From the NCBI GenBank assembly GCA_947468275.1, contig CANIKO010000001.1, forward strand, positions 186,001 to 250,000: a stretch of DNA of 64,000 bases, written 5' to 3'. Shown here piece by piece: positions 1 to 64,000 of the stretch. Position numbers and translations under genes: made by a program. Under the pieces are notes generated by a model. The model did no database searches. It was given only the letters and a program-made list of their open reading frames with translations, and was not told the DNA's origin. The stretch comes from Bacteroidota bacterium. Lineage in GTDB: Bacteria > Bacteroidota > Bacteroidia > NS11-12g > UBA9320. Position 1 is the stretch's first letter. Each line of letters begins with the position of its first letter.

Positions 1-2
1 AA

Positions 3-461
3 ATTATAGTAAAGAGTAATTTTTTGGCAACTGCCAGGGAAGTGAGTTCGCGTTATTATGCAAAAGAATTATATGCTATTGAACGTGAAAAAGTGGAAAA
101 GGTGATTGCCAAAGAATTGTCTGATCACATTGCTGCCAAAGGGTTTATTGTGGACGCTGTTTTATTAAAAGATATCATACTTCCACCCGCCATGTCGCAG
201 GCTATTCAGGATAAAGTAAATGCTGAGCAATCAGCTTTGCAAATGGAATTTGTGATTCAAAAGGCAAAGAAAGAAGCCGAAAGATTAAGTATTGAAGCCG
301 AAGGTATCAAGAAATCTCAAGCTATAATAGATTCTTCTTTAACTACACCACTTTTGCAGTATTACCAAATTCAAGTATTAAAAGAATTGGTAAAATCTCC
401 TAATGCTAAAGTTATTATCAGCGATGGAAAACTTCCAGTTATTGTAGGTTCTGATAAATAA
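3..461 (+). CDS. Prohibitin/SPFH-family protein, C-terminal part (cut by window edge)
   Basis: The reading frame is open from base 3 with no start needed, so this is the 3' end of a longer gene. The residues match the C-terminal half of prohibitin-like SPFH/band-7 proteins: the end of the SPFH domain, then an alanine/glutamate/lysine-rich coiled-coil stretch (EAERLSIEAEGIKKSQ) and the family's short tail ending in ISDGKLPVIV. Such proteins are anchored in the inner membrane by an N-terminal helix, outside this window, and form large rings; in bacteria they are linked to membrane quality control. A TTG at base 24 could be mistaken for a start but lies inside the conserved domain. Family assignment is firm; the exact role is not. 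Confidence 0.8.
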   Translation: MIVKSNFLATAREVSSRYYAKELYAIEREKVEKVIAKELSDHIAAKGFIVDAVLLKDIILPPAMSQAIQDKVNAEQSALQMEFVIQKAKKEAERLSIEAEGIKKSQAIIDSSLTTPLLQYYQIQVLKELVKSPNAKVIISDGKLPVIVGSDK

Positions 462-570
462 TATCAAATTCATGGATTTAACCTTAAAAGGTGTTCCATA
501 AAATAGTACACTCTTTTTTTAAGTTATTTTTTGGTAATCAAATAAGGTCTATTTTAGCTGCAAAATTGTA

Positions 571-2550
571 ATGATTGATGATATCAAACATTACAAAAAT
601 CGGTTGATATATTACATGAGGTTAAGAAGTACATTTTTCAATAATTACCAGATAATAAAGACGTGTTGGGTTGTGTTATTATTCAATTTTATTGGATATT
701 TAATGTTTGCCGAACTCCAGCAAGGGCAAGATGTAATTAGGTCGCTTGGGTTTCAAAGCAATGGAAATGTTTTTAATTCAAGGCACACATTTATGCTTTG
801 CATTTTAATGATTTATTGGGGATGGCAAAATTTTCGTTCCGCTCGTATCATTACGCACTTTAAATCATTTCATTTTTCTGAGTTTTATAAACCCTATGCC
901 ACTCGAACCATTGTTATAATTCCTAGGATTTTTTCTTCATTACCGTTTTTAATTATTTCCTATGCTACCTTTAAAGCAAATGATGGCTTTGTTTCTTTAA
1001 TTTTATTATACCTAACAATGGCTATATGGCTATATGTTTTTTTGATCTATCGCCGAAAAATAATGGTATTTTTAATGGCCAAAAACTTTCCTTTTCGCTT
1101 TTTACTCGACTACATTCCTGTAAAAAATGATGGGTACCCCGTTGCTTTTATAATTTATAAACAACGGTGGTGGATTATTCAAAGGTTTTTAATTTTAGCA
1201 CTTACATTCGCTTTAGTATTGGCCTTTCCTATTCGTTTTTCAAGATTTATCGGAGTGTGCGGGATTGTTATTTTAGCCCTTAGCAGTTGGATGATGTTTT
1301 TCACTTTACTTGCACTCTTCGAGCATCGATATAAAACACCATTTGTTTTTCTTTTTTTCTTGTGCTTTTTTCTATTTAGTTTTTTTAATAATAATCATGA
1401 AATAAGAAATCTAAACAAAGAAAAACCTGATAAAAGAATGTATATTGATACATATATTAATCATTGGTTACAGAAAAAAAATGAATTAGAAGATACGGTA
1501 AAAGTGTGTCTTGTAGCCTGTGAAGGAGGAGGAATACGGTCAGCTTATTGGTCAAATGAGGTGTTAAGTGAATTGAATTTAAAAGTAGCTGATTTTAATA
1601 ACCACATTTTGGCATATAGTTCTGTATCTGGCGGTACATTGGGGACCGTGTGTTATAATTTGGCTGGCCAATGCAGTTCAAATCCTGTTCAGGCCAGAAA
1701 TATTGGACGTGATTTTTTAAAGAAAGATTTTCTTTCGCCAATTATGGGATATGCCATGTTTCCGGATGCCCTTCAACGATTTTTGCCTTTTCCTATAGCC
1801 AAATTTGATAGGGCAGCCATTCTCGAGAAAACATGGGAAGGCAGCTGGGAAGGGACTTGTTTGGATCAACCCTCACTATTAAAAAAAGGATATCTCGAAA
1901 ATAAATTTACGGGTAGAGATGATCAAGGTCCATTGCTCTTTTTTAATGCTACACAAATTGAAACTGGAAAGAGAGTATTAATTAGCCCAGTAAAATTTGG
2001 TGAAAACCAGTTTTATGAAACTACAGATTTGTTAGATATAATTAATAAAGATATTCCTCTTAGCACTGCTGTATTATTGAGTGCAAGATTTCCTTATGTA
2101 ACACCGGCCGGACTTATCGTTGATAAAGATAATAAAAAATGGGGGAATGTAGGGGATGGGGGTTATTATGAAAATCTTGGAATTTCAACATTATTAGAAG
2201 TGTATACTCGCTTGCGTGCCATTTCTGATTTGAAGCAAATTCCAATTAGAGTTACTTTCATTTTTATACGAAATACCAAAGATTTTAGTGAGTCAGAACC
2301 GCTGGGAGGGATGTATGAATTAATGGCGCCAATTGAAGCATACATAAATGTTTGGTATAAAGGCGGTGGGTATAATTTTAATATGATAAAAAATATATCT
2401 TTAAAGAAAGATGATAAAATTTTGAATTTTGCATTGCCTCGTTTTGAAAATGATATCATCCCTTTGGGTTGGAGTTTGTCGCGACAAGCCACGGACTACA
2501 TAGATAGTCAGGTGGAACATGTTGTGGAATCTGAATTGAAAAAGAAATAA
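571..2550 (+). CDS. Membrane-anchored patatin-like phospholipase
   Basis: The 659-residue protein has two parts. Residues about 30-275 contain roughly six hydrophobic helices, so this half is integral to the membrane. Residues about 310-655 form a patatin domain: glycine-rich oxyanion loop CEGGGIRSAYW (318-327), nucleophile serine S353 in SSVSGG (a GxSxG elbow with the first glycine replaced by serine) and the dyad aspartate D529 in GDGGYYEN. Patatins are acyl hydrolases acting on phospholipid or other acyl esters; the substrate cannot be read from sequence. A small lipoprotein gene follows after 5 bases and may be co-transcribed. The fusion of a large membrane half to patatin is less common than soluble or T9SS-exported patatins in this phylum. 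Confidence 0.85.
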   Translation: MIDDIKHYKNRLIYYMRLRSTFFNNYQIIKTCWVVLLFNFIGYLMFAELQQGQDVIRSLGFQSNGNVFNSRHTFMLCILMIYWGWQNFRSARIITHFKSFHFSEFYKPYATRTIVIIPRIFSSLPFLIISYATFKANDGFVSLILLYLTMAIWLYVFLIYRRKIMVFLMAKNFPFRFLLDYIPVKNDGYPVAFIIYKQRWWIIQRFLILALTFALVLAFPIRFSRFIGVCGIVILALSSWMMFFTLLALFEHRYKTPFVFLFFLCFFLFSFFNNNHEIRNLNKEKPDKRMYIDTYINHWLQKKNELEDTVKVCLVACEGGGIRSAYWSNEVLSELNLKVADFNNHILAYSSVSGGTLGTVCYNLAGQCSSNPVQARNIGRDFLKKDFLSPIMGYAMFPDALQRFLPFPIAKFDRAAILEKTWEGSWEGTCLDQPSLLKKGYLENKFTGRDDQGPLLFFNATQIETGKRVLISPVKFGENQFYETTDLLDIINKDIPLSTAVLLSARFPYVTPAGLIVDKDNKKWGNVGDGGYYENLGISTLLEVYTRLRAISDLKQIPIRVTFIFIRNTKDFSESEPLGGMYELMAPIEAYINVWYKGGGYNFNMIKNISLKKDDKILNFALPRFENDIIPLGWSLSRQATDYIDSQVEHVVESELKKK

Positions 2551-2555
2551 TTAAT

Positions 2556-2744
2556 ATGAGATTTAGAAAGCTTCTATTATACACACTTTGTTTGTTTTTT
2601 ATTTCTGCTGTTGAAATTGGCTGCCGAGCAAAATCTTGTCCTGCCTATGGAGATGATACACCTGAAAGGGGCGCTTTATTTAAACCAAAAAAGAAAAACA
2701 AAGCCGCCGGTGGTTTGTTTGATAAAAAGCAAAGTCAGTTCTAG
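2556..2744 (+). CDS. Small lysine-rich lipoprotein
   Basis: A 62-residue protein with a lipoprotein signal: basic start (MRFRK), hydrophobic core and a cysteine at residue 23 in VEIGC. The mature part is very short: SCPAYGDD, then a basic stretch KPKKKNKAAGGLFDKK. Tiny lipoproteins of this plan (CPAYG followed by a lysine-rich GLF tail) recur in Bacteroidota; no function is known to me. It starts 5 bases after the patatin stop codon, so the two may share a transcript. An overlapping reading frame at 2611-2814 is a shadow without a signal peptide. Confidence 0.65.
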   Translation: MRFRKLLLYTLCLFFISAVEIGCRAKSCPAYGDDTPERGALFKPKKKNKAAGGLFDKKQSQF

Positions 2745-2832
2745 TTTATTGGATTTATTTTTTACTTGTCTATTAAAACAATCGCAATTGAAAAATTGCT
2801 TTTATTCGATCTAAAACGAATTAAAATGGCAG

Positions 2833-2840
2833 TATATTTG
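2833..2840 (+). promoter_or_regulatory. -7 promoter element (TAnnTTTG) of clpC
   Basis: TATATTTG matches the Bacteroidota -7 consensus TAnnTTTG and sits 34 bases before the clpC ATG. I see no convincing TTG at the usual -33 distance, so the site rests on the -7 match and its position. Confidence 0.5.
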
Positions 2841-2874
2841 TTACACTAATTGAAACATAAAATTAAAGAGGAGA

Positions 2875-5418
2875 ATGGAAGCAAAATTTTCGCCGAATGT
2901 AAAAGAAGTAATCCAGTATAGTCGCGAGGAGGCTATAAGGTTGGGGCACGGGTATATAGGAACTGAACATATATTGTTAGGTATCTTAAGATTGGGAGAA
3001 GGCAAGGCACTGATTCATCTAAGGGCCTTAGGTATTGATTTTTTAAGGCTTAAAAAAAGTGTAGAAGATAATATTAGGGATACCGCCACACGGCCAACTA
3101 ATTTAGGTAATATTCCCTTAACCAAACAAGCTGAAAAGGCGCTGAAAGTGACCTACTTAGAAGCTAAAATATTTAAGTCAGATATTATAGGAACTGAACA
3201 TTTATTGTTGTCGATATTAAGAGATGAAGATAATATTGCTTCTCAAATTTTAACTCAATTTGGGGTTAACTATGACATATTCAAACATGCAATCGAAGAA
3301 AACCTGACAGAATTGCCACCAGCGGATAGCGATATACCAGAAATGCGCGATGAGTTTCCTTCAGATGCACCGGATGATATGTTTGGTGAAAGAAGAACAA
3401 ACGACCCAAAGAAAAATAATCCAAAGAGTAAAACACCTGTTCTTGATAATTTTGGAAGAGATCTTACCAAATTAGCCGAGGAAGGAAAGTTAGACCCCAT
3501 AATCGGTCGTGAAAAAGAAATAGAGCGAGTTTCTCAGATTTTATCGCGTAGAAAAAAGAATAATCCAGTTTTAATAGGAGAGCCAGGCGTAGGTAAAACT
3601 GCCATTGCCGAAGGATTAGCTTTACGAATTATACAACGCAAAGTTTCAAGAATATTATTCGATAAAAGAGTTGTAACACTTGATTTGGCCTCGTTGGTAG
3701 CTGGCACAAAATACCGTGGTCAGTTTGAAGAACGGATGAAAGCAGTGATGAATGAGTTGGAAAAATCACGTGACGTAATTTTATTTATTGATGAAATACA
3801 TACTATTGTAGGAGCGGGGGGAGCTTCAGGTTCATTAGATGCGTCCAATATGTTTAAACCGGCTTTGGCCCGTGGCGAAATTCAATGTATTGGTGCCACT
3901 ACTTTAGATGAATATCGTCAGTATATTGAAAAAGACGGAGCCTTGGAACGTCGTTTTCAATCTGTATTGGTTGAGCCTGCTTCACCAGATGAAACCTATC
4001 AGATACTTCAAAATATCAAGGATAAATATGAAGAACATCATTCGGTAACCTATACTGATAAAGCGTTGGATGCAGCGGTTAAATTGAGCGTTCGTTTTAT
4101 AAGCGACCGCCATTTGCCTGATAAAGCCATTGACGTAATGGACGAAGCCGGAGCAAGAGTTCATTTGAGCAATATTGTGGTACCAAGTGATATAATAGAA
4201 CTTGAAAAGAAAATTGAGGAGATAAAAGAGGAGAAAAATCGTGTAGTTAAAAGCCAACGCTACGAAGAAGCCGCCCGATTGCGTGATAAGGAAAAATCAT
4301 TATTGGAGCAATTAGATATTGCTAAGGCCCGTTGGGAGGAGGAAACAAAATCTCAACGATATATTGTAAGTGAAGATAGTATAGCCGAAGTAATCGCCAT
4401 GATGACCGGTGTGCCAACCAAACGAATTGCCCAAAATGAAGGCACAAAATTGCTCAGCATGGCCGAGGATATTCAAAAGCAAGTAATTGGCCAAGATCAG
4501 GCGGTAATCAAATTATCAAAAGCCATACAACGTACCCGTGCCGGACTAAAAGATCCAAACCGTCCAATTGGTTCATTTATATTTTTAGGTCCTACAGGAG
4601 TTGGTAAAACTGAATTGGCTAAATCTTTGGCCCGTTATCTATTTGATTCAGCCGATTCACTTATACGAATAGATATGAGTGAATTTATGGAAAAATTTGC
4701 TGTGAGCCGTTTGGTAGGAGCCCCTCCAGGATATGTAGGCTATGAAGAAGGAGGAATGCTTACCGAAAAAGTACGACGCAAACCATACAGTGTTATTTTA
4801 TTTGATGAAATTGAAAAAGCGCATCCGGATGTGTTTAATATTCTTTTGCAGGTTTTGGATGAAGGTTATATTACCGATAGTTTAGGTCGTAAAATAGATT
4901 TTAGAAATACCATCATCATTATGACGTCTAATATTGGTTCACGCCAGTTAAAAGACTTTGGAGCCGGAGTTGGATTTGGTACAGCTGCCAAATCAGTATC
5001 CAATGAAACCCATACCAAAAGTGTGGTTGAAAACGCCTTGAAACGTTTTTTCTCACCTGAGTTTTTAAACCGTATTGATGATGTGATTGTATTTAACCAA
5101 TTGGAAAAAGCAAGTATCGAAAAAATACTGGATTTAGGAATTGAAAAATTGGTGAAACGAATTGAAGGAGTTGGCTTTAAAATATCTCTGAAACAGCCGG
5201 CCAAAGATTTCTTGGTTGATAAAGGATATGACAGAGAATTAGGGGCAAGACCATTATCCCGAGCAATTCAGAGGTATTTAGAGGACCCGATTGCTGAAGA
5301 AATTCTAAAATCGAACATTGCCAATGGCGATACCCTAGAAGTAGACCTAGATAAAAAAGAAGGGGTTTTGAAATTCAAGAATTTAAAAGCTAAAAAAGTA
5401 AAGACTACAGAAGAATAA
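2875..5418 (+). CDS. clpC: ATP-dependent Clp protease ATP-binding subunit ClpC
   Basis: This 847-residue protein has full ClpC architecture. Two Clp_N repeats lie at about 1-145 (each with the TEHxLL signature). The first AAA+ module has Walker A GEPGVGKT and Walker B ILFIDEIH. A UVR/middle-domain coiled coil (about 425-475, YEEAARLRDKEK) identifies ClpC rather than ClpA or ClpB. The second AAA+ module has GPTGVGKT and VILFDEIEKAH, followed by the ClpB-D2-small domain. ClpC unfolds proteins and feeds them to ClpP, which is not in this window. GAGGAG lies only one base before the ATG, too close to act as a ribosome binding site. A strong terminator follows at 5437-5476. Confidence 0.97.
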   Translation: MEAKFSPNVKEVIQYSREEAIRLGHGYIGTEHILLGILRLGEGKALIHLRALGIDFLRLKKSVEDNIRDTATRPTNLGNIPLTKQAEKALKVTYLEAKIFKSDIIGTEHLLLSILRDEDNIASQILTQFGVNYDIFKHAIEENLTELPPADSDIPEMRDEFPSDAPDDMFGERRTNDPKKNNPKSKTPVLDNFGRDLTKLAEEGKLDPIIGREKEIERVSQILSRRKKNNPVLIGEPGVGKTAIAEGLALRIIQRKVSRILFDKRVVTLDLASLVAGTKYRGQFEERMKAVMNELEKSRDVILFIDEIHTIVGAGGASGSLDASNMFKPALARGEIQCIGATTLDEYRQYIEKDGALERRFQSVLVEPASPDETYQILQNIKDKYEEHHSVTYTDKALDAAVKLSVRFISDRHLPDKAIDVMDEAGARVHLSNIVVPSDIIELEKKIEEIKEEKNRVVKSQRYEEAARLRDKEKSLLEQLDIAKARWEEETKSQRYIVSEDSIAEVIAMMTGVPTKRIAQNEGTKLLSMAEDIQKQVIGQDQAVIKLSKAIQRTRAGLKDPNRPIGSFIFLGPTGVGKTELAKSLARYLFDSADSLIRIDMSEFMEKFAVSRLVGAPPGYVGYEEGGMLTEKVRRKPYSVILFDEIEKAHPDVFNILLQVLDEGYITDSLGRKIDFRNTIIIMTSNIGSRQLKDFGAGVGFGTAAKSVSNETHTKSVVENALKRFFSPEFLNRIDDVIVFNQLEKASIEKILDLGIEKLVKRIEGVGFKISLKQPAKDFLVDKGYDRELGARPLSRAIQRYLEDPIAEEILKSNIANGDTLEVDLDKKEGVLKFKNLKAKKVKTTEE

Positions 5419-5436
5419 TTTCTAAGTTATTATATG

Positions 5437-5476
5437 AAAAAAAACCATCTTGTTTTTTAACGAGATGGTTTTTTTT
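5437..5476 (+). terminator. Rho-independent terminator after clpC
   Basis: The stem pairs eight A plus CCATCT (5437-5450) with AGATGG plus eight T (5463-5476) around a 12-base loop. It lies about 20 bases after the clpC stop. The A and T runs make it usable from either strand, but only clpC ends here. Confidence 0.85.
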
Positions 5477-5679
5477 CTTTCCCATTCTTTCCAACTGATG
5501 TCTCATCACAAGGCCTTGAGAAAAGAAGATGGACCTGTGCGGATTATTATTAAATAGTTTGGTCAATATTATTTCTATCAAATATTGCTAAAAGTTTTAT
5601 GAAATACCTGAATAAGTTTTAAAATGTAAGATAATAGCGATATTTATCTATGTTTTTTTAAGGGATAAATTTATAGAAT

Positions 5680-8235
5680 CTACCGGCTAATAATTACTTT
5701 GCCGTTAAATTGATTTTCATTTTTAGTTACCATTAGCATATACAAGCCGATTGGCAGTTCTGTAGTTATAATTTCGGTTACTTTTTTATCGGCTAAGGTT
5801 TTGGTTACGACTCTTCCGGTGGCATCCATCAAACTAATTTGAGCGTTTATTAATTCGGCCGGAATATCTATTTTAAAACTGTTTTTGGCTGGTTGTGGAT
5901 AGACTTTAATTCCAAAATCATTTAAAGTATAATTAATTGAAAGGGGGATTAATACCTCTACAGAATCAACGGAAATGCAACCAAATTCATCAATAACCAA
6001 AAGTTTTACTAAAGCGGAGGTTAAGCCGGTAGCATAGGTATGGCTTGGGTTTTTTGAAGTGGTGTCAAAACTTCCATCACCAAAATTCCATTTAAATTTG
6101 GCAGTTCCTGTTTCGTTTGGAGAAAAGGTGGCTGTTTTGCCTGAAAATTTATGGGTAAATGTGGCCTTAGGTAATGGCTTTACCCCCAATTTAATTTTAC
6201 CTGAAGTAGAAACGCAGGCTCCATTAGTAATAGTTACCCAAACTGAATCTAAGTTTTTTGGGTTTGGATAGTTCCAACTAGGTGAATTGTTTTTTTGTTT
6301 TGAAACATTATTTAAATAGAAATTGTATTCCTGCATTCCTATTGATACTACATTAAACCAACATGGGCTGCCTTCACAAAAAATATTTTGAGGATTATTG
6401 CTGCTAATTATTGAAGCAGGTATTTCCCAAACTTTCACTGCTGCATCGCGTTTTATCGTAGGGCAACTTAAATTACTGCTATCCGTCAATTCAAATTTAT
6501 AGGTACGATTAAAGTCGGCTGTAATGGTGAAAGCAGTATCTTTAAAGGGTTTGCCATTATCAATCTTTAGCGAATAAAAATTGGTATTAAGGTTTCTGAT
6601 TCTAAATTTTATTTCGCTGGCTTTACAAACTTCCTTATCCCAAATAATATTGTAACTAATCGGACTGCATGGAATCGAACCACAAACCACCTTGGTGATT
6701 TCACTTTCGTTGCATGGGAAAATATCCAGGGCTTTAATCTGTACCTCGATATCGGTGTTCGGTGGAAATCCTAAAACTTTATGCAATAAACCTTTGTTTC
6801 CTGAACTCGGTGTTTTCCATGTTTTGCCGCTATCCAAACTTATTTTATAACCTAATGAATTGGTAACGGCCCCCCAACTAATTTCAAAACTTGCAGTAGT
6901 TTTATTGGAGCAATTGGCAATTGGGGCAGATATCCCTGACTTTGTAACAAAATTCAGTGAATTGCTTTTTGGTGTGATGCATCCTTTTGAATCCTTGCCT
7001 TTTGCTAAAAGATCAGTGGATACCGAAAATTTAAAGGTTTGCGGATTAATAGGAGTTCTTTGATAAGGGCCTGATGATGTATAATAAAGAATTGTATCAA
7101 ATGTCGTTGTCCCTGATGCTGTAATTATAACTGGGCGTTCAAAACAGATAGTGTCATTGGTTATGTTTCTAGAAATACTAATGGTTTGAGATGGATTATG
7201 GAATATTCTGATGGTGTTGGATATTCCAGAGCATTTGTTGTTATCGGTGGCAGTAACGCTATATAATCCCGTGTCTTTAGCCATTATTACCTGTGTTACA
7301 TTCCCTCCTGGTGTCCAGGTATATTTCCATGCTGCATTAAAGTTGGCAGTTAATTTAACTGAATCACCTTTGCAAATAGTTACAGGAGTTGTATTTGGAG
7401 TAATACTGACAGATGGTTTTCCTTTTACGACAATTTTTAATGTATCAGCTTTTGAGGTGGCCTTACCATTATTAACTGTTAATATAGCAAGATAGGTTCC
7501 CGCGCCGCTATATTTGATGGTTGGGTTCTGTACATTTGAAGCATTTGGTGTGCCCGAAACTAATGACCAATTGTATTTTTCGTTACCCGTAACAGCAGTA
7601 GAAGTACCCTTTAAGTTTATTGTTGTTCCGATACAGGTTACAGAATCAGCACAACTTCCATCAGCGGTAGGAATAAGACTTGAAGGATTAATTGTGAATT
7701 TTTTTGCATAAATTTGATCCCCACCATCTCCGTTATCTCCATTGGCTGCGTTCAAATTGACATAAACGGTTAATGGACCAATATTTTTGGATGGGGCTTT
7801 CCATGTAAATGTCCAATCAGTGGCATTGGTACTAGTAGAGGCGGTGCCTGAAGATGTTTGATAAACATATTCGCGCGAAGTAGATGATTTTTGTGTTCTA
7901 CCAGATGCGGTCACTAAAGTACCTGCTTTTGTATTGGTGGCATCTAATATTGTCGCCTCAAATCCCCATTTATTTATCCCCGACTGGCTGTATGCAATTT
8001 TTATAGTATACGTAGAATCAGGCAAATATCCATTACCTGAGAAATTGCCAGAAAGACTAATATTATTCCAATTACTGCCAGAACTAATTAAAGAACCCGA
8101 ATGGCAACTAGTGCAATTGTTTTCACTTGGAGCACTTGTATAACCCGTTGGTGGTCCATTACTAGATGAAATAGAGTTGTAAGAAACCATACTAAGTAGT
8201 GAAATAAACAGTGTAGTCGTAATTTTTTTTATCAT
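5680..8235 (-). CDS. T9SS-exported choice-of-anchor V / PKD domain protein
   Basis: The 851-residue protein begins with a signal peptide (MIKKITTTLFISLLSMVSYNSISS). A choice-of-anchor V (reeler-like) domain follows, with the motif SAPSENNCTSCHSG, where C41, C44 and H45 form a CxxCH. Ig/PKD-like beta-sandwich repeats come next, including a PKD repeat near 730 (WNFGDGSF...PSHTY). A T9SS type A sorting domain ends it (VYPQPAKNSFKIDIP ... GLYMLMVTKN ... KVIISR). It should therefore cross the outer membrane and be attached or released at the surface. CxxCH could bind heme c, but it is conserved in this family without proof of heme. The next gene (8417-9982) is a shorter paralogue. Adhesion or matrix function is a guess. 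Confidence 0.85.
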   Translation of the reverse strand: MIKKITTTLFISLLSMVSYNSISSSNGPPTGYTSAPSENNCTSCHSGSLISSGSNWNNISLSGNFSGNGYLPDSTYTIKIAYSQSGINKWGFEATILDATNTKAGTLVTASGRTQKSSTSREYVYQTSSGTASTSTNATDWTFTWKAPSKNIGPLTVYVNLNAANGDNGDGGDQIYAKKFTINPSSLIPTADGSCADSVTCIGTTINLKGTSTAVTGNEKYNWSLVSGTPNASNVQNPTIKYSGAGTYLAILTVNNGKATSKADTLKIVVKGKPSVSITPNTTPVTICKGDSVKLTANFNAAWKYTWTPGGNVTQVIMAKDTGLYSVTATDNNKCSGISNTIRIFHNPSQTISISRNITNDTICFERPVIITASGTTTFDTILYYTSSGPYQRTPINPQTFKFSVSTDLLAKGKDSKGCITPKSNSLNFVTKSGISAPIANCSNKTTASFEISWGAVTNSLGYKISLDSGKTWKTPSSGNKGLLHKVLGFPPNTDIEVQIKALDIFPCNESEITKVVCGSIPCSPISYNIIWDKEVCKASEIKFRIRNLNTNFYSLKIDNGKPFKDTAFTITADFNRTYKFELTDSSNLSCPTIKRDAAVKVWEIPASIISSNNPQNIFCEGSPCWFNVVSIGMQEYNFYLNNVSKQKNNSPSWNYPNPKNLDSVWVTITNGACVSTSGKIKLGVKPLPKATFTHKFSGKTATFSPNETGTAKFKWNFGDGSFDTTSKNPSHTYATGLTSALVKLLVIDEFGCISVDSVEVLIPLSINYTLNDFGIKVYPQPAKNSFKIDIPAELINAQISLMDATGRVVTKTLADKKVTEIITTELPIGLYMLMVTKNENQFNGKVIISR

Positions 8236-8255
8236 AATTTATATTAGGGCTATGG

Positions 8256-8263
8256 CAAATATA
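8256..8263 (-). promoter_or_regulatory. -7 promoter element of the 851-residue T9SS gene
   Basis: On the minus strand the bases read TATATTTG, a match to TAnnTTTG, ending 21 bases before the ATG at 8235. This suggests the gene has its own promoter and is not simply read through from its paralogue. Confidence 0.5.
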
Positions 8264-8416
8264 TATCGAGGGGATAAATTGAGAATGTAATATTTTTCTT
8301 ACAAATGAATATACAAATTTAGGCAATCTGAAAATAAAGGAGTTAACAATTTATACCTGAAGGCAATTTGACATTAAATAAACAAAACTAAGGGGACAGT
8401 TATTCGTGTTTTGAAC

Positions 8417-9982
8417 CTAATCTACATTATTAATAATCAGTTTGCTATTAATATACTTTTCTCCTTTTTTTATCTGTATGTAGTAAAGGCCATTAGCTAA
8501 AGAAGTCGTTATTAATTCCATGACTAGTTTATCTGCTAGTGTTTTTAATACTGTTATTCCTGTATTATCCACAATAATAATTTCAGCATTGATGAGGTCT
8601 TTCGATAATTCAAATTTAAAGGAATGATCAGACGGGTTTGGGTAAATTTTAAAAGAATTGTATGTAATAGTATTTGAAATAGTTGCCGGTATAGTAATTT
8701 TACTTTCTGTAAATGATGAGCAACCATATATATTAGTAACCGTTAGCCTAACAGATACGTCTTTATTCCCAATTCCTAAATACCTGTGACTAACGCTTGG
8801 GGCAACTGTATCCGAGGTGCCATCTCCAAAATTCCACTTGTATGAACTGTAGCCACCTTGCGCGGGTGAAAGCCAAATTGTGCGACCATCAAATGAAAAA
8901 TTAAACCGTGCATCAGGTAATGGTTTTATATCCATGAAAATGGTATTGGATTTTATACTGCAACTGCCATTACTGGCAATGACCCAAACAGAATCCTTAT
9001 CTTTTGGCAACGAATGAAGCCACTTATTTGAAGCGCTTTTTTGCTTTGAAATTCCATTTAAATAGAAATTATATTCCTTTAATATTGAAGGCAAAACACT
9101 CAACATGGCACTACTTCCATCACAAAAAAGGTTTTGGGGATTAGCACTTGACAGGATTGGATTGGGTTTTTCTGAAATCCTTATTTTAAATGAATCAGGT
9201 TTTGAAAAACCTTTTATATTTTTAGTGCTCAAAACAGCCCAATACGTTCCTTGGGTACCGTATTTTACTATCGGATTTTGAGAGGTTGAATAATTTGGAG
9301 TCGCTCCAATTAATTGCCAATTCCAGTTAGTAGCTGAATTTGTACTTGAACCATTAAGTTTCATGTCAGTCCCTATGCAGGCTAAAGAATCTGAACTAAC
9401 TTTGGCAACGGGTAAAAGATTTGAGGGGTAAATTGTAAATGTTTTAGAATACAAACTATCTCCTGTGTGGTCGTAGTCGCCATTAGCAGCTATCAAACAT
9501 AAATAAAATGTTAAAGGTCCCACATTTTTGGATGGAGCTTTCCAGGTAAATACCCAATCTGTTGAATTGGTTCCAGTGGAGGATTGCCCACTATAATTGT
9601 GAATTACATAATCGCGCGAAAAGTTGGAAGATGAAATTACTTGCACTCTGCCTGAACCCGAAAAGGAACCGGCCATGGAATCTCGGGTATCCAAAACTGT
9701 AGTTTCAAATCCCCAGGTAGAAATACCTAATTGTGTTGAAGATATTTTAATAATATATGTAGAGTCGGGTATATAACCATTCCCTGTAAAATTAGAAGTT
9801 AGAGAAATGAAATCCCAATTATGTCCGGATGTGATTTCAGGGCCATAATGACAGTGGGTGCAATTATATTCGCTAGGAGCTGAGCTATGTGAACTTGGCG
9901 GACCATTGCTGTAGGATACTGAATAGTAGGAAATAGTGCAAAGTTGTAGAATAAAAAAACAGAGAATAATTTTTTTAATCAT
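8417..9982 (-). CDS. T9SS-exported choice-of-anchor V / PKD protein (paralogue)
   Basis: This 521-residue protein is a shorter relative of its downstream neighbour. It has the same signal peptide plan (MIKKIILCFFILQLCTISYYSVS), the same N-terminal domain with SAPSEYNCTHCHYG (C41, C44, H45), a following Ig-like repeat, a PKD repeat near 390 (WNFGDGTSD...VSHRY) and a T9SS type A domain (KIYPNPSDHSFKFELSKDL ... GLYYIQIKKGEKY). Compared with the 851-residue copy it lacks several middle repeats, as expected after tandem duplication with loss or gain of beta-sandwich modules. The 181-base gap between the two contains a promoter for the downstream copy. Surface location is well supported; the ligand is unknown. 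Confidence 0.85.
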   Translation of the reverse strand: MIKKIILCFFILQLCTISYYSVSYSNGPPSSHSSAPSEYNCTHCHYGPEITSGHNWDFISLTSNFTGNGYIPDSTYIIKISSTQLGISTWGFETTVLDTRDSMAGSFSGSGRVQVISSSNFSRDYVIHNYSGQSSTGTNSTDWVFTWKAPSKNVGPLTFYLCLIAANGDYDHTGDSLYSKTFTIYPSNLLPVAKVSSDSLACIGTDMKLNGSSTNSATNWNWQLIGATPNYSTSQNPIVKYGTQGTYWAVLSTKNIKGFSKPDSFKIRISEKPNPILSSANPQNLFCDGSSAMLSVLPSILKEYNFYLNGISKQKSASNKWLHSLPKDKDSVWVIASNGSCSIKSNTIFMDIKPLPDARFNFSFDGRTIWLSPAQGGYSSYKWNFGDGTSDTVAPSVSHRYLGIGNKDVSVRLTVTNIYGCSSFTESKITIPATISNTITYNSFKIYPNPSDHSFKFELSKDLINAEIIIVDNTGITVLKTLADKLVMELITTSLANGLYYIQIKKGEKYINSKLIINNVD

Positions 9983-10032
9983 GGGTTTCTCTTTTTGTCA
10001 AAAACGAATATGCCTATAAGTATTAGTTTTTT

Positions 10033-10911
10033 TTATGATTTTACTCCGCGCACAATTTTTTCCAACTCATCCCATTCCTCGGGTTTTATCATATCTAAAA
10101 AATTAAATTCCCCAGCACCTTTCAGCCATTCTCCTCCATCTATTATTAGCTCTTCACCGGTCATAAAGGCTGAAAAATCAGACATTATATAGGAAGCTAA
10201 ATTGGCCAGTTCATGGTGATTACCAACTCTGCCTAAAGGTATTTTTTTAGTAAAATCAAAACGGTTGGAAATAGCTTCAGGAAACAAGCGGTCCCAGGCT
10301 CCTTTGGTAGGAAATGGCCCAGGCGAAATGGTATTGAAACGTATATTGTATTTTGCCCATTCCACCGCCAGTGATCGTGTAATGGCCAACATACCGGCCT
10401 TTGCTGCTGCTGATGGAACCACATAGCCTGAGCCAGTGGTGGCATAGGTAGTGGTAATGCTCAACACATTGCCTTGCAATTTTTCTTTTATCCAATATTT
10501 TCCGCAGGCCAATATGCAATTTTTACCGCCTTTAAGAACAATGTCCAGCACGATATCAAAAGCCCGATGCGACAATCTTTCGGTAGGGGATATAAAATTT
10601 CCGGCAGCATTATTTACCAATCCGGTTACTTTTCCGAATTTTGCAATTACCAAATTTAGAGATGTTTCCACTTCGTCATAATTCCTAACATCGCAAGCCA
10701 ATGCTGATACCTCATTACCAGTGGCCGCAGTTATTTCAGCCGCAGTTTTTTGAACTACTTCTAGCCGCCGGCCCCAAATACTCACTTTGGCTCCTAATAA
10801 TGAAAATCCTTCGGCCATACTTCGGCCAAGGCCTGTACCACCGCCTGTTACTATTATTACTTCATCCTTTAAAGCTCCTTCGCGAAGCATAAGGTTTTCT
10901 TTTTCTATCAT
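10033..10911 (-). CDS. SDR oxidoreductase, 2,4-dienoyl-CoA reductase (DECR1-like)
   Basis: This is a short-chain dehydrogenase of 292 residues with the NADP-binding motif TGGGTGLG (22-29) and NNAAG (100-104). At the active site the usual YxxxK is replaced by S167-AAA-K171 in SGYVVPSAAAKAG, with Y156 upstream. That is the arrangement of mitochondrial-type 2,4-dienoyl-CoA reductase, and the flanking residues (RFNTISPGPFPTKGA, IDGGEWL) also resemble that family closely. The likely role is NADPH-dependent removal of a double bond during beta-oxidation of unsaturated fatty acids. A start further in, at M8 (LMLREGALK), is possible. No other fatty-acid oxidation gene is adjacent. Confidence 0.85.
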   Translation of the reverse strand: MIEKENLMLREGALKDEVIIVTGGGTGLGRSMAEGFSLLGAKVSIWGRRLEVVQKTAAEITAATGNEVSALACDVRNYDEVETSLNLVIAKFGKVTGLVNNAAGNFISPTERLSHRAFDIVLDIVLKGGKNCILACGKYWIKEKLQGNVLSITTTYATTGSGYVVPSAAAKAGMLAITRSLAVEWAKYNIRFNTISPGPFPTKGAWDRLFPEAISNRFDFTKKIPLGRVGNHHELANLASYIMSDFSAFMTGEELIIDGGEWLKGAGEFNFLDMIKPEEWDELEKIVRGVKS

Positions 10912-10977
10912 AATTTATATTGTGTCTAACGTTGATTAATATGATTTTTTATTGTTTTTATGACGCATTGTCCTTTC

Positions 10978-11925
10978 CTACAACCATTTTTTTCGTTTGA
11001 AATAAATTGCTGTGATAATAACGGTGAGCAGCATAAGGATAATGGCCGAAGGATAACCATAATGCCAAGTAAGTTCGGGCATAAAATTAAAATTCATGCC
11101 GTAAATACTGGCAATAAGCATAGGGGGCATAAAAAATAAACTTACAATTGTGAAAAGTTTGATACTATTGTTTTGTTCATATGTTATTAAATTATTTAAG
11201 GTGCTGTCGATATAATCCATGCGGTCAAAATTGAAACGTATAAAATCAATAACTGATTCTAAGTCTTTTACTGAAATATCTAATTCATGTTCTGTTTTTT
11301 GATTGAGATAAGATGTTTTTTTAATTACACTTATTAGCAATTTTATGTCAATACAATTTTGCATCATCAGCATAAAATTTTCACGCAAGGCATTAAGTTT
11401 TAAAATTAATGGTTTGCTAGTTTGCTTATCATTGATAATGGCTTTTGAAAGTGCTGAAATTCCTTTCGATAAATCCTCAATCAAATCGGCATGATTACCA
11501 ATCCGAAGGTCAATTATGCTTAAAAAAACATCTGAACTTGAAATTTTTTGGTTGGCAGACAATACTTTTTTTGAAGTTTCTTTAAACGACCTAAAATCAT
11601 AGTCTCGGTTGGTTACTATTAAATTTTTTTCAACAGTGAAGGACACAATCTTTGGAACAAGTGAATTTTCTTGTTGTGTTATAAAATAAGAATGGCTTAC
11701 AATATGGTTTTCGTATTCCACATATCTAGAACTTTGCTCAATTTCCACCGATTCTTTGGTATTCATTATTTCTAACCCAAAGTGGTTTTCAATTAATTTT
11801 TCATCGTCTTCATCCCATCCAAGTAAGTCAACCCAAATAATATTTTCTCTTTTCAATGATCGAAGTAGGCCCACATCATTAGTCATTTCTACATGGTCGT
11901 TTACTTTATGATAAATTGAAATCAT
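10978..11925 (-). CDS. corA: CorA-family divalent metal ion (Mg2+/Co2+) transporter
   Basis: The 315-residue protein has the CorA plan: a large N-terminal cytoplasmic domain, a long helix leading into the membrane, then two C-terminal membrane segments with the signature GMN in IASIYGMNFNFMPEL between them, and a basic tail YFKRKKWL. It forms pentameric channels for Mg2+ and possibly Co2+ or Ni2+. It lies 66 bases upstream of the dienoyl-CoA reductase gene on the same strand. Family assignment is secure; ion preference is not readable. Confidence 0.93.
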   Translation of the reverse strand: MISIYHKVNDHVEMTNDVGLLRSLKRENIIWVDLLGWDEDDEKLIENHFGLEIMNTKESVEIEQSSRYVEYENHIVSHSYFITQQENSLVPKIVSFTVEKNLIVTNRDYDFRSFKETSKKVLSANQKISSSDVFLSIIDLRIGNHADLIEDLSKGISALSKAIINDKQTSKPLILKLNALRENFMLMMQNCIDIKLLISVIKKTSYLNQKTEHELDISVKDLESVIDFIRFNFDRMDYIDSTLNNLITYEQNNSIKLFTIVSLFFMPPMLIASIYGMNFNFMPELTWHYGYPSAIILMLLTVIITAIYFKRKKWL

Positions 11926-12103
11926 TTAGGCAAAGTAAAGGGTTTTATTTTTAAGTTTGCTGCACTTTGAAATACCTTTATAAAAATTATAAAACTCAAT
12001 GAAAATAAGCAACGGTATTACATTTAGCCAATAGTTGAAACATTGAAAATTACAAATCGAAGATTCGATAATACCTATGATTTAAAAAAATAAATATTAT
12101 CAA

Positions 12104-12865
12104 ATGAAAGTTACATTTCTAGGTACCGGCACTTCACAAGGCGTTCCATTAATTGGGTGCCTTTGCCAAATTTGTAAGAGTTTGAATCACAAAGACAAAC
12201 GACTTAGAAGTTCGATATTAATACAAATTGAAGGAAAAAATTTCGTAATAGACACCGGTCCCGATTTCCGGCAGCAAATGCTAGTGACTGAAATACCAAG
12301 GCTAGATGCAATATTATTTACTCATTCTCACAAAGATCATATTAGCGGCTTTGATGATATTAGGGCTTATAATTATATTCAGAAGGAACATATAGATGTT
12401 TATCTTGAAGAGGCAGTAATGCAAGCAATGAGAAGGGATTTCTTTTATATGTTTGAGGATTTTAAATATCCAGGCGTGCCTGAAGCCAACTTTCATATTA
12501 TTAATGAAAATGAATTTTTACTTCAAGGTATTAAAATTATTCCCATTCGGGTTTTTCATCATAAAATGCCAGTATTGGGTTTTAGAATTGGGGACTTTAC
12601 CTATATAACTGATGCAAATAATATCCCCGAGTCTGAGATTAAAAAGATACGAGGTTCTGAAGTTTTAGTATTAAATGCTTTGAGGCGTGATGCTCACATA
12701 TCCCATTTTTCATTATCTGAAGCCATTGAAATGGTTAATAAAATAAATCCAACCAAAGCTTATTTTACACATGTTAGTCACCAGCTTGGGCTGCATGAGG
12801 AAGTGAATAAAGAATTGCCAAAGAATATTGAACTTGCTTGGGATGGACTTGAAATTAAATGTTGA
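12104..12865 (+). CDS. MBL-fold metallo-hydrolase (PhnP-like)
   Basis: The 253-residue protein starts with MKVTFLGTGTSQGVPLIGC and carries the zinc motif THSHKDH (H74, H76, D78, H79), a later DTGP and HHK, and ends with HVSHQLG, the pattern of PhnP-like metallo-beta-lactamase-fold phosphodiesterases. C19, C21 and C24 near the N-terminus resemble the extra zinc site of PhnP. The true substrate is unknown, since no phosphonate genes are nearby. Its stop codon (TGA, 12863-12865) lies inside the left arm of an inverted repeat that bounds the pseudogene downstream. Confidence 0.85.
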   Translation: MKVTFLGTGTSQGVPLIGCLCQICKSLNHKDKRLRSSILIQIEGKNFVIDTGPDFRQQMLVTEIPRLDAILFTHSHKDHISGFDDIRAYNYIQKEHIDVYLEEAVMQAMRRDFFYMFEDFKYPGVPEANFHIINENEFLLQGIKIIPIRVFHHKMPVLGFRIGDFTYITDANNIPESEIKKIRGSEVLVLNALRRDAHISHFSLSEAIEMVNKINPTKAYFTHVSHQLGLHEEVNKELPKNIELAWDGLEIKC

Positions 12866-12877
12866 ACTGTGAATGTT
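12862..12877 (+). repeat. Left arm of 16-bp inverted repeat around four-helix-bundle pseudogene
   Basis: TTGAACTGTGAATGTT here is repeated exactly, inverted, at 13278-13293. This arm contains the stop codon of the upstream MBL-fold gene. The two arms enclose 12878-13277, which holds only the pseudogene. Confidence 0.75.
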
Positions 12878-12901
12878 GAATGTTTTTTCTTTGCCAAATA
12901 G

Positions 12902-13259
12902 TTGAAAGACTCCAAAAATATACTCAAAGATAAATCCTTTCAATTTGCAATTCGAGTTGTGAATTAATATAAGTATTTGCAGAGCGACAAAAAGGAATAT
13001 GTTATTTCAAAACAAATTTTACGGAGTTGAACATCTATTGTTGCAAACTTAAGGGAGGCGTATAGTGCTGAAAGTAAAAATGATTTCATTCACAAATTAT
13101 CTATTTGTCAGAAAGAAACAAATGAATAGATTTATTGGCTGGAACTTCTTAAAGCAACAGAATATATTTCTCAGGATGAATTCGATTCTATTTCAAATAA
13201 TGTTGCTGAGCTGTATAAAATAATAACAAGTTGCAAAAGAAAATTTAAACAAAAAATAA
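12902..13259 (+). pseudogene. Decayed four-helix-bundle protein gene (23S rRNA intervening-sequence protein family)
   Basis: Reading one frame from TTG at 12902 gives a recognisable four-helix-bundle protein: KDKSFQFAIRVVN, YKYLQSDKKEYVISKQILRS, ANLREAYSAESKNDFIHKL, then IYWLELLKATEYISQDEF and NNVAELYKII. It is interrupted by three different stops: TAA at 12965, TGA at 13028 and TAG at 13127. Each sits where the family has a sense residue (probably leucine, glycine in RSGTS, and serine in ESIYWLELL) and is one base from a sense codon. Near the 3' end a small deletion shifts the frame so that the familiar tail AKENLNKK ends at TAA 13257-13259. The original ATG also seems lost. This fills the 417-base gap between two convergent genes. 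Confidence 0.85.
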
Positions 13260-13277
13260 TTTACTAGATTAAACCCT

Positions 13278-13293
13278 AACATTCACAGTTCAA
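13278..13293 (-). repeat. Right arm of 16-bp inverted repeat around four-helix-bundle pseudogene
   Basis: On the minus strand this reads TTGAACTGTGAATGTT, identical to 12862-12877. It contains the last codons and the stop (TGA, 13283-13285) of folP, which runs into it from the right. Confidence 0.75.
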
Positions 13294-14140
13294 AATTCAT
13301 AACTATTTTCACAGCTTCCACCGCTTCTTTCACGTCATGAACTCTTAGAATATTTGCACCGTTTAATAGTGCAATTGTATTGGCAACAGTTGTTCCATTC
13401 AAAGCCTCTTTTGATGAAATATTTAACACCTCATTAATCATACGTTTGCGACTCAAGCCTGCTAATATTGGACAATCGAGCATATTAAAAGCGGATAAAT
13501 TTTTGAGTAATGAATAATTATGTTCAAGATTTTTGCCAAACCCAAAACCGGGATCAATAATAACATCCTTAATACCGGCTTTACGATAGAGTTGAATTTT
13601 ATTTATAAAATAATCCAAAATTTCAGTAATAACATTGCTGTATTTAGGATTAATCTGCATTGTTTTTGAGTGGCCTTGTTTGTGCATAGCAATGTATGGA
13701 ACCCCAAGTGAAGCGACGGTTTCAATCATGTTAGGGTCATCATCGCCTGCCGATATATCATTGACAATAGACGCTCCTGCATTAACAGCTTCCATAGCCA
13801 CTTTAGCTCTAAATGTATCAATGGAAAGTATTGCATCCTTAAATGTATTGCTAATTTTTTCAATAACTGGAATAACACGATCCATTTCTTCTTGTAATTC
13901 AACCCCATCAGCTCCTGGACGGCTGCTATATCCTCCAATATCAATTATAGAGGCACCGTCCTTTAGCATTTTTTCGGTTTGCCTTATGGCCAAGTCAATG
14001 TTATGATACTTTCCTCCATCAAAAAAAGAATCAGGAGTCGTGTTTAAAATACCCATTATAACTGGAGTATCTAGTGAAAGTAGCTGACCTTTGCAATTAA
14101 TAGAAAAATATTTTGGGGTAAGTGGATTGTTGGCTATCAT
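13283..14140 (-). CDS. folP: Dihydropteroate synthase
   Basis: The 285-residue TIM-barrel enzyme has both DHPS signatures: IMGILNTTPDSFFDGG near the N-terminus and IDIGGYSSRPGA after it. Further conserved pieces are SIDTF, NDISAG, DPGFGFGKN, GLSRK and NGTTVAN...RVHDV. It joins p-aminobenzoate to 7,8-dihydropterin pyrophosphate in folate synthesis in the cytoplasm and is the target of sulfonamides. Its start lies 133 bases from the divergent DoxX-like gene, an arrangement seen repeatedly in this phylum. The last three codons and stop lie in an inverted-repeat arm. Confidence 0.97.
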   Translation of the reverse strand: MIANNPLTPKYFSINCKGQLLSLDTPVIMGILNTTPDSFFDGGKYHNIDLAIRQTEKMLKDGASIIDIGGYSSRPGADGVELQEEMDRVIPVIEKISNTFKDAILSIDTFRAKVAMEAVNAGASIVNDISAGDDDPNMIETVASLGVPYIAMHKQGHSKTMQINPKYSNVITEILDYFINKIQLYRKAGIKDVIIDPGFGFGKNLEHNYSLLKNLSAFNMLDCPILAGLSRKRMINEVLNISSKEALNGTTVANTIALLNGANILRVHDVKEAVEAVKIVMNFEL

Positions 14141-14273
14141 TGTTACTTTTGCAAAGAACTGTAAAAAAAGATAATTTGTTATTGAGTTAACAAGTTATTT
14201 GGTTGCTCAGTAATTATATCAATGTTGTAATGAGTATAAAATTATGATTAAAACAGTTTAGAGAATTACCTAC

Positions 14274-15806
14274 ATGAGATTAATTGCAAACATAGTAAGA
14301 GTATTTGCCGGAGTACTTTTTGTTTTTTCGGGGTTTATAAAAATCAATGACCCTATAGGTTTTTCAATTAAACTTGAAGAATACTTAATTGTATTTGCAT
14401 CTGATTTAGCACCAAAGCCAGATACCCTTTCTGTTAATATAAACAATGGGGCGTCATTGATTGATGAGTCTTTTAATAAAATATTACACAATGAACCTGA
14501 AAGTGAAATTAAAATAAGAACTCAGCCTTGGGAGCATTTAGAAGTTAAAAATGCCAAAGGAATTAGTAAATCCTTTTTTGACAAAACCACTATTTATGTA
14601 TTACTTGATGGTCGTGAATTGTATAAAAAGGAAATTGAAAAAAGTAATGCCGCCCCTTTAAAATTTGTTGTAAACGCTCAAATTAAGAGTAAGGTAATTT
14701 ATAATAAATCAATCACTATTTATAACAACAAGGATATTGTCAGCGAGGACATAATAAATTTAGAAACATACATAAAAGAAGAAGGTTGGTCATCCAAATT
14801 TTGCAATGCTATGATTCCCCTTACCTTATTTTTAGCAATCTTTATTTGTGCATTTGAAATTGTGCTGGGCATTGCCTTATTAATAGGTTTGAAAAAAAAC
14901 TTAACATTATCGTTGTTGGCTTTAATGATGGTGTTCTTTAGTTTTTTAACATGGTATTCGGCTAACTATAATAAAGTAAACGACTGTGGTTGTTTTGGTA
15001 ATGCAATTCCGCTTAGACCCTGGGAGTCATTTATAAAAGATGTGGTGCTTTGTGCATTTATTTTGATACTTATAATTCTTAGAAAATATATTAAACCCAT
15101 ATTTTCAGCAAGTTTTAGTTGGAAATTAATTGTAATTATATCCTTGTTAAGTGTTGGCTTCGCTATTTATTGCTGGTATTATTTACCAGTATTCAATTTT
15201 TTAAAATTTGCTAATGGAAATGATATTGAAAAATTGACCAATCTGCCACCTGGAGCAAAGCAAGAAAAGCGTGAAATGATTTTTATTTATACCAAAAATG
15301 GTAAAGATTATGAATTTACAGCACATGATATGGAGGATAAAAGTATAACACAAAATCCTGAATATAAATTTAAAGACAGATTAGATAAAGTAATAGAAGA
15401 AGGAGATAAGCCTGAAATTCATGATTTTGTGATGATGGATTCTGACGGAGTTGACCACTCAAAGGAATTTTTTGAAAAGGACGAATACAAATTATTGATG
15501 GTTTCGGAAGGACTCACAAGTACCCGACCTCATGCCATGAAAAAGATCGCTGATTTGGCGAATGAATGGACAACAAAATCAAAGTTTGATTTTTGGGCAC
15601 TTACATCCAGTGATTATTCCGAAGCTGAAGCTATTAGGCACGAATATCAATTTTCGTTCAAATTCTATTATGGCGATAATACCAACATTAAATCAATAAT
15701 ACGAAGTAACCCAGGGGTGTTATTATTCAAAAAAGGAACTGTGATAGCATCATGGCCTTCTACGGATTTGCCAAGTTATAAGGAGTTATTGAGGAAAATG
15801 AAATAG
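14274..15806 (+). CDS. DoxX/MauE-like membrane protein (BT_3928 type)
   Basis: The 510-residue protein has one N-terminal membrane segment (RIFAGVLFVFSGFIKINDP), a soluble stretch of about 140 residues, then a cluster of membrane helices at about 180-310. Between helices lies D237-CGCFG (cysteines 238 and 240), the motif of MauE/DoxX redox-linked membrane proteins. The soluble C-terminus (about 400-510) looks like a degenerate thioredoxin fold (LLMVSEG, GVLLFKKGTVIASW). I recall NCBI naming this type the BT_3928 family and that it commonly lies divergent to folP. A role in envelope redox chemistry is inferred. The ABC permease gene follows 59 bases downstream. Confidence 0.75.
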   Translation: MRLIANIVRVFAGVLFVFSGFIKINDPIGFSIKLEEYLIVFASDLAPKPDTLSVNINNGASLIDESFNKILHNEPESEIKIRTQPWEHLEVKNAKGISKSFFDKTTIYVLLDGRELYKKEIEKSNAAPLKFVVNAQIKSKVIYNKSITIYNNKDIVSEDIINLETYIKEEGWSSKFCNAMIPLTLFLAIFICAFEIVLGIALLIGLKKNLTLSLLALMMVFFSFLTWYSANYNKVNDCGCFGNAIPLRPWESFIKDVVLCAFILILIILRKYIKPIFSASFSWKLIVIISLLSVGFAIYCWYYLPVFNFLKFANGNDIEKLTNLPPGAKQEKREMIFIYTKNGKDYEFTAHDMEDKSITQNPEYKFKDRLDKVIEEGDKPEIHDFVMMDSDGVDHSKEFFEKDEYKLLMVSEGLTSTRPHAMKKIADLANEWTTKSKFDFWALTSSDYSEAEAIRHEYQFSFKFYYGDNTNIKSIIRSNPGVLLFKKGTVIASWPSTDLPSYKELLRKMK

Positions 15807-15865
15807 GAGTTGATAAATGGTAATTAGGTTATAATATTTTTAATATTCAAAGTTCCTCAATAGAA

Positions 15866-16921
15866 ATGGTTTCCTACATAATTAAAAAGGTTCTTTATGG
15901 ATTACTTATTTTTATAAGTGTAGCTACGGTTGTGTTTTTTTTATTCAGTGCTTCATTTCCAACACCTGATGAATTAGCAACTGGTCAGCGAAGTGATGAA
16001 AAAACCAAACAAGCTATTCAGCGCGAGTTTGGATTGGATAAGCCTATTTGGAAACAATATATACTTTATTTAAATGATATTTCATTTGTTTCACTTTATG
16101 CTAATAAAAATTATGAAGACATTAATGTTTCAAAGACACGATTAATTAAGCTGGGTGAAAAAAGTGTAGTTCTCAAATTTCCATATTTAAGAAGGTCCTT
16201 TCAAAGCGGCAAGCAGGTTAATTTAATTTTATCAGAAGCTTTTAAGGGGACTTTGATTTTAGCCGTTGCCTCTATATTATTGGCTTCATTATTTGGGGTA
16301 GCTTTGGGAGCCATAGCTGCTATAAAAAAAGACACATGGATAGATCGGGCTGTTTTGTTTATTTCAACCTTAGGGATCTCGCTGCCTTCATTTTTTGTTG
16401 CTATTATTTTAGCTTGGTTATTTGGTTTTGTATTAAATAAATATACAGGGCTTAATATGACCGGAAATTACAGTGATATTGATCCTTTTAAAGGCAACAT
16501 ATATAAATGGGGAAATTTAATATTACCCACATTAGCTTTAGGAATTAGACCGTTAGCAATATTTAGTCAACTTACCCGTGCCTCAGTTTTGGATGTATTG
16601 CCTCGCGACTATATAAGAACGGCAAGAGCCAAAGGACTTTCCACTCGATTAATAATTATTAGGCATTTGCTTCGGAACTCTTTAATACCAGTTATTACTG
16701 CCATTTCAGGTTGGTTTGCTTCTTTATTAGCGGGTACTTTTTTTGTAGAGTTTATATTTAACTGGAAAGGATTAGGGAAAGTTACTGTCGAAGCTCTTGA
16801 TAATTCTGATTTGCCAGTGGTGATGGGCTCTGTAATTATAGTAGCACTGATTTTTGTTGTAGTAAATATATTGGTCGATATAATTTACACACTTCTAGAT
16901 CCTCGAATTACACTTGAATAA
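15866..16921 (+). CDS. ABC transporter permease, peptide/nickel (DppB) type
   Basis: The 351-residue protein begins with a membrane helix (IIKKVLYGLLIFISVATVVFF) and the DppB-like FGLDKPIW. Five more helices follow, with the permease EAA-type loop ARAKGLSTRLIIIRHLLRNSLIPVIT near residue 250. It would form half of the channel of an oligopeptide-type ABC importer. No binding protein, second permease or ATPase is adjacent, so its partners are elsewhere or it works outside a standard importer. An orphan permease downstream of the DoxX-like gene is a common arrangement in Bacteroidota. Confidence 0.88.
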   Translation: MVSYIIKKVLYGLLIFISVATVVFFLFSASFPTPDELATGQRSDEKTKQAIQREFGLDKPIWKQYILYLNDISFVSLYANKNYEDINVSKTRLIKLGEKSVVLKFPYLRRSFQSGKQVNLILSEAFKGTLILAVASILLASLFGVALGAIAAIKKDTWIDRAVLFISTLGISLPSFFVAIILAWLFGFVLNKYTGLNMTGNYSDIDPFKGNIYKWGNLILPTLALGIRPLAIFSQLTRASVLDVLPRDYIRTARAKGLSTRLIIIRHLLRNSLIPVITAISGWFASLLAGTFFVEFIFNWKGLGKVTVEALDNSDLPVVMGSVIIVALIFVVVNILVDIIYTLLDPRITLE

Positions 16922-17001
16922 AATATTGAAATGCTTCTGAAAAATTTAAATATGGCATTCAAAAGGCCGTTGATTTAAAAAAAATAAATATAGAATTACT
17001 T

Positions 17002-17529
17002 ATGAAAATAGTCTTTTTGGTAGGTATGCCAGGTGTGGGTAAAACCTATTTTGGTAAGGGAGCTGCAGTCAAATTAGGGGTTTCCTTTATTGATTTAGAT
17101 AACGAAATTGAAGAAAGGTATCAAACCACTATCGCCTCTATTTTTGAAACAAAAGGTGAATCAAAATTCAGGACAATAGAATTAGAAACCATTAAACAAT
17201 TATTAACCGAATGTAAAAAAGATACAATAATAGCTACCGGTGGGGGAACACCTTGTTTTAATAATACAATGGAATTGCTTAATCAAAATGGAATAACTGT
17301 ATGGTTGGATACTAGAATTGAGGATTTATATTTCAATATTATAGGAGATAATTCTATTAGGCCCTTGTTTGGCAATACTGAAAAACAAGAATTGATGAAT
17401 AAATTATCGGAAATGGAAGCAAATAGATGTCAGTTTTATGAGCAAAGTGAGGTGAAACTCACTGTTTATAGGGGTTTGAGCTCTGATTTATTCACAAAGA
17501 GGCTGCATTTATCAACATTTGCAAAATGA
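17002..17529 (+). CDS. aroK: Shikimate kinase
   Basis: At 175 residues it has normal length. It has the P-loop GMPGVGKT (8-15), the shikimate-binding FIDLDNEIE, FRTIE, the GGG loop (ATGGGTP) and the lid region around RPLF. It phosphorylates shikimate with ATP in the pathway to chorismate and the aromatic amino acids. The basic lid is slightly divergent (DNSIRPLFGN). It sits 80 bases after the ABC permease and about 75 before the HU gene; no other aro genes are near. Confidence 0.93.
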   Translation: MKIVFLVGMPGVGKTYFGKGAAVKLGVSFIDLDNEIEERYQTTIASIFETKGESKFRTIELETIKQLLTECKKDTIIATGGGTPCFNNTMELLNQNGITVWLDTRIEDLYFNIIGDNSIRPLFGNTEKQELMNKLSEMEANRCQFYEQSEVKLTVYRGLSSDLFTKRLHLSTFAK

Positions 17530-17602
17530 GCGTATCAACTTATTAATCAATGTCCGAATATTGTCATTGAAAATTTTCAAAAAACATAAAAAAATTAGTA
17601 AC

Positions 17603-17875
17603 ATGAACAAATCAGACTTAGTTTCAGCAATGGCTTCAGCAGCTGGCATTACAAAGGCCCAAGCTCAAAGCGCTTTGAATTCATTTTGTGATTCAACTTC
17701 AGCCGCCCTTAAAGCAGGTGACAAATTAATCCTTGTTGGATTTGGTACTTTCTCAGTTTCAAAAAGAGCTGCAAGAACCGGTCGTAATCCTCAAACAGGT
17801 AAAGAAATTAAAATTGCCGCTAAAAATGTGGTTAAATTTAAAGCAGGTTCTGACTTGTCAGAAAATGTGAAGTAA
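17603..17875 (+). CDS. hup: DNA-binding protein HU
   Basis: The 90-residue histone-like protein runs MNKSDLVSAMASAAGITKAQAQ ... GTFSVSKRAARTGRNPQTGKEIKI ... VKFKAGSDLSENVK. It has the helical dimer domain and the beta arm with the RNPQTG tip that bends DNA. The frame stays open upstream to 17519, but those 28 residues (rich in hydrophobic and lysine residues) are unlike any HU, and the ATG at 17603 gives the usual length, so this start is chosen. A perfect terminator follows at 17897. Confidence 0.95.
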   Translation: MNKSDLVSAMASAAGITKAQAQSALNSFCDSTSAALKAGDKLILVGFGTFSVSKRAARTGRNPQTGKEIKIAAKNVVKFKAGSDLSENVK

Positions 17876-17896
17876 GCAACTTTAAAAATTGTTTAA

Positions 17897-17932
17897 AAAA
17901 TCCCGGCTTGAAAACAAGCCGGGATTTTTTTT
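17897..17932 (+). terminator. Rho-independent terminator after HU gene
   Basis: CCCGGCTTG and CAAGCCGGG form a perfect nine-pair stem around AAAA (17902-17923), preceded by an A run and followed by TTTTTTTT. It lies about 25 bases after the HU stop and insulates the amidase gene that follows. Confidence 0.92.
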
Positions 17933-18032
17933 ATTTACGTATTTTTATAGGTTTTCTTTGATAAAGGAAATAAATATTGAAATTTTTTTTAAGTATTTTT
18001 TTTAATTTTGTATTTACAAAACTATAAGAATT

Positions 18033-18731
18033 ATGAGTTTACAAATTATTGACAAGATTCTTGAAAGAGGTGAATACGTTGAAGAAAAAACACCTAAAAA
18101 TACCATTTACTTGCACCACACAGCTGGGTCGCATCGAGCAGATTGGACAATAGATAGTTGGAATAAAGACAGGACATCAACTAATGCTAGATTAAGAGTG
18201 GCCACTGCATTTGTAATTGGAGGGCTAGATAAAATGGGGACAGATAAAGATGCGATGGATGGGAAAGTTTTTAGAGCGTATAATGAAGATTTTTGGGCTT
18301 CCCATTTAGGTCTTAAAACAGCAAATAATAATCAACTTAATAAACAATCTATAGGCATTGAAATTTGTAATTACGGCCCGATAACAAAAACCAAGGATGG
18401 GAAATTTCTTAACTATGTAAATTCAGAAGTAGCAGCCTCACAAGTATGTGATTTAGGCTATCTTTATAGAGGCTTTCAACACCACCATAAGTATTCATAC
18501 AAGCAGATTGCTTCGTTAAAGGAATTATTAATAATGCTTAGTGGAAAATATAACATCAACCTAAAAAACGGATTAGTGCAGGTACTTGATTTGCCAAAAG
18601 GTGCTGGATTTGAACTTAACAATGATGCGTTAGCTGGTAAGCCAGGGGTTTGGTCCCATACAAGCGTTAGAAAAGATAAATTTGATATTCACCCGCAGGC
18701 TGAATTAACGGCAATGTTGAAGACCTTGTAA
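18033..18731 (+). CDS. N-acetylmuramoyl-L-alanine amidase (Amidase_2 type)
   Basis: The 232-residue protein has an amidase/PGRP-like fold. TIYLHHTAG (about 24-32) provides the first zinc histidine, QSIGIEICNYG the core strand, and VWSHTSVRKDKFDIHPQ near the C-terminus the second zinc histidine and the conserved lysine/histidine region. It would cut the bond between muramic acid and the stem peptide. No signal peptide is visible, so it is either a cytoplasmic recycling enzyme (AmpD-like) or uses another export route. An endolysin origin was considered, but no phage genes surround it. Confidence 0.8.
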   Translation: MSLQIIDKILERGEYVEEKTPKNTIYLHHTAGSHRADWTIDSWNKDRTSTNARLRVATAFVIGGLDKMGTDKDAMDGKVFRAYNEDFWASHLGLKTANNNQLNKQSIGIEICNYGPITKTKDGKFLNYVNSEVAASQVCDLGYLYRGFQHHHKYSYKQIASLKELLIMLSGKYNINLKNGLVQVLDLPKGAGFELNNDALAGKPGVWSHTSVRKDKFDIHPQAELTAMLKTL

Positions 18732-18777
18732 ATTATTTGTTCAAATGAAGGATTTATAACACTAATTAATAAAGTTT

Positions 18778-19242
18778 TTAAATTCCAAATCCTGGGGCGC
18801 CAATAGTAAAATTATCATAATCCGTATTAAAACCAGTTACATGGTATCTAACGAGGTCTTTATTGGTGATGATGCCACTAATTACGTCATTTTCAGCTAC
18901 TATAATGCATTGGAAATTTCCTGGCGCTAGAAGTGTAAATGCTTTTTCAATTGGATCCTCTGGGCTCATTGTGACTGGGTTTTTTGTCATCACATTTTCT
19001 AAACTGAATGTTTTATCCAAATAACCACATGTTATAGTTTCTGATTTCTGAAGGTGTTCGTTCATGAATCTAAGTATGTCATTTACGCTTATTACACCAA
19101 CAATTTTTTTGTCATCAATTACAGGCAAATGCTGAATCTTGAATTTTGCGAAAAATTCAATTACCTGAGATAATTTATTATCTAAACCTGCGCATATTAC
19201 CTTATGCGTCATAATGTCTCTAATTACTACTTGTCTGCTCAT
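18778..19242 (-). CDS. Tandem CBS-domain protein
   Basis: The 154-residue protein consists almost only of a pair of CBS domains: IMTHKVICAGLDNKLSQVIEFFAKFKI...VSVNDIL (about 8-65) and VMTKNPVTMSPEDPIEKAFTLL...IITNKDLVRYHV (about 85-143). Such Bateman modules bind adenine nucleotides and usually regulate other proteins. It stands alone between two plus-strand genes, so the partner is unknown. Confidence 0.85.
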   Translation of the reverse strand: MSRQVVIRDIMTHKVICAGLDNKLSQVIEFFAKFKIQHLPVIDDKKIVGVISVNDILRFMNEHLQKSETITCGYLDKTFSLENVMTKNPVTMSPEDPIEKAFTLLAPGNFQCIIVAENDVISGIITNKDLVRYHVTGFNTDYDNFTIGAPGFGI

Positions 19243-19370
19243 AATTATATCTAATTGGATTCAAATCTACAAATAGTATCAATTTTAGCAAATGATTTTC
19301 ATCAATAAATGGGAATTATTTCATCAAAAAGCTAATTAAAATAATACATTTGTTAAAATATACTTTAATT

Positions 19371-20045
19371 ATGAAAAATAAATTCCAATTGATATTCATT
19401 TTTCTTGTTTCTGTTTTTTGTTTCTTCTCAGTAAATTCTGTGATGGCACAATCTTTTAAAAAAGGGAATTTGCTTATTAGTCTTTCTGAAGGTTCAACAA
19501 CAGCGAACTATTCAACCCGAGATCTCAATACTTCCAATAACCAAGCTAATTATAAAAGCGAGGTAGATGGTGAAAGGGATCCTATATGTTTTGAATTCGG
19601 ATTAACCAATAAATGGGGTATCGGATTTAGTTCAGGTACAGATATTTTTAATGTAAATCCAAATAGGTATTATGATTTTAAACTCCCTAATAGTGCTGCT
19701 GTAAAGGTTTCAACTTCAGAATTAACCGCGGATGTCAACTACCATTATTTTGTAAATAAAAAAATTGATTTATCTGTTTATTCTTCAGTTGGCATATTTT
19801 CATTAGCTTTTAAAGGTCACGTTAGTGATATTTCCTACAATCATCAATCTAATGGTGCTATTATTAGAGTTGGCACTAAGGCAAGGTATTACTTTTGTAA
19901 ACGAATAGGTGTTATGGGTATTTTGAGTGCCTATTCCGCGAGTGCCTCTCCAAAGATAAATAAAGAAAATACTGTGGGAAGCAATACCGCAACTGCTATT
20001 ACAGGTAGAGCTTTTGAATTTGGACTTTGTTTTAGGCTTTTCTGA
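19371..20045 (+). CDS. Putative outer-membrane beta-barrel protein
   Basis: From the ATG at 19371 the 224-residue product has a clear signal peptide (MKNKFQLIFIFLVSVFCFFSVNSVMAQS). Alternating hydrophobic/polar strands follow, with a C-terminal strand ending in aromatic residues (FEFGLCFRLF), as in small outer-membrane barrels. An in-frame TTG at 19350 would add seven residues that do not fit a signal peptide. Ligand and function cannot be told. It stands alone, with about 100 bases of non-coding DNA before and 160 after. Confidence 0.7.
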   Translation: MKNKFQLIFIFLVSVFCFFSVNSVMAQSFKKGNLLISLSEGSTTANYSTRDLNTSNNQANYKSEVDGERDPICFEFGLTNKWGIGFSSGTDIFNVNPNRYYDFKLPNSAAVKVSTSELTADVNYHYFVNKKIDLSVYSSVGIFSLAFKGHVSDISYNHQSNGAIIRVGTKARYYFCKRIGVMGILSAYSASASPKINKENTVGSNTATAITGRAFEFGLCFRLF

Positions 20046-20203
20046 AAAAATCAATTATAGAAAATAGTTTATTCTAAAATTAAGGCTTCAGAGATTAGTT
20101 ATTAATTAATACTGATTTTCCTTTTGACTTTACGAAGTATTTTTTTTATGCTTTAATATTTTGTAATCGTTTTAGGACATAATTTTTATATTTTCGCGGC
20201 TCG

Positions 20204-20491
20204 ATGGAAAATCAATCCCCAAAAATATTTTATACCTTTTTACGAATCGGCCATATTGAAGGAATCTCATATCTTGTGTTGTTATTGATAGCTATGCCTT
20301 TAAAATATTATGCAGGAATTCCAATGGCTGTTAAAGTCGTTGGATACTTGCACGGAATTCTTTTTGTAACCTACTGCCTTCTTTTAGCCCTAACAATGAG
20401 AAAAATGAAATGGTCCTTCTTAAAAGGGTTTTATGCATTTGTACTTTCCCTTGTTCCTTTTGGTACTTTTAGGCTAAATAAATTTAAATAA
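20204..20491 (+). CDS. DUF3817-family small membrane protein
   Basis: The 95-residue protein has three membrane helices and the DUF3817 pattern: FLRIGHIEGISYLVLL at the start, GIPMAVKVVGYLHGILFVTY in the middle and FGTFRLNKF at the end. The conserved E and H in GHIEG and LHG suggest a buried polar site. Function is unknown. A strong hairpin follows the stop codon. Confidence 0.85.
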   Translation: MENQSPKIFYTFLRIGHIEGISYLVLLLIAMPLKYYAGIPMAVKVVGYLHGILFVTYCLLLALTMRKMKWSFLKGFYAFVLSLVPFGTFRLNKFK

Positions 20492-20503
20492 AATGGCATA
20501 TAA

Positions 20504-20545
20504 AAAAAAGCCGGCTAATTTTAATTTAGCCGGCTTTTTTAGTTA
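20504..20545. terminator. Bidirectional terminator between two convergent genes
   Basis: AAGCCGGCTAA and TTAGCCGGCTT pair perfectly around TTTTAA (20509-20536), with an A run on the left and T run on the right. It therefore works for the DUF3817 gene on the plus strand and for the 703-residue T9SS gene ending at 20558 on the minus strand. Confidence 0.9.
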
Positions 20546-20557
20546 AGAGATAAATTA

Positions 20558-22669
20558 TTAATTAATAATAAAATTTTGGGCGGTGGTGAAATTATCTCCG
20601 TTGATTTTAATAATATAAAGTCCTTTTGCCATGCCATCAGTAGTGAATTCTAATTTATTCATACCTGAATCAAATAATTTATTGTCAATAACCTTAACAG
20701 TTTGGCCTAATGTATTATAAATGGCAATGTTCAAATTATGAGAATTTTCTAAACTAAATTTAATGGTAGTGTTTCCATTACTTGGATTAGGATATATTGT
20801 AAAACTTTCTTTTATACCTTCAAATTTGTCGATACCTGAAAGCGACCCAACCGAGTAATCAGATTGATAAACTTTTTTGGTGACAATATCTTGAATAAAA
20901 ACCACAACTTCTAAATCTGATATTTCTTCTACTGAATTTTCGGTAAACACATTGATTCTATTAGCGGCTTGTCCGTCAAGAGGTAATCTGTAATTTCCCT
21001 TAAATGTATACGCCAATTGAGGCATATTTTTATCAACGTTTTTTGTTAATACGCCAATTGTCGTCCCATTATCATTAGGAAGCATCTTTTTTAATACATG
21101 AGAAAATTGAGTTTCACCATTTGATTTTATATTTTTTGATGTTGATTTTTCGTTGATGGCCACAAACATTTTTAAATTGGTATTATTAAAATCAACTAAA
21201 GGGGTGATTTTAACATCTACTTTAATATCATTTAATTTTATAACGTGCTTAGCTTCTATTTTAATAAAAGCTGGTTCTGCTTGAAATTGATCAAATAAAC
21301 TAAGTGTGTATGAAGATGCATTGCTGTTCCAACCTCCATCTACTTCCATACGTGGAATGGAATTGATTGCATAAAATGTACCCCTACGGTTAACCCCTTC
21401 TGTTGTGGCATAAGGATCTCCTGTGCCAGGAAAATCTTGCTGATATTTGATAACAGTAAATTTGCCTGCTCTGTTAGGAAAAATATTATTATCTGTATTT
21501 AAATTACCTGGAGCACAAGGGCCACAGGTTGAAGATGTGAATATTTCATTTAAGGTTTTTCTTTCTACCATATTAGGTACTACAATTACATTTTTATAAA
21601 CTGTATCATTAGCGGCCATTCCATCTTGACCACTATTTACATTTGTTGGCCAAATTGCAATTTTATAAGTTCCTTCAACAGTAGGAGCCCAAACAGTTGG
21701 ATGATTAAATGTAGCTTTTGTATTTACTGAAATGCTAGAATTTACAGTTGTTACAACAGGAGAGCCATTATTAATGCTGTATGCAAAATCAAATTTGGTA
21801 ACTGCTGTTGAGCCTTGGTTCATAAATGTACCGGCAATGGTAAAAGGTGCATTTGTTAATGCTAAGTAATCAGGCACATTTACCTTTATTCCTGCTAAAT
21901 CAGACGATGGTTGAATTCCTTTTATAAATGTATAATATGAATTATCTGAAACATCAAAAAGATTGGTAGTTATATTTCCAGCCCCTAATGCAGGTGAGCC
22001 TGCAATCGCGTGAGCTGAAGTTGCATTTATTTGGATGCCTGCACTCAGTTTTACGTTATTTCCGCAAAGCTGTGAAGCAGTTGTAACGCACAATGTTTTC
22101 ATATCTATAATGTAAATATTATTTGTGCTTTCTTCAAATACCACAGACCAATATGTCCATCCTGCCTGAATATTGGCTTCTCCAAAAAAGTTGAATTGAA
22201 TCCAATGCTGTCTGTTAGGAGCAGTTCCAAATGTTTTGGTAAGGATTGAACTTTTATAAGTAGTGGTTCCACTTAATTGTGACTGTGGCTTAATTCCTAA
22301 AATACAAACAGAACTATCCGGTATATTGGCATTTGGTAAATTTGAATTAGTGAATGTTGATGGTATGGTTAAAGAGGAGGTAGCAAAAGTTACTATTCCC
22401 GCATTTGAAATTTTGTATTTGGTTACCGCGGTTCCATTAAAATTAAAGTTAAATGGGATAGTTTGATTTGCCGTATATGAAACTACTGATGTCGCATCAC
22501 CATTCCAAATTACACTCCAACCTGCAGGCTGAGAAGGATAGGGGGCTTCGGCATCCTTATTTAGTTCTTTTGGGTTTTTTCCTTCACCGATAAAAGGAAT
22601 GTAATAATACTGACTGTATAATTGACTAAAAGTTAATACAGAAATAAGTGTTAGTAAGGTTTTTTTCAT
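20558..22669 (-). CDS. T9SS-exported protein with Omp28-like thioredoxin domain
   Basis: The 703-residue protein has a short signal peptide (MKKTLLTLISVLTFSQLYSQ), a jelly-roll-like region to about 270, a CARDB-like beta sandwich at about 265-365, then an Omp28-like thioredoxin domain starting MVERKTLNEIFTSSTCGPCAPGN with an intact CGPC near 384. A T9SS type A sorting domain ends it (TIYPNPSNGNTTIKFSLENS ... GLYIIKINGDNFTTAQNFIIN). Cell-surface delivery is well supported. The CxxC pair suggests thiol redox or disulfide chemistry outside the cell, which is inferred and not tested here. Confidence 0.85.
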   Translation of the reverse strand: MKKTLLTLISVLTFSQLYSQYYYIPFIGEGKNPKELNKDAEAPYPSQPAGWSVIWNGDATSVVSYTANQTIPFNFNFNGTAVTKYKISNAGIVTFATSSLTIPSTFTNSNLPNANIPDSSVCILGIKPQSQLSGTTTYKSSILTKTFGTAPNRQHWIQFNFFGEANIQAGWTYWSVVFEESTNNIYIIDMKTLCVTTASQLCGNNVKLSAGIQINATSAHAIAGSPALGAGNITTNLFDVSDNSYYTFIKGIQPSSDLAGIKVNVPDYLALTNAPFTIAGTFMNQGSTAVTKFDFAYSINNGSPVVTTVNSSISVNTKATFNHPTVWAPTVEGTYKIAIWPTNVNSGQDGMAANDTVYKNVIVVPNMVERKTLNEIFTSSTCGPCAPGNLNTDNNIFPNRAGKFTVIKYQQDFPGTGDPYATTEGVNRRGTFYAINSIPRMEVDGGWNSNASSYTLSLFDQFQAEPAFIKIEAKHVIKLNDIKVDVKITPLVDFNNTNLKMFVAINEKSTSKNIKSNGETQFSHVLKKMLPNDNGTTIGVLTKNVDKNMPQLAYTFKGNYRLPLDGQAANRINVFTENSVEEISDLEVVVFIQDIVTKKVYQSDYSVGSLSGIDKFEGIKESFTIYPNPSNGNTTIKFSLENSHNLNIAIYNTLGQTVKVIDNKLFDSGMNKLEFTTDGMAKGLYIIKINGDNFTTAQNFIIN

Positions 22670-22682
22670 ATTTTTTATTTGT

Positions 22683-22690
22683 CAAAAATA
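22683..22690 (-). promoter_or_regulatory. -7 promoter element of Omp28-like T9SS gene
   Basis: The minus strand reads TATTTTTG, matching TAnnTTTG, ending 14 bases before the ATG at 22669. This implies a short leader. Confidence 0.5.
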
Positions 22691-22788
22691 ATGAAAAATT
22701 GGACATTATTAAATAATTGCCAAAATCGCGCTTTAAAGAATTTTATGCCAAACAGTTAATCGAAAAAAAATAGAGAATGGCAGAGGAG

Positions 22789-23311
22789 TTACATTATTAA
22801 TGGATAATATTTTTCTTCTATTACCTTTAGGTGATGAATAAAGTGTCCGGCTAAAATAAACCCTATAGCCAATACGGATACTTTTTTGTCATCTGCAATC
22901 CCTTCTGAAAGTAACATTTGGATATTAAAACTTTTGAATAAATCAATGGTTGATTGTCGGGTATGGTTAAAATTCAGTAATAATATCGATTAATTCACGA
23001 TCATTGGCCTTAGCATTCATAGCATCCATATTTTCGTCACAACCCAGCAAAGGCGTATGGTCGTGTCTTGCAAATCGATGGGCTCTATAACAAAAGATAC
23101 GCTCAGTGTCAATTATATGTTGTAAAATATCTTTTGAAGTCCATTTGGCTGGGGCATATATTTGGTCAGCCAAGAGTTCAAATTTTGATAATTCTATTTG
23201 TAAAAACTGTATTCCGTATTTTTCCAAAGCCTCTACCACATCAATATCTTCCACCAAATTTATATATTGGTCGAAGTAATCAGGCATTTCTGTAATTTCT
23301 GATTTTTTCAT
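22789..23311 (-). pseudogene. DinB-family protein gene with frameshift
   Basis: The first 114 codons encode a DinB/YfiT-like four-helix metalloprotein start (WTSKDILQHIIDTERIFCYRAHRFARHD) and end at TAA 22967-22969. The missing remainder is present in the next frame: LLNFNHTRQSTIDLFKSF, then AGHFIHHLKVIEEKYY, ending at TAA 22789-22791. The break lies near 22970-22990, where one extra base (or two missing) shifts the frame. The C-terminal part carries the HxxHH metal ligands (AGHFIHH), so the truncated product would lack part of its metal site. It is either a young pseudogene or a base-level sequencing error; 174 intact residues would be normal for the family. Confidence 0.85.
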
Positions 23312-23354
23312 TTTAGTAAATTGTTATTATTTATTTTATTCTCAATTTTCAAAA

Positions 23355-24116
23355 TTATTTGATTCTTACATAAACATGGGTAATATTGTTTTTACCAGTA
23401 TCTCGTTCATCCAATTCTAATTTTTGAAAACTTTTTATTAGTAATAATAGTTTTTTAAAGCCGTAATTTCTTGGATCAAAGTCGGGTTGCTTTTTTGCAA
23501 GTAAATTTCCTAAGTCTCCTAAAAATACCCAACCCTTTTCATCGGCCAAATCATTAATACTTTCGGTAATGAGCTTAAATAATTTTTGGTCTATTTTTCC
23601 AATAGTTTCAGTTTCCTTTTGTTTGTTTTTACCTTTCGATTTTGTTTGAATTTCAGGCTTAATAGCATCTTCCATTTTTTTCAAAATTTCGATATAAATA
23701 AACTTATCACAAGCTGAAATAAATGAGACCGGTGTTTTCTTTTCACCTAACCCAAACACAATCATTCCTCCTTCACGCAATCGAGAGGCTAATCGTGTAA
23801 AATCGCTATCACTCGACACAATACAAAATCCATCAACGCGGCCAGTATATAAAATATCCATAGCGTCAATTATCATGGAAGAGTCTGTAGCGTTTTTTCC
23901 CGAAGTATAACTATATTGGTGAACGGGAGTTATAGAGTGTTCTAATAAAACTTTTTTCCAACCTGATACTGTCGGTTGGGTCCAATCAGCATATATTCTT
24001 TTAAAAGTAGGGGTGCCATATTTGGTTATTTCTTCAAGCATCCCTTGAATGTTGGCATAGGGCACATTGTCGGCATCAATTAAGACCGCAAGCCGAAGAT
24101 CTTTTCGATTTTCCAT
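23355..24116 (-). CDS. NYN-domain RNase-like protein with OST-HTH/LOTUS domain
   Basis: The 253-residue protein has a NYN (PIN-like) nuclease domain at about 8-150, with acidic residues in LIDADNVP, ATDSSMIIDAMDIL and SSDSDFTRLASRLRE, the expected metal-binding carboxylates. A lysine-rich linker leads to a C-terminal OST-HTH/LOTUS-like RNA-binding domain (about 180-253: LADEKGWVFLGDLGNLLAKKQPDFDPRNYGFKKL). It is likely an RNA-cleaving or RNA-binding protein in the cytoplasm. It follows korB by 72 bases on the same strand; no functional link is evident. Confidence 0.88.
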   Translation of the reverse strand: MENRKDLRLAVLIDADNVPYANIQGMLEEITKYGTPTFKRIYADWTQPTVSGWKKVLLEHSITPVHQYSYTSGKNATDSSMIIDAMDILYTGRVDGFCIVSSDSDFTRLASRLREGGMIVFGLGEKKTPVSFISACDKFIYIEILKKMEDAIKPEIQTKSKGKNKQKETETIGKIDQKLFKLITESINDLADEKGWVFLGDLGNLLAKKQPDFDPRNYGFKKLLLLIKSFQKLELDERDTGKNNITHVYVRIK

Positions 24117-24188
24117 AATTACTGATTAATTCAAATCAGCATTCAAAGATAACAAATGCAATTAAAGAAATTGATAATCTATTGCAAA

Positions 24189-25241
24189 CTACCTGTGGTC
24201 TTCATTTATTAATTCCAAAGTTGCCAAGCTTGGCATTAAATCTTTTTCCGATAGAGAATTTAGCGGTTTTTTAACGGTATTAATAACTGAGTGTAATTCA
24301 CTGCCATTGGGTTCGATGTAAATAAGGCCTGTTAAAATTTCGCCTTTGTCGCGTGATTGATGAAGTCTATCAAACGAAAGATTGCGGTCTGTGGGATCCC
24401 AACCTGAAGCGAGTTTATGTAATTGAATGGCTGAACCATCATGCAATTCTACAGATTTTGAATCTCCTTCGGCATAATCCACTAGTATTTCAGTTTTATC
24501 TGGCACAAAATCCATCATCGATAAGGTCTCTACATGGTCGCGGACATAGTCATAGGACTTAGTAGAACCTACGTTATTGTTAAAGGTAACGCATGGTGAA
24601 ATAACATCAATAAAAGCAAAACCCTGATGCGACATTGCTGCTTTTATCAAAGGAATTAATTGTGTTTTATCTCCTGAAAAACTTCGGGCCACAAAAGTTG
24701 CTCCCAATTCCATGGATAAACCAACCAAATCAATGGCTTGAAACATATTGGTAGAACCGCCTTTACTTAATGAACCAAAATCAGCAGTGGCAGAGTCTTG
24801 TCCTTTTGTTAATCCGTAACAACCATTGTTCATTACGATGTAGGTCATGTTTACATTTCTGCGGATGGCATGCACAAATTGCCCCATACCAATGGAGGCG
24901 GTATCGCCATCTCCCGATACTCCTAAATAAATTAAATCGCGATTGGCTAAATTAGCTCCCGTTGTTACCGAGGGCATTCTACCATGAACGGAATTAAAAC
25001 CATGAGAATTACTTAAAAAATAGGCGGGAGTTTTTGATGAACACCCAATTCCTGAAAATTTAGCAATTAGATGTGGCTCAATTGACATTTCATAACAGGC
25101 CTGAACAATGGCTCCGCTTATGGAATCGTGGCCACAACCGGCACACAAAGTTGATATAGCACCTTCGTAATCTTTTTTTGAATAGCCAACTTCATTCGTT
25201 GGTAAATCAGGGTGGCGGAAGGGGGGTTTTATATAAGACAT
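24189..25241 (-). CDS. korB: 2-oxoacid (2-oxoglutarate):ferredoxin oxidoreductase, beta subunit
   Basis: The 350-residue subunit has CAGCGHD (C33, C36), GIGCSSK (the third cysteine) and the thiamine-diphosphate site GVSGDGDTASIGMGQ...MNNGCYGLTKGQ. These are the TPP and iron-sulfur cluster ligands of the KorB/PorB-like beta subunit. With KorA it interconverts 2-oxoglutarate (or a related 2-oxoacid) and its CoA ester while reducing ferredoxin. It starts 18 bases after korA ends. KOR rather than branched-chain or pyruvate specificity is the usual assignment for this two-subunit form but is inferred. Confidence 0.92.
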   Translation of the reverse strand: MSYIKPPFRHPDLPTNEVGYSKKDYEGAISTLCAGCGHDSISGAIVQACYEMSIEPHLIAKFSGIGCSSKTPAYFLSNSHGFNSVHGRMPSVTTGANLANRDLIYLGVSGDGDTASIGMGQFVHAIRRNVNMTYIVMNNGCYGLTKGQDSATADFGSLSKGGSTNMFQAIDLVGLSMELGATFVARSFSGDKTQLIPLIKAAMSHQGFAFIDVISPCVTFNNNVGSTKSYDYVRDHVETLSMMDFVPDKTEILVDYAEGDSKSVELHDGSAIQLHKLASGWDPTDRNLSFDRLHQSRDKGEILTGLIYIEPNGSELHSVINTVKKPLNSLSEKDLMPSLATLELINEDHR

Positions 25242-25259
25242 TTTTTATTTACGTTTTTT

Positions 25260-27116
25260 TTATAAGTCATAATTAACAGACTTGTTGTGTGCATGAATTT
25301 CGTGTCCTTCGGGATTTATTTTTGGAAGCATTTGAGTTAAAATGCAGTCAGCAGTTATAGGCATCCCATCATAGTTGGATACTTTTAACAATTTTTTAGG
25401 ATTAATTTCTAATTCGTTTACCAATAATGAGCGAAACTGAGCATCACGGTTTTGCTCAATCACGAATACCTGCTCATGTTGATCTATAAAATCTTCAATG
25501 CCTTTGGCAAAAGGAAATCCTTTTACCCTCATGGCATCAACTGATATGCCCTTTTCGGCCAATTTATCCATTGATTCCAAAGCTGAAAATAAAGTAGTTC
25601 CAAAAAACACTATTCCAATTTTGCTTTTATTGTGAGGCTGATAAAATTCGGGTTTAGGAGTCATTGTTTTAGCTGTTTCCCACTTTCTGCTTAGCTTTTC
25701 CATGCCTTTTACGTATTCAGCACTTTCTTCCGTGTATCTAGCATATTCGTCTTTTGAAGTTCCGCGGGTAACATATGAGCCTTTGGTAGGACTAGTTCCG
25801 GGTAATGTTCTGTAACTTATACCATCATTATCAATGTCAAGATAGCGACCAAAAGTGGCGCTATTTTCTAATTCTTCTTTGTTCAATACTTTTCCTCTGT
25901 CGTATGTTCGGTTTTGCTCCCAAACAAAGGGGTCGGAAAGATGGTCGTTCATTCCCAAATCCAAATCCAGCATAACAATTACAGGAGTTTGAAGCCGTTC
26001 AGCCAAATCAAAGGCGTTGGCAGTCATTTCAAAACATTCCTTTGGCGTGCTTGGAATAAGCAAAACTTGCTTGGTATCGCCATGCGAAGCATAAGCACAA
26101 GATAGAATATCTGATTGTTGGGTTCGGGTAGGCATTCCTGTAGAAGGGCCGGTTCTTTGTATATCAAACAAAACGGTTGGGATTTCGGCATAATATGCCA
26201 ATCCCAAAAATTCACTCATTAATGAAATACCAGGTCCACTTGTTGAAGTAAAGGCTCTAGCCCCATTCCAACTGGCTCCTATAACCATTCCAATAGCAGC
26301 CAATTCATCTTCGGCTTGCACGATAGCAAATTTTTTCAAACCTGTTTCAGGGTCAACTCTATATTGGTTGGCAAATTTTTCGAAAGCCGTCACCAAGGAA
26401 GTGGAAGGAGTTAATGGATACCAAGCGGCAACCGTAGCGCCGGCATAAATTGCGCCAAGACCGCAAGCTTTATTTCCATCGATTACTATTTTATTACCTA
26501 CCAAATTTCTTTTTTCCATCCTTATATTTAAGGGATATTGAAAATTTGATTTTACATAATCCACACCAAGCTGTAAAGCATTGATATTGGGTTCAACAAG
26601 TTTTGGTTTTTTCTTAAATTCATCAGCAATAACGCTTTTGACTACTTCCAAATCAATATCAAGAAGAGCCGCAAGACCACCAATATAAACCATGTTTTTA
26701 AAGAGTTGCCGCATTCTAGGATCTGAGTATTCACGAAGGCAAATTTCCGTCATCGGAATTCCAACATAGTTTATATCTTCCCTTAATAAATCTTTGCTCA
26801 GCAGTTTGGTGCTGTCGTATACAAAATAGCCTTCGGGTTTAACAGTGGCTATATCTTTTTTTAAACTTTGCGGATTAAGGCAAACCACCATATCCACAGC
26901 CTCGCTGCGGCCAAGATAACCTTTTTCACTTACCCTAACTTCGTACCAAGTAGGTAAACCTTGAATATTTGAAGGAAAAACATTTTTGGCCGTCATTGGC
27001 ACGCCCATTCTGAAAATGGATTTTGCAAACATAGTGTTGGCACTGGCTGAGCCCGTACCGTTAACATTGGCAAAACGCACTACAAAATCATTTATTTTTA
27101 TGCTATTTTTTGACAT
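25260..27116 (-). CDS. korA: 2-oxoacid:ferredoxin oxidoreductase, alpha subunit (gamma-alpha fusion)
   Basis: The 618-residue subunit fuses a gamma domain (about 8-190: VVRFANVNGTGSASANTMFAKSIFRMG ... LPTWYEVRVSEKGYLGRS) to an alpha domain (about 210-600: GNKACGLGAIYAGATVAAWYPLTPSTSL ... TSGPGISLMSEFLGLAYYAEIP). This is the two-subunit KOR layout. Its first 19 bases overlap the end of the flavoprotein gene upstream, so the three genes are translated as one operon. The complex is oxygen-sensitive in many species but occurs in aerobic Bacteroidota too. Confidence 0.93.
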   Translation of the reverse strand: MSKNSIKINDFVVRFANVNGTGSASANTMFAKSIFRMGVPMTAKNVFPSNIQGLPTWYEVRVSEKGYLGRSEAVDMVVCLNPQSLKKDIATVKPEGYFVYDSTKLLSKDLLREDINYVGIPMTEICLREYSDPRMRQLFKNMVYIGGLAALLDIDLEVVKSVIADEFKKKPKLVEPNINALQLGVDYVKSNFQYPLNIRMEKRNLVGNKIVIDGNKACGLGAIYAGATVAAWYPLTPSTSLVTAFEKFANQYRVDPETGLKKFAIVQAEDELAAIGMVIGASWNGARAFTSTSGPGISLMSEFLGLAYYAEIPTVLFDIQRTGPSTGMPTRTQQSDILSCAYASHGDTKQVLLIPSTPKECFEMTANAFDLAERLQTPVIVMLDLDLGMNDHLSDPFVWEQNRTYDRGKVLNKEELENSATFGRYLDIDNDGISYRTLPGTSPTKGSYVTRGTSKDEYARYTEESAEYVKGMEKLSRKWETAKTMTPKPEFYQPHNKSKIGIVFFGTTLFSALESMDKLAEKGISVDAMRVKGFPFAKGIEDFIDQHEQVFVIEQNRDAQFRSLLVNELEINPKKLLKVSNYDGMPITADCILTQMLPKINPEGHEIHAHNKSVNYDL

Positions 27117-28891
27117 GTATTCCCTGCTTTAGTAACTTGATAAATATATTTTTGCATATCCCAGGCCGAGGTTGGGCAACGTTCGGCGCATAATCCGCAA
27201 TGCAAACAAACGTCTTCGTCTTTCACCATCACACGACCTGTTTTTAATGAATCCGAAACATAAAGTTCTTGATTTAAATCTTTGGAAGGAGCCAACAAAC
27301 GAGTTCTTAAATCGTCTTCTTCACCATTGGTTGTAAATGTGATACAGGTTGTGGGGCAAATGTCAACACAGGCATCACACTCAATGCAGCGGTCTTCCAT
27401 AAAAACGGTCTGAATATCGCAATTGAGGCAACGTTCGGCTTCTTTAAATCCGGTAGGTAAATCAAAACCCAATTCCACTTCTTTTTTTCGGTCTTTTAAG
27501 GTCACTGCCGTTGCAGCATGAGGTACCTTGTGACGTTCATCTGGAGTTACATCATTATTGTAAATCCACTCATGAATCCCCATCTTTTGACTGATAAGAT
27601 TTGTATAAGGTGAAGGGCGTTCAATTAATGATTTTTTGTTACAAAACAAATCAATTGAAACGGCAGCCTGATGCCCATGAGCTACTGCGGTTATTACATT
27701 TTTAGGTCCAAAAGCTGAATCGCCTCCAAAAAAAACATGGGGCAATGTAGATTGAAAAGTGATTTCGTTTAACAATGGAAGTTCCCATTTGTCAAACTCC
27801 AAACCTATATTTTTTTCAATCCAAGGAAAGCTGTTTTCCTGACCAATGGCTATCAATACATCGTCAGCTTCAATAAACACATCTGGTTCGCCAGATGGAA
27901 CCAATGTTCTTTTCCCTTTCTCATCATACACAGCATTCACTTTTTCAAAAGTCATACCTTTCAAAATTCCATTTTCAGTTTCAAATGATTTTGGAACCAT
28001 ATTTTCTAAAATTGGAATACCTTCATTTATGGCATCTTCTATTTCCCAAGGCGATGCTTTCATTTCTTTTATAGGACTTCTTACAGCTACAGTAACCCCA
28101 TCAGCACCCAATCTTAACGAAGTTCGGCAACAATCCATGGCAGTATTTCCACCACCCAATACAATTACTTTTTTACCAATTTTTGCGGTATGCTCAAATG
28201 CTACGCTAGCCAACCATTCAATCCCCACATAAATATTTTTTGCAGCTTCCTGTCGTCCGGGAAGGTTTGATAAATCTTTTCCTCTTGGTGCGCCTGTTCC
28301 TACAAAAACGGCATCATAGTTTTTATCTAATATTTCCTTAAAACTAGAAACATAATGATTGAAATGGGTATGAATTCCTAAATCCAAAATGTAATTTACT
28401 TCTTCATTAAGCACGGTTTCAGGTAATCGAAAGGAAGGAATTTGACTTCGCATCATGCCGCCACCCGTTTTTTGCTCACAGTATAAATGAATTTCGTAAC
28501 CTAATGGAGCCAAATCCCTAGCAACGGTTAATGATGCCGGGCCACCACCTATCAAAGCTATTTTTTTGCCATTTTGGGCAAACGGTCCTTGTGGCATAAA
28601 GGTTTTTACATCCCCTTTATTATCGGCAGCTACCCGTTTTAATCGGCAAATAGCTACAGGCTCTTCATCTACACGGCCACGGCGGCAGGCAGGTTCGCAA
28701 GGGCGGTCACAGGTTCGGCCTAATACTCCCGGAAAAACATTCGATTCCCAATTGATCATGTAGGCTTCGGTATATCGCTCGGCAGCAATAAGTCGAATAT
28801 ATTCGGGCACAGGGGTGTGAGCCGGGCAGGCATACTGGCAATCCACTACTTTGTGAAAATACTCAGGATTTTGAATATCAGTTGGTTTCAA
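27098..28891 (-). CDS. GltD-like FAD/NAD(P) oxidoreductase with C-terminal 4Fe-4S domains
   Basis: The 597-residue protein begins with a Fer4_20-like domain (CQYACPAHTPVPEY, CDRPCEPACRRGR). An FAD-binding Rossmann fold (IALIGGGPASLTVARDLA, about 111-128) and an NAD(P)-binding fold (VIVLGGGNTAMDCCR) follow. It ends with ferredoxin domains (CLNCDIQT, CIECDACVDICPTTC, CLHCGLCAERCP). This is the GltD/NfnB-like plan and could move electrons between NAD(P)H and ferredoxin or the KOR complex encoded just downstream. The start is TTG: an in-frame TAG lies two codons upstream and no earlier ATG exists, while MKPTDIQNPEYF fits the family's usual N-terminus. Confidence 0.88.
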   Translation of the reverse strand: MKPTDIQNPEYFHKVVDCQYACPAHTPVPEYIRLIAAERYTEAYMINWESNVFPGVLGRTCDRPCEPACRRGRVDEEPVAICRLKRVAADNKGDVKTFMPQGPFAQNGKKIALIGGGPASLTVARDLAPLGYEIHLYCEQKTGGGMMRSQIPSFRLPETVLNEEVNYILDLGIHTHFNHYVSSFKEILDKNYDAVFVGTGAPRGKDLSNLPGRQEAAKNIYVGIEWLASVAFEHTAKIGKKVIVLGGGNTAMDCCRTSLRLGADGVTVAVRSPIKEMKASPWEIEDAINEGIPILENMVPKSFETENGILKGMTFEKVNAVYDEKGKRTLVPSGEPDVFIEADDVLIAIGQENSFPWIEKNIGLEFDKWELPLLNEITFQSTLPHVFFGGDSAFGPKNVITAVAHGHQAAVSIDLFCNKKSLIERPSPYTNLISQKMGIHEWIYNNDVTPDERHKVPHAATAVTLKDRKKEVELGFDLPTGFKEAERCLNCDIQTVFMEDRCIECDACVDICPTTCITFTTNGEEDDLRTRLLAPSKDLNQELYVSDSLKTGRVMVKDEDVCLHCGLCAERCPTSAWDMQKYIYQVTKAGNTCQKIA

Positions 28892-29057
28892 ATGCTATAA
28901 GGTTTGTTATTGTGATATAGAAATAAAAAGGTAATATTAGATAAATTGCAATTATTATGCAATTGGTGATGATTACAATTTTGCCACAAACTCTTAACAC
29001 TTCAAACCCATTTTAAAGCGTAATTTTGAAATCTAGTTTTTAAAAACGATTTAGTCA

Positions 29058-30236
29058 TTGAACCAACGTCAGTTATTTTTAAGTCACATTGCTCAAACCT
29101 CTCCTGCACCAGTGGGTTTGCAAATAAAAAAAGCCAAAGGAATATATATTACTTCGCTGGAAGGTAAACGTTATATTGATCTAATTTCCGGCATTTCAGT
29201 TAATAATATCGGGCACAGAAATGATGCTGTAGTAAAAGCTGTAAGAAAGCAAACTTCCAAGTATTTGCACACCATGGTGTTTGGCGAACATATTCAATAT
29301 CCGCAGGTGCGATTGGCCCAAATATTATCTTCGCTTTTACCCTCATGTTTAGATTCCATTTATTTTACCAATTCGGGAACTGAGGCTTCCGAAGGTGCAA
29401 TGAAATTAGCCAAGCGCTACACTGGCAGAACCAATATTGTAGCTATGAAAAATGCATATCATGGCAGCACTCAAGGAGCATTGAGCCTAATGAGCAATGA
29501 ATATTTTACAGCGGCTTATCGTCCGTTATTATCAGATGTTTCTTTTATAGATTTTAATTCTGTTTCACAATTAGAAAGAATAAATAACCAAACAGCGTGT
29601 GTTTTTGTTGAAATTATTCAATCGGAAGCTGGATATATTACTGGTGATATTGAATTTTTAAAAGCTTTAAAAAAACGATGTGAGCAAACGGGAGCTTTAT
29701 TGGTAGTGGATGAAATACAAACCGGTATTGGTCGCACAGGTAATATGTTTGCCTGTGAACAGGCTGGAATTGAGCCGGATATTTTATTGTTGGCAAAAGG
29801 CCTTGGTGGAGGAATGCCAATTGGCTGTTTTATTGCCAATAAAAATGTGATGCAATCGTTGTCTGATAATCCTGTATTGGGCCATCTTACTACATTTGGC
29901 GGACATCCGGTGAGCTGTGCTGCAGCAATTGCAACCATAGAAGAAATAACTTCAAAAAAACTAATGGATTCTGTTTTACGAAAGGAACAATTATTTAGAA
30001 AATATTTGGTTCATCCCAAAATACAAGCCATTACGGGAAAGGGATTAATGTTAGGAATTCATTTAGGCAATGAAAAAATGGTGCTGGAAGTAATATTGAA
30101 ATGCTTTGAAAAAGGGTTGTTGATTGATTGGTTTTTATTTAATGACAAAGCCTTGAGAATAGCACCGCCATTAATAATTACTGAAGGAGAAATAAAAAAG
30201 GTATGTAAAATTATCACCGATTCTTTGGGGGCTTAA
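29058..30236 (+). CDS. Class III PLP-dependent aminotransferase
   Basis: The 392-residue enzyme has the class III fold: NSGTEASEGAMKLAKRYTGR, YHGSTQGALS, VFVEIIQSEAGY, VVDEIQTGIGRTG and the PLP lysine K247 in LLAKGLGGGMPIG. It resembles acetylornithine/ornithine or aspartate-aminotransferase-family members; the amine substrate cannot be decided because no pathway genes are adjacent. The start is TTG at 29058: a TAG lies two codons upstream in frame and the first internal ATG is far inside the fold. It is divergent from the flavoprotein gene with a 166-base gap between them. Confidence 0.85.
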   Translation: MNQRQLFLSHIAQTSPAPVGLQIKKAKGIYITSLEGKRYIDLISGISVNNIGHRNDAVVKAVRKQTSKYLHTMVFGEHIQYPQVRLAQILSSLLPSCLDSIYFTNSGTEASEGAMKLAKRYTGRTNIVAMKNAYHGSTQGALSLMSNEYFTAAYRPLLSDVSFIDFNSVSQLERINNQTACVFVEIIQSEAGYITGDIEFLKALKKRCEQTGALLVVDEIQTGIGRTGNMFACEQAGIEPDILLLAKGLGGGMPIGCFIANKNVMQSLSDNPVLGHLTTFGGHPVSCAAAIATIEEITSKKLMDSVLRKEQLFRKYLVHPKIQAITGKGLMLGIHLGNEKMVLEVILKCFEKGLLIDWFLFNDKALRIAPPLIITEGEIKKVCKIITDSLGA

Positions 30237-30237
30237 A

Positions 30238-30259
30238 ATGCCACAGATTCACAGATTAG
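30238..30259. repeat. Copy of CCACAGATTCACAGATT-type dispersed repeat
   Basis: CCACAGATTCACAGATT lies between two convergent genes. The same theme recurs at the window end (ACACAGAATCACAGA, 63986-64000) and, more elaborately, at 50107-50177. Such sequences are scattered between genes in many Gram-negative genomes. Confidence 0.5.
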
Positions 30260-30260
30260 T

Positions 30261-30953
30261 CTAATCTTTATAATCAATTACAATTCCAATTATCATTTTA
30301 GGTAAATCATAGTTTTTGTTTTTATAAAGGCTTGTGATTCTGTAACGGCTGTATAGTGAAATGACCCCATAAGTTAGTCGAAGGTCGATTCCGTAATTGC
30401 TTCGGTTCATAATCGTAGGTTGATTATAGATGGTTCGTTTATATTGATAATCATTGGTGGCTGGTTTTATTTTAGTTATAATTCTTGGCATACAGTCCAA
30501 TGCATAATACCCCCCTAAATCCATGTAAAATTTATCACCTTTAATATTAAAACGATTGAAAATGCCATAAACTAAATTATTATTTATTTGCTTTGTTAAT
30601 ATAGTATTCATAGTATTTATTGTATCAGGAATCAATTGTGATTCCATCCGATATGCATCACGGGCATATTCAATATAGCTGCCTAGTGCATAATGTTTAG
30701 TAAGTTTTATTCTCCCCCAAATTCCTTGTCTGAATTGCCACGAATTAAAATAACTAATATTTGATGGAGGCTTATTGGTATTGGCTCCGGCGGCAAAACC
30801 GAACCCTGTATAATTTGCAAAATCATACTTTCGTTTTAATCCTACTTTTGGGATGATGGTGTCTTTATTTACATCTTCTTTCAGTAAATATTTTTGTGAA
30901 AAAGTTTCGACTGAAAAAGTAAAAAATACAAGAAGGAATAGTTGTAATCTCAT
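30261..30953 (-). CDS. Putative outer-membrane/periplasmic protein
   Basis: I do not recognise a family. The 230-residue product has a signal peptide (MRLQLFLLVFFTFSVETFSQ). The rest alternates polar and aromatic residues (FAAGANTNK, WGRIKLTKHYALGSYIEYARD, GIDLRLTYGVISLYSRYRI), as expected for an outer-membrane beta barrel. Its ATG overlaps the TGA of the upstream subtilase by four bases (ATGA), so the two are translationally coupled and may work together. Confidence 0.7.
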   Translation of the reverse strand: MRLQLFLLVFFTFSVETFSQKYLLKEDVNKDTIIPKVGLKRKYDFANYTGFGFAAGANTNKPPSNISYFNSWQFRQGIWGRIKLTKHYALGSYIEYARDAYRMESQLIPDTINTMNTILTKQINNNLVYGIFNRFNIKGDKFYMDLGGYYALDCMPRIITKIKPATNDYQYKRTIYNQPTIMNRSNYGIDLRLTYGVISLYSRYRITSLYKNKNYDLPKMIIGIVIDYKD

Positions 30954-32668
30954 TCTTTGATAATTATTTCTTTGTAATATCCTTTGTAAAAAAACGCAAT
31001 GGAAAACGGTTTATCTGTAATGTTTTTAGAAATTGAAACCGATCCGTTTTCTTCATCTTTTAAATCTATTATATAGTATTTATCTATATATCCTTTATTG
31101 TTTTTGATATGATAAAACAGATATTCAGGAACAGTCGTTTTACAGGAATTTTTGGTAATCCATTTGTTTTTTATAAGTTCAGGGGCGGATGAATTAAAAT
31201 TTACAACAGAATCCTTAATAGAAGGAAATGTGGTATCTATTTTAGAACCTTTTTTTTGTAAGGAGGTATCCCATTCTATCGGGTAAAAAGTTATTTCATC
31301 ATTATCATCAATGATTGAAAGCGTCGGTTTGTTTTCGATAGTGTCTTTTAATAAAAAGTAAGGTTGTGGAACCCCGAATCCATGAGCATAATCATAGTAT
31401 GGCCACAAATCTCCTGAACGACAAATTAATTCTTTAAGTTCTGAATTTTTAAGTAAAGGGTAACGCTGTTTTAAACAAGCGGCAAAGCCAGCTACTAAAG
31501 GGGACGAAAATGAGGTGCCTTCAGAAACAACTAGACCGTTTCGGCTAGAAACCATTGCCGTGCCATAAGCGCAAACTTCAGGTTTTATGCGCTTATCCCA
31601 AGATGGTCCAAAAGAACTGAAATCACTATGGATGCCGGTGTAGGGGTCAATTCCTCCAACGGTTAAAACACCGGCGGCATCACCTGGTGCAGCAACCCTT
31701 TTCCATTTTCCTGTTCCTTCATTTCCGGCAGAACTTACCACTAATATTCCTTTATCCACTGCCAACTGAGCCGCCTTACTCACAAAAGCAGTTTTACCAT
31801 CCATATTTTCGGGCAAATAGCGTGGGCTGGTATATCCAAGGGAACTATTAATGATGTCAGCTCCATTTTTATCGGCCCACTCAGCGGCCATCAGCCAATT
31901 CTCTTCTTCGCTAAAAAATTCGGTATAACTTTCTGTTCTTGCTAATAAAAATTCAGCACCAGTGGCCAATCCGATCTGATAATTTCCGGATTTACCGGCT
32001 ATACAACTAAGAACATTGCTTCCATGAAGCATTCCAATATTAACATTCGTTTGTTTTTTCACAAAATCATACGTCGCAATTATTCCATTTTTAGCTAAGA
32101 TGTGTTTAAAGGCGGGATTTGTTTCGTAAGATTTAAATCCCACATCAATTATGGCAATCCTAACGCCTTTTCCATCTAGGTTATTTTCTTTTAAAAGTTT
32201 GCCATCCATTCTGTCTAATTGTGATATCAATAGAGAGTTTTGTTTTGCTGTGAGAATAGTATCGAAACCGGATTCTTTAATACTGCATGTGATTTTGCTT
32301 TTATTGTCAGGATATATGGCTTCGATGTTTTTTACAAAAGGAAATTTTTTTATTAATTGTATGTTTTTTTCAGAGGTATAAATAAATATAGCATTCATCC
32401 ATCGGCTTACTCCTTTAATTGAATCAGCAAGGTTGTTAACAGATGAAAAATAAAATTCATTTAATGGAAAGTCAGAAATGTCGCAAAGATTTAGTCCGTT
32501 AATAATCCGTCGCTCAATAGCTTTAGATTGTAGATACTGGTATGGGTTATATTCTGTTCCATTTTTGTCTGTAAAATATATACGATAAGTGACTTGGGAA
32601 AAGCTTTTATAACTAATTCCAAGGCTCAGAATGAATAGAAAGATAGACTTAAAGACGTAATATTTCAA
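30950..32668 (-). CDS. Secreted subtilisin-like (S8) serine peptidase
   Basis: The 572-residue protein has a signal peptide (MKYYVFKSIFLFILSLGISYKSFSQ), an inhibitor-like propeptide to about 150, then an S8 domain with the complete triad: D175 (IAIIDVGF), H215 (MLHGSNVL) and S386 (EGTSFSSP), plus oxyanion N316 (SSAGNEG). A beta-rich tail of about 130 residues follows, without an obvious T9SS sorting motif. It should be exported to the periplasm or beyond and mature by cleavage. The barrel-like gene overlaps its stop. Confidence 0.9.
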   Translation of the reverse strand: MKYYVFKSIFLFILSLGISYKSFSQVTYRIYFTDKNGTEYNPYQYLQSKAIERRIINGLNLCDISDFPLNEFYFSSVNNLADSIKGVSRWMNAIFIYTSEKNIQLIKKFPFVKNIEAIYPDNKSKITCSIKESGFDTILTAKQNSLLISQLDRMDGKLLKENNLDGKGVRIAIIDVGFKSYETNPAFKHILAKNGIIATYDFVKKQTNVNIGMLHGSNVLSCIAGKSGNYQIGLATGAEFLLARTESYTEFFSEEENWLMAAEWADKNGADIINSSLGYTSPRYLPENMDGKTAFVSKAAQLAVDKGILVVSSAGNEGTGKWKRVAAPGDAAGVLTVGGIDPYTGIHSDFSSFGPSWDKRIKPEVCAYGTAMVSSRNGLVVSEGTSFSSPLVAGFAACLKQRYPLLKNSELKELICRSGDLWPYYDYAHGFGVPQPYFLLKDTIENKPTLSIIDDNDEITFYPIEWDTSLQKKGSKIDTTFPSIKDSVVNFNSSAPELIKNKWITKNSCKTTVPEYLFYHIKNNKGYIDKYYIIDLKDEENGSVSISKNITDKPFSIAFFYKGYYKEIIIKE

Positions 32669-32783
32669 TATGCAATTTTACAACAGAAATTGTGTTAATA
32701 ATTTGGGGTTATGTAATTGTTCAGTCTTGATTAAAAAAAATCAAATAGACGTTTCTTTGCGAAATATAATTATTTCTTAAAAA

Positions 32784-33965
32784 TTGATTCATTTAAACAA
32801 ATTTATAATAGTCATGCTGGTGTTGGTTTCTGGTATTTATTGCTCCAACACCAGTTCTGAAAAGAAGCAAACTGGTTTGTTTAATAAACCAACAGAGCCA
32901 CCAATTTATAAATTTGATTCCACCTTTAGTGAAGAAAAGGCATCGTTGATTGATAATTTTTTTAAGAATAGATATTATCAGGGTTTGTTTAGCGGAGTGG
33001 TTTTGTTTTATGACAGTGGGAAGTACTATACAAATAGTTATGGATATGCTAATGGGAAATTAAAAACTAAGTTGAGCCCTGATCTTCCTTTTCAAATTGC
33101 ATCAGTTTCAAAAACCCTAACTGCTTATACAATTCTTAGTCTTATAGACCAAAAGAAGCTGAGTTTAAGTACAATGGTATATCAATTATTGCCTGGATTT
33201 CCTTATAAGCAAACAACGGTGGCACAATTATTATCGCACAAAAGCGGAATTCCAAATTATATGTATTTTGCTGAAACCTATTGTAAAACCAAATACAGGC
33301 ATCTTAATAACGAAGAGGTTTTATGGATGTTGAAACGATACAGGCCTAGGTTGGAATTTAAGCCTGATTCCCGCTATAAATACAGTAATACCAACTATGT
33401 TCTTTTGGCTTTAATAGTTGAAAAAGTGACAGATATGAAGTTTGAAAGGTATATTGAAGATTCTGTATTTAAAATAATTGGGATGAATAATTCCTTTATT
33501 TTTACTCCTTCAATGTCATTGAAAAACCAGTTAGTGCAAGGACATAATGGGCCTTATAGTATTTTTCCTTACAATTATCAAAATGGTGTAATGGGCGACA
33601 AAGGGGTTTACACCACTGTATTCGATTTATTGAAATTTGATCAGGCACTTCGCAAAAACCTATTGATTTCCCAATCTACTTTACAAAATGCATGTACGCC
33701 TCACACCCCCTGCCGACCTACTAAAGACTATTATGGCTATGGTTGGCGTATTCGTTATTATGATAATCATGATACTATTATTTATCACAACGGTTGGTGG
33801 CAAGGGTTTAAGGCTTACTTTGTGCGTTGGAAAAACAAGGATAAATGTATTATTGTTTTCGCCAATACCATTAGAGGTGGATTTATTAAACAAGACGATC
33901 TCATGAGTTTAATGGAAGGCGTTAAACCTAAAGCAGTGAAAGCCGGAGAAGGAAACGAAGACTAA
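32784..33965 (+). CDS. Beta-lactamase-like serine hydrolase, lipoprotein
   Basis: The 393-residue protein is a class C beta-lactamase/DD-peptidase-fold hydrolase with the SxxK nucleophile motif ASVSKTLTAY (about 107-116), YSN (KYSNTNY) and HNGWWQG near the C-terminus in place of KTG. The N-terminus is a lipoprotein signal with cysteine in GIYCSNTS at residue 20. The start is TTG at 32784: a TAA lies just upstream, and the next in-frame ATG (32814) would leave a signal peptide too short and without basic residues. TTTCTTTG near 32752-32759 resembles the -7 box. Real substrate unknown (peptidase, esterase or other). Confidence 0.85.
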   Translation: MIHLNKFIIVMLVLVSGIYCSNTSSEKKQTGLFNKPTEPPIYKFDSTFSEEKASLIDNFFKNRYYQGLFSGVVLFYDSGKYYTNSYGYANGKLKTKLSPDLPFQIASVSKTLTAYTILSLIDQKKLSLSTMVYQLLPGFPYKQTTVAQLLSHKSGIPNYMYFAETYCKTKYRHLNNEEVLWMLKRYRPRLEFKPDSRYKYSNTNYVLLALIVEKVTDMKFERYIEDSVFKIIGMNNSFIFTPSMSLKNQLVQGHNGPYSIFPYNYQNGVMGDKGVYTTVFDLLKFDQALRKNLLISQSTLQNACTPHTPCRPTKDYYGYGWRIRYYDNHDTIIYHNGWWQGFKAYFVRWKNKDKCIIVFANTIRGGFIKQDDLMSLMEGVKPKAVKAGEGNED

Positions 33966-34005
33966 ATAAAAATTAAAAGATTTTATGGAGATTATTTTGG
34001 TTTAA

Positions 34006-34704
34006 TTATAAAACCAGATTTTCACCAACCATTTTTGGGACAAAATCATAAATGGATAGTTGCATGCAAAAATCTATATCTTTTTCAATTCCAAGTCTTT
34101 CAAATCTCTGGGCATGTGATGCCTTTTTAATATATCCTGATAGGTCAGATTTTGCTTTATCAAATAAATCCATTGCGGCCAAAGTGGAATCACATTCTAT
34201 TTTGAAATCTTTAGATAATAATTGAGCCAATGCTCCAGCAAATAAAGTGTCTTCCAAATTGAATTTATCCTTCCAGCCGGCACAAAAGGCTATCACATCG
34301 CGATTCTTTTCTTTACAATATTTGGCGACCGCATTTAAATTCAAAAATGAACCAATTATAATTTCATCAGCTTCACGACTTAAATGTAAACAACGGGTGC
34401 CATTTGTTGTAGTAATAGCTACTTTTTTTTGGTTTAGATCTGTGTTTAAATAATCAAATGGGGAATTTCCTAAAGTAAACCCTTGGAGTTTCTGTCCGTT
34501 TCTTTCGGCAGCTGTAATAAAACCAACTTGCTCCAATACTAAAGCATCTTCTGGATTAGCAACGGGATGGAATAAACTAACCCCTGAATTGAATCCAACG
34601 CAAATTGAACTCGTAGCTCTTAAAATATCAATTACTATTACCGTTTTACGCGATAAGTTATATTGTGGAAGTAATGCAGGAGAGAGTATGGTTTCGAAAT
34701 ACAT
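34006..34704 (-). CDS. comB: 2-phosphosulfolactate phosphatase-family protein
   Basis: The 232-residue protein matches ComB: VIDILRATSSICVGFNSG near the start, GFTLGNSPFDY, ITTTNGTRCL, and CAGWKDKFNLEDTLFAGALA in the middle. In methanogens ComB removes phosphate from 2-phosphosulfolactate in coenzyme M synthesis. In bacteria without CoM the reaction is uncertain, possibly sulfolactate metabolism, and no com or sulfolactate genes are adjacent. It converges with the serine hydrolase gene, leaving 40 bases between. Confidence 0.88.
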   Translation of the reverse strand: MYFETILSPALLPQYNLSRKTVIVIDILRATSSICVGFNSGVSLFHPVANPEDALVLEQVGFITAAERNGQKLQGFTLGNSPFDYLNTDLNQKKVAITTTNGTRCLHLSREADEIIIGSFLNLNAVAKYCKEKNRDVIAFCAGWKDKFNLEDTLFAGALAQLLSKDFKIECDSTLAAMDLFDKAKSDLSGYIKKASHAQRFERLGIEKDIDFCMQLSIYDFVPKMVGENLVL

Positions 34705-34811
34705 TCTTATTGAAATTATAAAATCAAGTTGTAACGAAATTATAAAATAGGATGATTAAGCCGTTTTTTGTTAAATAATTCATAAATTCTTAATTTAAAT
34801 ATTTTCTATCC

Positions 34812-36113
<1,302 letters not shown>

Positions 36114-36220
36114 TTAAAGTTAAAAACTGAAAGTTAATAGTTGAAGGAATTATTATTTCTGAGGGTTAAATAGGCTTCTTTTTTTTATGATAATGTGAAA
36201 CACTTTTAACTTTTATTTTT

Positions 36221-37318
36221 TCACTTTGCGCTTAATATTTCTACAAAATCATCAAATAAATACCTAGAATCATGAGGCCCGGGGCTGCTTTCTGGATGAT
36301 ATTGCACCGCAAAAGCTTGTTTTCCTTTTACTCGGATTCCTTCAATGGTATTATCGTTTAAATTTATATGAGTTATTTCTACATTCTCCATACCGGGGCC
36401 TTTTGGGTTTACTGCAAATCCATGATTTTGGGAGGTGATTTCGCTTCTTCCGGTTACCAAATTTTTTACAGGATGATTTAATCCGCGATGGCCATTATGC
36501 ATTTTAAATGTTTTCATCCCTACAGCCTCGGCCATAATTTGAAGACCTAAGCAAATGCCAAACATTTTTTTATCGGCTTCTAAAATTTGCTGAACTGTTT
36601 TTATAGCATAATCCATGGGAGCTGGGTCACCTGGGCCATTGGAAATAAAGAACCCATCAGGATTCCATTTCATCATGGTTTCAAAGGATGTTTTACCAGG
36701 GAATACCTGCATGTAGCAATCCCGTTCGGCAAAGCATCTAAGAATATTGGTTTTTACACCTAAATCTAAAACGGCTAATTTATATTTAGCTTCAGAGTTG
36801 CCATAAAAATAAGGAGCATGGGTTGAAACTTTTGAAGCCAACTCTAAACCTTCCATGGAAGGAACTTTTTTCAAGAGTTTTAACAATTCTTCTTCATCCA
36901 AAATTTCACTTGAAACAATGCAATTCATGGCTCCTTTGCTGCGCACATGCCTTACAATCTGGCGAGTGTCCACATCAGATATTCCTACTAAATTACCTTC
37001 AATAAAATAATCGTTCAAACTTTTATCTGCCTCGGCACGAGAATGGTAGTTGGCGAAGTTTTTACAAATTAGTCCTGAAATTTTGATGGAATCTGATTCT
37101 ACTTCTTCGTTTTTTACACCATAATTTCCGATATGATCGTTGGTAGCCAAGAGCATTTGCCCAAAATACGATGGGTCTGTAAATACTTCCTGATAGCCAG
37201 TCATTCCTGTATTGAAACAGATTTCGCCGGTGGTGGTTCCTATTTTTCCTATGGCTTTTCCAATGTATTTTGAGCCGTCTTCAAGGATTAGAATTGCTGG
37301 GTTTGTAATTGCAGTCAA
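36221..37318 (-). CDS. carA: Carbamoyl-phosphate synthase, small (glutaminase) subunit
   Basis: The protein has the N-terminal CPSase domain (AILILEDG, GEICFNTGMTGYQEVFTDPSY) and a class I glutamine amidotransferase domain with the nucleophile in FGICLGLQIMAEA and the H/E pair in YHPESSPGP. It supplies ammonia to CarB, which is not in the window, for arginine and pyrimidine synthesis. An ATG at 37381 would add 21 hydrophobic residues foreign to CarA. I chose TTG at 37318 because it gives the usual eight residues before AILIL, and because a TATTTTTG promoter box lies at 37337-37344, between the two candidate starts. Confidence 0.9.
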   Translation of the reverse strand: MTAITNPAILILEDGSKYIGKAIGKIGTTTGEICFNTGMTGYQEVFTDPSYFGQMLLATNDHIGNYGVKNEEVESDSIKISGLICKNFANYHSRAEADKSLNDYFIEGNLVGISDVDTRQIVRHVRSKGAMNCIVSSEILDEEELLKLLKKVPSMEGLELASKVSTHAPYFYGNSEAKYKLAVLDLGVKTNILRCFAERDCYMQVFPGKTSFETMMKWNPDGFFISNGPGDPAPMDYAIKTVQQILEADKKMFGICLGLQIMAEAVGMKTFKMHNGHRGLNHPVKNLVTGRSEITSQNHGFAVNPKGPGMENVEITHINLNDNTIEGIRVKGKQAFAVQYHPESSPGPHDSRYLFDDFVEILSAK

Positions 37319-37336
37319 GGGTGTGAGAAGTTTTGG

Positions 37337-37344
37337 CAAAAATA
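37337..37344 (-). promoter_or_regulatory. -7 promoter element of carA
   Basis: The minus strand reads TATTTTTG (TAnnTTTG), ending 18 bases before the TTG chosen as carA start. If used, transcription starts downstream of the alternative ATG at 37381. A TTTG at 37371-37374 is 26 bases upstream of it, longer than the ideal spacing. Confidence 0.5.
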
Positions 37345-37496
37345 CAAAAAAGTGGCTGATAGGATTTGAACAAATTATCACGAATTTTTAATTTATAGTA
37401 AACCTAAATTTAAGTTAAATCCATCTCAGTCTTTAAATATTCTCCTCATAATTCCAATTATTCATTTAATTTTGCCCTTGATTTTGGGTTTGGTGT

Positions 37497-37674
37497 TTTT
37501 ATTAGATGCCGAATTAAAAGGGAATCCGGTGAAAATCCGGAACATTGCCCGATGCTGTAAGCTCTGCCAATGTTTTTTACACTCAAAGCCACTGATTTAT
37601 TGCCGTTTCTTTAAAGCAACGGAAATAGTTGGGAAGGCAGTAAAAAACAGGAGTAAGTCAGAAAACCTACCACA
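37497..37674 (+). ncRNA. Cobalamin (B12) riboswitch
   Basis: Conserved blocks of the cobalamin riboswitch appear in order: AAAAGGGAATCCGGTGAAAA and TCCGGAAC (37517-37543), GCCCGATGCTGTAA (37547-37560), GCCACTG (37588-37594), GGGAAGG (37631-37637) and the B12 box AAGTCAGAAAACCTACC (37655-37671). The complete core makes the call strong. It should bind a corrinoid and shut off the gene downstream. The gene controlled, a T9SS protein with two DUF4465-like repeats at 37846, is not a classical BtuB receptor. Confidence 0.93.
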
Positions 37675-37712
37675 ATCAAATATATTTTAGAGGCTTTCGG
37701 GAACAAAAGCTG

Positions 37713-37747
37713 AAAAGGTCTAATACGTTTTTATTAGTCTTTTTTGT
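37713..37747 (+). terminator. Probable riboswitch-controlled terminator
   Basis: CTAATA (37720-37725) pairs with TATTAG (37732-37737) around CGTTTT, with flanking AAG/CTT pairs, followed by a T run (37740-37745). It lies 40 bases after the B12 box and about 100 before the ATG, the right place for an expression platform that terminates when cobalamin is bound. The stem is AU-rich and modest in strength. Confidence 0.6.
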
Positions 37748-37845
37748 TTCCGTAAGTTGCTAAGTTCTTAATTCTATCTGCTATTGTTTTTTGCAGTCGG
37801 AGGATATGGAACTTAGAACCCATAACTTAGAATTATTTAATAAAA

Positions 37846-39486
37846 ATGTATAAATCAATCTTTACCCTTTTAATGATTTGCGCCTTTAGTTTTTTAACTA
37901 TGGCACAAAGCGAAATGCGTACCAATGTTTCCACGTTTGATGTAATTCCGTTAAATAAAAACGGAAATTATAATGGCCTCGACCAAAAAGGTGGCTTTTG
38001 GAACGGTCATTTTTACTATCGGAATAGTTATGATACGGCTTGGAAATCCTGGTCAGGTATTGCGGTTTCAAATAATTCAGATACGATGATTAATAGCTAC
38101 ACCAATGAATACAGCAGCATAACCGGAGGTGGGATTAACGGCACTAAAAATTATGCGCTATGCTATTTGGCAGGAAAAATCATTCCCGAAAAGACCACCA
38201 AACTTACAGGGTTTTATGTAACTAATACTACTTATACCTATCGAACCATTAAGGAAGGTTCGGCCTTTTCCAAAAAATTTGGGGGTGTAACAGGAAATGA
38301 CAAGGATTGGTATTTACTAAAAATTGAAAGCTATTCGGGAGGAGTAAAATCGGATTCTCTGCGATTTTATTTAGCCGATTTTCAGAGCGATGATAATGCA
38401 AAGGATTATATTTTAAACAAATGGACCTGGGTGGATTTAGAAAATTTTAAAGCTTCTGATAGTTTGGTTTTGAGTTTTGAATCGAGTGATGCAGGGGCTT
38501 TTGGTATTAACACACCTACTTATGTGGCAATTGATGATGTGAATGCAAAAGACCCTTTTAAATTTTCATATGTCTTTAAACCATTTAATTTCAATCATCC
38601 AGATTTTTTTAAAAATGGGGGTGTTTGGAATGGTCAATCAGATACTTCTGGCGGATTTCTTTTAGACGGACTTTATTTTGAAAATTCATTTAACACGCAA
38701 TGGAATTCATGGAGCGGCTGGGCTGTAAGTAAAAGTAAGGATACCTCAAAGGTGGGATTTGAAGCTCAATACACGGCTATACCAAGCAAATCACTCAATA
38801 ATTATGATAGTGGATACGCCGTGTCCTATGGACGAAGTGTAATTCGAATGCCATATAATAAAGATGGATGGCTAGTATGGCTAAATCTTAATTATACAAA
38901 TAGCACTTATCCTTTTAAATCAATGAAGAATGGGGATGCATTTAGTAAAAAATTCGGGGGTATTACTGGTAATGATAAAGACTATTTAAAGTTTTATATT
39001 ATTGGATATGATGCTAATAATAAGGTTGTAGACACCATAGGGAATGAAGAATATGAGAAACTTATGTTAGCTGATTTTAGAAATGAACCAAAATATATTC
39101 AAAATAAATGGGTCCAAACTACCCAAATGTTTCATGATAAAATTGTAAGAATGGAATTTCAATTAGAATCAACGGATAATGGTACTTTTGGAATGAATAC
39201 CCCTGGTTATTTTTGTTTAGGTGATTTTAGATTTATGATAGAAACTCTAGAAAAAACAGAAACCAAGAAGATGGAAATTTACCCAAATCCTTCTTCAACC
39301 TTTATAAATACTGATATTCAAAGTCCTAAAAGCTTTGAAATTATTGATATGACCGGAAGACAATTTATGCTCATGGAAAGTCCTCAATCCAATAAAATTG
39401 ATATATCGCAATTACCGCAAGGGATATACTACTTAAAGGTAAAAGCTAATGAAAAGGTTTATTCATCAAGGTTTGTGAAGTTATAG
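37846..39486 (+). CDS. T9SS-exported tandem DUF4465 protein under B12 riboswitch
   Basis: The 546-residue protein has a signal peptide (MYKSIFTLLMICAFSFLTMAQ) and two homologous repeats at about 27-240 and 255-468. Both repeats carry the DUF4465 hallmarks: FWNGHFYYRNSYDTAWKSWS and LYFENSFNTQWNSWSGWAVS; then FSKKFGGVTGNDKDW and FSKKFGGITGNDKDY; then a (L)ADF block and GxNTPxY. A T9SS type A domain ends it (IYPNPSSTFINTDIQSPKSF ... GIYYLKVKANEKVYSSRFVKL). Because a cobalamin riboswitch precedes it, I infer a surface protein that captures corrinoids. DUF4465-like proteins occur in B12-regulated loci of Bacteroidota, and I recall corrinoid-binding surface proteins (BtuG, BtuH) there, but cannot confirm homology here. 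Confidence 0.85.
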   Translation: MYKSIFTLLMICAFSFLTMAQSEMRTNVSTFDVIPLNKNGNYNGLDQKGGFWNGHFYYRNSYDTAWKSWSGIAVSNNSDTMINSYTNEYSSITGGGINGTKNYALCYLAGKIIPEKTTKLTGFYVTNTTYTYRTIKEGSAFSKKFGGVTGNDKDWYLLKIESYSGGVKSDSLRFYLADFQSDDNAKDYILNKWTWVDLENFKASDSLVLSFESSDAGAFGINTPTYVAIDDVNAKDPFKFSYVFKPFNFNHPDFFKNGGVWNGQSDTSGGFLLDGLYFENSFNTQWNSWSGWAVSKSKDTSKVGFEAQYTAIPSKSLNNYDSGYAVSYGRSVIRMPYNKDGWLVWLNLNYTNSTYPFKSMKNGDAFSKKFGGITGNDKDYLKFYIIGYDANNKVVDTIGNEEYEKLMLADFRNEPKYIQNKWVQTTQMFHDKIVRMEFQLESTDNGTFGMNTPGYFCLGDFRFMIETLEKTETKKMEIYPNPSSTFINTDIQSPKSFEIIDMTGRQFMLMESPQSNKIDISQLPQGIYYLKVKANEKVYSSRFVKL

Positions 39487-39607
39487 TTGGTTAAAATGGT
39501 AATTAGATGGGTACAAATAACCAATCATCATTTTAACTACTTCAACTATTCATTAATTTAACCATTCACCCTTCCAACCATTTTTACCAATTACCAAATT
39601 TCAACAT

Positions 39608-39615
39608 TACCTTTG
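39608..39615 (+). promoter_or_regulatory. -7 promoter element of ABC exporter gene
   Basis: TACCTTTG matches TAnnTTTG and ends eight bases before the TTG start at 39624, implying a nearly leaderless message. Confidence 0.45.
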
Positions 39616-39623
39616 CCACTGAT

Positions 39624-41447
39624 TTGAAAAATATCCGATATCTTTTTTCGTTTTCCAATAAGTTTCCGATGCACAGGCTTCGGTTTGCAGGGTTTAATAT
39701 TTTGGCCTCCTTATTCGGGGCTTTTTCTATAATGACGGTGGTGCCGTTTTTGCAAATAATTTTTAATCTAAATCCAACATCTTCCACCCCAAAGCCTTCT
39801 ATTGCCATCCAAACCGGATTATTGAACGAAGCCAATGCATGGCTCAAATTACAAATCATAGAATGGGGAAGTTTTTATTCGCTTGTTTTTTTTTCTTGCA
39901 TGTTAGTGGTTATGTTTTTGCTCAAAAATTTGAGTTTGTACCTTGCATTTACAGGATTATCGCATATGCGGGCCGGAATTTCAAAGCATTTGCGTGGCCT
40001 AATGTATCACAAACTTTTAAAACTTCCAATGAGTTTTTATTCATCCGAACGCAAAGGCGATTTAATAACTCGTGCTACCAATGATGTGCGTGAAGTAGAA
40101 TGGAGTTTTATAGGTGTTTTGGAAATGGTTTTAAAACATCCATTTATGCTGCTTATTCCTTTTGGTTTGTTGTTTTATATTAGCTGGCAGCTTACACTTT
40201 TTGTGGTAATAGTGCTTCCGTTGAGCGGTTATATCATTAGCCGTTTAGCTAAAAGGCTTAAAAAAGCGGCCCGATTAGGAACCGAAAAATTAGGGGATGT
40301 TATTTCACAATTTGAAGAAACATTGGGCGGAATTAAAATTATTAAAGCATTTAATGCCGAAGGAAAAAGTTCACAGCATTTTGACGAAAAAAATAATGAC
40401 CATTTTCGCCTAACCAAAAAAGTTTTGAAACGGGAATATGCAGCATCTCCGTTGAGCGAGTTCATGGGGTCTATTGTAATTTCTTCTATCTTGATATTTG
40501 CAGGAAGATTGATTTTAAAAAATGATTTTGGCTTGAGTGGAGAAATGTTCATTATGTATATTGCTATGTTCAGCCAATTAATTCCACCGGCAAAAGCATT
40601 AAGTGAAAATTATTTCAGGTTGGAAAAAGGCATGGCTTCCATGGAAAGGATAAACGATATTTTGGATGCAGAAGATGGTATTCACGAAACTCCAAATACT
40701 CAAGAAGTTCAGGATTTTAAGGAAAGTTTAACTTTTCAAATTGTTTCTTTTAGTTACAATGCATCTGCACCAGTATTAAAAGAAATTAACTTAGCAATTC
40801 ATAAAGGTGAAAAAGTAGCGTTGGTTGGTAGTTCGGGAGCAGGGAAATCTACAATGGCTGATTTGGTTTTGAGATTTCATGACCCTAATTCGGGTTCAAT
40901 ATTATATGATGGAATTGATATTCGGCAGTTGTCATTAAAAGGCTATCGCAATAAAATAGCTGTTGTAACTCAAGAGCCGATATTATTTAATGATACAGTA
41001 GAGAATAACCTGAAACTTGGGAATCCAACAGCGACTTATGAAGAAATGGTGGCTGCAGCCAAACAAGCCAATGCCCATTCGTTTATTGAATTAATGGATG
41101 ATGGCTACCAATCGTTGGTAGGAGAGAGGGGAGGCAAACTTTCAGGCGGGCAAAAACAACGCCTTACCATTGCTCGTGCAATCCTTAGTAATCCTGAAAT
41201 TTTGGTATTGGATGAAGCTACATCTGCTTTGGATTCAGAATCTGAAAAATTGGTGAATGATGCCCTTGAAAAATTAATGGAAAATCGCACCTCCATTATT
41301 ATTGCCCACCGATTAAGTACCATTCAAAATGCGGATAAAATTGTGGTTTTAGAACATGGCAAAATTGTGGAAACTGGTACCCACCATGAATTAATTCAGA
41401 AACAGGGGATTTATAATTCGTTGTATAAATTGCAGTCATTGGGTTAA
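39624..41447 (+). CDS. ABC transporter, fused permease and ATPase (MsbA type)
   Basis: The 607-residue half-transporter has six membrane helices within about 20-330 and an ATPase domain with Walker A VGSSGAGKST, Q-loop VTQEPILFND, signature LSGGQKQR, Walker B ILVLDEATSALDSE and the H-loop IIAHRLSTI. A homodimer would export lipid-linked or hydrophobic substrates; MsbA-like lipid A flipping is plausible but not provable. The start is TTG at 39624, since no ATG lies before the first helix and a promoter box ends just upstream. Confidence 0.9.
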   Translation: MKNIRYLFSFSNKFPMHRLRFAGFNILASLFGAFSIMTVVPFLQIIFNLNPTSSTPKPSIAIQTGLLNEANAWLKLQIIEWGSFYSLVFFSCMLVVMFLLKNLSLYLAFTGLSHMRAGISKHLRGLMYHKLLKLPMSFYSSERKGDLITRATNDVREVEWSFIGVLEMVLKHPFMLLIPFGLLFYISWQLTLFVVIVLPLSGYIISRLAKRLKKAARLGTEKLGDVISQFEETLGGIKIIKAFNAEGKSSQHFDEKNNDHFRLTKKVLKREYAASPLSEFMGSIVISSILIFAGRLILKNDFGLSGEMFIMYIAMFSQLIPPAKALSENYFRLEKGMASMERINDILDAEDGIHETPNTQEVQDFKESLTFQIVSFSYNASAPVLKEINLAIHKGEKVALVGSSGAGKSTMADLVLRFHDPNSGSILYDGIDIRQLSLKGYRNKIAVVTQEPILFNDTVENNLKLGNPTATYEEMVAAAKQANAHSFIELMDDGYQSLVGERGGKLSGGQKQRLTIARAILSNPEILVLDEATSALDSESEKLVNDALEKLMENRTSIIIAHRLSTIQNADKIVVLEHGKIVETGTHHELIQKQGIYNSLYKLQSLG

Positions 41448-41449
41448 TT

Positions 41450-42805
41450 TTAACCCCTTGCCCTATTCAATCTGTCATTAATAGCGGGTCCCAATCCATT
41501 GGATTGGAAATTTTCAGTTAAAATTAGCTCTAAATTTAAGCTGTCTAATTCACGCATTGCTGCAAAAAGATTATGAGCAGCCTCTGTTAGTGATTTATTC
41601 GGAGACAAAATCTTTTGGTTTTCAATAGGTAAAAAATCAAATGGTTTATAAAATGCAATGGCTCCGGTTCTGGATTTATCAATTGCAGTTATATCAATTT
41701 CTTTTACAAGTTTCAAAGGGGTTCTGGTGGCATAATGTTTATCCAATTGCCCTGGAGAATTGGGTTTGGAATGGGAAGCAATATTCAAGGCAACTTTTCC
41801 AACACAATCTTCAATTGCTTCAATACTTAATCCGCCAAGTCTTAATATCACAGGGTTTTTATCCTCTTCAAACATTACTATGGTAGATTCTAAACCAACC
41901 TCACACTGGCCACCATCCAAGATATACGAAACTTTATCTCCCAATTGTTCCTCTACATGCTTTGCGGTGGTGGGGCTTACGTATCCAAATGGATTGGCAC
42001 TTGGCGCTGCCAATGGGAAAGGAAGTTCTTTTAATAGTTGTAAAGTAAGAGGATGATTTGGAACCCGTAAACCCACAAATGGCAAACCTGATGTTACCAA
42101 ATCCGGAATGGTTTTACTCTTTGGCAAAATCAAAGTTAACGGTCCTGGCCAAAAGGTATTCGCTAGTTTTTTGGCCTTTTCAGGAAAATGAGTGGCATAT
42201 TTTTCTACTTCTTTTATATCAGAAATATGAACAATTAGTGGATCAAAAAACGGGCGATTTTTTATTGCAAAAATTTCAGTAACCGCTTCTTTATTCAATG
42301 CATTAGCAGCTAAACCGTATACAGTTTCTGTTGGAATAGCAACAACTTTTCCTTCAGTTAACAATTGCGTAGCTTTTGAAAATTGCAGAATTTCTGTCGA
42401 AGCCTTGTCCCCCTTTGAAGGGGGTAGGGGGATGATTTTCTCCCTGGTCCCATTTATCCAATTTTCAATACGCAATCCTACATTATAAATATCATTCATC
42501 ACCTCTTGATCCTTAAAAGTCAAAATGTAATATCCTAATGCAATAAGTCTTTTTTCTCTCTCAATATCTTTGACGTAAATTTCTTTAATACTATGAGAAT
42601 AATCATCTACTTCAATTATTATTTTTAAATCTTTACAATAAAAATCAGCTACGTATTTGTCAATTGGTCTTTGTCTTAAAAATGAAAAACCTAGCATTTG
42701 CTTGTTTCTTAACAATTCACACCATAATCTGACTTCAGCTTTAGTAGCGTTGTTTCGATGCAATTGAGCAAGTTTTTTTAAGTTTTTGTTGTAATGGTGA
42801 AACAT
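41450..42805 (-). CDS. DUF559 nuclease-like domain fused to L-threonylcarbamoyladenylate synthase (Sua5)
   Basis: The 451-residue product joins two unrelated proteins. Residues 1-123 are a DUF559 (Vsr-like, PD-(D/E)XK) domain: MFHHYNKNLKKLAQ, KAEVRLWCELLRNK, GFSFLRQRPIDKYVADFYC (D54) and IIIEVDDYSHS (E65, D67). Residues 124-134 (IIPLPPSKGDK) are encoded by an inverted-repeat arm. Residues about 140-451 are a full YrdC-Sua5 enzyme: VVAIPTETVYGLAANAL, SANPFGYVSPT, STIVMFEE, SPGQLDKHYA. Sua5 makes the threonylcarbamoyl-AMP used for tRNA t6A, normally essential. No ATG remains at the natural Sua5 start, so Sua5 appears to be translated from the inserted unit. The frame has no stop between the parts. 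Confidence 0.88.
   Translation of the reverse strand: MFHHYNKNLKKLAQLHRNNATKAEVRLWCELLRNKQMLGFSFLRQRPIDKYVADFYCKDLKIIIEVDDYSHSIKEIYVKDIEREKRLIALGYYILTFKDQEVMNDIYNVGLRIENWINGTREKIIPLPPSKGDKASTEILQFSKATQLLTEGKVVAIPTETVYGLAANALNKEAVTEIFAIKNRPFFDPLIVHISDIKEVEKYATHFPEKAKKLANTFWPGPLTLILPKSKTIPDLVTSGLPFVGLRVPNHPLTLQLLKELPFPLAAPSANPFGYVSPTTAKHVEEQLGDKVSYILDGGQCEVGLESTIVMFEEDKNPVILRLGGLSIEAIEDCVGKVALNIASHSKPNSPGQLDKHYATRTPLKLVKEIDITAIDKSRTGAIAFYKPFDFLPIENQKILSPNKSLTEAAHNLFAAMRELDSLNLELILTENFQSNGLGPAINDRLNRARG
42406..42434 (-). repeat. Inverted-repeat arm inside the DUF559-Sua5 frame
   Basis: These 29 bases are the exact reverse complement of 42823-42851. The core contains CCCCCTTCAAAGGGGG, itself a near-perfect palindrome able to form a hairpin. 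On the minus strand the arm is translated as IIPLPPSKGDK, joining DUF559 to Sua5. CCCCCTACCCCCTTC-type repeats are scattered in many Bacteroidota genomes. Confidence 0.9.
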
Positions 42806-42822
42806 TAGTTGTAGTGGAAACG

Positions 42823-42851
42823 CATCCCCCTACCCCCTTCAAAGGGGGACA
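42823..42851 (+). repeat. Outer inverted-repeat arm upstream of DUF559
   Basis: These 29 bases are identical to the reverse complement of 42406-42434. The arm begins 17 bases before the DUF559 ATG (42805 on the minus strand) and contains the palindrome CCCCCTTCAAAGGGGG. Confidence 0.9.
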
Positions 42852-42901
42852 GCTGACGCTCGAGTAGTGGACATTGAAAAATTCTTTAACTGTAATAATT
42901 C

Positions 42902-44266
42902 CTAAACCCCTTTGCGTTTTAAACTAAATTTCTCAATCTTGTTATAAAGATGGCTTCTTTGAATATCTATTTCCTGAGCGGTTTTGGCCACATTCCAACC
43001 ATTTTTTCGAAGCTTTGTATCAATAAATACTTGTTCGGCAAAGTCTTTAAATTCCTGGAATTTTTCATATTGATTTACTATGTCCTCAAGATTTACTGAT
43101 TTGCCACCCATTGGGTTGGCAAAATTAATAATATCTGTTTCTGTTATTTTATCCCCACAAAGAATTACCAGACGTTCAATCACATTGCGTAGCTCACGAA
43201 TATTTCCACTCCAGGTAATATTTTTTAATTCATTCATTGCCCCTGAAGTTAGCTGTTTGCGAGGCATGGCATTTTCCTCACATATTTCCGAAACAAACTT
43301 TTCAGCCAACAAAGGAATATCCTCTACTCGTTCATTAAGACTAGGTACATGAATTAAAATAACACTTAATCGATGGTAAAGATCTTCCCTGAAATTCCCA
43401 TCCTCAATTTCTTTTCTTAAATCTTTATTGGTGGCGGCAATCACACGAACATTTACTTCTATTTCTTTTTCACCACCAACCCGCGTAATTTTGTTCTCTT
43501 GCAAAGCTCTAAGCACTTTTGCTTGAGCTGATAAACTCATATCGCCTATTTCATCCAAAAAAATGGTGCCATTATCGGCTCTCTCAAATTGACCTATTCT
43601 TTGTTTGATGGCTGATGTAAAAGCACCTTTTTCATGACCGAATAATTCACTTTCAATTAGTTCGGATGGTATGGCAGCACAGTTAACTTCCACCAACTGC
43701 ATATTTGAACGGTTGCTTTTTTCGTGTAACCAACGTGCAACAAGTTCTTTTCCCGTTCCATTTTTACCGGTAATCATCACTCGGGCATCCGTTGGTGCTA
43801 CCTTTTCAATTGTTTGTTTTATTTTAATAATAGCAGGTGAGTCGCCAATAATTTCATGAGTTTTCGAAATTTTACGCTTTAAAACTTTGGTTTCAATTAC
43901 CAAATTATTTTTTTCGCAGGCATTTCTTACAGTTATTAAAAGTTTATTTAAGTCAGGTGGTTTGGCAATAAAATCGTAAGCACCTCGGCGTGTGGCTTCC
44001 AAAGCTGTTTCAATGGTGCCGTGGCCTGAAATCATAATGAACGAAACGTCATCCGCAATTCCTTTCACTCTGTCCAATAGTTCAAGACCATCAATTTTGG
44101 GCATTTTAATATCGCAAAGCGCCACATCATACTCCGTTTTTCGAAGCATATCAAGGGCCTGAGCTCCATCTTCGGCTAAGTCTATTTCATAGCCTTCATA
44201 GGTAAGTATTTCCTTCAGTGTCTCACGAATACTGGCTTCGTCATCCACAATTAATATTCTTGACAT
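42902..44266 (-). CDS. NtrC-family sigma-54-dependent response regulator
   Basis: The 454-residue protein has a receiver domain with phospho-acceptor D52 (LCDIKMP) and K103-like KPP. A sigma-54 AAA+ domain follows, with Walker A TGKNGTGKE, FLDEIGD and ENKITRVGG. A FIS-type helix-turn-helix ends it (NGWNVAKTAQEIDIQRSHLYNKIEKF). The sigma-54 contact loop reads GAFTSA instead of the canonical GAFTGA, a variant I recall as common in this phylum. It should activate RpoN promoters after phosphorylation. Its sensor kinase is not adjacent. Upstream lies the RNase P RNA gene on the same strand. Confidence 0.93.
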   Translation of the reverse strand: MSRILIVDDEASIRETLKEILTYEGYEIDLAEDGAQALDMLRKTEYDVALCDIKMPKIDGLELLDRVKGIADDVSFIMISGHGTIETALEATRRGAYDFIAKPPDLNKLLITVRNACEKNNLVIETKVLKRKISKTHEIIGDSPAIIKIKQTIEKVAPTDARVMITGKNGTGKELVARWLHEKSNRSNMQLVEVNCAAIPSELIESELFGHEKGAFTSAIKQRIGQFERADNGTIFLDEIGDMSLSAQAKVLRALQENKITRVGGEKEIEVNVRVIAATNKDLRKEIEDGNFREDLYHRLSVILIHVPSLNERVEDIPLLAEKFVSEICEENAMPRKQLTSGAMNELKNITWSGNIRELRNVIERLVILCGDKITETDIINFANPMGGKSVNLEDIVNQYEKFQEFKDFAEQVFIDTKLRKNGWNVAKTAQEIDIQRSHLYNKIEKFSLKRKGV

Positions 44267-44298
44267 TTTATATTTTTATTTATTCTATTTAAAAAAAT

Positions 44299-44674
44299 GC
44301 AAACCGATAAGCCGGGTTCTGTATCTTGCTTTTAAGGCAAAATGCCTGTCATTTATCTATGCGACCTACCCTCCTTGTCTTTCAACCGAAGCTGAAATCG
44401 GGCGAGCCACCCGTTGGACAAGGTATACATGGTCTTACAACGCACAAGGTTTTTTCCAACTATACATCGCTGCATAATGCGTGGGCTTTTACTCCGCGTT
44501 TTCACCTTTTCCATTGTTTCTTTCGAAACTCCGGTAGTCATTTTCTGTAACACTTTCTGTTTTCGGAGTTTATCCCGAAACCTCACATTTCTGAGAGTGT
44601 GCTGCTCTATGTTGCCCGGACTTTCCTCCCTCAATTGTGCCTAAACACAACCAAAAGCGACAGGCTAGTTTGCT
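44299..44674 (-). ncRNA. rnpB: RNase P RNA
   Basis: The minus strand shows the bacterial type A RNase P RNA. The 5' part is AACTAGCCTGTCGC, then GAGGGAGGAAAGTCCGGGC and CATAGAGCAGC. The middle holds AGTGTTACAGAAAATGACTA and the cruciform region. The 3' part is ATAAATGACAGGC, then ACAGAACCCGGCTTATCGG near 44303-44321, followed by a T run at 44291-44297. Ends are estimated from the conserved P1 helix and the promoter. It is the catalytic RNA that trims tRNA 5' leaders. This explains the 486-base gap; frames on either strand here are spurious. Confidence 0.95.
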
Positions 44675-44677
44675 GAG

Positions 44678-44685
44678 CAAAATTA
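44678..44685 (-). promoter_or_regulatory. -7 promoter element of rnpB
   Basis: The minus strand reads TAATTTTG (TAnnTTTG) immediately before the RNase P RNA 5' end, with TTTG about 24 bases further upstream near 44707-44713. Confidence 0.55.
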
Positions 44686-44752
44686 TAAATAAATGTATAA
44701 TATAAAAGACAAATGAGAATTAATTTTTGAAAACTTTTTAAAGGAGTCCCGT

Positions 44753-46720
44753 TTAAGAATTTTTTACAACAAAATCTTTGAGAATTTTATTGCTAGGTTC
44801 TTTAGATAAAATTCGTTTAGCCATTTCCAAGGCCTTGGTTTTATTGCTAGCGGCAATATAATAGTCAAACAAGTTTTTTAACAAAGGTAAAAAATCAGGA
44901 TTGGTAATTAATGAGCGAGTATAATACGAATTGGCTTTGCCTAAATCCCCAGATTTAAAATAGAGATATCCCAAATTATTTAAAGCTTGGGAGTGATTGG
45001 GGTTCAAATTTATTACTGATTTAAGGGTTTGTTCTTCATCCAACGTTTTTCCTAAATTGTGTTTGGCAATGCTTAGTTTATAAATAAACTCAAAATTTTT
45101 GGGTTGAATTTTTAAAGCTTTTTGAATATAGGTTTCTGCTTTATCCCATTGTGAAATATTTAAATACGATTGCCCAATTCGATAATATCCCCAAGCATCC
45201 AATTTATTTTCATCCACCTGTTTTGATGATTTGATAACCTTTGAGTTATCGCCAACTAAATACCAATAATATATTTCTAAGACAGTATTTTTCTTTTTAT
45301 TTAAAAGTTTGCGAGCTTCTTTTAAATATAAGGGGTCAGCATTAAATTTTTCGTAATAACTCAAATACGCCCTGATTGTAGTTTCCGTGGTTGGGTTGTC
45401 ATTATTTATACAATACAGTCCTTTCAATTGTCCCTTAGTGGGTAGCGCTTTTTTTGAAGGTTTTCTGATAAAATGATCGTGAACCGTAACGTGCGGAATG
45501 TCAATCGTGCCGCTTTTGGGCATATGGCATTTCACACAGTTGTTATCATTTTTCTTTATTTCAAGAGGTAAGCCTTTACATTCATCTGCAGCAGGGTGGC
45601 ATTTTTTACAAGCATTATTAAATTGGGAAACTCCGGTTTCTTTAACTGAAATATGTGGATTGTGGCAATTTATACATGTTAATGAAAGTTGCTTTCCGCC
45701 CTTGTTTGATTTTATAAAGCATTGACTAAGTTGAAGCCGTTGTGCATGAGATGCCATGATAAATCCCGATTCATTGTTCTCATAATTTGGCATGAAAACA
45801 TTGTAAAAATTTGAGAGCTTCATTCCTGGTTTAAAATCGGTAAATTGTTTACCATCCTGCAATACTGCATTGCCTTGCAAGTGGCATCGCTGGCATAAAT
45901 CCACCTGAAGTTGCCAGCTTAATTTTGCAGGATTAATAATTGTTCTATCAATTCCATCTTTACTTTTTATAGATTTTCCTTGTAATCTTAAATTAACATG
46001 CAACTCACCTGGCCCGTGACATCTTTCGCAATCAATCCCTAAACCAATTTTTGTAAATTTATTATCACTCTCGGCCTCTACTTTTGGCATGGAATTATGG
46101 CAACTCATACACTCCTCATCAATGATTCTGGCAAATCTTGAATTTCTTCCTTTCTCAAAACCAGGGGGCAGTCCCCAATGTTTTTCTTGTGCATACCAAG
46201 TCATGGGAGCCTGATATACAAAACCGTTTCGTAAAATTAGATGTGAATTGGTGTGTTGACCAGAGCCAATTATATACTCAATTTTTTCAATCCGTTTATG
46301 AATCGTATCCTTTCCCTCCAAGCGGTACTCCATAAAAAAAAGTTCGTCATTTTTCCAAAATGGTTTGTAGTATAAATTGTTTATGGTGTCATAAACCACA
46401 TGAAAAGACGAAAAATCTGCTGCACTTTTTTGGCGGGTCGCAAAATTAAATGAGCTTCCCATACCTGTATGACTGAATGTTTTTGCTTTAGCCTGGTGGC
46501 AGGTAGCGCAAGTAGACAAACCTACATAATCAACCGTATCGTTATGATTGAGATAAAAAAGTTCCTCGTTTTTTTGCCGTTTGGAAGTACATGAAAAAAA
46601 AATCAAAAAGGAGATAGCAACTCCAAAAATCAAAGAGATAAATATACGCGGGGAAACGAATTGAATATTAAAAGATGAGCGTTGACTGAATATTTTAAAC
46701 ATTAGATTTAGCCAATACAA
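44753..46720 (-). CDS. Heptaheme cytochrome c with TPR repeats, lipoprotein
   Basis: The 655-residue protein has a hydrophobic N-terminal segment ending in FFSC (C44, likely lipidated). Seven CxxCH heme sites follow: CATCH (71), CMSCH, CERCH, CQRCH, CINCH, CKKCH and CVKCH, spread to about residue 400 in the cytochrome c554/NrfA-like style. TPR repeats fill the C-terminus (about 480-650: AETYIQKALKIQPKNFEFIYKLSIAKHNLG ... ALNNLGYLYFKSGDLGKANSYYTRSL). It may start instead at M7 (46702), which gives a cleaner signal. Periplasmic or outer-membrane electron transfer is likely; the substrate is unknown. It ends a four-gene operon. Confidence 0.88.
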   Translation of the reverse strand: MYWLNLMFKIFSQRSSFNIQFVSPRIFISLIFGVAISFLIFFSCTSKRQKNEELFYLNHNDTVDYVGLSTCATCHQAKAKTFSHTGMGSSFNFATRQKSAADFSSFHVVYDTINNLYYKPFWKNDELFFMEYRLEGKDTIHKRIEKIEYIIGSGQHTNSHLILRNGFVYQAPMTWYAQEKHWGLPPGFEKGRNSRFARIIDEECMSCHNSMPKVEAESDNKFTKIGLGIDCERCHGPGELHVNLRLQGKSIKSKDGIDRTIINPAKLSWQLQVDLCQRCHLQGNAVLQDGKQFTDFKPGMKLSNFYNVFMPNYENNESGFIMASHAQRLQLSQCFIKSNKGGKQLSLTCINCHNPHISVKETGVSQFNNACKKCHPAADECKGLPLEIKKNDNNCVKCHMPKSGTIDIPHVTVHDHFIRKPSKKALPTKGQLKGLYCINNDNPTTETTIRAYLSYYEKFNADPLYLKEARKLLNKKKNTVLEIYYWYLVGDNSKVIKSSKQVDENKLDAWGYYRIGQSYLNISQWDKAETYIQKALKIQPKNFEFIYKLSIAKHNLGKTLDEEQTLKSVINLNPNHSQALNNLGYLYFKSGDLGKANSYYTRSLITNPDFLPLLKNLFDYYIAASNKTKALEMAKRILSKEPSNKILKDFVVKNS

Positions 46721-46725
46721 TTGCT

Positions 46726-47169
46726 TTATTTTCTTTTTTCAATTGAGAAATTAATCAATTCTCTTACCTCATTTTTCGGGTCGGTGAATAAATTTTCTAT
46801 TGTTGAACGGTGAGAACCTATGCATCCATTGCAAACAAAAACAGAATTATTTTTTTTCTTAAATAATTTAATAAGGATTAGTTGACTGTCTGATAAACTT
46901 ATTTTTTTTCTTTTCAACAAATTGTCAATTTCAATTATTGAAAGAAGTTGTAAATTAATGTTATCATTTGAAATGTATTTCAATAATTGACTTGTATCCA
47001 TAGACTTTGCCAATTTTTTTATCTCATAAATTTCATCAGAAGTTATTCCAACCCCTCCACAACCAATATCAATTCGTATCTCATTACAATGATTAGTTTG
47101 TTCATTTTGTCCAAGAGAATTTAGAGTAAATAAAACCCAAATATTTAGTAGGACAATTTTCATAAGCAT
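46726..47169 (-). CDS. Small secreted protein of unknown function
   Basis: I do not recognise a family. The 147-residue product has a signal peptide (MLMKIVLLNIWVLFTLNSLGQ). Its mature part has cysteines in HCNEIRIDIGCGGVG and a CxxC in FVCNGCIGSH, which might bind metal or form disulfides. It lies 8 bases after the rhodanese gene and 5 before the heptaheme cytochrome, so it is very probably co-transcribed with them. Confidence 0.65.
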   Translation of the reverse strand: MLMKIVLLNIWVLFTLNSLGQNEQTNHCNEIRIDIGCGGVGITSDEIYEIKKLAKSMDTSQLLKYISNDNINLQLLSIIEIDNLLKRKKISLSDSQLILIKLFKKKNNSVFVCNGCIGSHRSTIENLFTDPKNEVRELINFSIEKRK

Positions 47170-47177
47170 AAAATTTT

Positions 47178-47483
47178 CTAAATTTTCATCATACTTTTCC
47201 AGGCCACCATTCCGCCTGTTAGATTTTTTACATTAGAAAATCCTTGTTTAGTTAAAAAATCAGTGGCCGCAGCGCTTCTCGCTCCTGAATGGCAATGAAT
47301 AATTATTTCTTCATCCATAAATTCTTCCAAATCAGGTAATGCGGCTTGAATATTTCCTAAAGATATTAATCGACCGCTGATATTGAAATCTTCATATTCG
47401 TAGGGTTCACGAACATCAATAATTAATGGTTTTTCTCCTTGGTCAAGGCGGGTTTTTAGTTCAGTTACAGATATTGTTTGCAT
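47178..47483 (-). CDS. Single-domain rhodanese
   Basis: The 101-residue protein is one rhodanese domain: IIDVREPYEYEDFNISG near the start and the active-site loop HCHSGARS with catalytic C64, then GFSNVKNLTGGMVAW. It has no signal peptide, so it acts in the cytoplasm, carrying persulfide sulfur. It sits 5 bases downstream of the 630-residue T9SS gene and 8 upstream of a secreted protein gene, an unusual mix of cytoplasmic sulfur transfer and envelope proteins. Confidence 0.9.
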   Translation of the reverse strand: MQTISVTELKTRLDQGEKPLIIDVREPYEYEDFNISGRLISLGNIQAALPDLEEFMDEEIIIHCHSGARSAAATDFLTKQGFSNVKNLTGGMVAWKSMMKI

Positions 47484-47488
47484 ATTAT

Positions 47489-49381
47489 TTACTGCAATTT
47501 TACTATTTTTTGGTGAAAAATTTCACCATTTTGTGTTGTTACCTCCAAGGTGTAGATTCCAGGTTTTGCCATTGACATACTCATTTCATTCGTATTTGAT
47601 TCAGCAATATATTTTCCCGAATGGTCAAACACAGTAATTTTAGAAATATCTTTTATGTCTACTGATATTTTATCGGTAAACGGATTTGGATAGCATTTTA
47701 TGTTAGATGGCTCTATTTTTTGAACTGAATTATATGGCCCCAATCTTATTTTTTTGCCAACATACGGGCGCATCATCAATGCTCCATTAAAGCTAACTGC
47801 TGACCAATTTCCGCGGTCTGACCAAAAAAGATTATTACTTGTTTCGCTAAAAGGATGGTGTCCGTTATTGATATCATAACCCACATCTAAATGGTTATTT
47901 CCAATTTGTTCCCAACCTATATAAAAATCACCTTTAGGTAACAATAACGCACTATCTAAAATGAAAATATGATATCCGTTAATGGAATCGGTAAATTTTG
48001 GACTTAAACCTGACATCGTCATTAAACATACATCTGCTGTTCTTCCTTTACCTAGAGGGCTAATATTTTTCCAAACCTTTAAATCAAACTTCCACAATGC
48101 AGAGCTTTTTACCGAACGATTAAAAAACATTCCTATAGCCCAAAGTGAGTCTTGTTTGGTTAAACTAAATTTATAAGCAATAGCACCTTTATAAAAAGGG
48201 TCAATCACATCGTCATCGTAACCAAAACCATATTCAGCTGTTCCATCATCATAGGCATAACAACTTCCAAATTCTTGGTAAACTGTAATTTTATCATTGG
48301 CCGCATATTTTGAAGCTATTCCGGATTCACGTATTTCGTAATCTCCTTTCACAACAATTGATTGGCCAGGTTGGCTAGTTAAATTATTTAAATTGAAACC
48401 TTGAAACCTGCGTTTAGCACTGTCCATTGCTGGCAAGTTGGCATTATTGGCATTAAATGCAGTAGTCACCAAAACAGTTCCATTGTTAGATTCAGTATGA
48501 CGAGCCTGCACGTTTTTTATAACATTGTGCATATTGTAGGCATTGACATATATGGTTTTTGCTTTTTGCTTGGCTGAATCGGCTTGAAAATGATCGTAAG
48601 GCATTTGGAAATAATTAACAAGCAACGATGTAGGACGATTCTGTATGGCAATATCATCGTAATAATTCAGAGATAATTTTCTGTTACGCGCAAGATGCAC
48701 ATAATCCACATGCCATTGGTTCATATTTCCAGTATGTCGCGAGTAATTAATAAACCTGAATTGAAATCCTCGATGAAGATATTTTGTGTCCTTAATCTTC
48801 AGCATTACAATAGCAAATGGGCTCAGACTGCCACCTTTTGCACGCCATTGTGTTACCCAATTCCCGTCTTTATCTTTAAACTGAACAATTAACGAATCTT
48901 TTAAATCCGAAGGGTCACCCAATCCTTGACGTTGAAAAAAGAAACTAAAATAAATGGAATCGGCTATTGAATATATTTTTGTACTGCTGTCCTTAAGGTT
49001 TATTGCTAGCGACGAAAGTGTATCGCAGGCCCCAAAAGTTTGATCGTTCAATTCATAATATGGATTTCCTTTTGAGTCTAAATCATCAAAAGTAGCCACG
49101 CCATAACTAGGTGGATTTACCCCAAAATCATTGTTTATATAAACGTAATTATTAAACCACTTTGCAGAATCAGGGTAAACTTTAGTCGAGATGAAATCAT
49201 CAAAAAATGGAATTTTTAAAGTGTCCTTTTTTTGCCATTTATATAGTTTTGAATTACCGTTCCATAGAGGATGTGAAATATTATAAAGTGCTAAGGTGGA
49301 GTTAGCATTACGTTTAAGTTTGGGCTGCGACCAACCTAAAAATGTTGCAAGAATTAATAGGAATGCTAATATCTGTTTCAA
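47489..49381 (-). CDS. T9SS type A sorting domain protein
   Basis: The 630-residue protein has a signal peptide (MKQILAFLLILATFLGWSQ), a long beta-rich region without a family I can name, and a T9SS type A domain (KCYPNPFTDKISVDIKDISK ... GIYTLEVTTQNGEIFHQKIVKL). The middle has jelly-roll-like stretches (AINLKDSSTKIYSIADSIYFSFFFQRQG, FRFINYSRHTGNMNQWHVDYVHL) typical of secreted Bacteroidota surface proteins. As first gene of the tight four-gene run 49381-44753 it probably leads the transcript. Confidence 0.82.
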   Translation of the reverse strand: MKQILAFLLILATFLGWSQPKLKRNANSTLALYNISHPLWNGNSKLYKWQKKDTLKIPFFDDFISTKVYPDSAKWFNNYVYINNDFGVNPPSYGVATFDDLDSKGNPYYELNDQTFGACDTLSSLAINLKDSSTKIYSIADSIYFSFFFQRQGLGDPSDLKDSLIVQFKDKDGNWVTQWRAKGGSLSPFAIVMLKIKDTKYLHRGFQFRFINYSRHTGNMNQWHVDYVHLARNRKLSLNYYDDIAIQNRPTSLLVNYFQMPYDHFQADSAKQKAKTIYVNAYNMHNVIKNVQARHTESNNGTVLVTTAFNANNANLPAMDSAKRRFQGFNLNNLTSQPGQSIVVKGDYEIRESGIASKYAANDKITVYQEFGSCYAYDDGTAEYGFGYDDDVIDPFYKGAIAYKFSLTKQDSLWAIGMFFNRSVKSSALWKFDLKVWKNISPLGKGRTADVCLMTMSGLSPKFTDSINGYHIFILDSALLLPKGDFYIGWEQIGNNHLDVGYDINNGHHPFSETSNNLFWSDRGNWSAVSFNGALMMRPYVGKKIRLGPYNSVQKIEPSNIKCYPNPFTDKISVDIKDISKITVFDHSGKYIAESNTNEMSMSMAKPGIYTLEVTTQNGEIFHQKIVKLQ

Positions 49382-49460
49382 GTGAGGAAGTATTGATTTG
49401 ACTTTAAAACGTGAATTTAAAATTATAATTGCTTTGTAATAGGATTAAAGGGTAAAAGAA

Positions 49461-50096
49461 TTAATTATCTATTCCTTCCAAGGTTCCACTTGGTGATGGA
49501 CTCGCGGGTAAAGTGTCTAATTGAAGGTGGGAAGTATCGCTTTGGTTTTCCATAACCCCAACAACTAAATCTATTTTTGATTTCCGTTTCACTTTAGTGC
49601 CAGGTGAAATAGGCGCTCCTCTGTAAAGTTGTTCAAATACCGGCATATCTGCTGCTGAGGTTATAGACGGGTCGGGTTGTTTGGTTACAAAACCCACAAC
49701 TAATCCTTTTCCTTCTAAAGTTTTTTTGGCCTGTTCAAAACTCATTTTTCCGGCAATATCAGGCATTTCTACTTCGGGCACATCTAATGAATTAACAGTT
49801 AAATAAATTTTCCTGCCTTTTTTTACAGTACTCATTGCGGCCGGACTTTGGTCCATAACACTATTGCGCGGGGCATCATCATTAAAAACCGAATCAGCAA
49901 TAAAATAATCTAAATCATTTTCTTCCAACACTTGAATGGCTTTTTCAATGGTCATGCCCGTAACTTTGGGTACTTCCTCAGTTTGCCCTTTTCGTGTATA
50001 AATATTAATAACAAAAAATGCTACAATACCAATGCCCACAAGCACCAGCAGCATCAACAACATATTTTTTACTATCAGCCAGATTCCTTTTACCAT
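49461..50096 (-). CDS. Membrane-anchored PASTA-domain protein
   Basis: The 211-residue protein has one N-terminal membrane helix (MLLMLLVLVGIGIVAFFVINIY) followed by PASTA repeats at about 37-103 (EVPKVTGMTIEKAIQVLEENDLDYF), 104-180 (VEMPDIAGKMSFEQAKKTLEGKGLVV) and a shorter tail. PASTA domains bind peptidoglycan fragments; here there is no kinase part. It lies downstream of ddl, so a link to wall synthesis is reasonable. The 101-base gap between them holds a dispersed inverted repeat. Confidence 0.88.
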   Translation of the reverse strand: MVKGIWLIVKNMLLMLLVLVGIGIVAFFVINIYTRKGQTEEVPKVTGMTIEKAIQVLEENDLDYFIADSVFNDDAPRNSVMDQSPAAMSTVKKGRKIYLTVNSLDVPEVEMPDIAGKMSFEQAKKTLEGKGLVVGFVTKQPDPSITSAADMPVFEQLYRGAPISPGTKVKRKSKIDLVVGVMENQSDTSHLQLDTLPASPSPSGTLEGIDN

Positions 50097-50106
50097 TTTT
50101 TATGTT

Positions 50107-50177
50107 TTACCACGAAGACACAGAGATCACGGAGTTCAATTAATATTTCTTTGTGTACTCTGTGTTTCCGTGGTAAT
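50107..50177. repeat. Dispersed inverted repeat (ACCACGAAGACACAGAG type)
   Basis: TTACCACGAAGACACAGAG on the left pairs with CTCTGTGTTTCCGTGGTAA on the right with two mismatches, about 35 bases apart. Elements with this sequence are scattered in intergenic DNA of many bacteria. It separates ddl from the PASTA gene and could fold in RNA. Confidence 0.75.
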
Positions 50178-50197
50178 ATTTCAAGTTGCAATATTAA

Positions 50198-51196
50198 TCA
50201 ATTTGTCACAGCCTTCAAGCGTTCTGCTATCAAGCTGTTTATAAACCAGGCCACATTCATACCTGCGGCCCTTACTTGCTGTGGTACTAAACTTTCGTTG
50301 GTCATGCCGGGAGTGGTATTGGCTTCCAAAAAATAAAAAGTAGTTCCGTTCAATATAAAGTCAATTCGCGATAAAGTTTTGCAACCCAAAGCTATAAATA
50401 CTTTTTTGCTCCAATGCTGAATTTCTAAGGTTTGTTCCTTAGTTAAATCTGCAGGGGTCACTTCTTTTGATTTTCCCATATACTTGGCATCGTAGTCAAA
50501 AAAATCAGTTTGGCTAATAATTTCGGTAGGAGGCAAAGCCACAGTTTTTCCTTCCAATTCATACACACCGCATGAAAATTCACGTCCGGCTATATATTCT
50601 TCTACTATAACTTCATCGTCAAAATTAAAAGCTTTTTGTAATGCGGCTTCTAGTTCTTCTAATTTATGAACCTTTGTAACTCCATAACTGGAGCCGTTTT
50701 TATTAGGTTTTACAAATACGGGTAACAATAATTGACTAGTGATTTCCAAAACGTGGTTGTCCATTAAATTTTTATCAATACACAATACCGATTTAGCCAT
50801 GGCTACTTCTGTTTGTTTTAAAAATACTTTGCAAGCTGCTTTATCAAAACTAATAGCCGAAGCCAAAACCCCGCAACCTGTATATGGAATATCAAGCATA
50901 TCAAAATAGCCTTGAATTTTCCCGTCTTCGGCTGGCGGGCCGTGCAATGGAAAGAAAGCCGCTAATTGAAAATTGACTTTACCTAAAGACAAGGTTAACG
51001 AAAAATCGTTTCTGTTTATTGAAACAACAGTACCATCATCAGCGGTATAGAACCAATCTTTTTTAGTGATATGAATGAGCCAAACGTTATAAATGGATTT
51101 GTCAATCCACTCATGCACCTTATGGGCACTGAGCAATGAAATATTAGATTCGGCTGAAAAACCTCCGGTGAGTAATGCGATATTGATTTTATTCAT
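50198..51196 (-). CDS. ddl: D-alanine--D-alanine ligase
   Basis: The 332-residue ATP-grasp enzyme has the Ddl pattern: LTGGFSAESNISLLSA near the start (GGxSxE), FPLHGPPAEDGKIQGYFDMLDIPYTGCGVLASA, VKPNKNGSSYGVTKV, and the C-terminal FLEANTTPGMTNESLVPQQ. It makes the D-Ala-D-Ala dipeptide for peptidoglycan in the cytoplasm. HGPPAEDG replaces the commoner HGxxGEDG, as in several Bacteroidota. Confidence 0.95.
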   Translation of the reverse strand: MNKINIALLTGGFSAESNISLLSAHKVHEWIDKSIYNVWLIHITKKDWFYTADDGTVVSINRNDFSLTLSLGKVNFQLAAFFPLHGPPAEDGKIQGYFDMLDIPYTGCGVLASAISFDKAACKVFLKQTEVAMAKSVLCIDKNLMDNHVLEITSQLLLPVFVKPNKNGSSYGVTKVHKLEELEAALQKAFNFDDEVIVEEYIAGREFSCGVYELEGKTVALPPTEIISQTDFFDYDAKYMGKSKEVTPADLTKEQTLEIQHWSKKVFIALGCKTLSRIDFILNGTTFYFLEANTTPGMTNESLVPQQVRAAGMNVAWFINSLIAERLKAVTN

Positions 51197-51292
51197 TTAT
51201 GCTTCGCAAAATTAATACTTGTTGGTTTTAGAACATTGAAATGTTTAAATAAAAATGGCCAACCTTTCAGTTAGCCTAAAGTTATTTTTTGC

Positions 51293-52033
51293 TTAATGAA
51301 ACTGCCAACCAATACTGATTGCGGCCATGTTATTCCTATACCAATAACTATAACCTATTTGACTTTGGTAATCGTATTTGAATCTAGCTTTGTTGTATGC
51401 ATAATCTATTGAGGTGTAAAAAGTGGATTTTTTAATAATAAATTTACTTCCAAATCCTATTCTAAAAAATAAAGGTTTTAATTGCTTTTGTTCATTAGTC
51501 TGAAACTGAGAACCAATATCGGAAAAAATATAAGGTGTATTTTTTTTTGACAATATATCGTAAGAGTACCTTAGAAATATAGGATAACTTCTGTAATCGG
51601 AATAAACTAAATTGCCATAATAAGGAAGATGAATAGTTACACCAATTCCTATTCCTACAAAATTTTTATTCTTAAATTTATACCCATTAATATACCGAAT
51701 ACTTGTAAAGGAACGATTGTAAGTCCCCTTGGCAAAGGAGAGTTCAATTTGACTTTTATATTTATTTGGCTTAAACTGTTTATAATTATAAGGAATTATC
51801 TTCTCATGGGGTAGTTTCTCCTTATGCAGAATATCTGATTCTTTAACAATAATTAATTTATTACCATACTCTACTATTTTTATATTTAATGAATCCGTAG
51901 AAAGAATATATCCTTTAATTGTTTTTCCATTTTTAAGAAATAGGACATCTTGCATTTCTTCATTTTGCCCAAAGGCTAATATATTTATGCCTATCAAGCA
52001 GAGTATCAAAATTGATTTTAGTATTTCAGCCAT
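51293..52033 (-). CDS. Putative outer-membrane beta-barrel protein
   Basis: The 246-residue product has a signal-like N-terminus (ILKSILILCLIGINILAFGQ), a short beta domain (DVLFLKNGKTIKGYILSTD), then barrel-like strands (FVGIGIGVTIHL, YPIFLRYSYDIL, LFFRIGFGSKFII) ending in an aromatic-rich last strand (MAAISIGWQFH). I do not recognise a named family. It overlaps the preceding lipoprotein gene by 16 bases, so the two are co-translated. Confidence 0.7.
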   Translation of the reverse strand: MAEILKSILILCLIGINILAFGQNEEMQDVLFLKNGKTIKGYILSTDSLNIKIVEYGNKLIIVKESDILHKEKLPHEKIIPYNYKQFKPNKYKSQIELSFAKGTYNRSFTSIRYINGYKFKNKNFVGIGIGVTIHLPYYGNLVYSDYRSYPIFLRYSYDILSKKNTPYIFSDIGSQFQTNEQKQLKPLFFRIGFGSKFIIKKSTFYTSIDYAYNKARFKYDYQSQIGYSYWYRNNMAAISIGWQFH

Positions 52034-52662
52034 ATATTAGGATACTTTTCTGTGTCATATACTTTCTCAATAATTTTTAATTCCTTGGTATTTCTATTAT
52101 GCAATCTTAGCTTGATAAAAATATGTGAATATTGAGGGGCACTGGCATATAAAAATTGTTGATTGAATTTTTTCAATGAATCAAAGGATTGAAATTCTTT
52201 ATATGTTTTGGTCAATGAATTATAACATTCGTATTCATCCATCTGTAATCTTCCTGCCGAATCTTCTAAAGTAATTCCTCTTCTCCATTTTGGCTTAATA
52301 CTAAATCCAACAGTATTTTCAATTTCTGGAATTATTTTGCGTTCCTCATCAACTGGTAATTGCCATTTAGATTCAATTAATTCGGCTGTATAATATTGGT
52401 TCTTTTTAAGTTTGCCGAGTTTAACAATTTTATTTGCATTACCAAACGAATCAGTTGTTATTGTATCAATTATTGCAAATCCACCAACTATACCGTTTTT
52501 CAATTCATTAAATTTAATAACAACTTTACATGGATTTACTGTTAACTTCGAAATGCCAGAAATTAATTTAATAGAGATTAGAGTATCAAATTTTTCAGGT
52601 TTGCATGCAGAAAGAATTAAAAGGAGAATAATTAGAGTATATATATGAAATTTATATTTCAT
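52018..52662 (-). CDS. Lipoprotein of unknown function
   Basis: The 214-residue protein has a clear lipoprotein signal: MKYKFHIYTLIILLLILSAC with cysteine at residue 20 in ILSAC. The mature part is beta-rich with no motif I recognise (GVAI-like IDTITTDSFGNANKIVKLGKLKKNQYY suggests one Ig-like domain). Its end overlaps the start of the barrel-like gene by 16 bases, which suggests the two proteins act together at the outer membrane. Confidence 0.7.
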   Translation of the reverse strand: MKYKFHIYTLIILLLILSACKPEKFDTLISIKLISGISKLTVNPCKVVIKFNELKNGIVGGFAIIDTITTDSFGNANKIVKLGKLKKNQYYTAELIESKWQLPVDEERKIIPEIENTVGFSIKPKWRRGITLEDSAGRLQMDEYECYNSLTKTYKEFQSFDSLKKFNQQFLYASAPQYSHIFIKLRLHNRNTKELKIIEKVYDTEKYPNIWLKY

Positions 52663-52794
52663 TTGGTTGAGATATTAGAGAGCATGAACTAAATAATTTA
52701 TACTTAGAATATGTTTTCAAATGTACTAGAAATTTAACATGAATGCTCTTGCTGAATTAAAGCAAATTCATATTTCTAAAATCTAAAAATAATT

Positions 52795-52802
52795 TACCTT
52801 TG
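52795..52802 (+). promoter_or_regulatory. -7 promoter element of TlpA-like gene
   Basis: TACCTTTG matches TAnnTTTG and ends 34 bases before the ATG at 52837, in the short gap between divergent genes. Confidence 0.5.
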
Positions 52803-52836
52803 GCACCACAATTGTAAAATAATAAAAAATGAATTT

Positions 52837-53349
52837 ATGCAAAAACTATTAACCCTATCGCTTCTTCTGTGCTTTTCAGCCTTTGCAAATGCTGGAGATT
52901 CAGACACCGCCAAATTCAATACACTTCCATCCATATCTGTTAAAGACCTTAACGGGCAGCCAGTCAATTTTGCTCAATTTGCGAATAACGGTCAAATAAC
53001 CATCGTTTCTTTTTGGGCTACCTGGTGCAAACCTTGTATTGTTGAATTGATCAATATGGATAATGTGTATGAAGAATGGCAAAAAAAATACAACCTTCGA
53101 TTAATAGCAGTATCTTTGGATGATAGCCGCACGGCTCCCAAGGTAAAACCCTTTGTAACTAGTAAAAACTGGACCTATGAGGAGTTGATTGATGTCAATG
53201 GCGATTTAAGAAGGGCTCTGAATGTAACCAACCCGCCAACCACCTTTTTAATAGACAAAAAGGGCAATATAGTATTCACTCATACTGGTTATTTGGAAGG
53301 TGATGAATTTGAATTAGAAAAAAAGATTGTTGAACTAGTTGGTAAATAA
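52837..53349 (+). CDS. TlpA-family thiol-disulfide oxidoreductase
   Basis: The 170-residue protein has a signal peptide (MQKLLTLSLLLCFSAFANAG) and a thioredoxin fold with the active site WATWCKPC (C64, C67), cis-proline region NPPTTFLID and DGN-like KKGNIVFTHTG. It is a periplasmic TlpA/ResA-like reductase, probably delivering electrons to envelope disulfides or cytochrome c maturation. It stands alone and ends in a perfect terminator. An ATG seven bases upstream is out of frame. Confidence 0.9.
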   Translation: MQKLLTLSLLLCFSAFANAGDSDTAKFNTLPSISVKDLNGQPVNFAQFANNGQITIVSFWATWCKPCIVELINMDNVYEEWQKKYNLRLIAVSLDDSRTAPKVKPFVTSKNWTYEELIDVNGDLRRALNVTNPPTTFLIDKKGNIVFTHTGYLEGDEFELEKKIVELVGK

Positions 53350-53365
53350 CCCTGTAAAAGTTTCA

Positions 53366-53405
53366 TAAAAAAACGCTTCGTATTGTAATACGAAGCGTTT
53401 TTTTA
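53366..53405. terminator. Bidirectional terminator between convergent genes
   Basis: AAACGCTTCGTATT and AATACGAAGCGTTT pair perfectly around GT, with an A run on the left and a T run on the right. It serves the TlpA-like gene and the TPR lipoprotein gene ending at 53420. Confidence 0.92.
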
Positions 53406-53419
53406 TGCTTTAAAAATTT

Positions 53420-54232
53420 TTACTTTGCTTTTTCTTTATTCTTTTTTATCAAATATTCCGAAAGTTCTAAGTCTGTCATGGTTAAAATATCTTCAGATAA
53501 AAGCGTTTGAGCTTCTTTGGCCAAAGGGTGAGTTGGGTATTTTTCAACCAATTGCTTGTAATATAATTTAGCTTTTTCAGGTTCTTTTATATTGTCCCAA
53601 TAAATAAAACCTGCGGCCATTAAGGCATCCGGACTTTTTTCATAGTTAGGATATTTGGTGGCTACTTCGTCGTATATTCGGGCTGCATCACTAAATTCAT
53701 TGGCAGTTTGGTATAGTTTGGCAGCCGTGTATAAGCATTTTGCACTTTTATCCGAATTTGGGTTTGCCAATGCAAATTTTTCAAGGGTTTTAGCCCCTTG
53801 TCTTTTTTCATCTGTCGAAAATTGGGCTTTGCCATCGGCCATTAAATAATAATGAATGGCTGAATCCTGATTGTTTTTTCCGGTGTTATATAAATCTGCT
53901 AATTTTAAATTTATACTGTGTGTATTTTCATTTACAGTGTAAGTGGATTTATAATAATTAGCAAATTTTATAGCATCATCCCAATTGTGGGTTATGTATT
54001 TAAACATGAAAGCTTTGAATAAATAACGCTCAGCAATGGAATCTTTTACAAAGCTTTTGGCATAATCAAAGTACATATCCGCCAAATTGTTCATACCTCT
54101 AGGAGTGGAAGATGAATCCGAAATCTCCAGTTCATAAATGGATTTGGTTAATTTTTCTTTTTTTGAAGTACAGGCTATTGCAAATAGCGTTAGCAGGATT
54201 CCAAATACTGCATTATTTATCAGGCGACTCAT
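53420..54232 (-). CDS. TPR lipoprotein
   Basis: The 270-residue protein has a lipoprotein signal (INNAVFGILLTLFAIAC, C21) and tetratricopeptide-like helices through most of its length, most clearly NSDKSAKCLYTAAKLYQTANEFSDAARIYDEVATKYPNYEKSPDAL and PEKAKLYYKQLVEKYPTHPLAKEAQTLL. The layout resembles BamD/YbgF-like envelope proteins. It begins 42 bases after fabG on the same strand. Specific role unknown. Confidence 0.8.
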   Translation of the reverse strand: MSRLINNAVFGILLTLFAIACTSKKEKLTKSIYELEISDSSSTPRGMNNLADMYFDYAKSFVKDSIAERYLFKAFMFKYITHNWDDAIKFANYYKSTYTVNENTHSINLKLADLYNTGKNNQDSAIHYYLMADGKAQFSTDEKRQGAKTLEKFALANPNSDKSAKCLYTAAKLYQTANEFSDAARIYDEVATKYPNYEKSPDALMAAGFIYWDNIKEPEKAKLYYKQLVEKYPTHPLAKEAQTLLSEDILTMTDLELSEYLIKKNKEKAK

Positions 54233-54274
54233 TCTTAATTTTATACTTTTAACTTTACACTTTTAACTTTTAGT

Positions 54275-55024
54275 TTACATCACCATTCCGCCACACACAC
54301 TAATTACCTGACCGGTAATATACGTTGACATATCCGAAGCTAAAAATACGCTAAGATTAGCAACGTCATCAACTGTTCCGCCACGTTTTAAAGGGATTTG
54401 TTCCATCCAGGTTTTCATTACTTCTTCGCCCAGTTGATGTGTCATTTCAGTTTGTATAAAACCGGGTGTAATTACATTGCAGCGAATGTTGCGAGAGCCT
54501 AATTCTTTGGCCACAGATTTACTAAATCCTAAAATTCCGGCTTTGGAAGCTGAGTAATTGGATTGGCCGGCATTGCCTGTAACCCCAACTACTGATGACA
54601 TATTAATGATGGAACCGCGTTTTAGTTTTAAAAAATTACGGACTGAGGCCTTGGTTAAGTTAAAAACCGATTTAAGGTTTACATCAATCACTTCATCCCA
54701 TTGTTCTTCAGTCATTCGCATCAGCAAATTATCGCGGGTAATTCCTGCATTATTTACCAATATATCAAAATCGCCAAAATCTTTACCTATTGATTCTATT
54801 AAATCGTTTGCTTCCTTAAACACAGCGGCATTCGATTGGTAGCCCTTAACTTTTACTCCATATTTGGTTGAAAGTTCATCTTCTAGTGCTTTGGCACTAT
54901 CCACCGAGTTGGCAAATGTAAAAGCAATGTTGGCTCCGTTTTCTGCAAATTTTTCAGCAATTCCCTTGCCTATCCCTCTTGAAGCACCTGTAATCAGGGC
55001 GGTTTTTCCTTCTAATAATTTCAT
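54275..55024 (-). CDS. fabG: 3-oxoacyl-[acyl-carrier-protein] reductase
   Basis: The 249-residue SDR has TGASRGIGKGIA, NNAGITRDNLLMRM (the FabG-typical ITRD) and the catalytic tetrad residues S in NMSSVVG and Y-K in NYSASKAG, with TGQVISVCGGMVM at the end. It reduces 3-oxoacyl-ACP with NADPH in fatty acid elongation. A C-terminal VCGGMVM instead of VDGGM is a small variation. No other fab genes are adjacent. Confidence 0.94.
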   Translation of the reverse strand: MKLLEGKTALITGASRGIGKGIAEKFAENGANIAFTFANSVDSAKALEDELSTKYGVKVKGYQSNAAVFKEANDLIESIGKDFGDFDILVNNAGITRDNLLMRMTEEQWDEVIDVNLKSVFNLTKASVRNFLKLKRGSIINMSSVVGVTGNAGQSNYSASKAGILGFSKSVAKELGSRNIRCNVITPGFIQTEMTHQLGEEVMKTWMEQIPLKRGGTVDDVANLSVFLASDMSTYITGQVISVCGGMVM

Positions 55025-55067
55025 AATAATTGTTGCAAAAATAGGTTCTTATTCAAATTTATTTAAC

Positions 55068-55100
55068 AAAAAAAACCCGGCTGAATTGAACCGGGTTTTC
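55068..55100 (-). terminator. Rho-independent terminator of the 55.1-55.7 kb lipoprotein gene
   Basis: On the minus strand AAAACCCGGTT and CCGGGTTTTTTTT form a stem around CAATTCAG, ending in a T run. It follows the lipoprotein gene stop by about 25 bases and precedes fabG. Confidence 0.85.
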
Positions 55101-55122
55101 ATTTATTTGTTATGATTTTAAA

Positions 55123-55668
55123 TTATTCGTCAGCTGTGCGGTAAACTTCAAAGTTTCCTGCATTAATATTTCCCGTTGTTATACTTCCGGCTTCTTCTAA
55201 ATTTGCAGTAAAAGTTCCTTTTATATGACCACCAACAGGATCATATTTAGTGATATTTATAATCATATCTCTTCCAGTACCATCTTGCCAACGGTATTGT
55301 TTTTCTTTAACACCTGCTCCTGTTGTTACTTCAACATTTACTGTATTATCTACAGTGTATTTATAAGTTCCAACTGATTTACCTGGAAATCTTAAATTAA
55401 AAGCAGCATAAGTCGTTCCTGAATATCCTTCAACTACAATATTAGTTTGATCACTTCCTGCTCTATAGGTACCAAACATATTAGTGCTGTCCCAAGTTAG
55501 ATTATAATTAACAATGTTATTGAATTTGAAACTATTCACAGGATTATTAGTTTTTTTAGTTGTATCAATAACTATTGGAGGATCATCCTGTGGGTTTTTA
55601 CTGCAATTTTGAAATGGCATGGCTGCTGCCGCTAATAAAAGAATAAGTAATAATTTTTTACTCATCAT
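55123..55668 (-). CDS. Small lipoprotein of unknown function
   Basis: From the paired ATGs at 55668/55665 the product of about 181 residues has a lipoprotein signal (KKLLLILLLAAAAMPFQNC). A beta-rich body follows with repeated Thr/Tyr/Gly strands (VEGYSGTTYAAFNLRFPGKSVGTYKYTVDNTVNVEVT), a plan common in small calycin- or DUF6252-like Bacteroidota lipoproteins. An ATG at 55710 would add 14 residues that spoil the signal. It has its own terminator, so it is probably a single-gene unit. Confidence 0.75.
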   Translation of the reverse strand: MMSKKLLLILLLAAAAMPFQNCSKNPQDDPPIVIDTTKKTNNPVNSFKFNNIVNYNLTWDSTNMFGTYRAGSDQTNIVVEGYSGTTYAAFNLRFPGKSVGTYKYTVDNTVNVEVTTGAGVKEKQYRWQDGTGRDMIINITKYDPVGGHIKGTFTANLEEAGSITTGNINAGNFEVYRTADE

Positions 55669-55777
55669 AATAATTTTTAAATTAAGGAATTCGTGAATCT
55701 TCGATTTCATTTTATATTTTTGATTTATGGATACAATTTTATGTTAAAAAAAACAAACGAACAAGATTCTTTTTGAA

Positions 55778-56614
55778 TCATTCCGTAATTTTTTCTTCTT
55801 CAAAGTTTCCGTACCTTAAAAATAAGGACGTAAGTCCTATGGATACACATCCCATTTGAAGAAAAAATACTAAAATATTGAAGTACATTTTAGCGGAAAC
55901 TGTTTTGGATAATAGCGATGGAAAATAAACCAAAGATGAAAGGATGAAAGAAAGTACTAGAAAAATCAAAGTTCCGAAAATAACAATTTTGAAAGACCTA
56001 CCAAGTGAGATGGTTTGAAATGAATATTTGATGGAATCTGAAAAATTCATTTCACCAATAATTAATCCTGGAATAAGTAAACAATTGCGAACAATTAGTG
56101 ACCCTAAAAATAAGCCTGCGATTATACCCATGATAGGATTCGCAGTTATACTGATCGCAATAAAGCCACTCGCAAAGGTTAAAAACCCGCTAATAAGAGA
56201 CAGAAATAATAAAATTCTTATATAGGCATGATTGGGAATTAGGAGTATTGAAAGTTTGTTTTTAATTCCTAACAACATGTTTTTTGAAAATTGTTGGGTC
56301 GTAAAAAATAAATAACTTACTAGGAATAATGAAAGTATTAAAGCTCCAAAAATTACTGTTACCAAGGAAGGGTGTTTTAAAACAAATGCTTGCATGGCCT
56401 TAGATTGTTCCATCATATCAGTAGATGGTTCATTTATAAGTTGTGCCATTTCTTTTATTCCATTCGTTCCTAAAGTATTGTTCAAACTCATTTTTAATAG
56501 AATAAAACTGAGGGTTGATAAAACAAGTGAAACTATTAAAATAAATATAAAACTTTTGGCCAGTAACCTGTAAAAAGCGGCAACAGGTTGGATTTTGAAT
56601 TGTGTGTTAATCAT
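55778..56614 (-). CDS. Polytopic membrane protein of unknown function
   Basis: The 278-residue protein has about six hydrophobic helices (SFIFILIVSLVLSTLSFILL, SLVTVIFGALILSLFLVSYLFF, IRILLFLSLISGFLTFASGFIAI, a glycine-rich ANPIMGIIAGLFLGSLIV, IVIFGTLIFLVLSFILSSLVYF and a last one). I do not recognise a family with certainty; it resembles glycerophosphoryl-diester-phosphodiesterase-type membrane domains only loosely. It overlaps the 92-residue gene upstream by 8 bases, so the two are translated together. Confidence 0.7.
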   Translation of the reverse strand: MINTQFKIQPVAAFYRLLAKSFIFILIVSLVLSTLSFILLKMSLNNTLGTNGIKEMAQLINEPSTDMMEQSKAMQAFVLKHPSLVTVIFGALILSLFLVSYLFFTTQQFSKNMLLGIKNKLSILLIPNHAYIRILLFLSLISGFLTFASGFIAISITANPIMGIIAGLFLGSLIVRNCLLIPGLIIGEMNFSDSIKYSFQTISLGRSFKIVIFGTLIFLVLSFILSSLVYFPSLLSKTVSAKMYFNILVFFLQMGCVSIGLTSLFLRYGNFEEEKITE

Positions 56615-56885
56615 GTTTTTTGTGTTTTAATATTTCGTCTTCATCCAATACTTCAGGATTGTGTGTTGTCTTTTTTTGGCTAAAAACTTGTTTGAATAGT
56701 GAAAGTGAATAACTGACAAACAGATATACCAAAATACAAACCCCACAAAACAATGTAATATTCATTGGTGAAAAGTGTGGCCTAAGGTTAAACCCCCATA
56801 TTAGGAGCGAAAATGATAGCAATTGTAATGAAAGAGCCGCTATCATTTTTGTTATTTTAAATAGTATTTCAATCATTTGTTTCAC
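56607..56885 (-). CDS. Small two-helix membrane protein
   Basis: The 92-residue product has two membrane helices (MIAALSLQLLSFSLLIWGF and ITLFCGVCILVYLFVSYSLSLF) and a charged tail (KKTTHNPEVLDEDEILKHKKHD). No family is recognised. It sits 3 bases after the glycosyltransferase gene and overlaps the next gene by 8 bases, so it is a real operon member. Confidence 0.7.
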   Translation of the reverse strand: MKQMIEILFKITKMIAALSLQLLSFSLLIWGFNLRPHFSPMNITLFCGVCILVYLFVSYSLSLFKQVFSQKKTTHNPEVLDEDEILKHKKHD

Positions 56886-56888
56886 AAT

Positions 56889-57758
56889 TTATGCAAACGT
56901 ATAGTTTTTATTTTCACCAACTCGCCAACCTATTTTTTTTTCAATCAGATATAAGATTCTCTTTTTTATGGTAAAAATTTTAACTTTTGGGTCACGGTCA
57001 AAAGTCCAATTAACCCGTTTAATTCGTTCGTTCATTACTTTGGGATGCGAACCTTGAAAACGTTTTATGGAATCTATTTCCGAATAGTCAAAATCTTTTT
57101 CTGAGTCATAATTTTTTTGAATGTATTCGTCTGAATGCCAGTATTTATTGGCTTCCACATTTTTTGCCATCATATATTTAGGTGGCCTCACCCAACCATA
57201 ATGACAAATGGTGGCCGCCACAGGTTTAACTCTGAGTTTTCGTTCGTTTATTCTAAATCCCTGAGCATCTTTCCACGATTTAATTCCTAGATTATTCTTT
57301 ATAATTCGTATTTCATTCCTATACCAAGTTCGGCTATCTGCTATATAATCGAAGGAGCCATAAAAATGATTGTACTTAAATAGTAATCCCTCCACCGCTT
57401 TATCTTCTTTCCATGTTTCCATGGCAGTTTTGATGGATGAATAATCTTTTTCATGGAAGCATTCATCGCCTTGAACGTAAATGCACCAATCAGCTTTGGG
57501 ATTGATTGCCGCTAATGCCTTATCGGTTTCTTGAGCTAAAACTACCCCCCCCTTGCGGAGCGAATCATTCCAGACGGTATCAATTATTTTAATTTTATTA
57601 CTCCCCAAATTTTGAATATATGACCGGGTTTCATCATCCGAATTACCTACTGCCACTATTACTTCATCGCACAAGGGCAAAATAGAAAGTATGGCCTCCT
57701 TAATAGGATAATCCAATTTTAATGCATTGCGAATAAATGTAAATCCAGAAACAAACAA
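56889..57758 (-). CDS. Family 2 glycosyltransferase
   Basis: The 289-residue protein has a GT-A start (GFTFIRNALKLDYPIKEAILSILPLCDEVIVAVGNSDDETRSYI) and an acidic nucleotide-sugar site in WCIYVQGDECFHEKDY (about 90-105), with no membrane helices. It probably transfers a sugar to an envelope glycan; donor and acceptor unknown. The start is TTG at 57758, where MFVSGFTFIRNA matches the family start and no ATG precedes it in frame. It leads a three-gene run with two membrane proteins. Confidence 0.85.
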   Translation of the reverse strand: MFVSGFTFIRNALKLDYPIKEAILSILPLCDEVIVAVGNSDDETRSYIQNLGSNKIKIIDTVWNDSLRKGGVVLAQETDKALAAINPKADWCIYVQGDECFHEKDYSSIKTAMETWKEDKAVEGLLFKYNHFYGSFDYIADSRTWYRNEIRIIKNNLGIKSWKDAQGFRINERKLRVKPVAATICHYGWVRPPKYMMAKNVEANKYWHSDEYIQKNYDSEKDFDYSEIDSIKRFQGSHPKVMNERIKRVNWTFDRDPKVKIFTIKKRILYLIEKKIGWRVGENKNYTFA

Positions 57759-57846
57759 GGTAATTTATTTAGAGGTTCAAAATTAATGGAATTGTAGCAT
57801 TTTAAAAGTGATAAATTGTTGCTAATGTCATGTCCAAATTTACAAA

Positions 57847-57875
57847 TTGTCAAATCTCCAAATTACCTAAATTTG
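57847..57875 (+). promoter_or_regulatory. Promoter of the cystathionine beta-synthase gene
   Basis: TTG (57847-57849) and TAAATTTG (57868-57875) are separated by 18 bases, a very good match to the Bacteroidota promoter. The ATG is at 57880, only four bases after the -7 box, so the message may be leaderless. Confidence 0.65.
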
Positions 57876-57879
57876 CACC

Positions 57880-59247
57880 ATGCAATATTGCAAAACCATA
57901 TTAGATACTATAGGCAATACTCCTTTAGTTAAAATTAACAAAATAACCAAAGATATTCCAGCTTTGGTTTTGGCTAAAATAGAAACGGTTAATCCTGGCA
58001 ATTCTATTAAAGATAGAATGGCTCTTAAAATGATTGAAGATGCTGAAAAAAACGGAAAACTCAAGCCAGGAGGAACCATTGTTGAGGGCACAAGTGGTAA
58101 TACCGGTATGGGTTTGGCCATTGCTGCAGTTATAAAAGGGTACAAATGTATTTTTACTACTACAGATAAGCAAAGTAAAGAAAAAGTGGATGCTCTAAAA
58201 GCGTTTGGGGCAGATGTTATTGTGTGTCCAACGGATGTAGAACCAGAAGACCCACGTTCATATTATTCGGTATCTAGCCGGTTAGAAAAGGAGATTCCTA
58301 ATGCTTGGAAACCCAATCAGTATGATAATTTAAGTAACTCATTAGCCCATTATGAGCAAACCGGTCCTGAAATATGGGAGCAAACCGAAGGCAAAATTAC
58401 TCACTTGGTGGTAGGTGTGGGAACAGGAGGAACCATTAGTGGGACTGCTAAATATTTAAAGGAAAAAAATCCGAATATTCAAGTTCTTGGGATTGATACT
58501 TACGGTTCTGTATTTAAAAAATACAAGGAAACAGGAATTTTTGATAAGAATGAAATTTACCCTTACATCACAGAAGGCATTGGGGAAGATTTTTTACCCC
58601 AAAATGTTGATTTCACTTTAATTGATCATTTTGAAAAAGTAACCGACAAAGAAGCCGCCATCATGACCCGTCGAATACCTCGGGAAGAAGGAATATTTGC
58701 TGGAAATAGTGCCGGAAGTGCTATGGCCGGTTTGGTGCAAATGGCCGATAAATTTAAAAAAGAGGATGTTGTGGTTGTTATTTTTCACGACCATGGAACT
58801 CGTTATTTGGGTAAAATGTTTAACGATGACTGGATGCGTGACAGAGGATTTATTAGTCCTGAACCTAAGAAACAAGCCATTGATTTAATTGAAACTCACC
58901 GCCATTTGCCATTGGTTACAGCCAATGAAGACCAAATGATTTCTGATGCGTTTGAATTAATGCAACGCTATAATATTTCGCAATTGCCTGTAAAAAATGC
59001 CAAAGGTGAATTTACCGGAAGTTTGGTGGATGGAAATCTGTTTGCACAATTGGTTAAAAACCGCCACCTGATGCATGAACCTGTAAAAACCATTATGCAG
59101 GAATCGTTTCCTGTTGTAAAATCAACCGATGCTATCGATTTTGTTTCCTCTCAATTTAGCAACCAAACCCAAGCGGTTTTAATGATGGATATGGGTGGCA
59201 ATTGGCACATTATTACCAAGGTGGATGTGATAAATGCGATTGGGTAA
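57880..59247 (+). CDS. Cystathionine beta-synthase (PLP enzyme with CBS domains)
   Basis: The 455-residue enzyme has a PLP fold of the cysteine-synthase type: K44 in NPGNSIKDRM binds PLP, TSGNTGMGLA holds the substrate carboxylate and GVGTGGTISG the phosphate. A pair of CBS domains fills about 345-455 (ISDAFELMQRYNISQLPV ... IMQESFPVVKSTDAIDFV). This resembles the catalytic plus regulatory parts of eukaryotic cystathionine beta-synthase without the heme domain. It likely joins serine and homocysteine, or acts as a cysteine synthase; the sequence alone does not decide. Confidence 0.88.
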   Translation: MQYCKTILDTIGNTPLVKINKITKDIPALVLAKIETVNPGNSIKDRMALKMIEDAEKNGKLKPGGTIVEGTSGNTGMGLAIAAVIKGYKCIFTTTDKQSKEKVDALKAFGADVIVCPTDVEPEDPRSYYSVSSRLEKEIPNAWKPNQYDNLSNSLAHYEQTGPEIWEQTEGKITHLVVGVGTGGTISGTAKYLKEKNPNIQVLGIDTYGSVFKKYKETGIFDKNEIYPYITEGIGEDFLPQNVDFTLIDHFEKVTDKEAAIMTRRIPREEGIFAGNSAGSAMAGLVQMADKFKKEDVVVVIFHDHGTRYLGKMFNDDWMRDRGFISPEPKKQAIDLIETHRHLPLVTANEDQMISDAFELMQRYNISQLPVKNAKGEFTGSLVDGNLFAQLVKNRHLMHEPVKTIMQESFPVVKSTDAIDFVSSQFSNQTQAVLMMDMGGNWHIITKVDVINAIG

Positions 59248-59256
59248 AACATAAAG

Positions 59257-59319
59257 TTGTCATTCCGAGGAACGAGGAATCTTTTACGAATAGAGATGCT
59301 TCGACCCTTAACATGACAA
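59257..59319. repeat. Intergenic repeat with TTGTCAT/ATGACAA ends
   Basis: TTGTCAT at 59257-59263 is inverted at 59313-59319 (ATGACAA), with an inner ATCT/AGAT pair and the phrase TCATTCCGAGGAACGAGGAA. Similar TCATTNCGAGGAACGAAG elements occur many times in other genomes as intergenic repeats. Here it lies between cbs and the BtuF-like gene. Confidence 0.7.
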
Positions 59320-59331
59320 AATAAATAAGCT

Positions 59332-60114
59332 GTGATAACAAAAGACCAACTAAACAGAGAAATCAATATTCCAGCTCTACCCCAACGGATTATTTCTCTA
59401 GTCCCTTCCCAAACCGAACTTTTGTATGATTTGGGTTTAAAAGACCGAATAGTTGGGCAAACAATTTTTTGTGTTCATCCTTCGGAATATTTTAAATCAT
59501 CCACTAAAATTGGAGGTACAAAAAAACTGAATCTTGAAAAAATAGCTTCGTTAACCCCCGACCTCATTATAGCCAATAAAGAAGAAAACGAGAAAGACCA
59601 GATTGAACAATTATCCAAAGATTTTCCGGTTTGGATAAGTGATATAATTACTTTGGAGGATGCTTTGGGGATGATTAAAAGTATTGGAGAAATAACCGAA
59701 ACCCAAGATAAAGCCTCTGAAATTATCAATCATATAACACAAAGCCGTAATGATTTTTTTAAGCAATCGAAACCAAGGCAATCCGTAATTTATTTAATCT
59801 GGAACAATCCTTATATAGCCGTTGGAACAGATACATTTATAAATACTATGCTTACTGAAGCCGGTTTTGAAAATGCCATCACCCAAAGCCGTTACCCTGA
59901 AATTACCTTAGATCAAATAAAACAAATCAATCCTGATTGGGTGTTATTATCCTCTGAGCCGTTTCCATTTAAGAAAGTGCATTTGGATGATTTAAATAAA
60001 AGCTTGGGCAAAAATAAATCAGTATTAGTGGATGGTGAAATGTTTAGCTGGTATGGAAGCAGATTAGTGAAAGCTTATGAATACTTTGGGGAGTTGAGAA
60101 AAATTAGTTTATAG
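59332..60114 (+). CDS. BtuF-like substrate-binding protein without signal peptide
   Basis: The 260-residue protein has the helical-backbone metal/cobalamin receptor fold of BtuF: RIISLVPSQTELLYDLGLKDRIVGQT, then a PDLIIANKEEN block, the long connecting helix, and PDWVLLSSEPFPFK in the second lobe. BtuF binds B12 or iron complexes in the periplasm. This one starts with GTG at 59332, a TAA lies just upstream, and no signal peptide is present. It may be cytoplasmic with a different role, or exported in an unseen way. Its last 6 bases overlap the convergent gene. Confidence 0.82.
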   Translation: MITKDQLNREINIPALPQRIISLVPSQTELLYDLGLKDRIVGQTIFCVHPSEYFKSSTKIGGTKKLNLEKIASLTPDLIIANKEENEKDQIEQLSKDFPVWISDIITLEDALGMIKSIGEITETQDKASEIINHITQSRNDFFKQSKPRQSVIYLIWNNPYIAVGTDTFINTMLTEAGFENAITQSRYPEITLDQIKQINPDWVLLSSEPFPFKKVHLDDLNKSLGKNKSVLVDGEMFSWYGSRLVKAYEYFGELRKISL

Positions 60115-60492
60115 TGACTGTTTTTTTCTATAATAACTTACCAAAAAAAGAATTCCAACCAAGATAAATGGAACAGTAATGATAAGTACCACATTTAAAC
60201 TTTGAGCAATACTAAATCCGTTTCTGATATGGTTTAACTGAAAAATAAACGGACTCATTATCAATCCAACCAAGGTAAAAATCATACCACCAACCATTTC
60301 CCATTTCCAGGCAACAATAAGAAAAGCAGTTAAAATAAAGCTTGGAATTAAATGCTTTAAAAATTGGGCTAATTGTTGCCAAATGCTTAATCCTTTTTCG
60401 AAGGAGTCTAAAGCAAACATACTTATAAATAGAATAGCCAAGATGCACAGAATCCTTGGCAACCAATGAAATAATTTAATTGAGTTATTCAT
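60109..60492 (-). CDS. Small membrane protein of unknown function
   Basis: The 127-residue protein has four hydrophobic helices (WLPRILCILAILFISMFAL, HLIPSFILTAFLIVAWKW, MVGGMIFTLVGLIMSPFIF, LNVVLIITVPFILVGILFLV) and a short basic end. I cannot name a family with confidence. It converges with the BtuF-like gene, overlapping its stop by six bases. Confidence 0.7.
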   Translation of the reverse strand: MNNSIKLFHWLPRILCILAILFISMFALDSFEKGLSIWQQLAQFLKHLIPSFILTAFLIVAWKWEMVGGMIFTLVGLIMSPFIFQLNHIRNGFSIAQSLNVVLIITVPFILVGILFLVSYYRKKQSL

Positions 60493-60634
60493 GATTATTA
60501 CGAATTATGGAACAAAATTATTTCTCAATAATTTTACTTTAACTAAATTGTGTACGAAAGGTTTATTTTTTCGGTTGAGATTTTAATCTACAGTTTAGTT
60601 AAAAATTAACCACTAATCATTAACCATTAAAATC

Positions 60635-62020
60635 TTATCCCATAATAATATTCTTTATATCCATCTTAATTTTATCAGCCAAATTATTGGCCATAGTTTC
60701 AGTTTGGCTTTCAGAATAGATGCGAATAATTGGCTCGGTATTGGAACGGCGCAAATGAACCCATTCATCGCCAAATTCAATTTTTAAACCATCCACTTTA
60801 TTTATAGGTTGTTTGATGTATTTTTCTTCAATTTTTTTAAATATCAAATCCAGATTTATGGTGTCGTCTAGTTCAATTTTATTTTTAGAAATGGTGTAAT
60901 CCGGGTAGGTCATTCTTAGTCCTTTCACACTTTTGCCGTTTTGTGAGAGGTGACTTAAAAATAAAGCGATACCAACCAAGGCATCGCGACCATAGTGCAA
61001 TTCAGGATAAATAATTCCGCCATTGCCTTCGCCGCCTATTACTGCATTTGTAGCCTTCATCATTTCTACCACATTTACTTCACCTACAGCACTGGCATTG
61101 TATTCACCCCCATGCTTTAGGGTGATATCTTTTAAGGCACGGGTAGATGAAAGGTTGCTTACTGTATTTCCTTTTTTGTGTTTTAAAACATAATCAGCTA
61201 CTGCTACCAAGGTGTATTCCTCGCCAAACATTTCGCCATCTTCACATACAAAAGCCAGGCGGTCCACATCCGGGTCAACCACAATACCTAATTGAGCTCC
61301 TGAACGTTTTACTTCGTGCGATAGCTCTCCTAAATGCTCGGGCAATGGTTCCGGATTATGCGGAAATTTACCGGTTGGTTCACAAAAAATTTCAACAATT
61401 TCTTGAACTCCCAAAGCTTCCAAAAGCATTGGAACTACAATGCCTCCGGTAGAATTTACAGCATCCACTACAATCTTATATTTTTTAGCTTTTATAGCTT
61501 CCAAATTTACAAGTGGAAGGGCTAAAATAGCATCGATATGTTTTTGAAAATAATTTTCAGGATAGGAGATAGTTCCTATTTCATCAATTTCCGGAAATCC
61601 AAAATCTCCTTTTTCAGCCATCTCTAATAAAGTAGCTCCATCTGCAGCTGAAATAAATTCACCTTTATCGTTTAATAATTTTAAAGCATTCCATTGTTTT
61701 GGGTTATGGCTGGCAGTAATTATTATTCCTCCAGCGGCTTGTTCCCAAACTACAGCTAATTCTACAGTTGGTGTAGATGATAGTTGTAAATCAATTACAT
61801 TAAAGCCACAGCCAATTAAAGTGCCTGTTACCAAATTATTAACCATTTGCCCTGAAATACGGGCATCGCGGCCAACTACTACTGATTTTTTTTCTGAATT
61901 TTGTTTTAACCAAAAAGCATAAGCCGTGGTAAATTTAACTATGTCTGATGGTGTAAGGCCTTCTCCTGCTTTGCCTCCTATGGTTCCTCTTATCCCTGAA
62001 ATGGACTTAATTAATGTCAT
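60635..62020 (-). CDS. glmM: Phosphoglucosamine mutase
   Basis: The 461-residue enzyme begins LIKSISGIRGTIGG, has the phosphoserine loop TASHNP (S104), the metal loop DPDVDRLAF and the sugar/phosphate loops GEGNGGII and RRSNTEPIIRIY. It interconverts glucosamine-6-phosphate and glucosamine-1-phosphate on the way to UDP-GlcNAc. A phosphomannomutase role cannot be excluded for this family in Bacteroidota, but the GEGNGG loop favours GlmM. Confidence 0.9.
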   Translation of the reverse strand: MTLIKSISGIRGTIGGKAGEGLTPSDIVKFTTAYAFWLKQNSEKKSVVVGRDARISGQMVNNLVTGTLIGCGFNVIDLQLSSTPTVELAVVWEQAAGGIIITASHNPKQWNALKLLNDKGEFISAADGATLLEMAEKGDFGFPEIDEIGTISYPENYFQKHIDAILALPLVNLEAIKAKKYKIVVDAVNSTGGIVVPMLLEALGVQEIVEIFCEPTGKFPHNPEPLPEHLGELSHEVKRSGAQLGIVVDPDVDRLAFVCEDGEMFGEEYTLVAVADYVLKHKKGNTVSNLSSTRALKDITLKHGGEYNASAVGEVNVVEMMKATNAVIGGEGNGGIIYPELHYGRDALVGIALFLSHLSQNGKSVKGLRMTYPDYTISKNKIELDDTINLDLIFKKIEEKYIKQPINKVDGLKIEFGDEWVHLRRSNTEPIIRIYSESQTETMANNLADKIKMDIKNIIMG

Positions 62021-62128
62021 AAACTGACTGCAAAAATATAGAAGATTTTTTGATAAGTTCTTATAAAACTTGGTTTAATGTGGAGACAGCTTTACAAGTA
62101 AGCACCAAACATCCTAAGGATAAAGGGA

Positions 62129-62806
62129 TTAATTATTTTGATTCTTTTCCTCTTCCTTAGCTTCTTGGTAAAACCAAGAAGCAGCAAATGCAGTAAATGT
62201 TCCAAAAAGAGCTATTCCAGCGGTCATTAATATTGCGGCAATTATTCTTCCTTCGGTGGTTACTGGATATAACTCGCCATAGCTTACGGTTGTTAAAGTG
62301 CTGTATGACCACCAAATAGCGTCTTCAGCAGTTTTAATATTGCTGCCGGGGTCATTTTATACCTGCAATATTGCAATAGATGAAAACAACAAGAGAAGAA
62401 TAGATGTGATAGTGGCCGAGGCTAATGCACCTTCGGCTTTATTTTTAAAAATATGTTTTATTAATTGGTTAGTGGAACGAAAAGCTCTTACAATTCTAAG
62501 CAATCGAATTAAACGCAACAAGCGTCCTGCTCTTAAAAAATTTACCATTGGTATACTTGATAAAAGGTCTATCCAGCCCCATTTCATAAACTCTAGTTTA
62601 TTATCAGCCCTTTTAAATCGGATACTAAAATCAATAAAAAAAATGGCGCATATAACAAAATCAATATCGTTAAGTAATTTCGACATCTCGGGACTAAGTT
62701 TATAAAAAGTTTCAATTAATACTGCTACTAAGATATAGATGGATAAAAGCAAAACAAGAAGGTTCAAAAAACCAAGTTTCTCATTTTTCGAATTTTCTTC
62801 GGTCAT
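62129..62806 (-). pseudogene. Voltage-gated K+ channel-like gene with in-frame stop
   Basis: The first 149 codons encode an ion-transport channel start: four membrane segments including an arginine-rich S4 (RAGRLLRLIRLLRIVRAF), then S5. TAA at 62357-62359 stops the frame in AILQV*NDPGSN. The same frame then continues without shift through the pore (KTAEDAIWWSYSTLTTVSYGELYPVTTEGR) and S6 to a second stop at 62129-62131, giving 225 codons in all. The family has a sense residue, often glutamate, where the stop lies, so GAA to TAA is likely. The selectivity filter also reads TVSYGE instead of TVGYGD. The product would have no pore: a pseudogene, unless the stop is a sequence error. Confidence 0.85.
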
Positions 62807-62852
62807 AGGGTTTCGAATTTTTTAATTTAAAAAAAACTGTTGAAATGATAAA

Positions 62853-62880
62853 TTGTAAATAGCAAATTGATTTATCTTTG
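62853..62880 (+). promoter_or_regulatory. Promoter of ferredoxin gene
   Basis: TTG at 62853-62855 and TATCTTTG at 62873-62880 with 17 bases between match the Bacteroidota promoter well. The ATG follows 12 bases later. The NlpC/P60 gene is probably on the same transcript. Confidence 0.6.
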
Positions 62881-62892
62881 TTGCTTAAAATT

Positions 62893-63240
62893 ATGGCGAT
62901 AATAATAACCGATGATTGCATTAATTGCGGAGCTTGCGAGCCTGAATGTCCTAATAATGCTATTTATGAAGCTGGCGCAATGTGGGCTTTAAAAGATGGA
63001 ACAGACCTAAGTGGGATGTATACTATGAAAGATGGAACCTTGTTGGACTCAAGTGCTCAGCAAAGTCCTATTTCTGCCGATGTTTATTATATCGTGCCTG
63101 ATAAATGTACAGAATGTCAAGGGTTTCATGAAGAGCCGCAATGTGCTGCAGTTTGTCCGGTAGATTGCTGTATATCCGATGAGTTGAATGTGGATTCACA
63201 CGATGAATTAATGGCTCGTAAACTAAGACTGCATTTATAG
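62893..63240 (+). CDS. 4Fe-4S dicluster ferredoxin
   Basis: The 115-residue protein [20 protein letters not shown] ... [24 protein letters not shown] carries two cluster motifs: CxxCxxxxCP at the start and a second with a longer loop ([13 protein letters not shown]) near 73-90, as in YfhL/bacterial 2[4Fe-4S] ferredoxins. It is a cytoplasmic electron carrier. The frame opens at 62878, but the ATG at 62893 fits the family and the promoter. The NlpC/P60 gene starts one base after its stop. Confidence 0.9.
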
Positions 63241-63241
63241 T

Positions 63242-63979
63242 ATGACCGGTATTTGTCACCTAAGTTCTATTGCCCTTCGCAGCGAGCCATCACACCGCAG
63301 TGAAATGGTAAGTCAGTTAATTTATGGTGAAAAATACGAAGTTTTAGAAACTGTAAATAATGATTGGTTAAAAGTTAAATGCAGTTTTGATAATTACGAG
63401 GGCTTTATGCCTAAGCCTCAATATTCAGAGTTTAATTTTGAAAATGAGTCTTTAATATTTACGGGAGCTTTGGGTAATGATGAGGTAAATAATTTAATTC
63501 CCAAAGGAGCCGAAATTTATGATACTGAAACCCTTGTAGAAGTTGATGAAGATGAATTGATGAATTTAAATCATATCCATTTTACTACAGACCAGTTAAA
63601 AGAAAATATTTTTTATCACAGTACTTCACTGATTAACACACCTTATTTGTGGGGGGGAAGGACCCCTTGGGGCATTGATTGCAGTGGTTTTACCCAAATA
63701 ATTTTTAAGGTTTGCGGAATTGCTTTGCCACGTGATAGTAGCCAGCAAGCTTTGCTTGGGCAAAGTATTTCATTGGGTGATTCAGGCTTGGGAGACTTGG
63801 CCTTTTTTACTAATGAAAAAGGAATTGTAAACCATGTAGGCATTGTTTTTGGGGAGCAAATGATTATTCATTGCAGCAGCATGGTAAGGGTTGACCAGTT
63901 AAATATGAATGGTATTATTAATTTAGATACCAAGCTAAAAACTCATTCACTACATTCTATCAAGCGGGTTATTTCTTAA
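63242..63979 (+). CDS. NlpC/P60 (C40) peptidase with SH3-like domain
   Basis: The 245-residue protein has an N-terminal SH3-like stretch (about 5-60: LSSIALRSEPSHRSEMVSQLIYGEKYEVLETVNNDWLKV) and a C-terminal C40 peptidase domain with catalytic C147 (GIDCSGF), H198 (VNHVGIVF) and H210. It should cut gamma-D-glutamyl-diamino acid bonds of wall peptides. There is no signal peptide, so it probably recycles muropeptides in the cytoplasm. It follows the ferredoxin gene by one base. Confidence 0.88.
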   Translation: MTGICHLSSIALRSEPSHRSEMVSQLIYGEKYEVLETVNNDWLKVKCSFDNYEGFMPKPQYSEFNFENESLIFTGALGNDEVNNLIPKGAEIYDTETLVEVDEDELMNLNHIHFTTDQLKENIFYHSTSLINTPYLWGGRTPWGIDCSGFTQIIFKVCGIALPRDSSQQALLGQSISLGDSGLGDLAFFTNEKGIVNHVGIVFGEQMIIHCSSMVRVDQLNMNGIINLDTKLKTHSLHSIKRVIS

Positions 63980-64000
63980 AAAAAAACACAGAATCACAGA

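What the first reader, a model, noticed from the sequence alone, without database searches (positions are those of the whole stretch)
42406..42851. DUF559 nuclease domain enclosed by perfect 29-bp inverted repeats and fused in frame to sua5
Seen: a 446-bp unit whose ends are exact 29-bp inverted repeats contains one small DUF559 (PD-(D/E)XK-like) reading frame, and its inner repeat is translated as the linker IIPLPPSKGDK into a complete YrdC-Sua5 enzyme with no ATG of its own. Known: DUF559 belongs to the Vsr/endonuclease superfamily, and palindromic CCCCCTTCAAAGGGGG repeats are dispersed in Bacteroidota. Inference: the nuclease may mobilise the repeat unit, much as RAYT proteins do for REP elements, and it has taken over translation of an essential tRNA-modification gene.
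Basis: partly seen in the sequence, partly recalled or inferred. Interest (0 to 1): 0.85.

Follow-up and report, generated by a model that had tools for sequence, protein, structure and literature searches.

The report
Nuclease gene bounded by triplex-forming repeats
A small DNA-cutting-enzyme gene (DUF559) sits between two copies of a hairpin repeat and reads straight into an essential tRNA-modification gene; across several bacterial phyla such genes nearly always lie beside this repeat type, known since the 1990s without a known mover, and in Bacteroidota they are often inserted, unspliced and in frame, inside essential enzymes.

Summary
In detail: a perfect 29-bp inverted repeat (chance expectation about 2e-9 in this window) encloses a DUF559 frame that reads through the inner repeat into a complete Sua5. 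It is one case of a general pattern. The repeats are intrastrand-triplex motifs (BoxC/PIT/TMECO type). In 191 Bacteroidota loci, 144 DUF559 genes carry such a motif on both sides and 179 on at least one, against 0 and 5 of 152 control positions, and 0 and 1 of 40 RAYT-type genes. On plasmids of Cyanobacteria, Proteobacteria and Deinococcota, 15 of 16 DUF559 genes have one nearby. Genomes with DUF559 hold 93% of the Bacteroidia repeat copies (odds ratio about 16). In Bacteroidota the unit often lies in frame inside essential genes (LeuRS, IleRS, ValRS, MetH, RecG, PurL and others), with empty, solo-repeat and partly deleted versions of one site in related species. The fold is closest to homing endonuclease I-Bth0305I and Vsr. 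The RAYT analogy is supported by association; mobilisation is not shown. 'Takes over translation of sua5' is weakened, because relatives without the unit also lack an ATG. I found no earlier report of a DUF559 link to these repeats.

The parts
42823..42851 (-). Left-end (L-type) triplex-motif repeat TCCCCCTTTGAAGGGGGTAGGGGGAT with outer flank GCGTCAGCTGT; similarity to other L-type copies continues to about 42873
42443..42805 (-). DUF559 (PF04480) Vsr/homing-endonuclease-like domain, own ATG at 42805; D54 E65 D67 H71 D80 present
42406..42434 (+). Right-end (R-type) triplex-motif repeat, exact inverse of the left one; outer flank GTCGAAGCCT at 42396-42405; translated as part of the linker IIPLPPSKGDK
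41450..42403 (-). Sua5 (YrdC plus Sua5_C) in the same frame, no ATG of its own
41450..42805 (-). Whole fused frame DUF559-linker-Sua5, 451 aa
42902..44266 (-). Upstream sigma-54-type response regulator gene, next to sua5 also in relatives without the unit; flank of the empty site

Best explanation
The unit is a member of a widespread repeat-plus-nuclease system. A small Vsr/I-Bth0305I-like nuclease (DUF559) is encoded between two inverted copies of an intrastrand-triplex-forming palindrome (BoxC/PIT type), its cognate ends. By inference, the nuclease recognises the hairpin/triplex ends (probably when single-stranded) and makes the break from which repair copies or moves the ends, alone as solo repeats or with the nuclease gene. 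Full units move rarely and solo ends more often, as with REPs and RAYTs. Because both ends are open in the sense frame, units can settle inside coding sequence; in one DUF559 clade (mostly in-frame inserts) they sit in loops of essential enzymes, where frameshifts and imprecise deletions are selected against. In the window the unit (from another, mostly free-standing clade) lies between an ntrC-type gene and sua5 and is read through as an N-terminal extension of Sua5. Shown: association, fold, conserved catalytic residues, in-frame placement, presence/absence and decay of units. Inferred: end recognition, cutting, mobility, protection by essential genes.
For: Triplex motif on both sides of 144/191 Bacteroidota DUF559 genes, 0/152 control positions, 0/40 Y1_Tnp genes (the two locus sets overlap in a few loci); at least one side in 15/16 DUF559 genes on plasmids of Cyanobacteria, Proteobacteria and Deinococcota, 3/32 control windows. 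Repeat copies: 736 of 793 lie in the 159 of 396 Bacteroidia genomes with strong DUF559; at least 3 copies in 52 genomes with against 7 without, odds ratio 16, p 2e-16. Window repeat only in G000, G005, G006, G007 of 38 family genomes. In-frame internal insertion in over 20 host families. MetH site: full, internally deleted, solo-repeat and empty states in one genus. LeuRS site filled in G004, empty in G000, G002, G005, G006. AF2 model pLDDT 88; best folds 3hrl Z 16.8, I-Bth0305I Z 13.4, Vsr Z 10.7. Catalytic residues invariant in 89 sequences; dN/dS 0.07-0.13. Element divergence G000-G007 (pS 0.49) below both flanks (0.67-0.68), hinting at lateral spread.
Against: No transposition, no strain-level insertion and no target duplication were seen. 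DUF559 copies within a genome are mostly 34-65% identical, so the gene itself is not in a recent burst. Seven genomes with 3 or more repeats lack strong DUF559; G006 keeps repeats without DUF559. RAYT-type genes are also commoner in repeat-rich genomes. The triplex detector was written after the pattern was seen, although the same settings were applied to the controls. E. coli ycjD has a strict motif on one side only.
Confidence: 0.66

Rival explanations
1. The dispersed repeats are moved by RAYT (Y1/HUH) transposases that live in the same genomes; DUF559 merely sits between two repeats.
For: G000 has six Y1_Tnp matches; strong Y1_Tnp hits occur in 31 of 39 repeat-rich genomes against 11 of 25 repeat-free ones by my count.
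Against: The 40 Y1_Tnp genes examined are flanked by other palindromes (such as CGACCCCGAAGGGGTCG) and never by triplex motifs on both sides (0/40, against 144/191 DUF559). Eight of 39 repeat-rich genomes have DUF559 but no strong Y1_Tnp.
Confidence: 0.1
2. DUF559 is a homing endonuclease: it cuts the uninterrupted allele of its host gene and is copied in by homologous repair; the repeats are only tolerated, frame-keeping borders.
For: Closest fold after 3hrl is I-Bth0305I; the same loops in LeuRS, IleRS, MetH and RecG are hit repeatedly; element divergence between G000 and G007 is below that of both flanks.
Against: One DUF559 clade sits in many unrelated genes and closely related domains occupy different genes. 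It does not explain solo end copies of both types elsewhere in the genome, nor free-standing intergenic units. Homing could still act as a second step.
Confidence: 0.14
3. The repeats are unstable triplex DNA that causes breaks; DUF559 is a host repair nuclease kept nearby, and neither is mobile.
For: Triplex repeats are linked to instability in E. coli (PMC4666352); a DUF559 protein of Caulobacter, VsrA, is linked to DNA damage when a methylase is missing (PMC12907096).
Against: Repair genes need no flanking copies of their substrate and do not insert in frame into over 20 unrelated genes; full, solo and empty states at one site point to an inserted unit.
Confidence: 0.08
4. Ordinary domain fusion: DUF559 was recruited as a functional domain of Sua5 and the other enzymes.
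For: The fused frame is open in three species with low dN/dS.
Against: Unrelated hosts, the same kind of repeats at the borders, empty sites in close relatives, decayed remnants; the G007 copy lost the catalytic Glu yet the frame persists.
Confidence: 0.02

Closest known systems
BoxC / PIT / TMECO intrastrand-triplex repeats (Holder et al. 2015, PMC4666352, and earlier work cited there)
   Same: Same repeat architecture: pyrimidine arm, loop, purine arm, short spacer, G-rich third strand. E. coli inverted pairs always join one type A and one type B motif, like the two end types here. E. coli ycjD (DUF559) has a copy about 160 bp beyond its 3' end.
   Different: Described as intergenic in E. 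coli; the authors found no associated mobility gene. DUF559 association and in-frame coding insertions were not reported there.
REP/REPIN with RAYT transposases (PMC3116915, PMC2817692)
   Same: Low-copy nuclease gene flanked by inverted palindromes, with solo palindromes dispersed in the genome.
   Different: The enzyme is a PD-(D/E)XK Vsr-like nuclease instead of a Y1 HUH transposase; the palindromes are of another family; RAYT genes in overlapping genomes have their own REPs.
EDxHD/Vsr-type homing endonucleases (I-Bth0305I)
   Same: Fold (Z 13.4, rmsd 2.6 over 95 residues).
   Different: No intron or intein found; palindromic ends; many unrelated host genes.
Rickettsia palindromic elements (reviewed in PMC10969869)
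   Same: Palindromic element inserted in frame in unrelated protein genes and translated.
   Different: RPEs are about 150 bp; no nuclease gene is described with them in the passages read.

Membership tests
DUF559 (PF04480) | Pfam match over the curated cut-off | tested here: met
   85.8 bits against cut-off 20.6
PD-(D/E)XK, Vsr / I-Bth0305I group | Shared fold over most of the domain | tested here: met
   3hrl Z 16.8, 3r3p Z 13.4, 1cw0 Z 10.7
PD-(D/E)XK, Vsr / I-Bth0305I group | Nuclease activity | not testable with these tools
   Acidic/His residues invariant in 89 sequences; no assay
Intrastrand-triplex (BoxC/PIT) repeats | Hairpin with purine arm and mirror-symmetric G-rich third strand | tested here: met
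   Both window repeats found by the detector
Intrastrand-triplex (BoxC/PIT) repeats | Forms a triplex in solution | not testable with these tools
   The fold tool does not model triplexes
REP/RAYT | Y1 HUH transposase encoded between the palindromes | tested here: not met
   The enclosed gene matches DUF559; Y1_Tnp genes have other flanks
REP/RAYT | Solo palindromes dispersed, tied to presence of the gene | tested here: met
   (works like; not membership)
Intein- or intron-borne homing endonuclease | Splicing element around the nuclease | tested here: not met
   No Rfam match in 20 insert loci; no intein-type domain among Pfam matches of 21 fused proteins
Classical IS or MITE | Target-site duplication | tested here: inconclusive
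   Empty sites lie in variable loops and are too diverged
Mobile element in general | Present/absent at one site between relatives | tested here: met
   sua5, LeuRS and MetH sites

The most novel reading that the evidence does not exclude
DUF559 nucleases are the long-missing mobility partner of BoxC/intrastrand-triplex repeats throughout bacteria: a class of transposase-independent elements whose triplex-forming ends are acted on by a Vsr-like nuclease, and which in Bacteroidota persist as unspliced in-frame passengers inside essential enzymes.
Probability: 0.5. Interest if true: 0.95.

Novelty: new variant of a known kind. Interest (0 to 1): 0.85.

Why it matters
BoxC/triplex repeats have been known since the 1990s, occur in more than 260 genomes and are tied to genome instability, and the main paper states that no mobility gene was found near them (PMC4666352). 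A conserved nuclease family bound to them across several phyla gives that question a testable candidate, including one in E. coli K-12 (ycjD). It also suggests a role for DUF559, and shows essential enzymes carrying whole nuclease domains in frame without any splicing element.

Tried and rejected
A profile of eight diverse domains was too diverged for the genome-contig scan; a closer set worked. Chance inverted repeat: rejected. Splicing (intron or intein): no match. RAYT as the partner of these repeats: flanks differ. Recent burst of DUF559 copies: mostly not seen, apart from a tandem pair at 84% identity. Clean empty site of ycjD in E. coli: strains without ycjD carry an efflux operon there, so no simple empty site. 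Phages: only two hits, at 30-35% identity. Target duplications: not resolvable. Literature: 14 papers name DUF559, none of them also holds 'inverted repeat'; most subscription journals and bioRxiv preprints are not covered.

Full report
The observation. Reading the window confirms the finding at its coordinates: 42406-42434 and 42823-42851 are exact reverse complements over 29 bp, the expected number of such pairs is about 2e-9, and they enclose one DUF559 frame that continues in frame through the inner repeat into a complete Sua5. The repeats are not just palindromes. Each is a hairpin followed by a G-rich tail whose sequence mirrors the purine arm (TCCCCCTT-TG-AAGGGGG-TA-GGGGGAT), the layout of a purine-motif intrastrand triplex; a detector written for that layout finds these two copies and one weak AT-richer match in the whole window.

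The window's own lineage. In 38 genomes of the family the Sua5 fusion exists only in G000 (window), G005 and G007; the closest relative by Sua5, G006 (86% identity), has an empty site, as have G002, G003 and G004. The window repeat, searched as a 25-mer with up to three mismatches, occurs only in G000 (6), G005 (5), G006 (9) and G007 (2); the other 34 genomes and the reversed-pattern control give none. Six of the nine G006 copies carry mismatches, as expected if DUF559 was lost there and its repeats decay. Solo copies are of two kinds, one with the outer flank of the left end of the unit and one with that of the right end. DUF559 is under purifying selection in the three species (dN/dS 0.07-0.13). 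Between G000 and G007 it is less diverged at synonymous sites (0.49 +- 0.06) than sua5 (0.67) and the upstream gene (0.68), a hint of lateral spread. Sua5 lacks an ATG in the empty relatives G006, G003 and G002 too, so the missing ATG does not show that the unit took over translation.

The wider pattern. In a sample of 396 Bacteroidia genomes 191 have DUF559 matches, 159 of them strong by my cut, and many lie in frames of 700-1400 aa. These frames are housekeeping proteins with DUF559 inserted in frame: LeuRS at several sites, IleRS, MetH at two sites, acetyl-CoA synthetase, RecG, RecJ, a methylmalonyl-CoA mutase fusion, UvrD- and RecB-like helicases, HsdR, Eco57I-type and type ISP restriction enzymes, SpoIIE phosphatases and a class III CoA transferase; a second set of 80 named loci adds ValRS, MetRS, PurL, UvrA, MiaB, CinA, urocanate hydratase and a CCA-adding enzyme. 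All 80 of those nearest relatives are inside larger frames, many in cultured isolates (Tenacibaculum, Flavobacterium, Winogradskyella, Marinilabilia), so this is not an assembly artefact. The domain tree puts most internal inserts in one supported clade (63 rows, SH-aLRT 97) and the window unit in another clade of mostly free-standing units (16 rows, 99).

Sites in different states. At one MetH site within a single genus some species carry the full insert; G419 keeps both repeats with only the first part of DUF559, still in frame; G387 and G473 carry a solo repeat; most are empty. The LeuRS site is filled in G004 and empty in G000, G002, G005 and G006 of the same genus. One LeuRS (L102) carries two further solo repeats in frame.

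Specificity of the repeat association. With a simple inverted-repeat score, 64 of 115 DUF559 genes reach 12 or more against 3 of 666 shifted control positions. With the triplex detector, 144 of 191 have a motif on both sides and 179 on at least one; controls give 0 and 5 of 152; 40 Y1_Tnp (RAYT-type) genes give 0 and 1. The Y1_Tnp genes have their own, different palindromes. The 191 loci come from two searches that share a few loci, and species are related, so the counts are not independent events; the contrast is nonetheless very large. A class-wide count of one common repeat form gives 793 copies in 86 genomes, 736 of them in genomes with strong DUF559 (odds ratio about 16 for three or more copies, p 2e-16); within one genus the difference is p 0.002, or 0.04 after two copies per unit are subtracted.

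Beyond Bacteroidota. The same detector finds a motif beside 15 of 16 DUF559 genes on plasmids of Cyanobacteria, Alpha- and Gammaproteobacteria and Deinococcota, on both sides in 8, against 3 of 32 control windows. E. coli K-12 ycjD, a DUF559 gene, has a BoxC copy about 160 bp beyond its 3' end. BoxC/PIT/TMECO repeats are the described intrastrand-triplex repeats; their authors report instability around them, inverted pairs that always join a type A and a type B motif, and no gene for mobility nearby (PMC4666352). I therefore read the window unit as one instance of a general DUF559-triplex-repeat system.

Mechanism. AlphaFold gives a confident model (pLDDT 88) whose closest solved folds are 3hrl, the homing endonuclease I-Bth0305I and Vsr; five acidic/His residues are invariant in 89 sequences, inserts included. 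A DUF559 protein of Caulobacter, VsrA, is linked in vivo to a DNA damage response (PMC12907096). The most likely working is a nuclease that acts on its own repeat ends, with solo ends spreading more often than whole units, since DUF559 copies within a genome are mostly 34-65% identical. End recognition, cutting and movement are inferred, not shown. In-frame life inside essential genes probably protects the unit, because frameshifts and imprecise losses would kill the host gene; that too is inference.

Verdict. Observation confirmed; interpretation partly supported: the RAYT analogy holds at the level of association, the translation claim is weakened. The system works like REP-RAYT but fails RAYT membership, because the enzyme is of another superfamily.

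Noticed in passing
L102 (LeuRS of G341): One LeuRS frame carries, besides the DUF559 insert, two further in-frame solo repeats (SERLTPNPSPKERGAG and NSPSPLEKGQGDEA): the repeats alone also enter coding sequence.
   Followed up: partly
L015 / L027 (G007 sua5 locus): The G007 DUF559 copy reads IIVADGYSH where the others have an IEVDG-type motif: the catalytic Glu is lost although the fused frame stays open.
   Followed up: no
G000:C1:166162, C9:104829, C1:253146 (outside the window): The window genome has six Y1_Tnp (RAYT-type) matches; those examined are not flanked by the DUF559-type repeat, so two repeat systems coexist.
   Followed up: yes
L058 (G135) and L098 (G133): Tandem pairs of free-standing DUF559 units side by side (84% identical in L058).
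   Followed up: partly
L364, L365 (E. coli strains without ycjD): Where ycjD is missing, a TetR regulator and an RND efflux operon lie next to fabI instead.
   Followed up: partly
L367, L368, L370, L371 (cyanobacterial plasmids): DUF559 genes lie next to DUF1156 or PglX-type methyltransferase genes, as in defence islands.
   Followed up: no
L025, L029, L030 (sua5 of G006, G003, G002): sua5 frames without any ATG before the conserved core even where no unit is inserted: possible non-AUG start in this genus.
   Followed up: partly
G006:C2:43569-43716 (L222): An inverted pair of one R-type and one L-type repeat, about 124 bp apart and with tails outward, enclosing no DUF559; resembles the type A + type B pairs reported for E. 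coli.
   Followed up: partly
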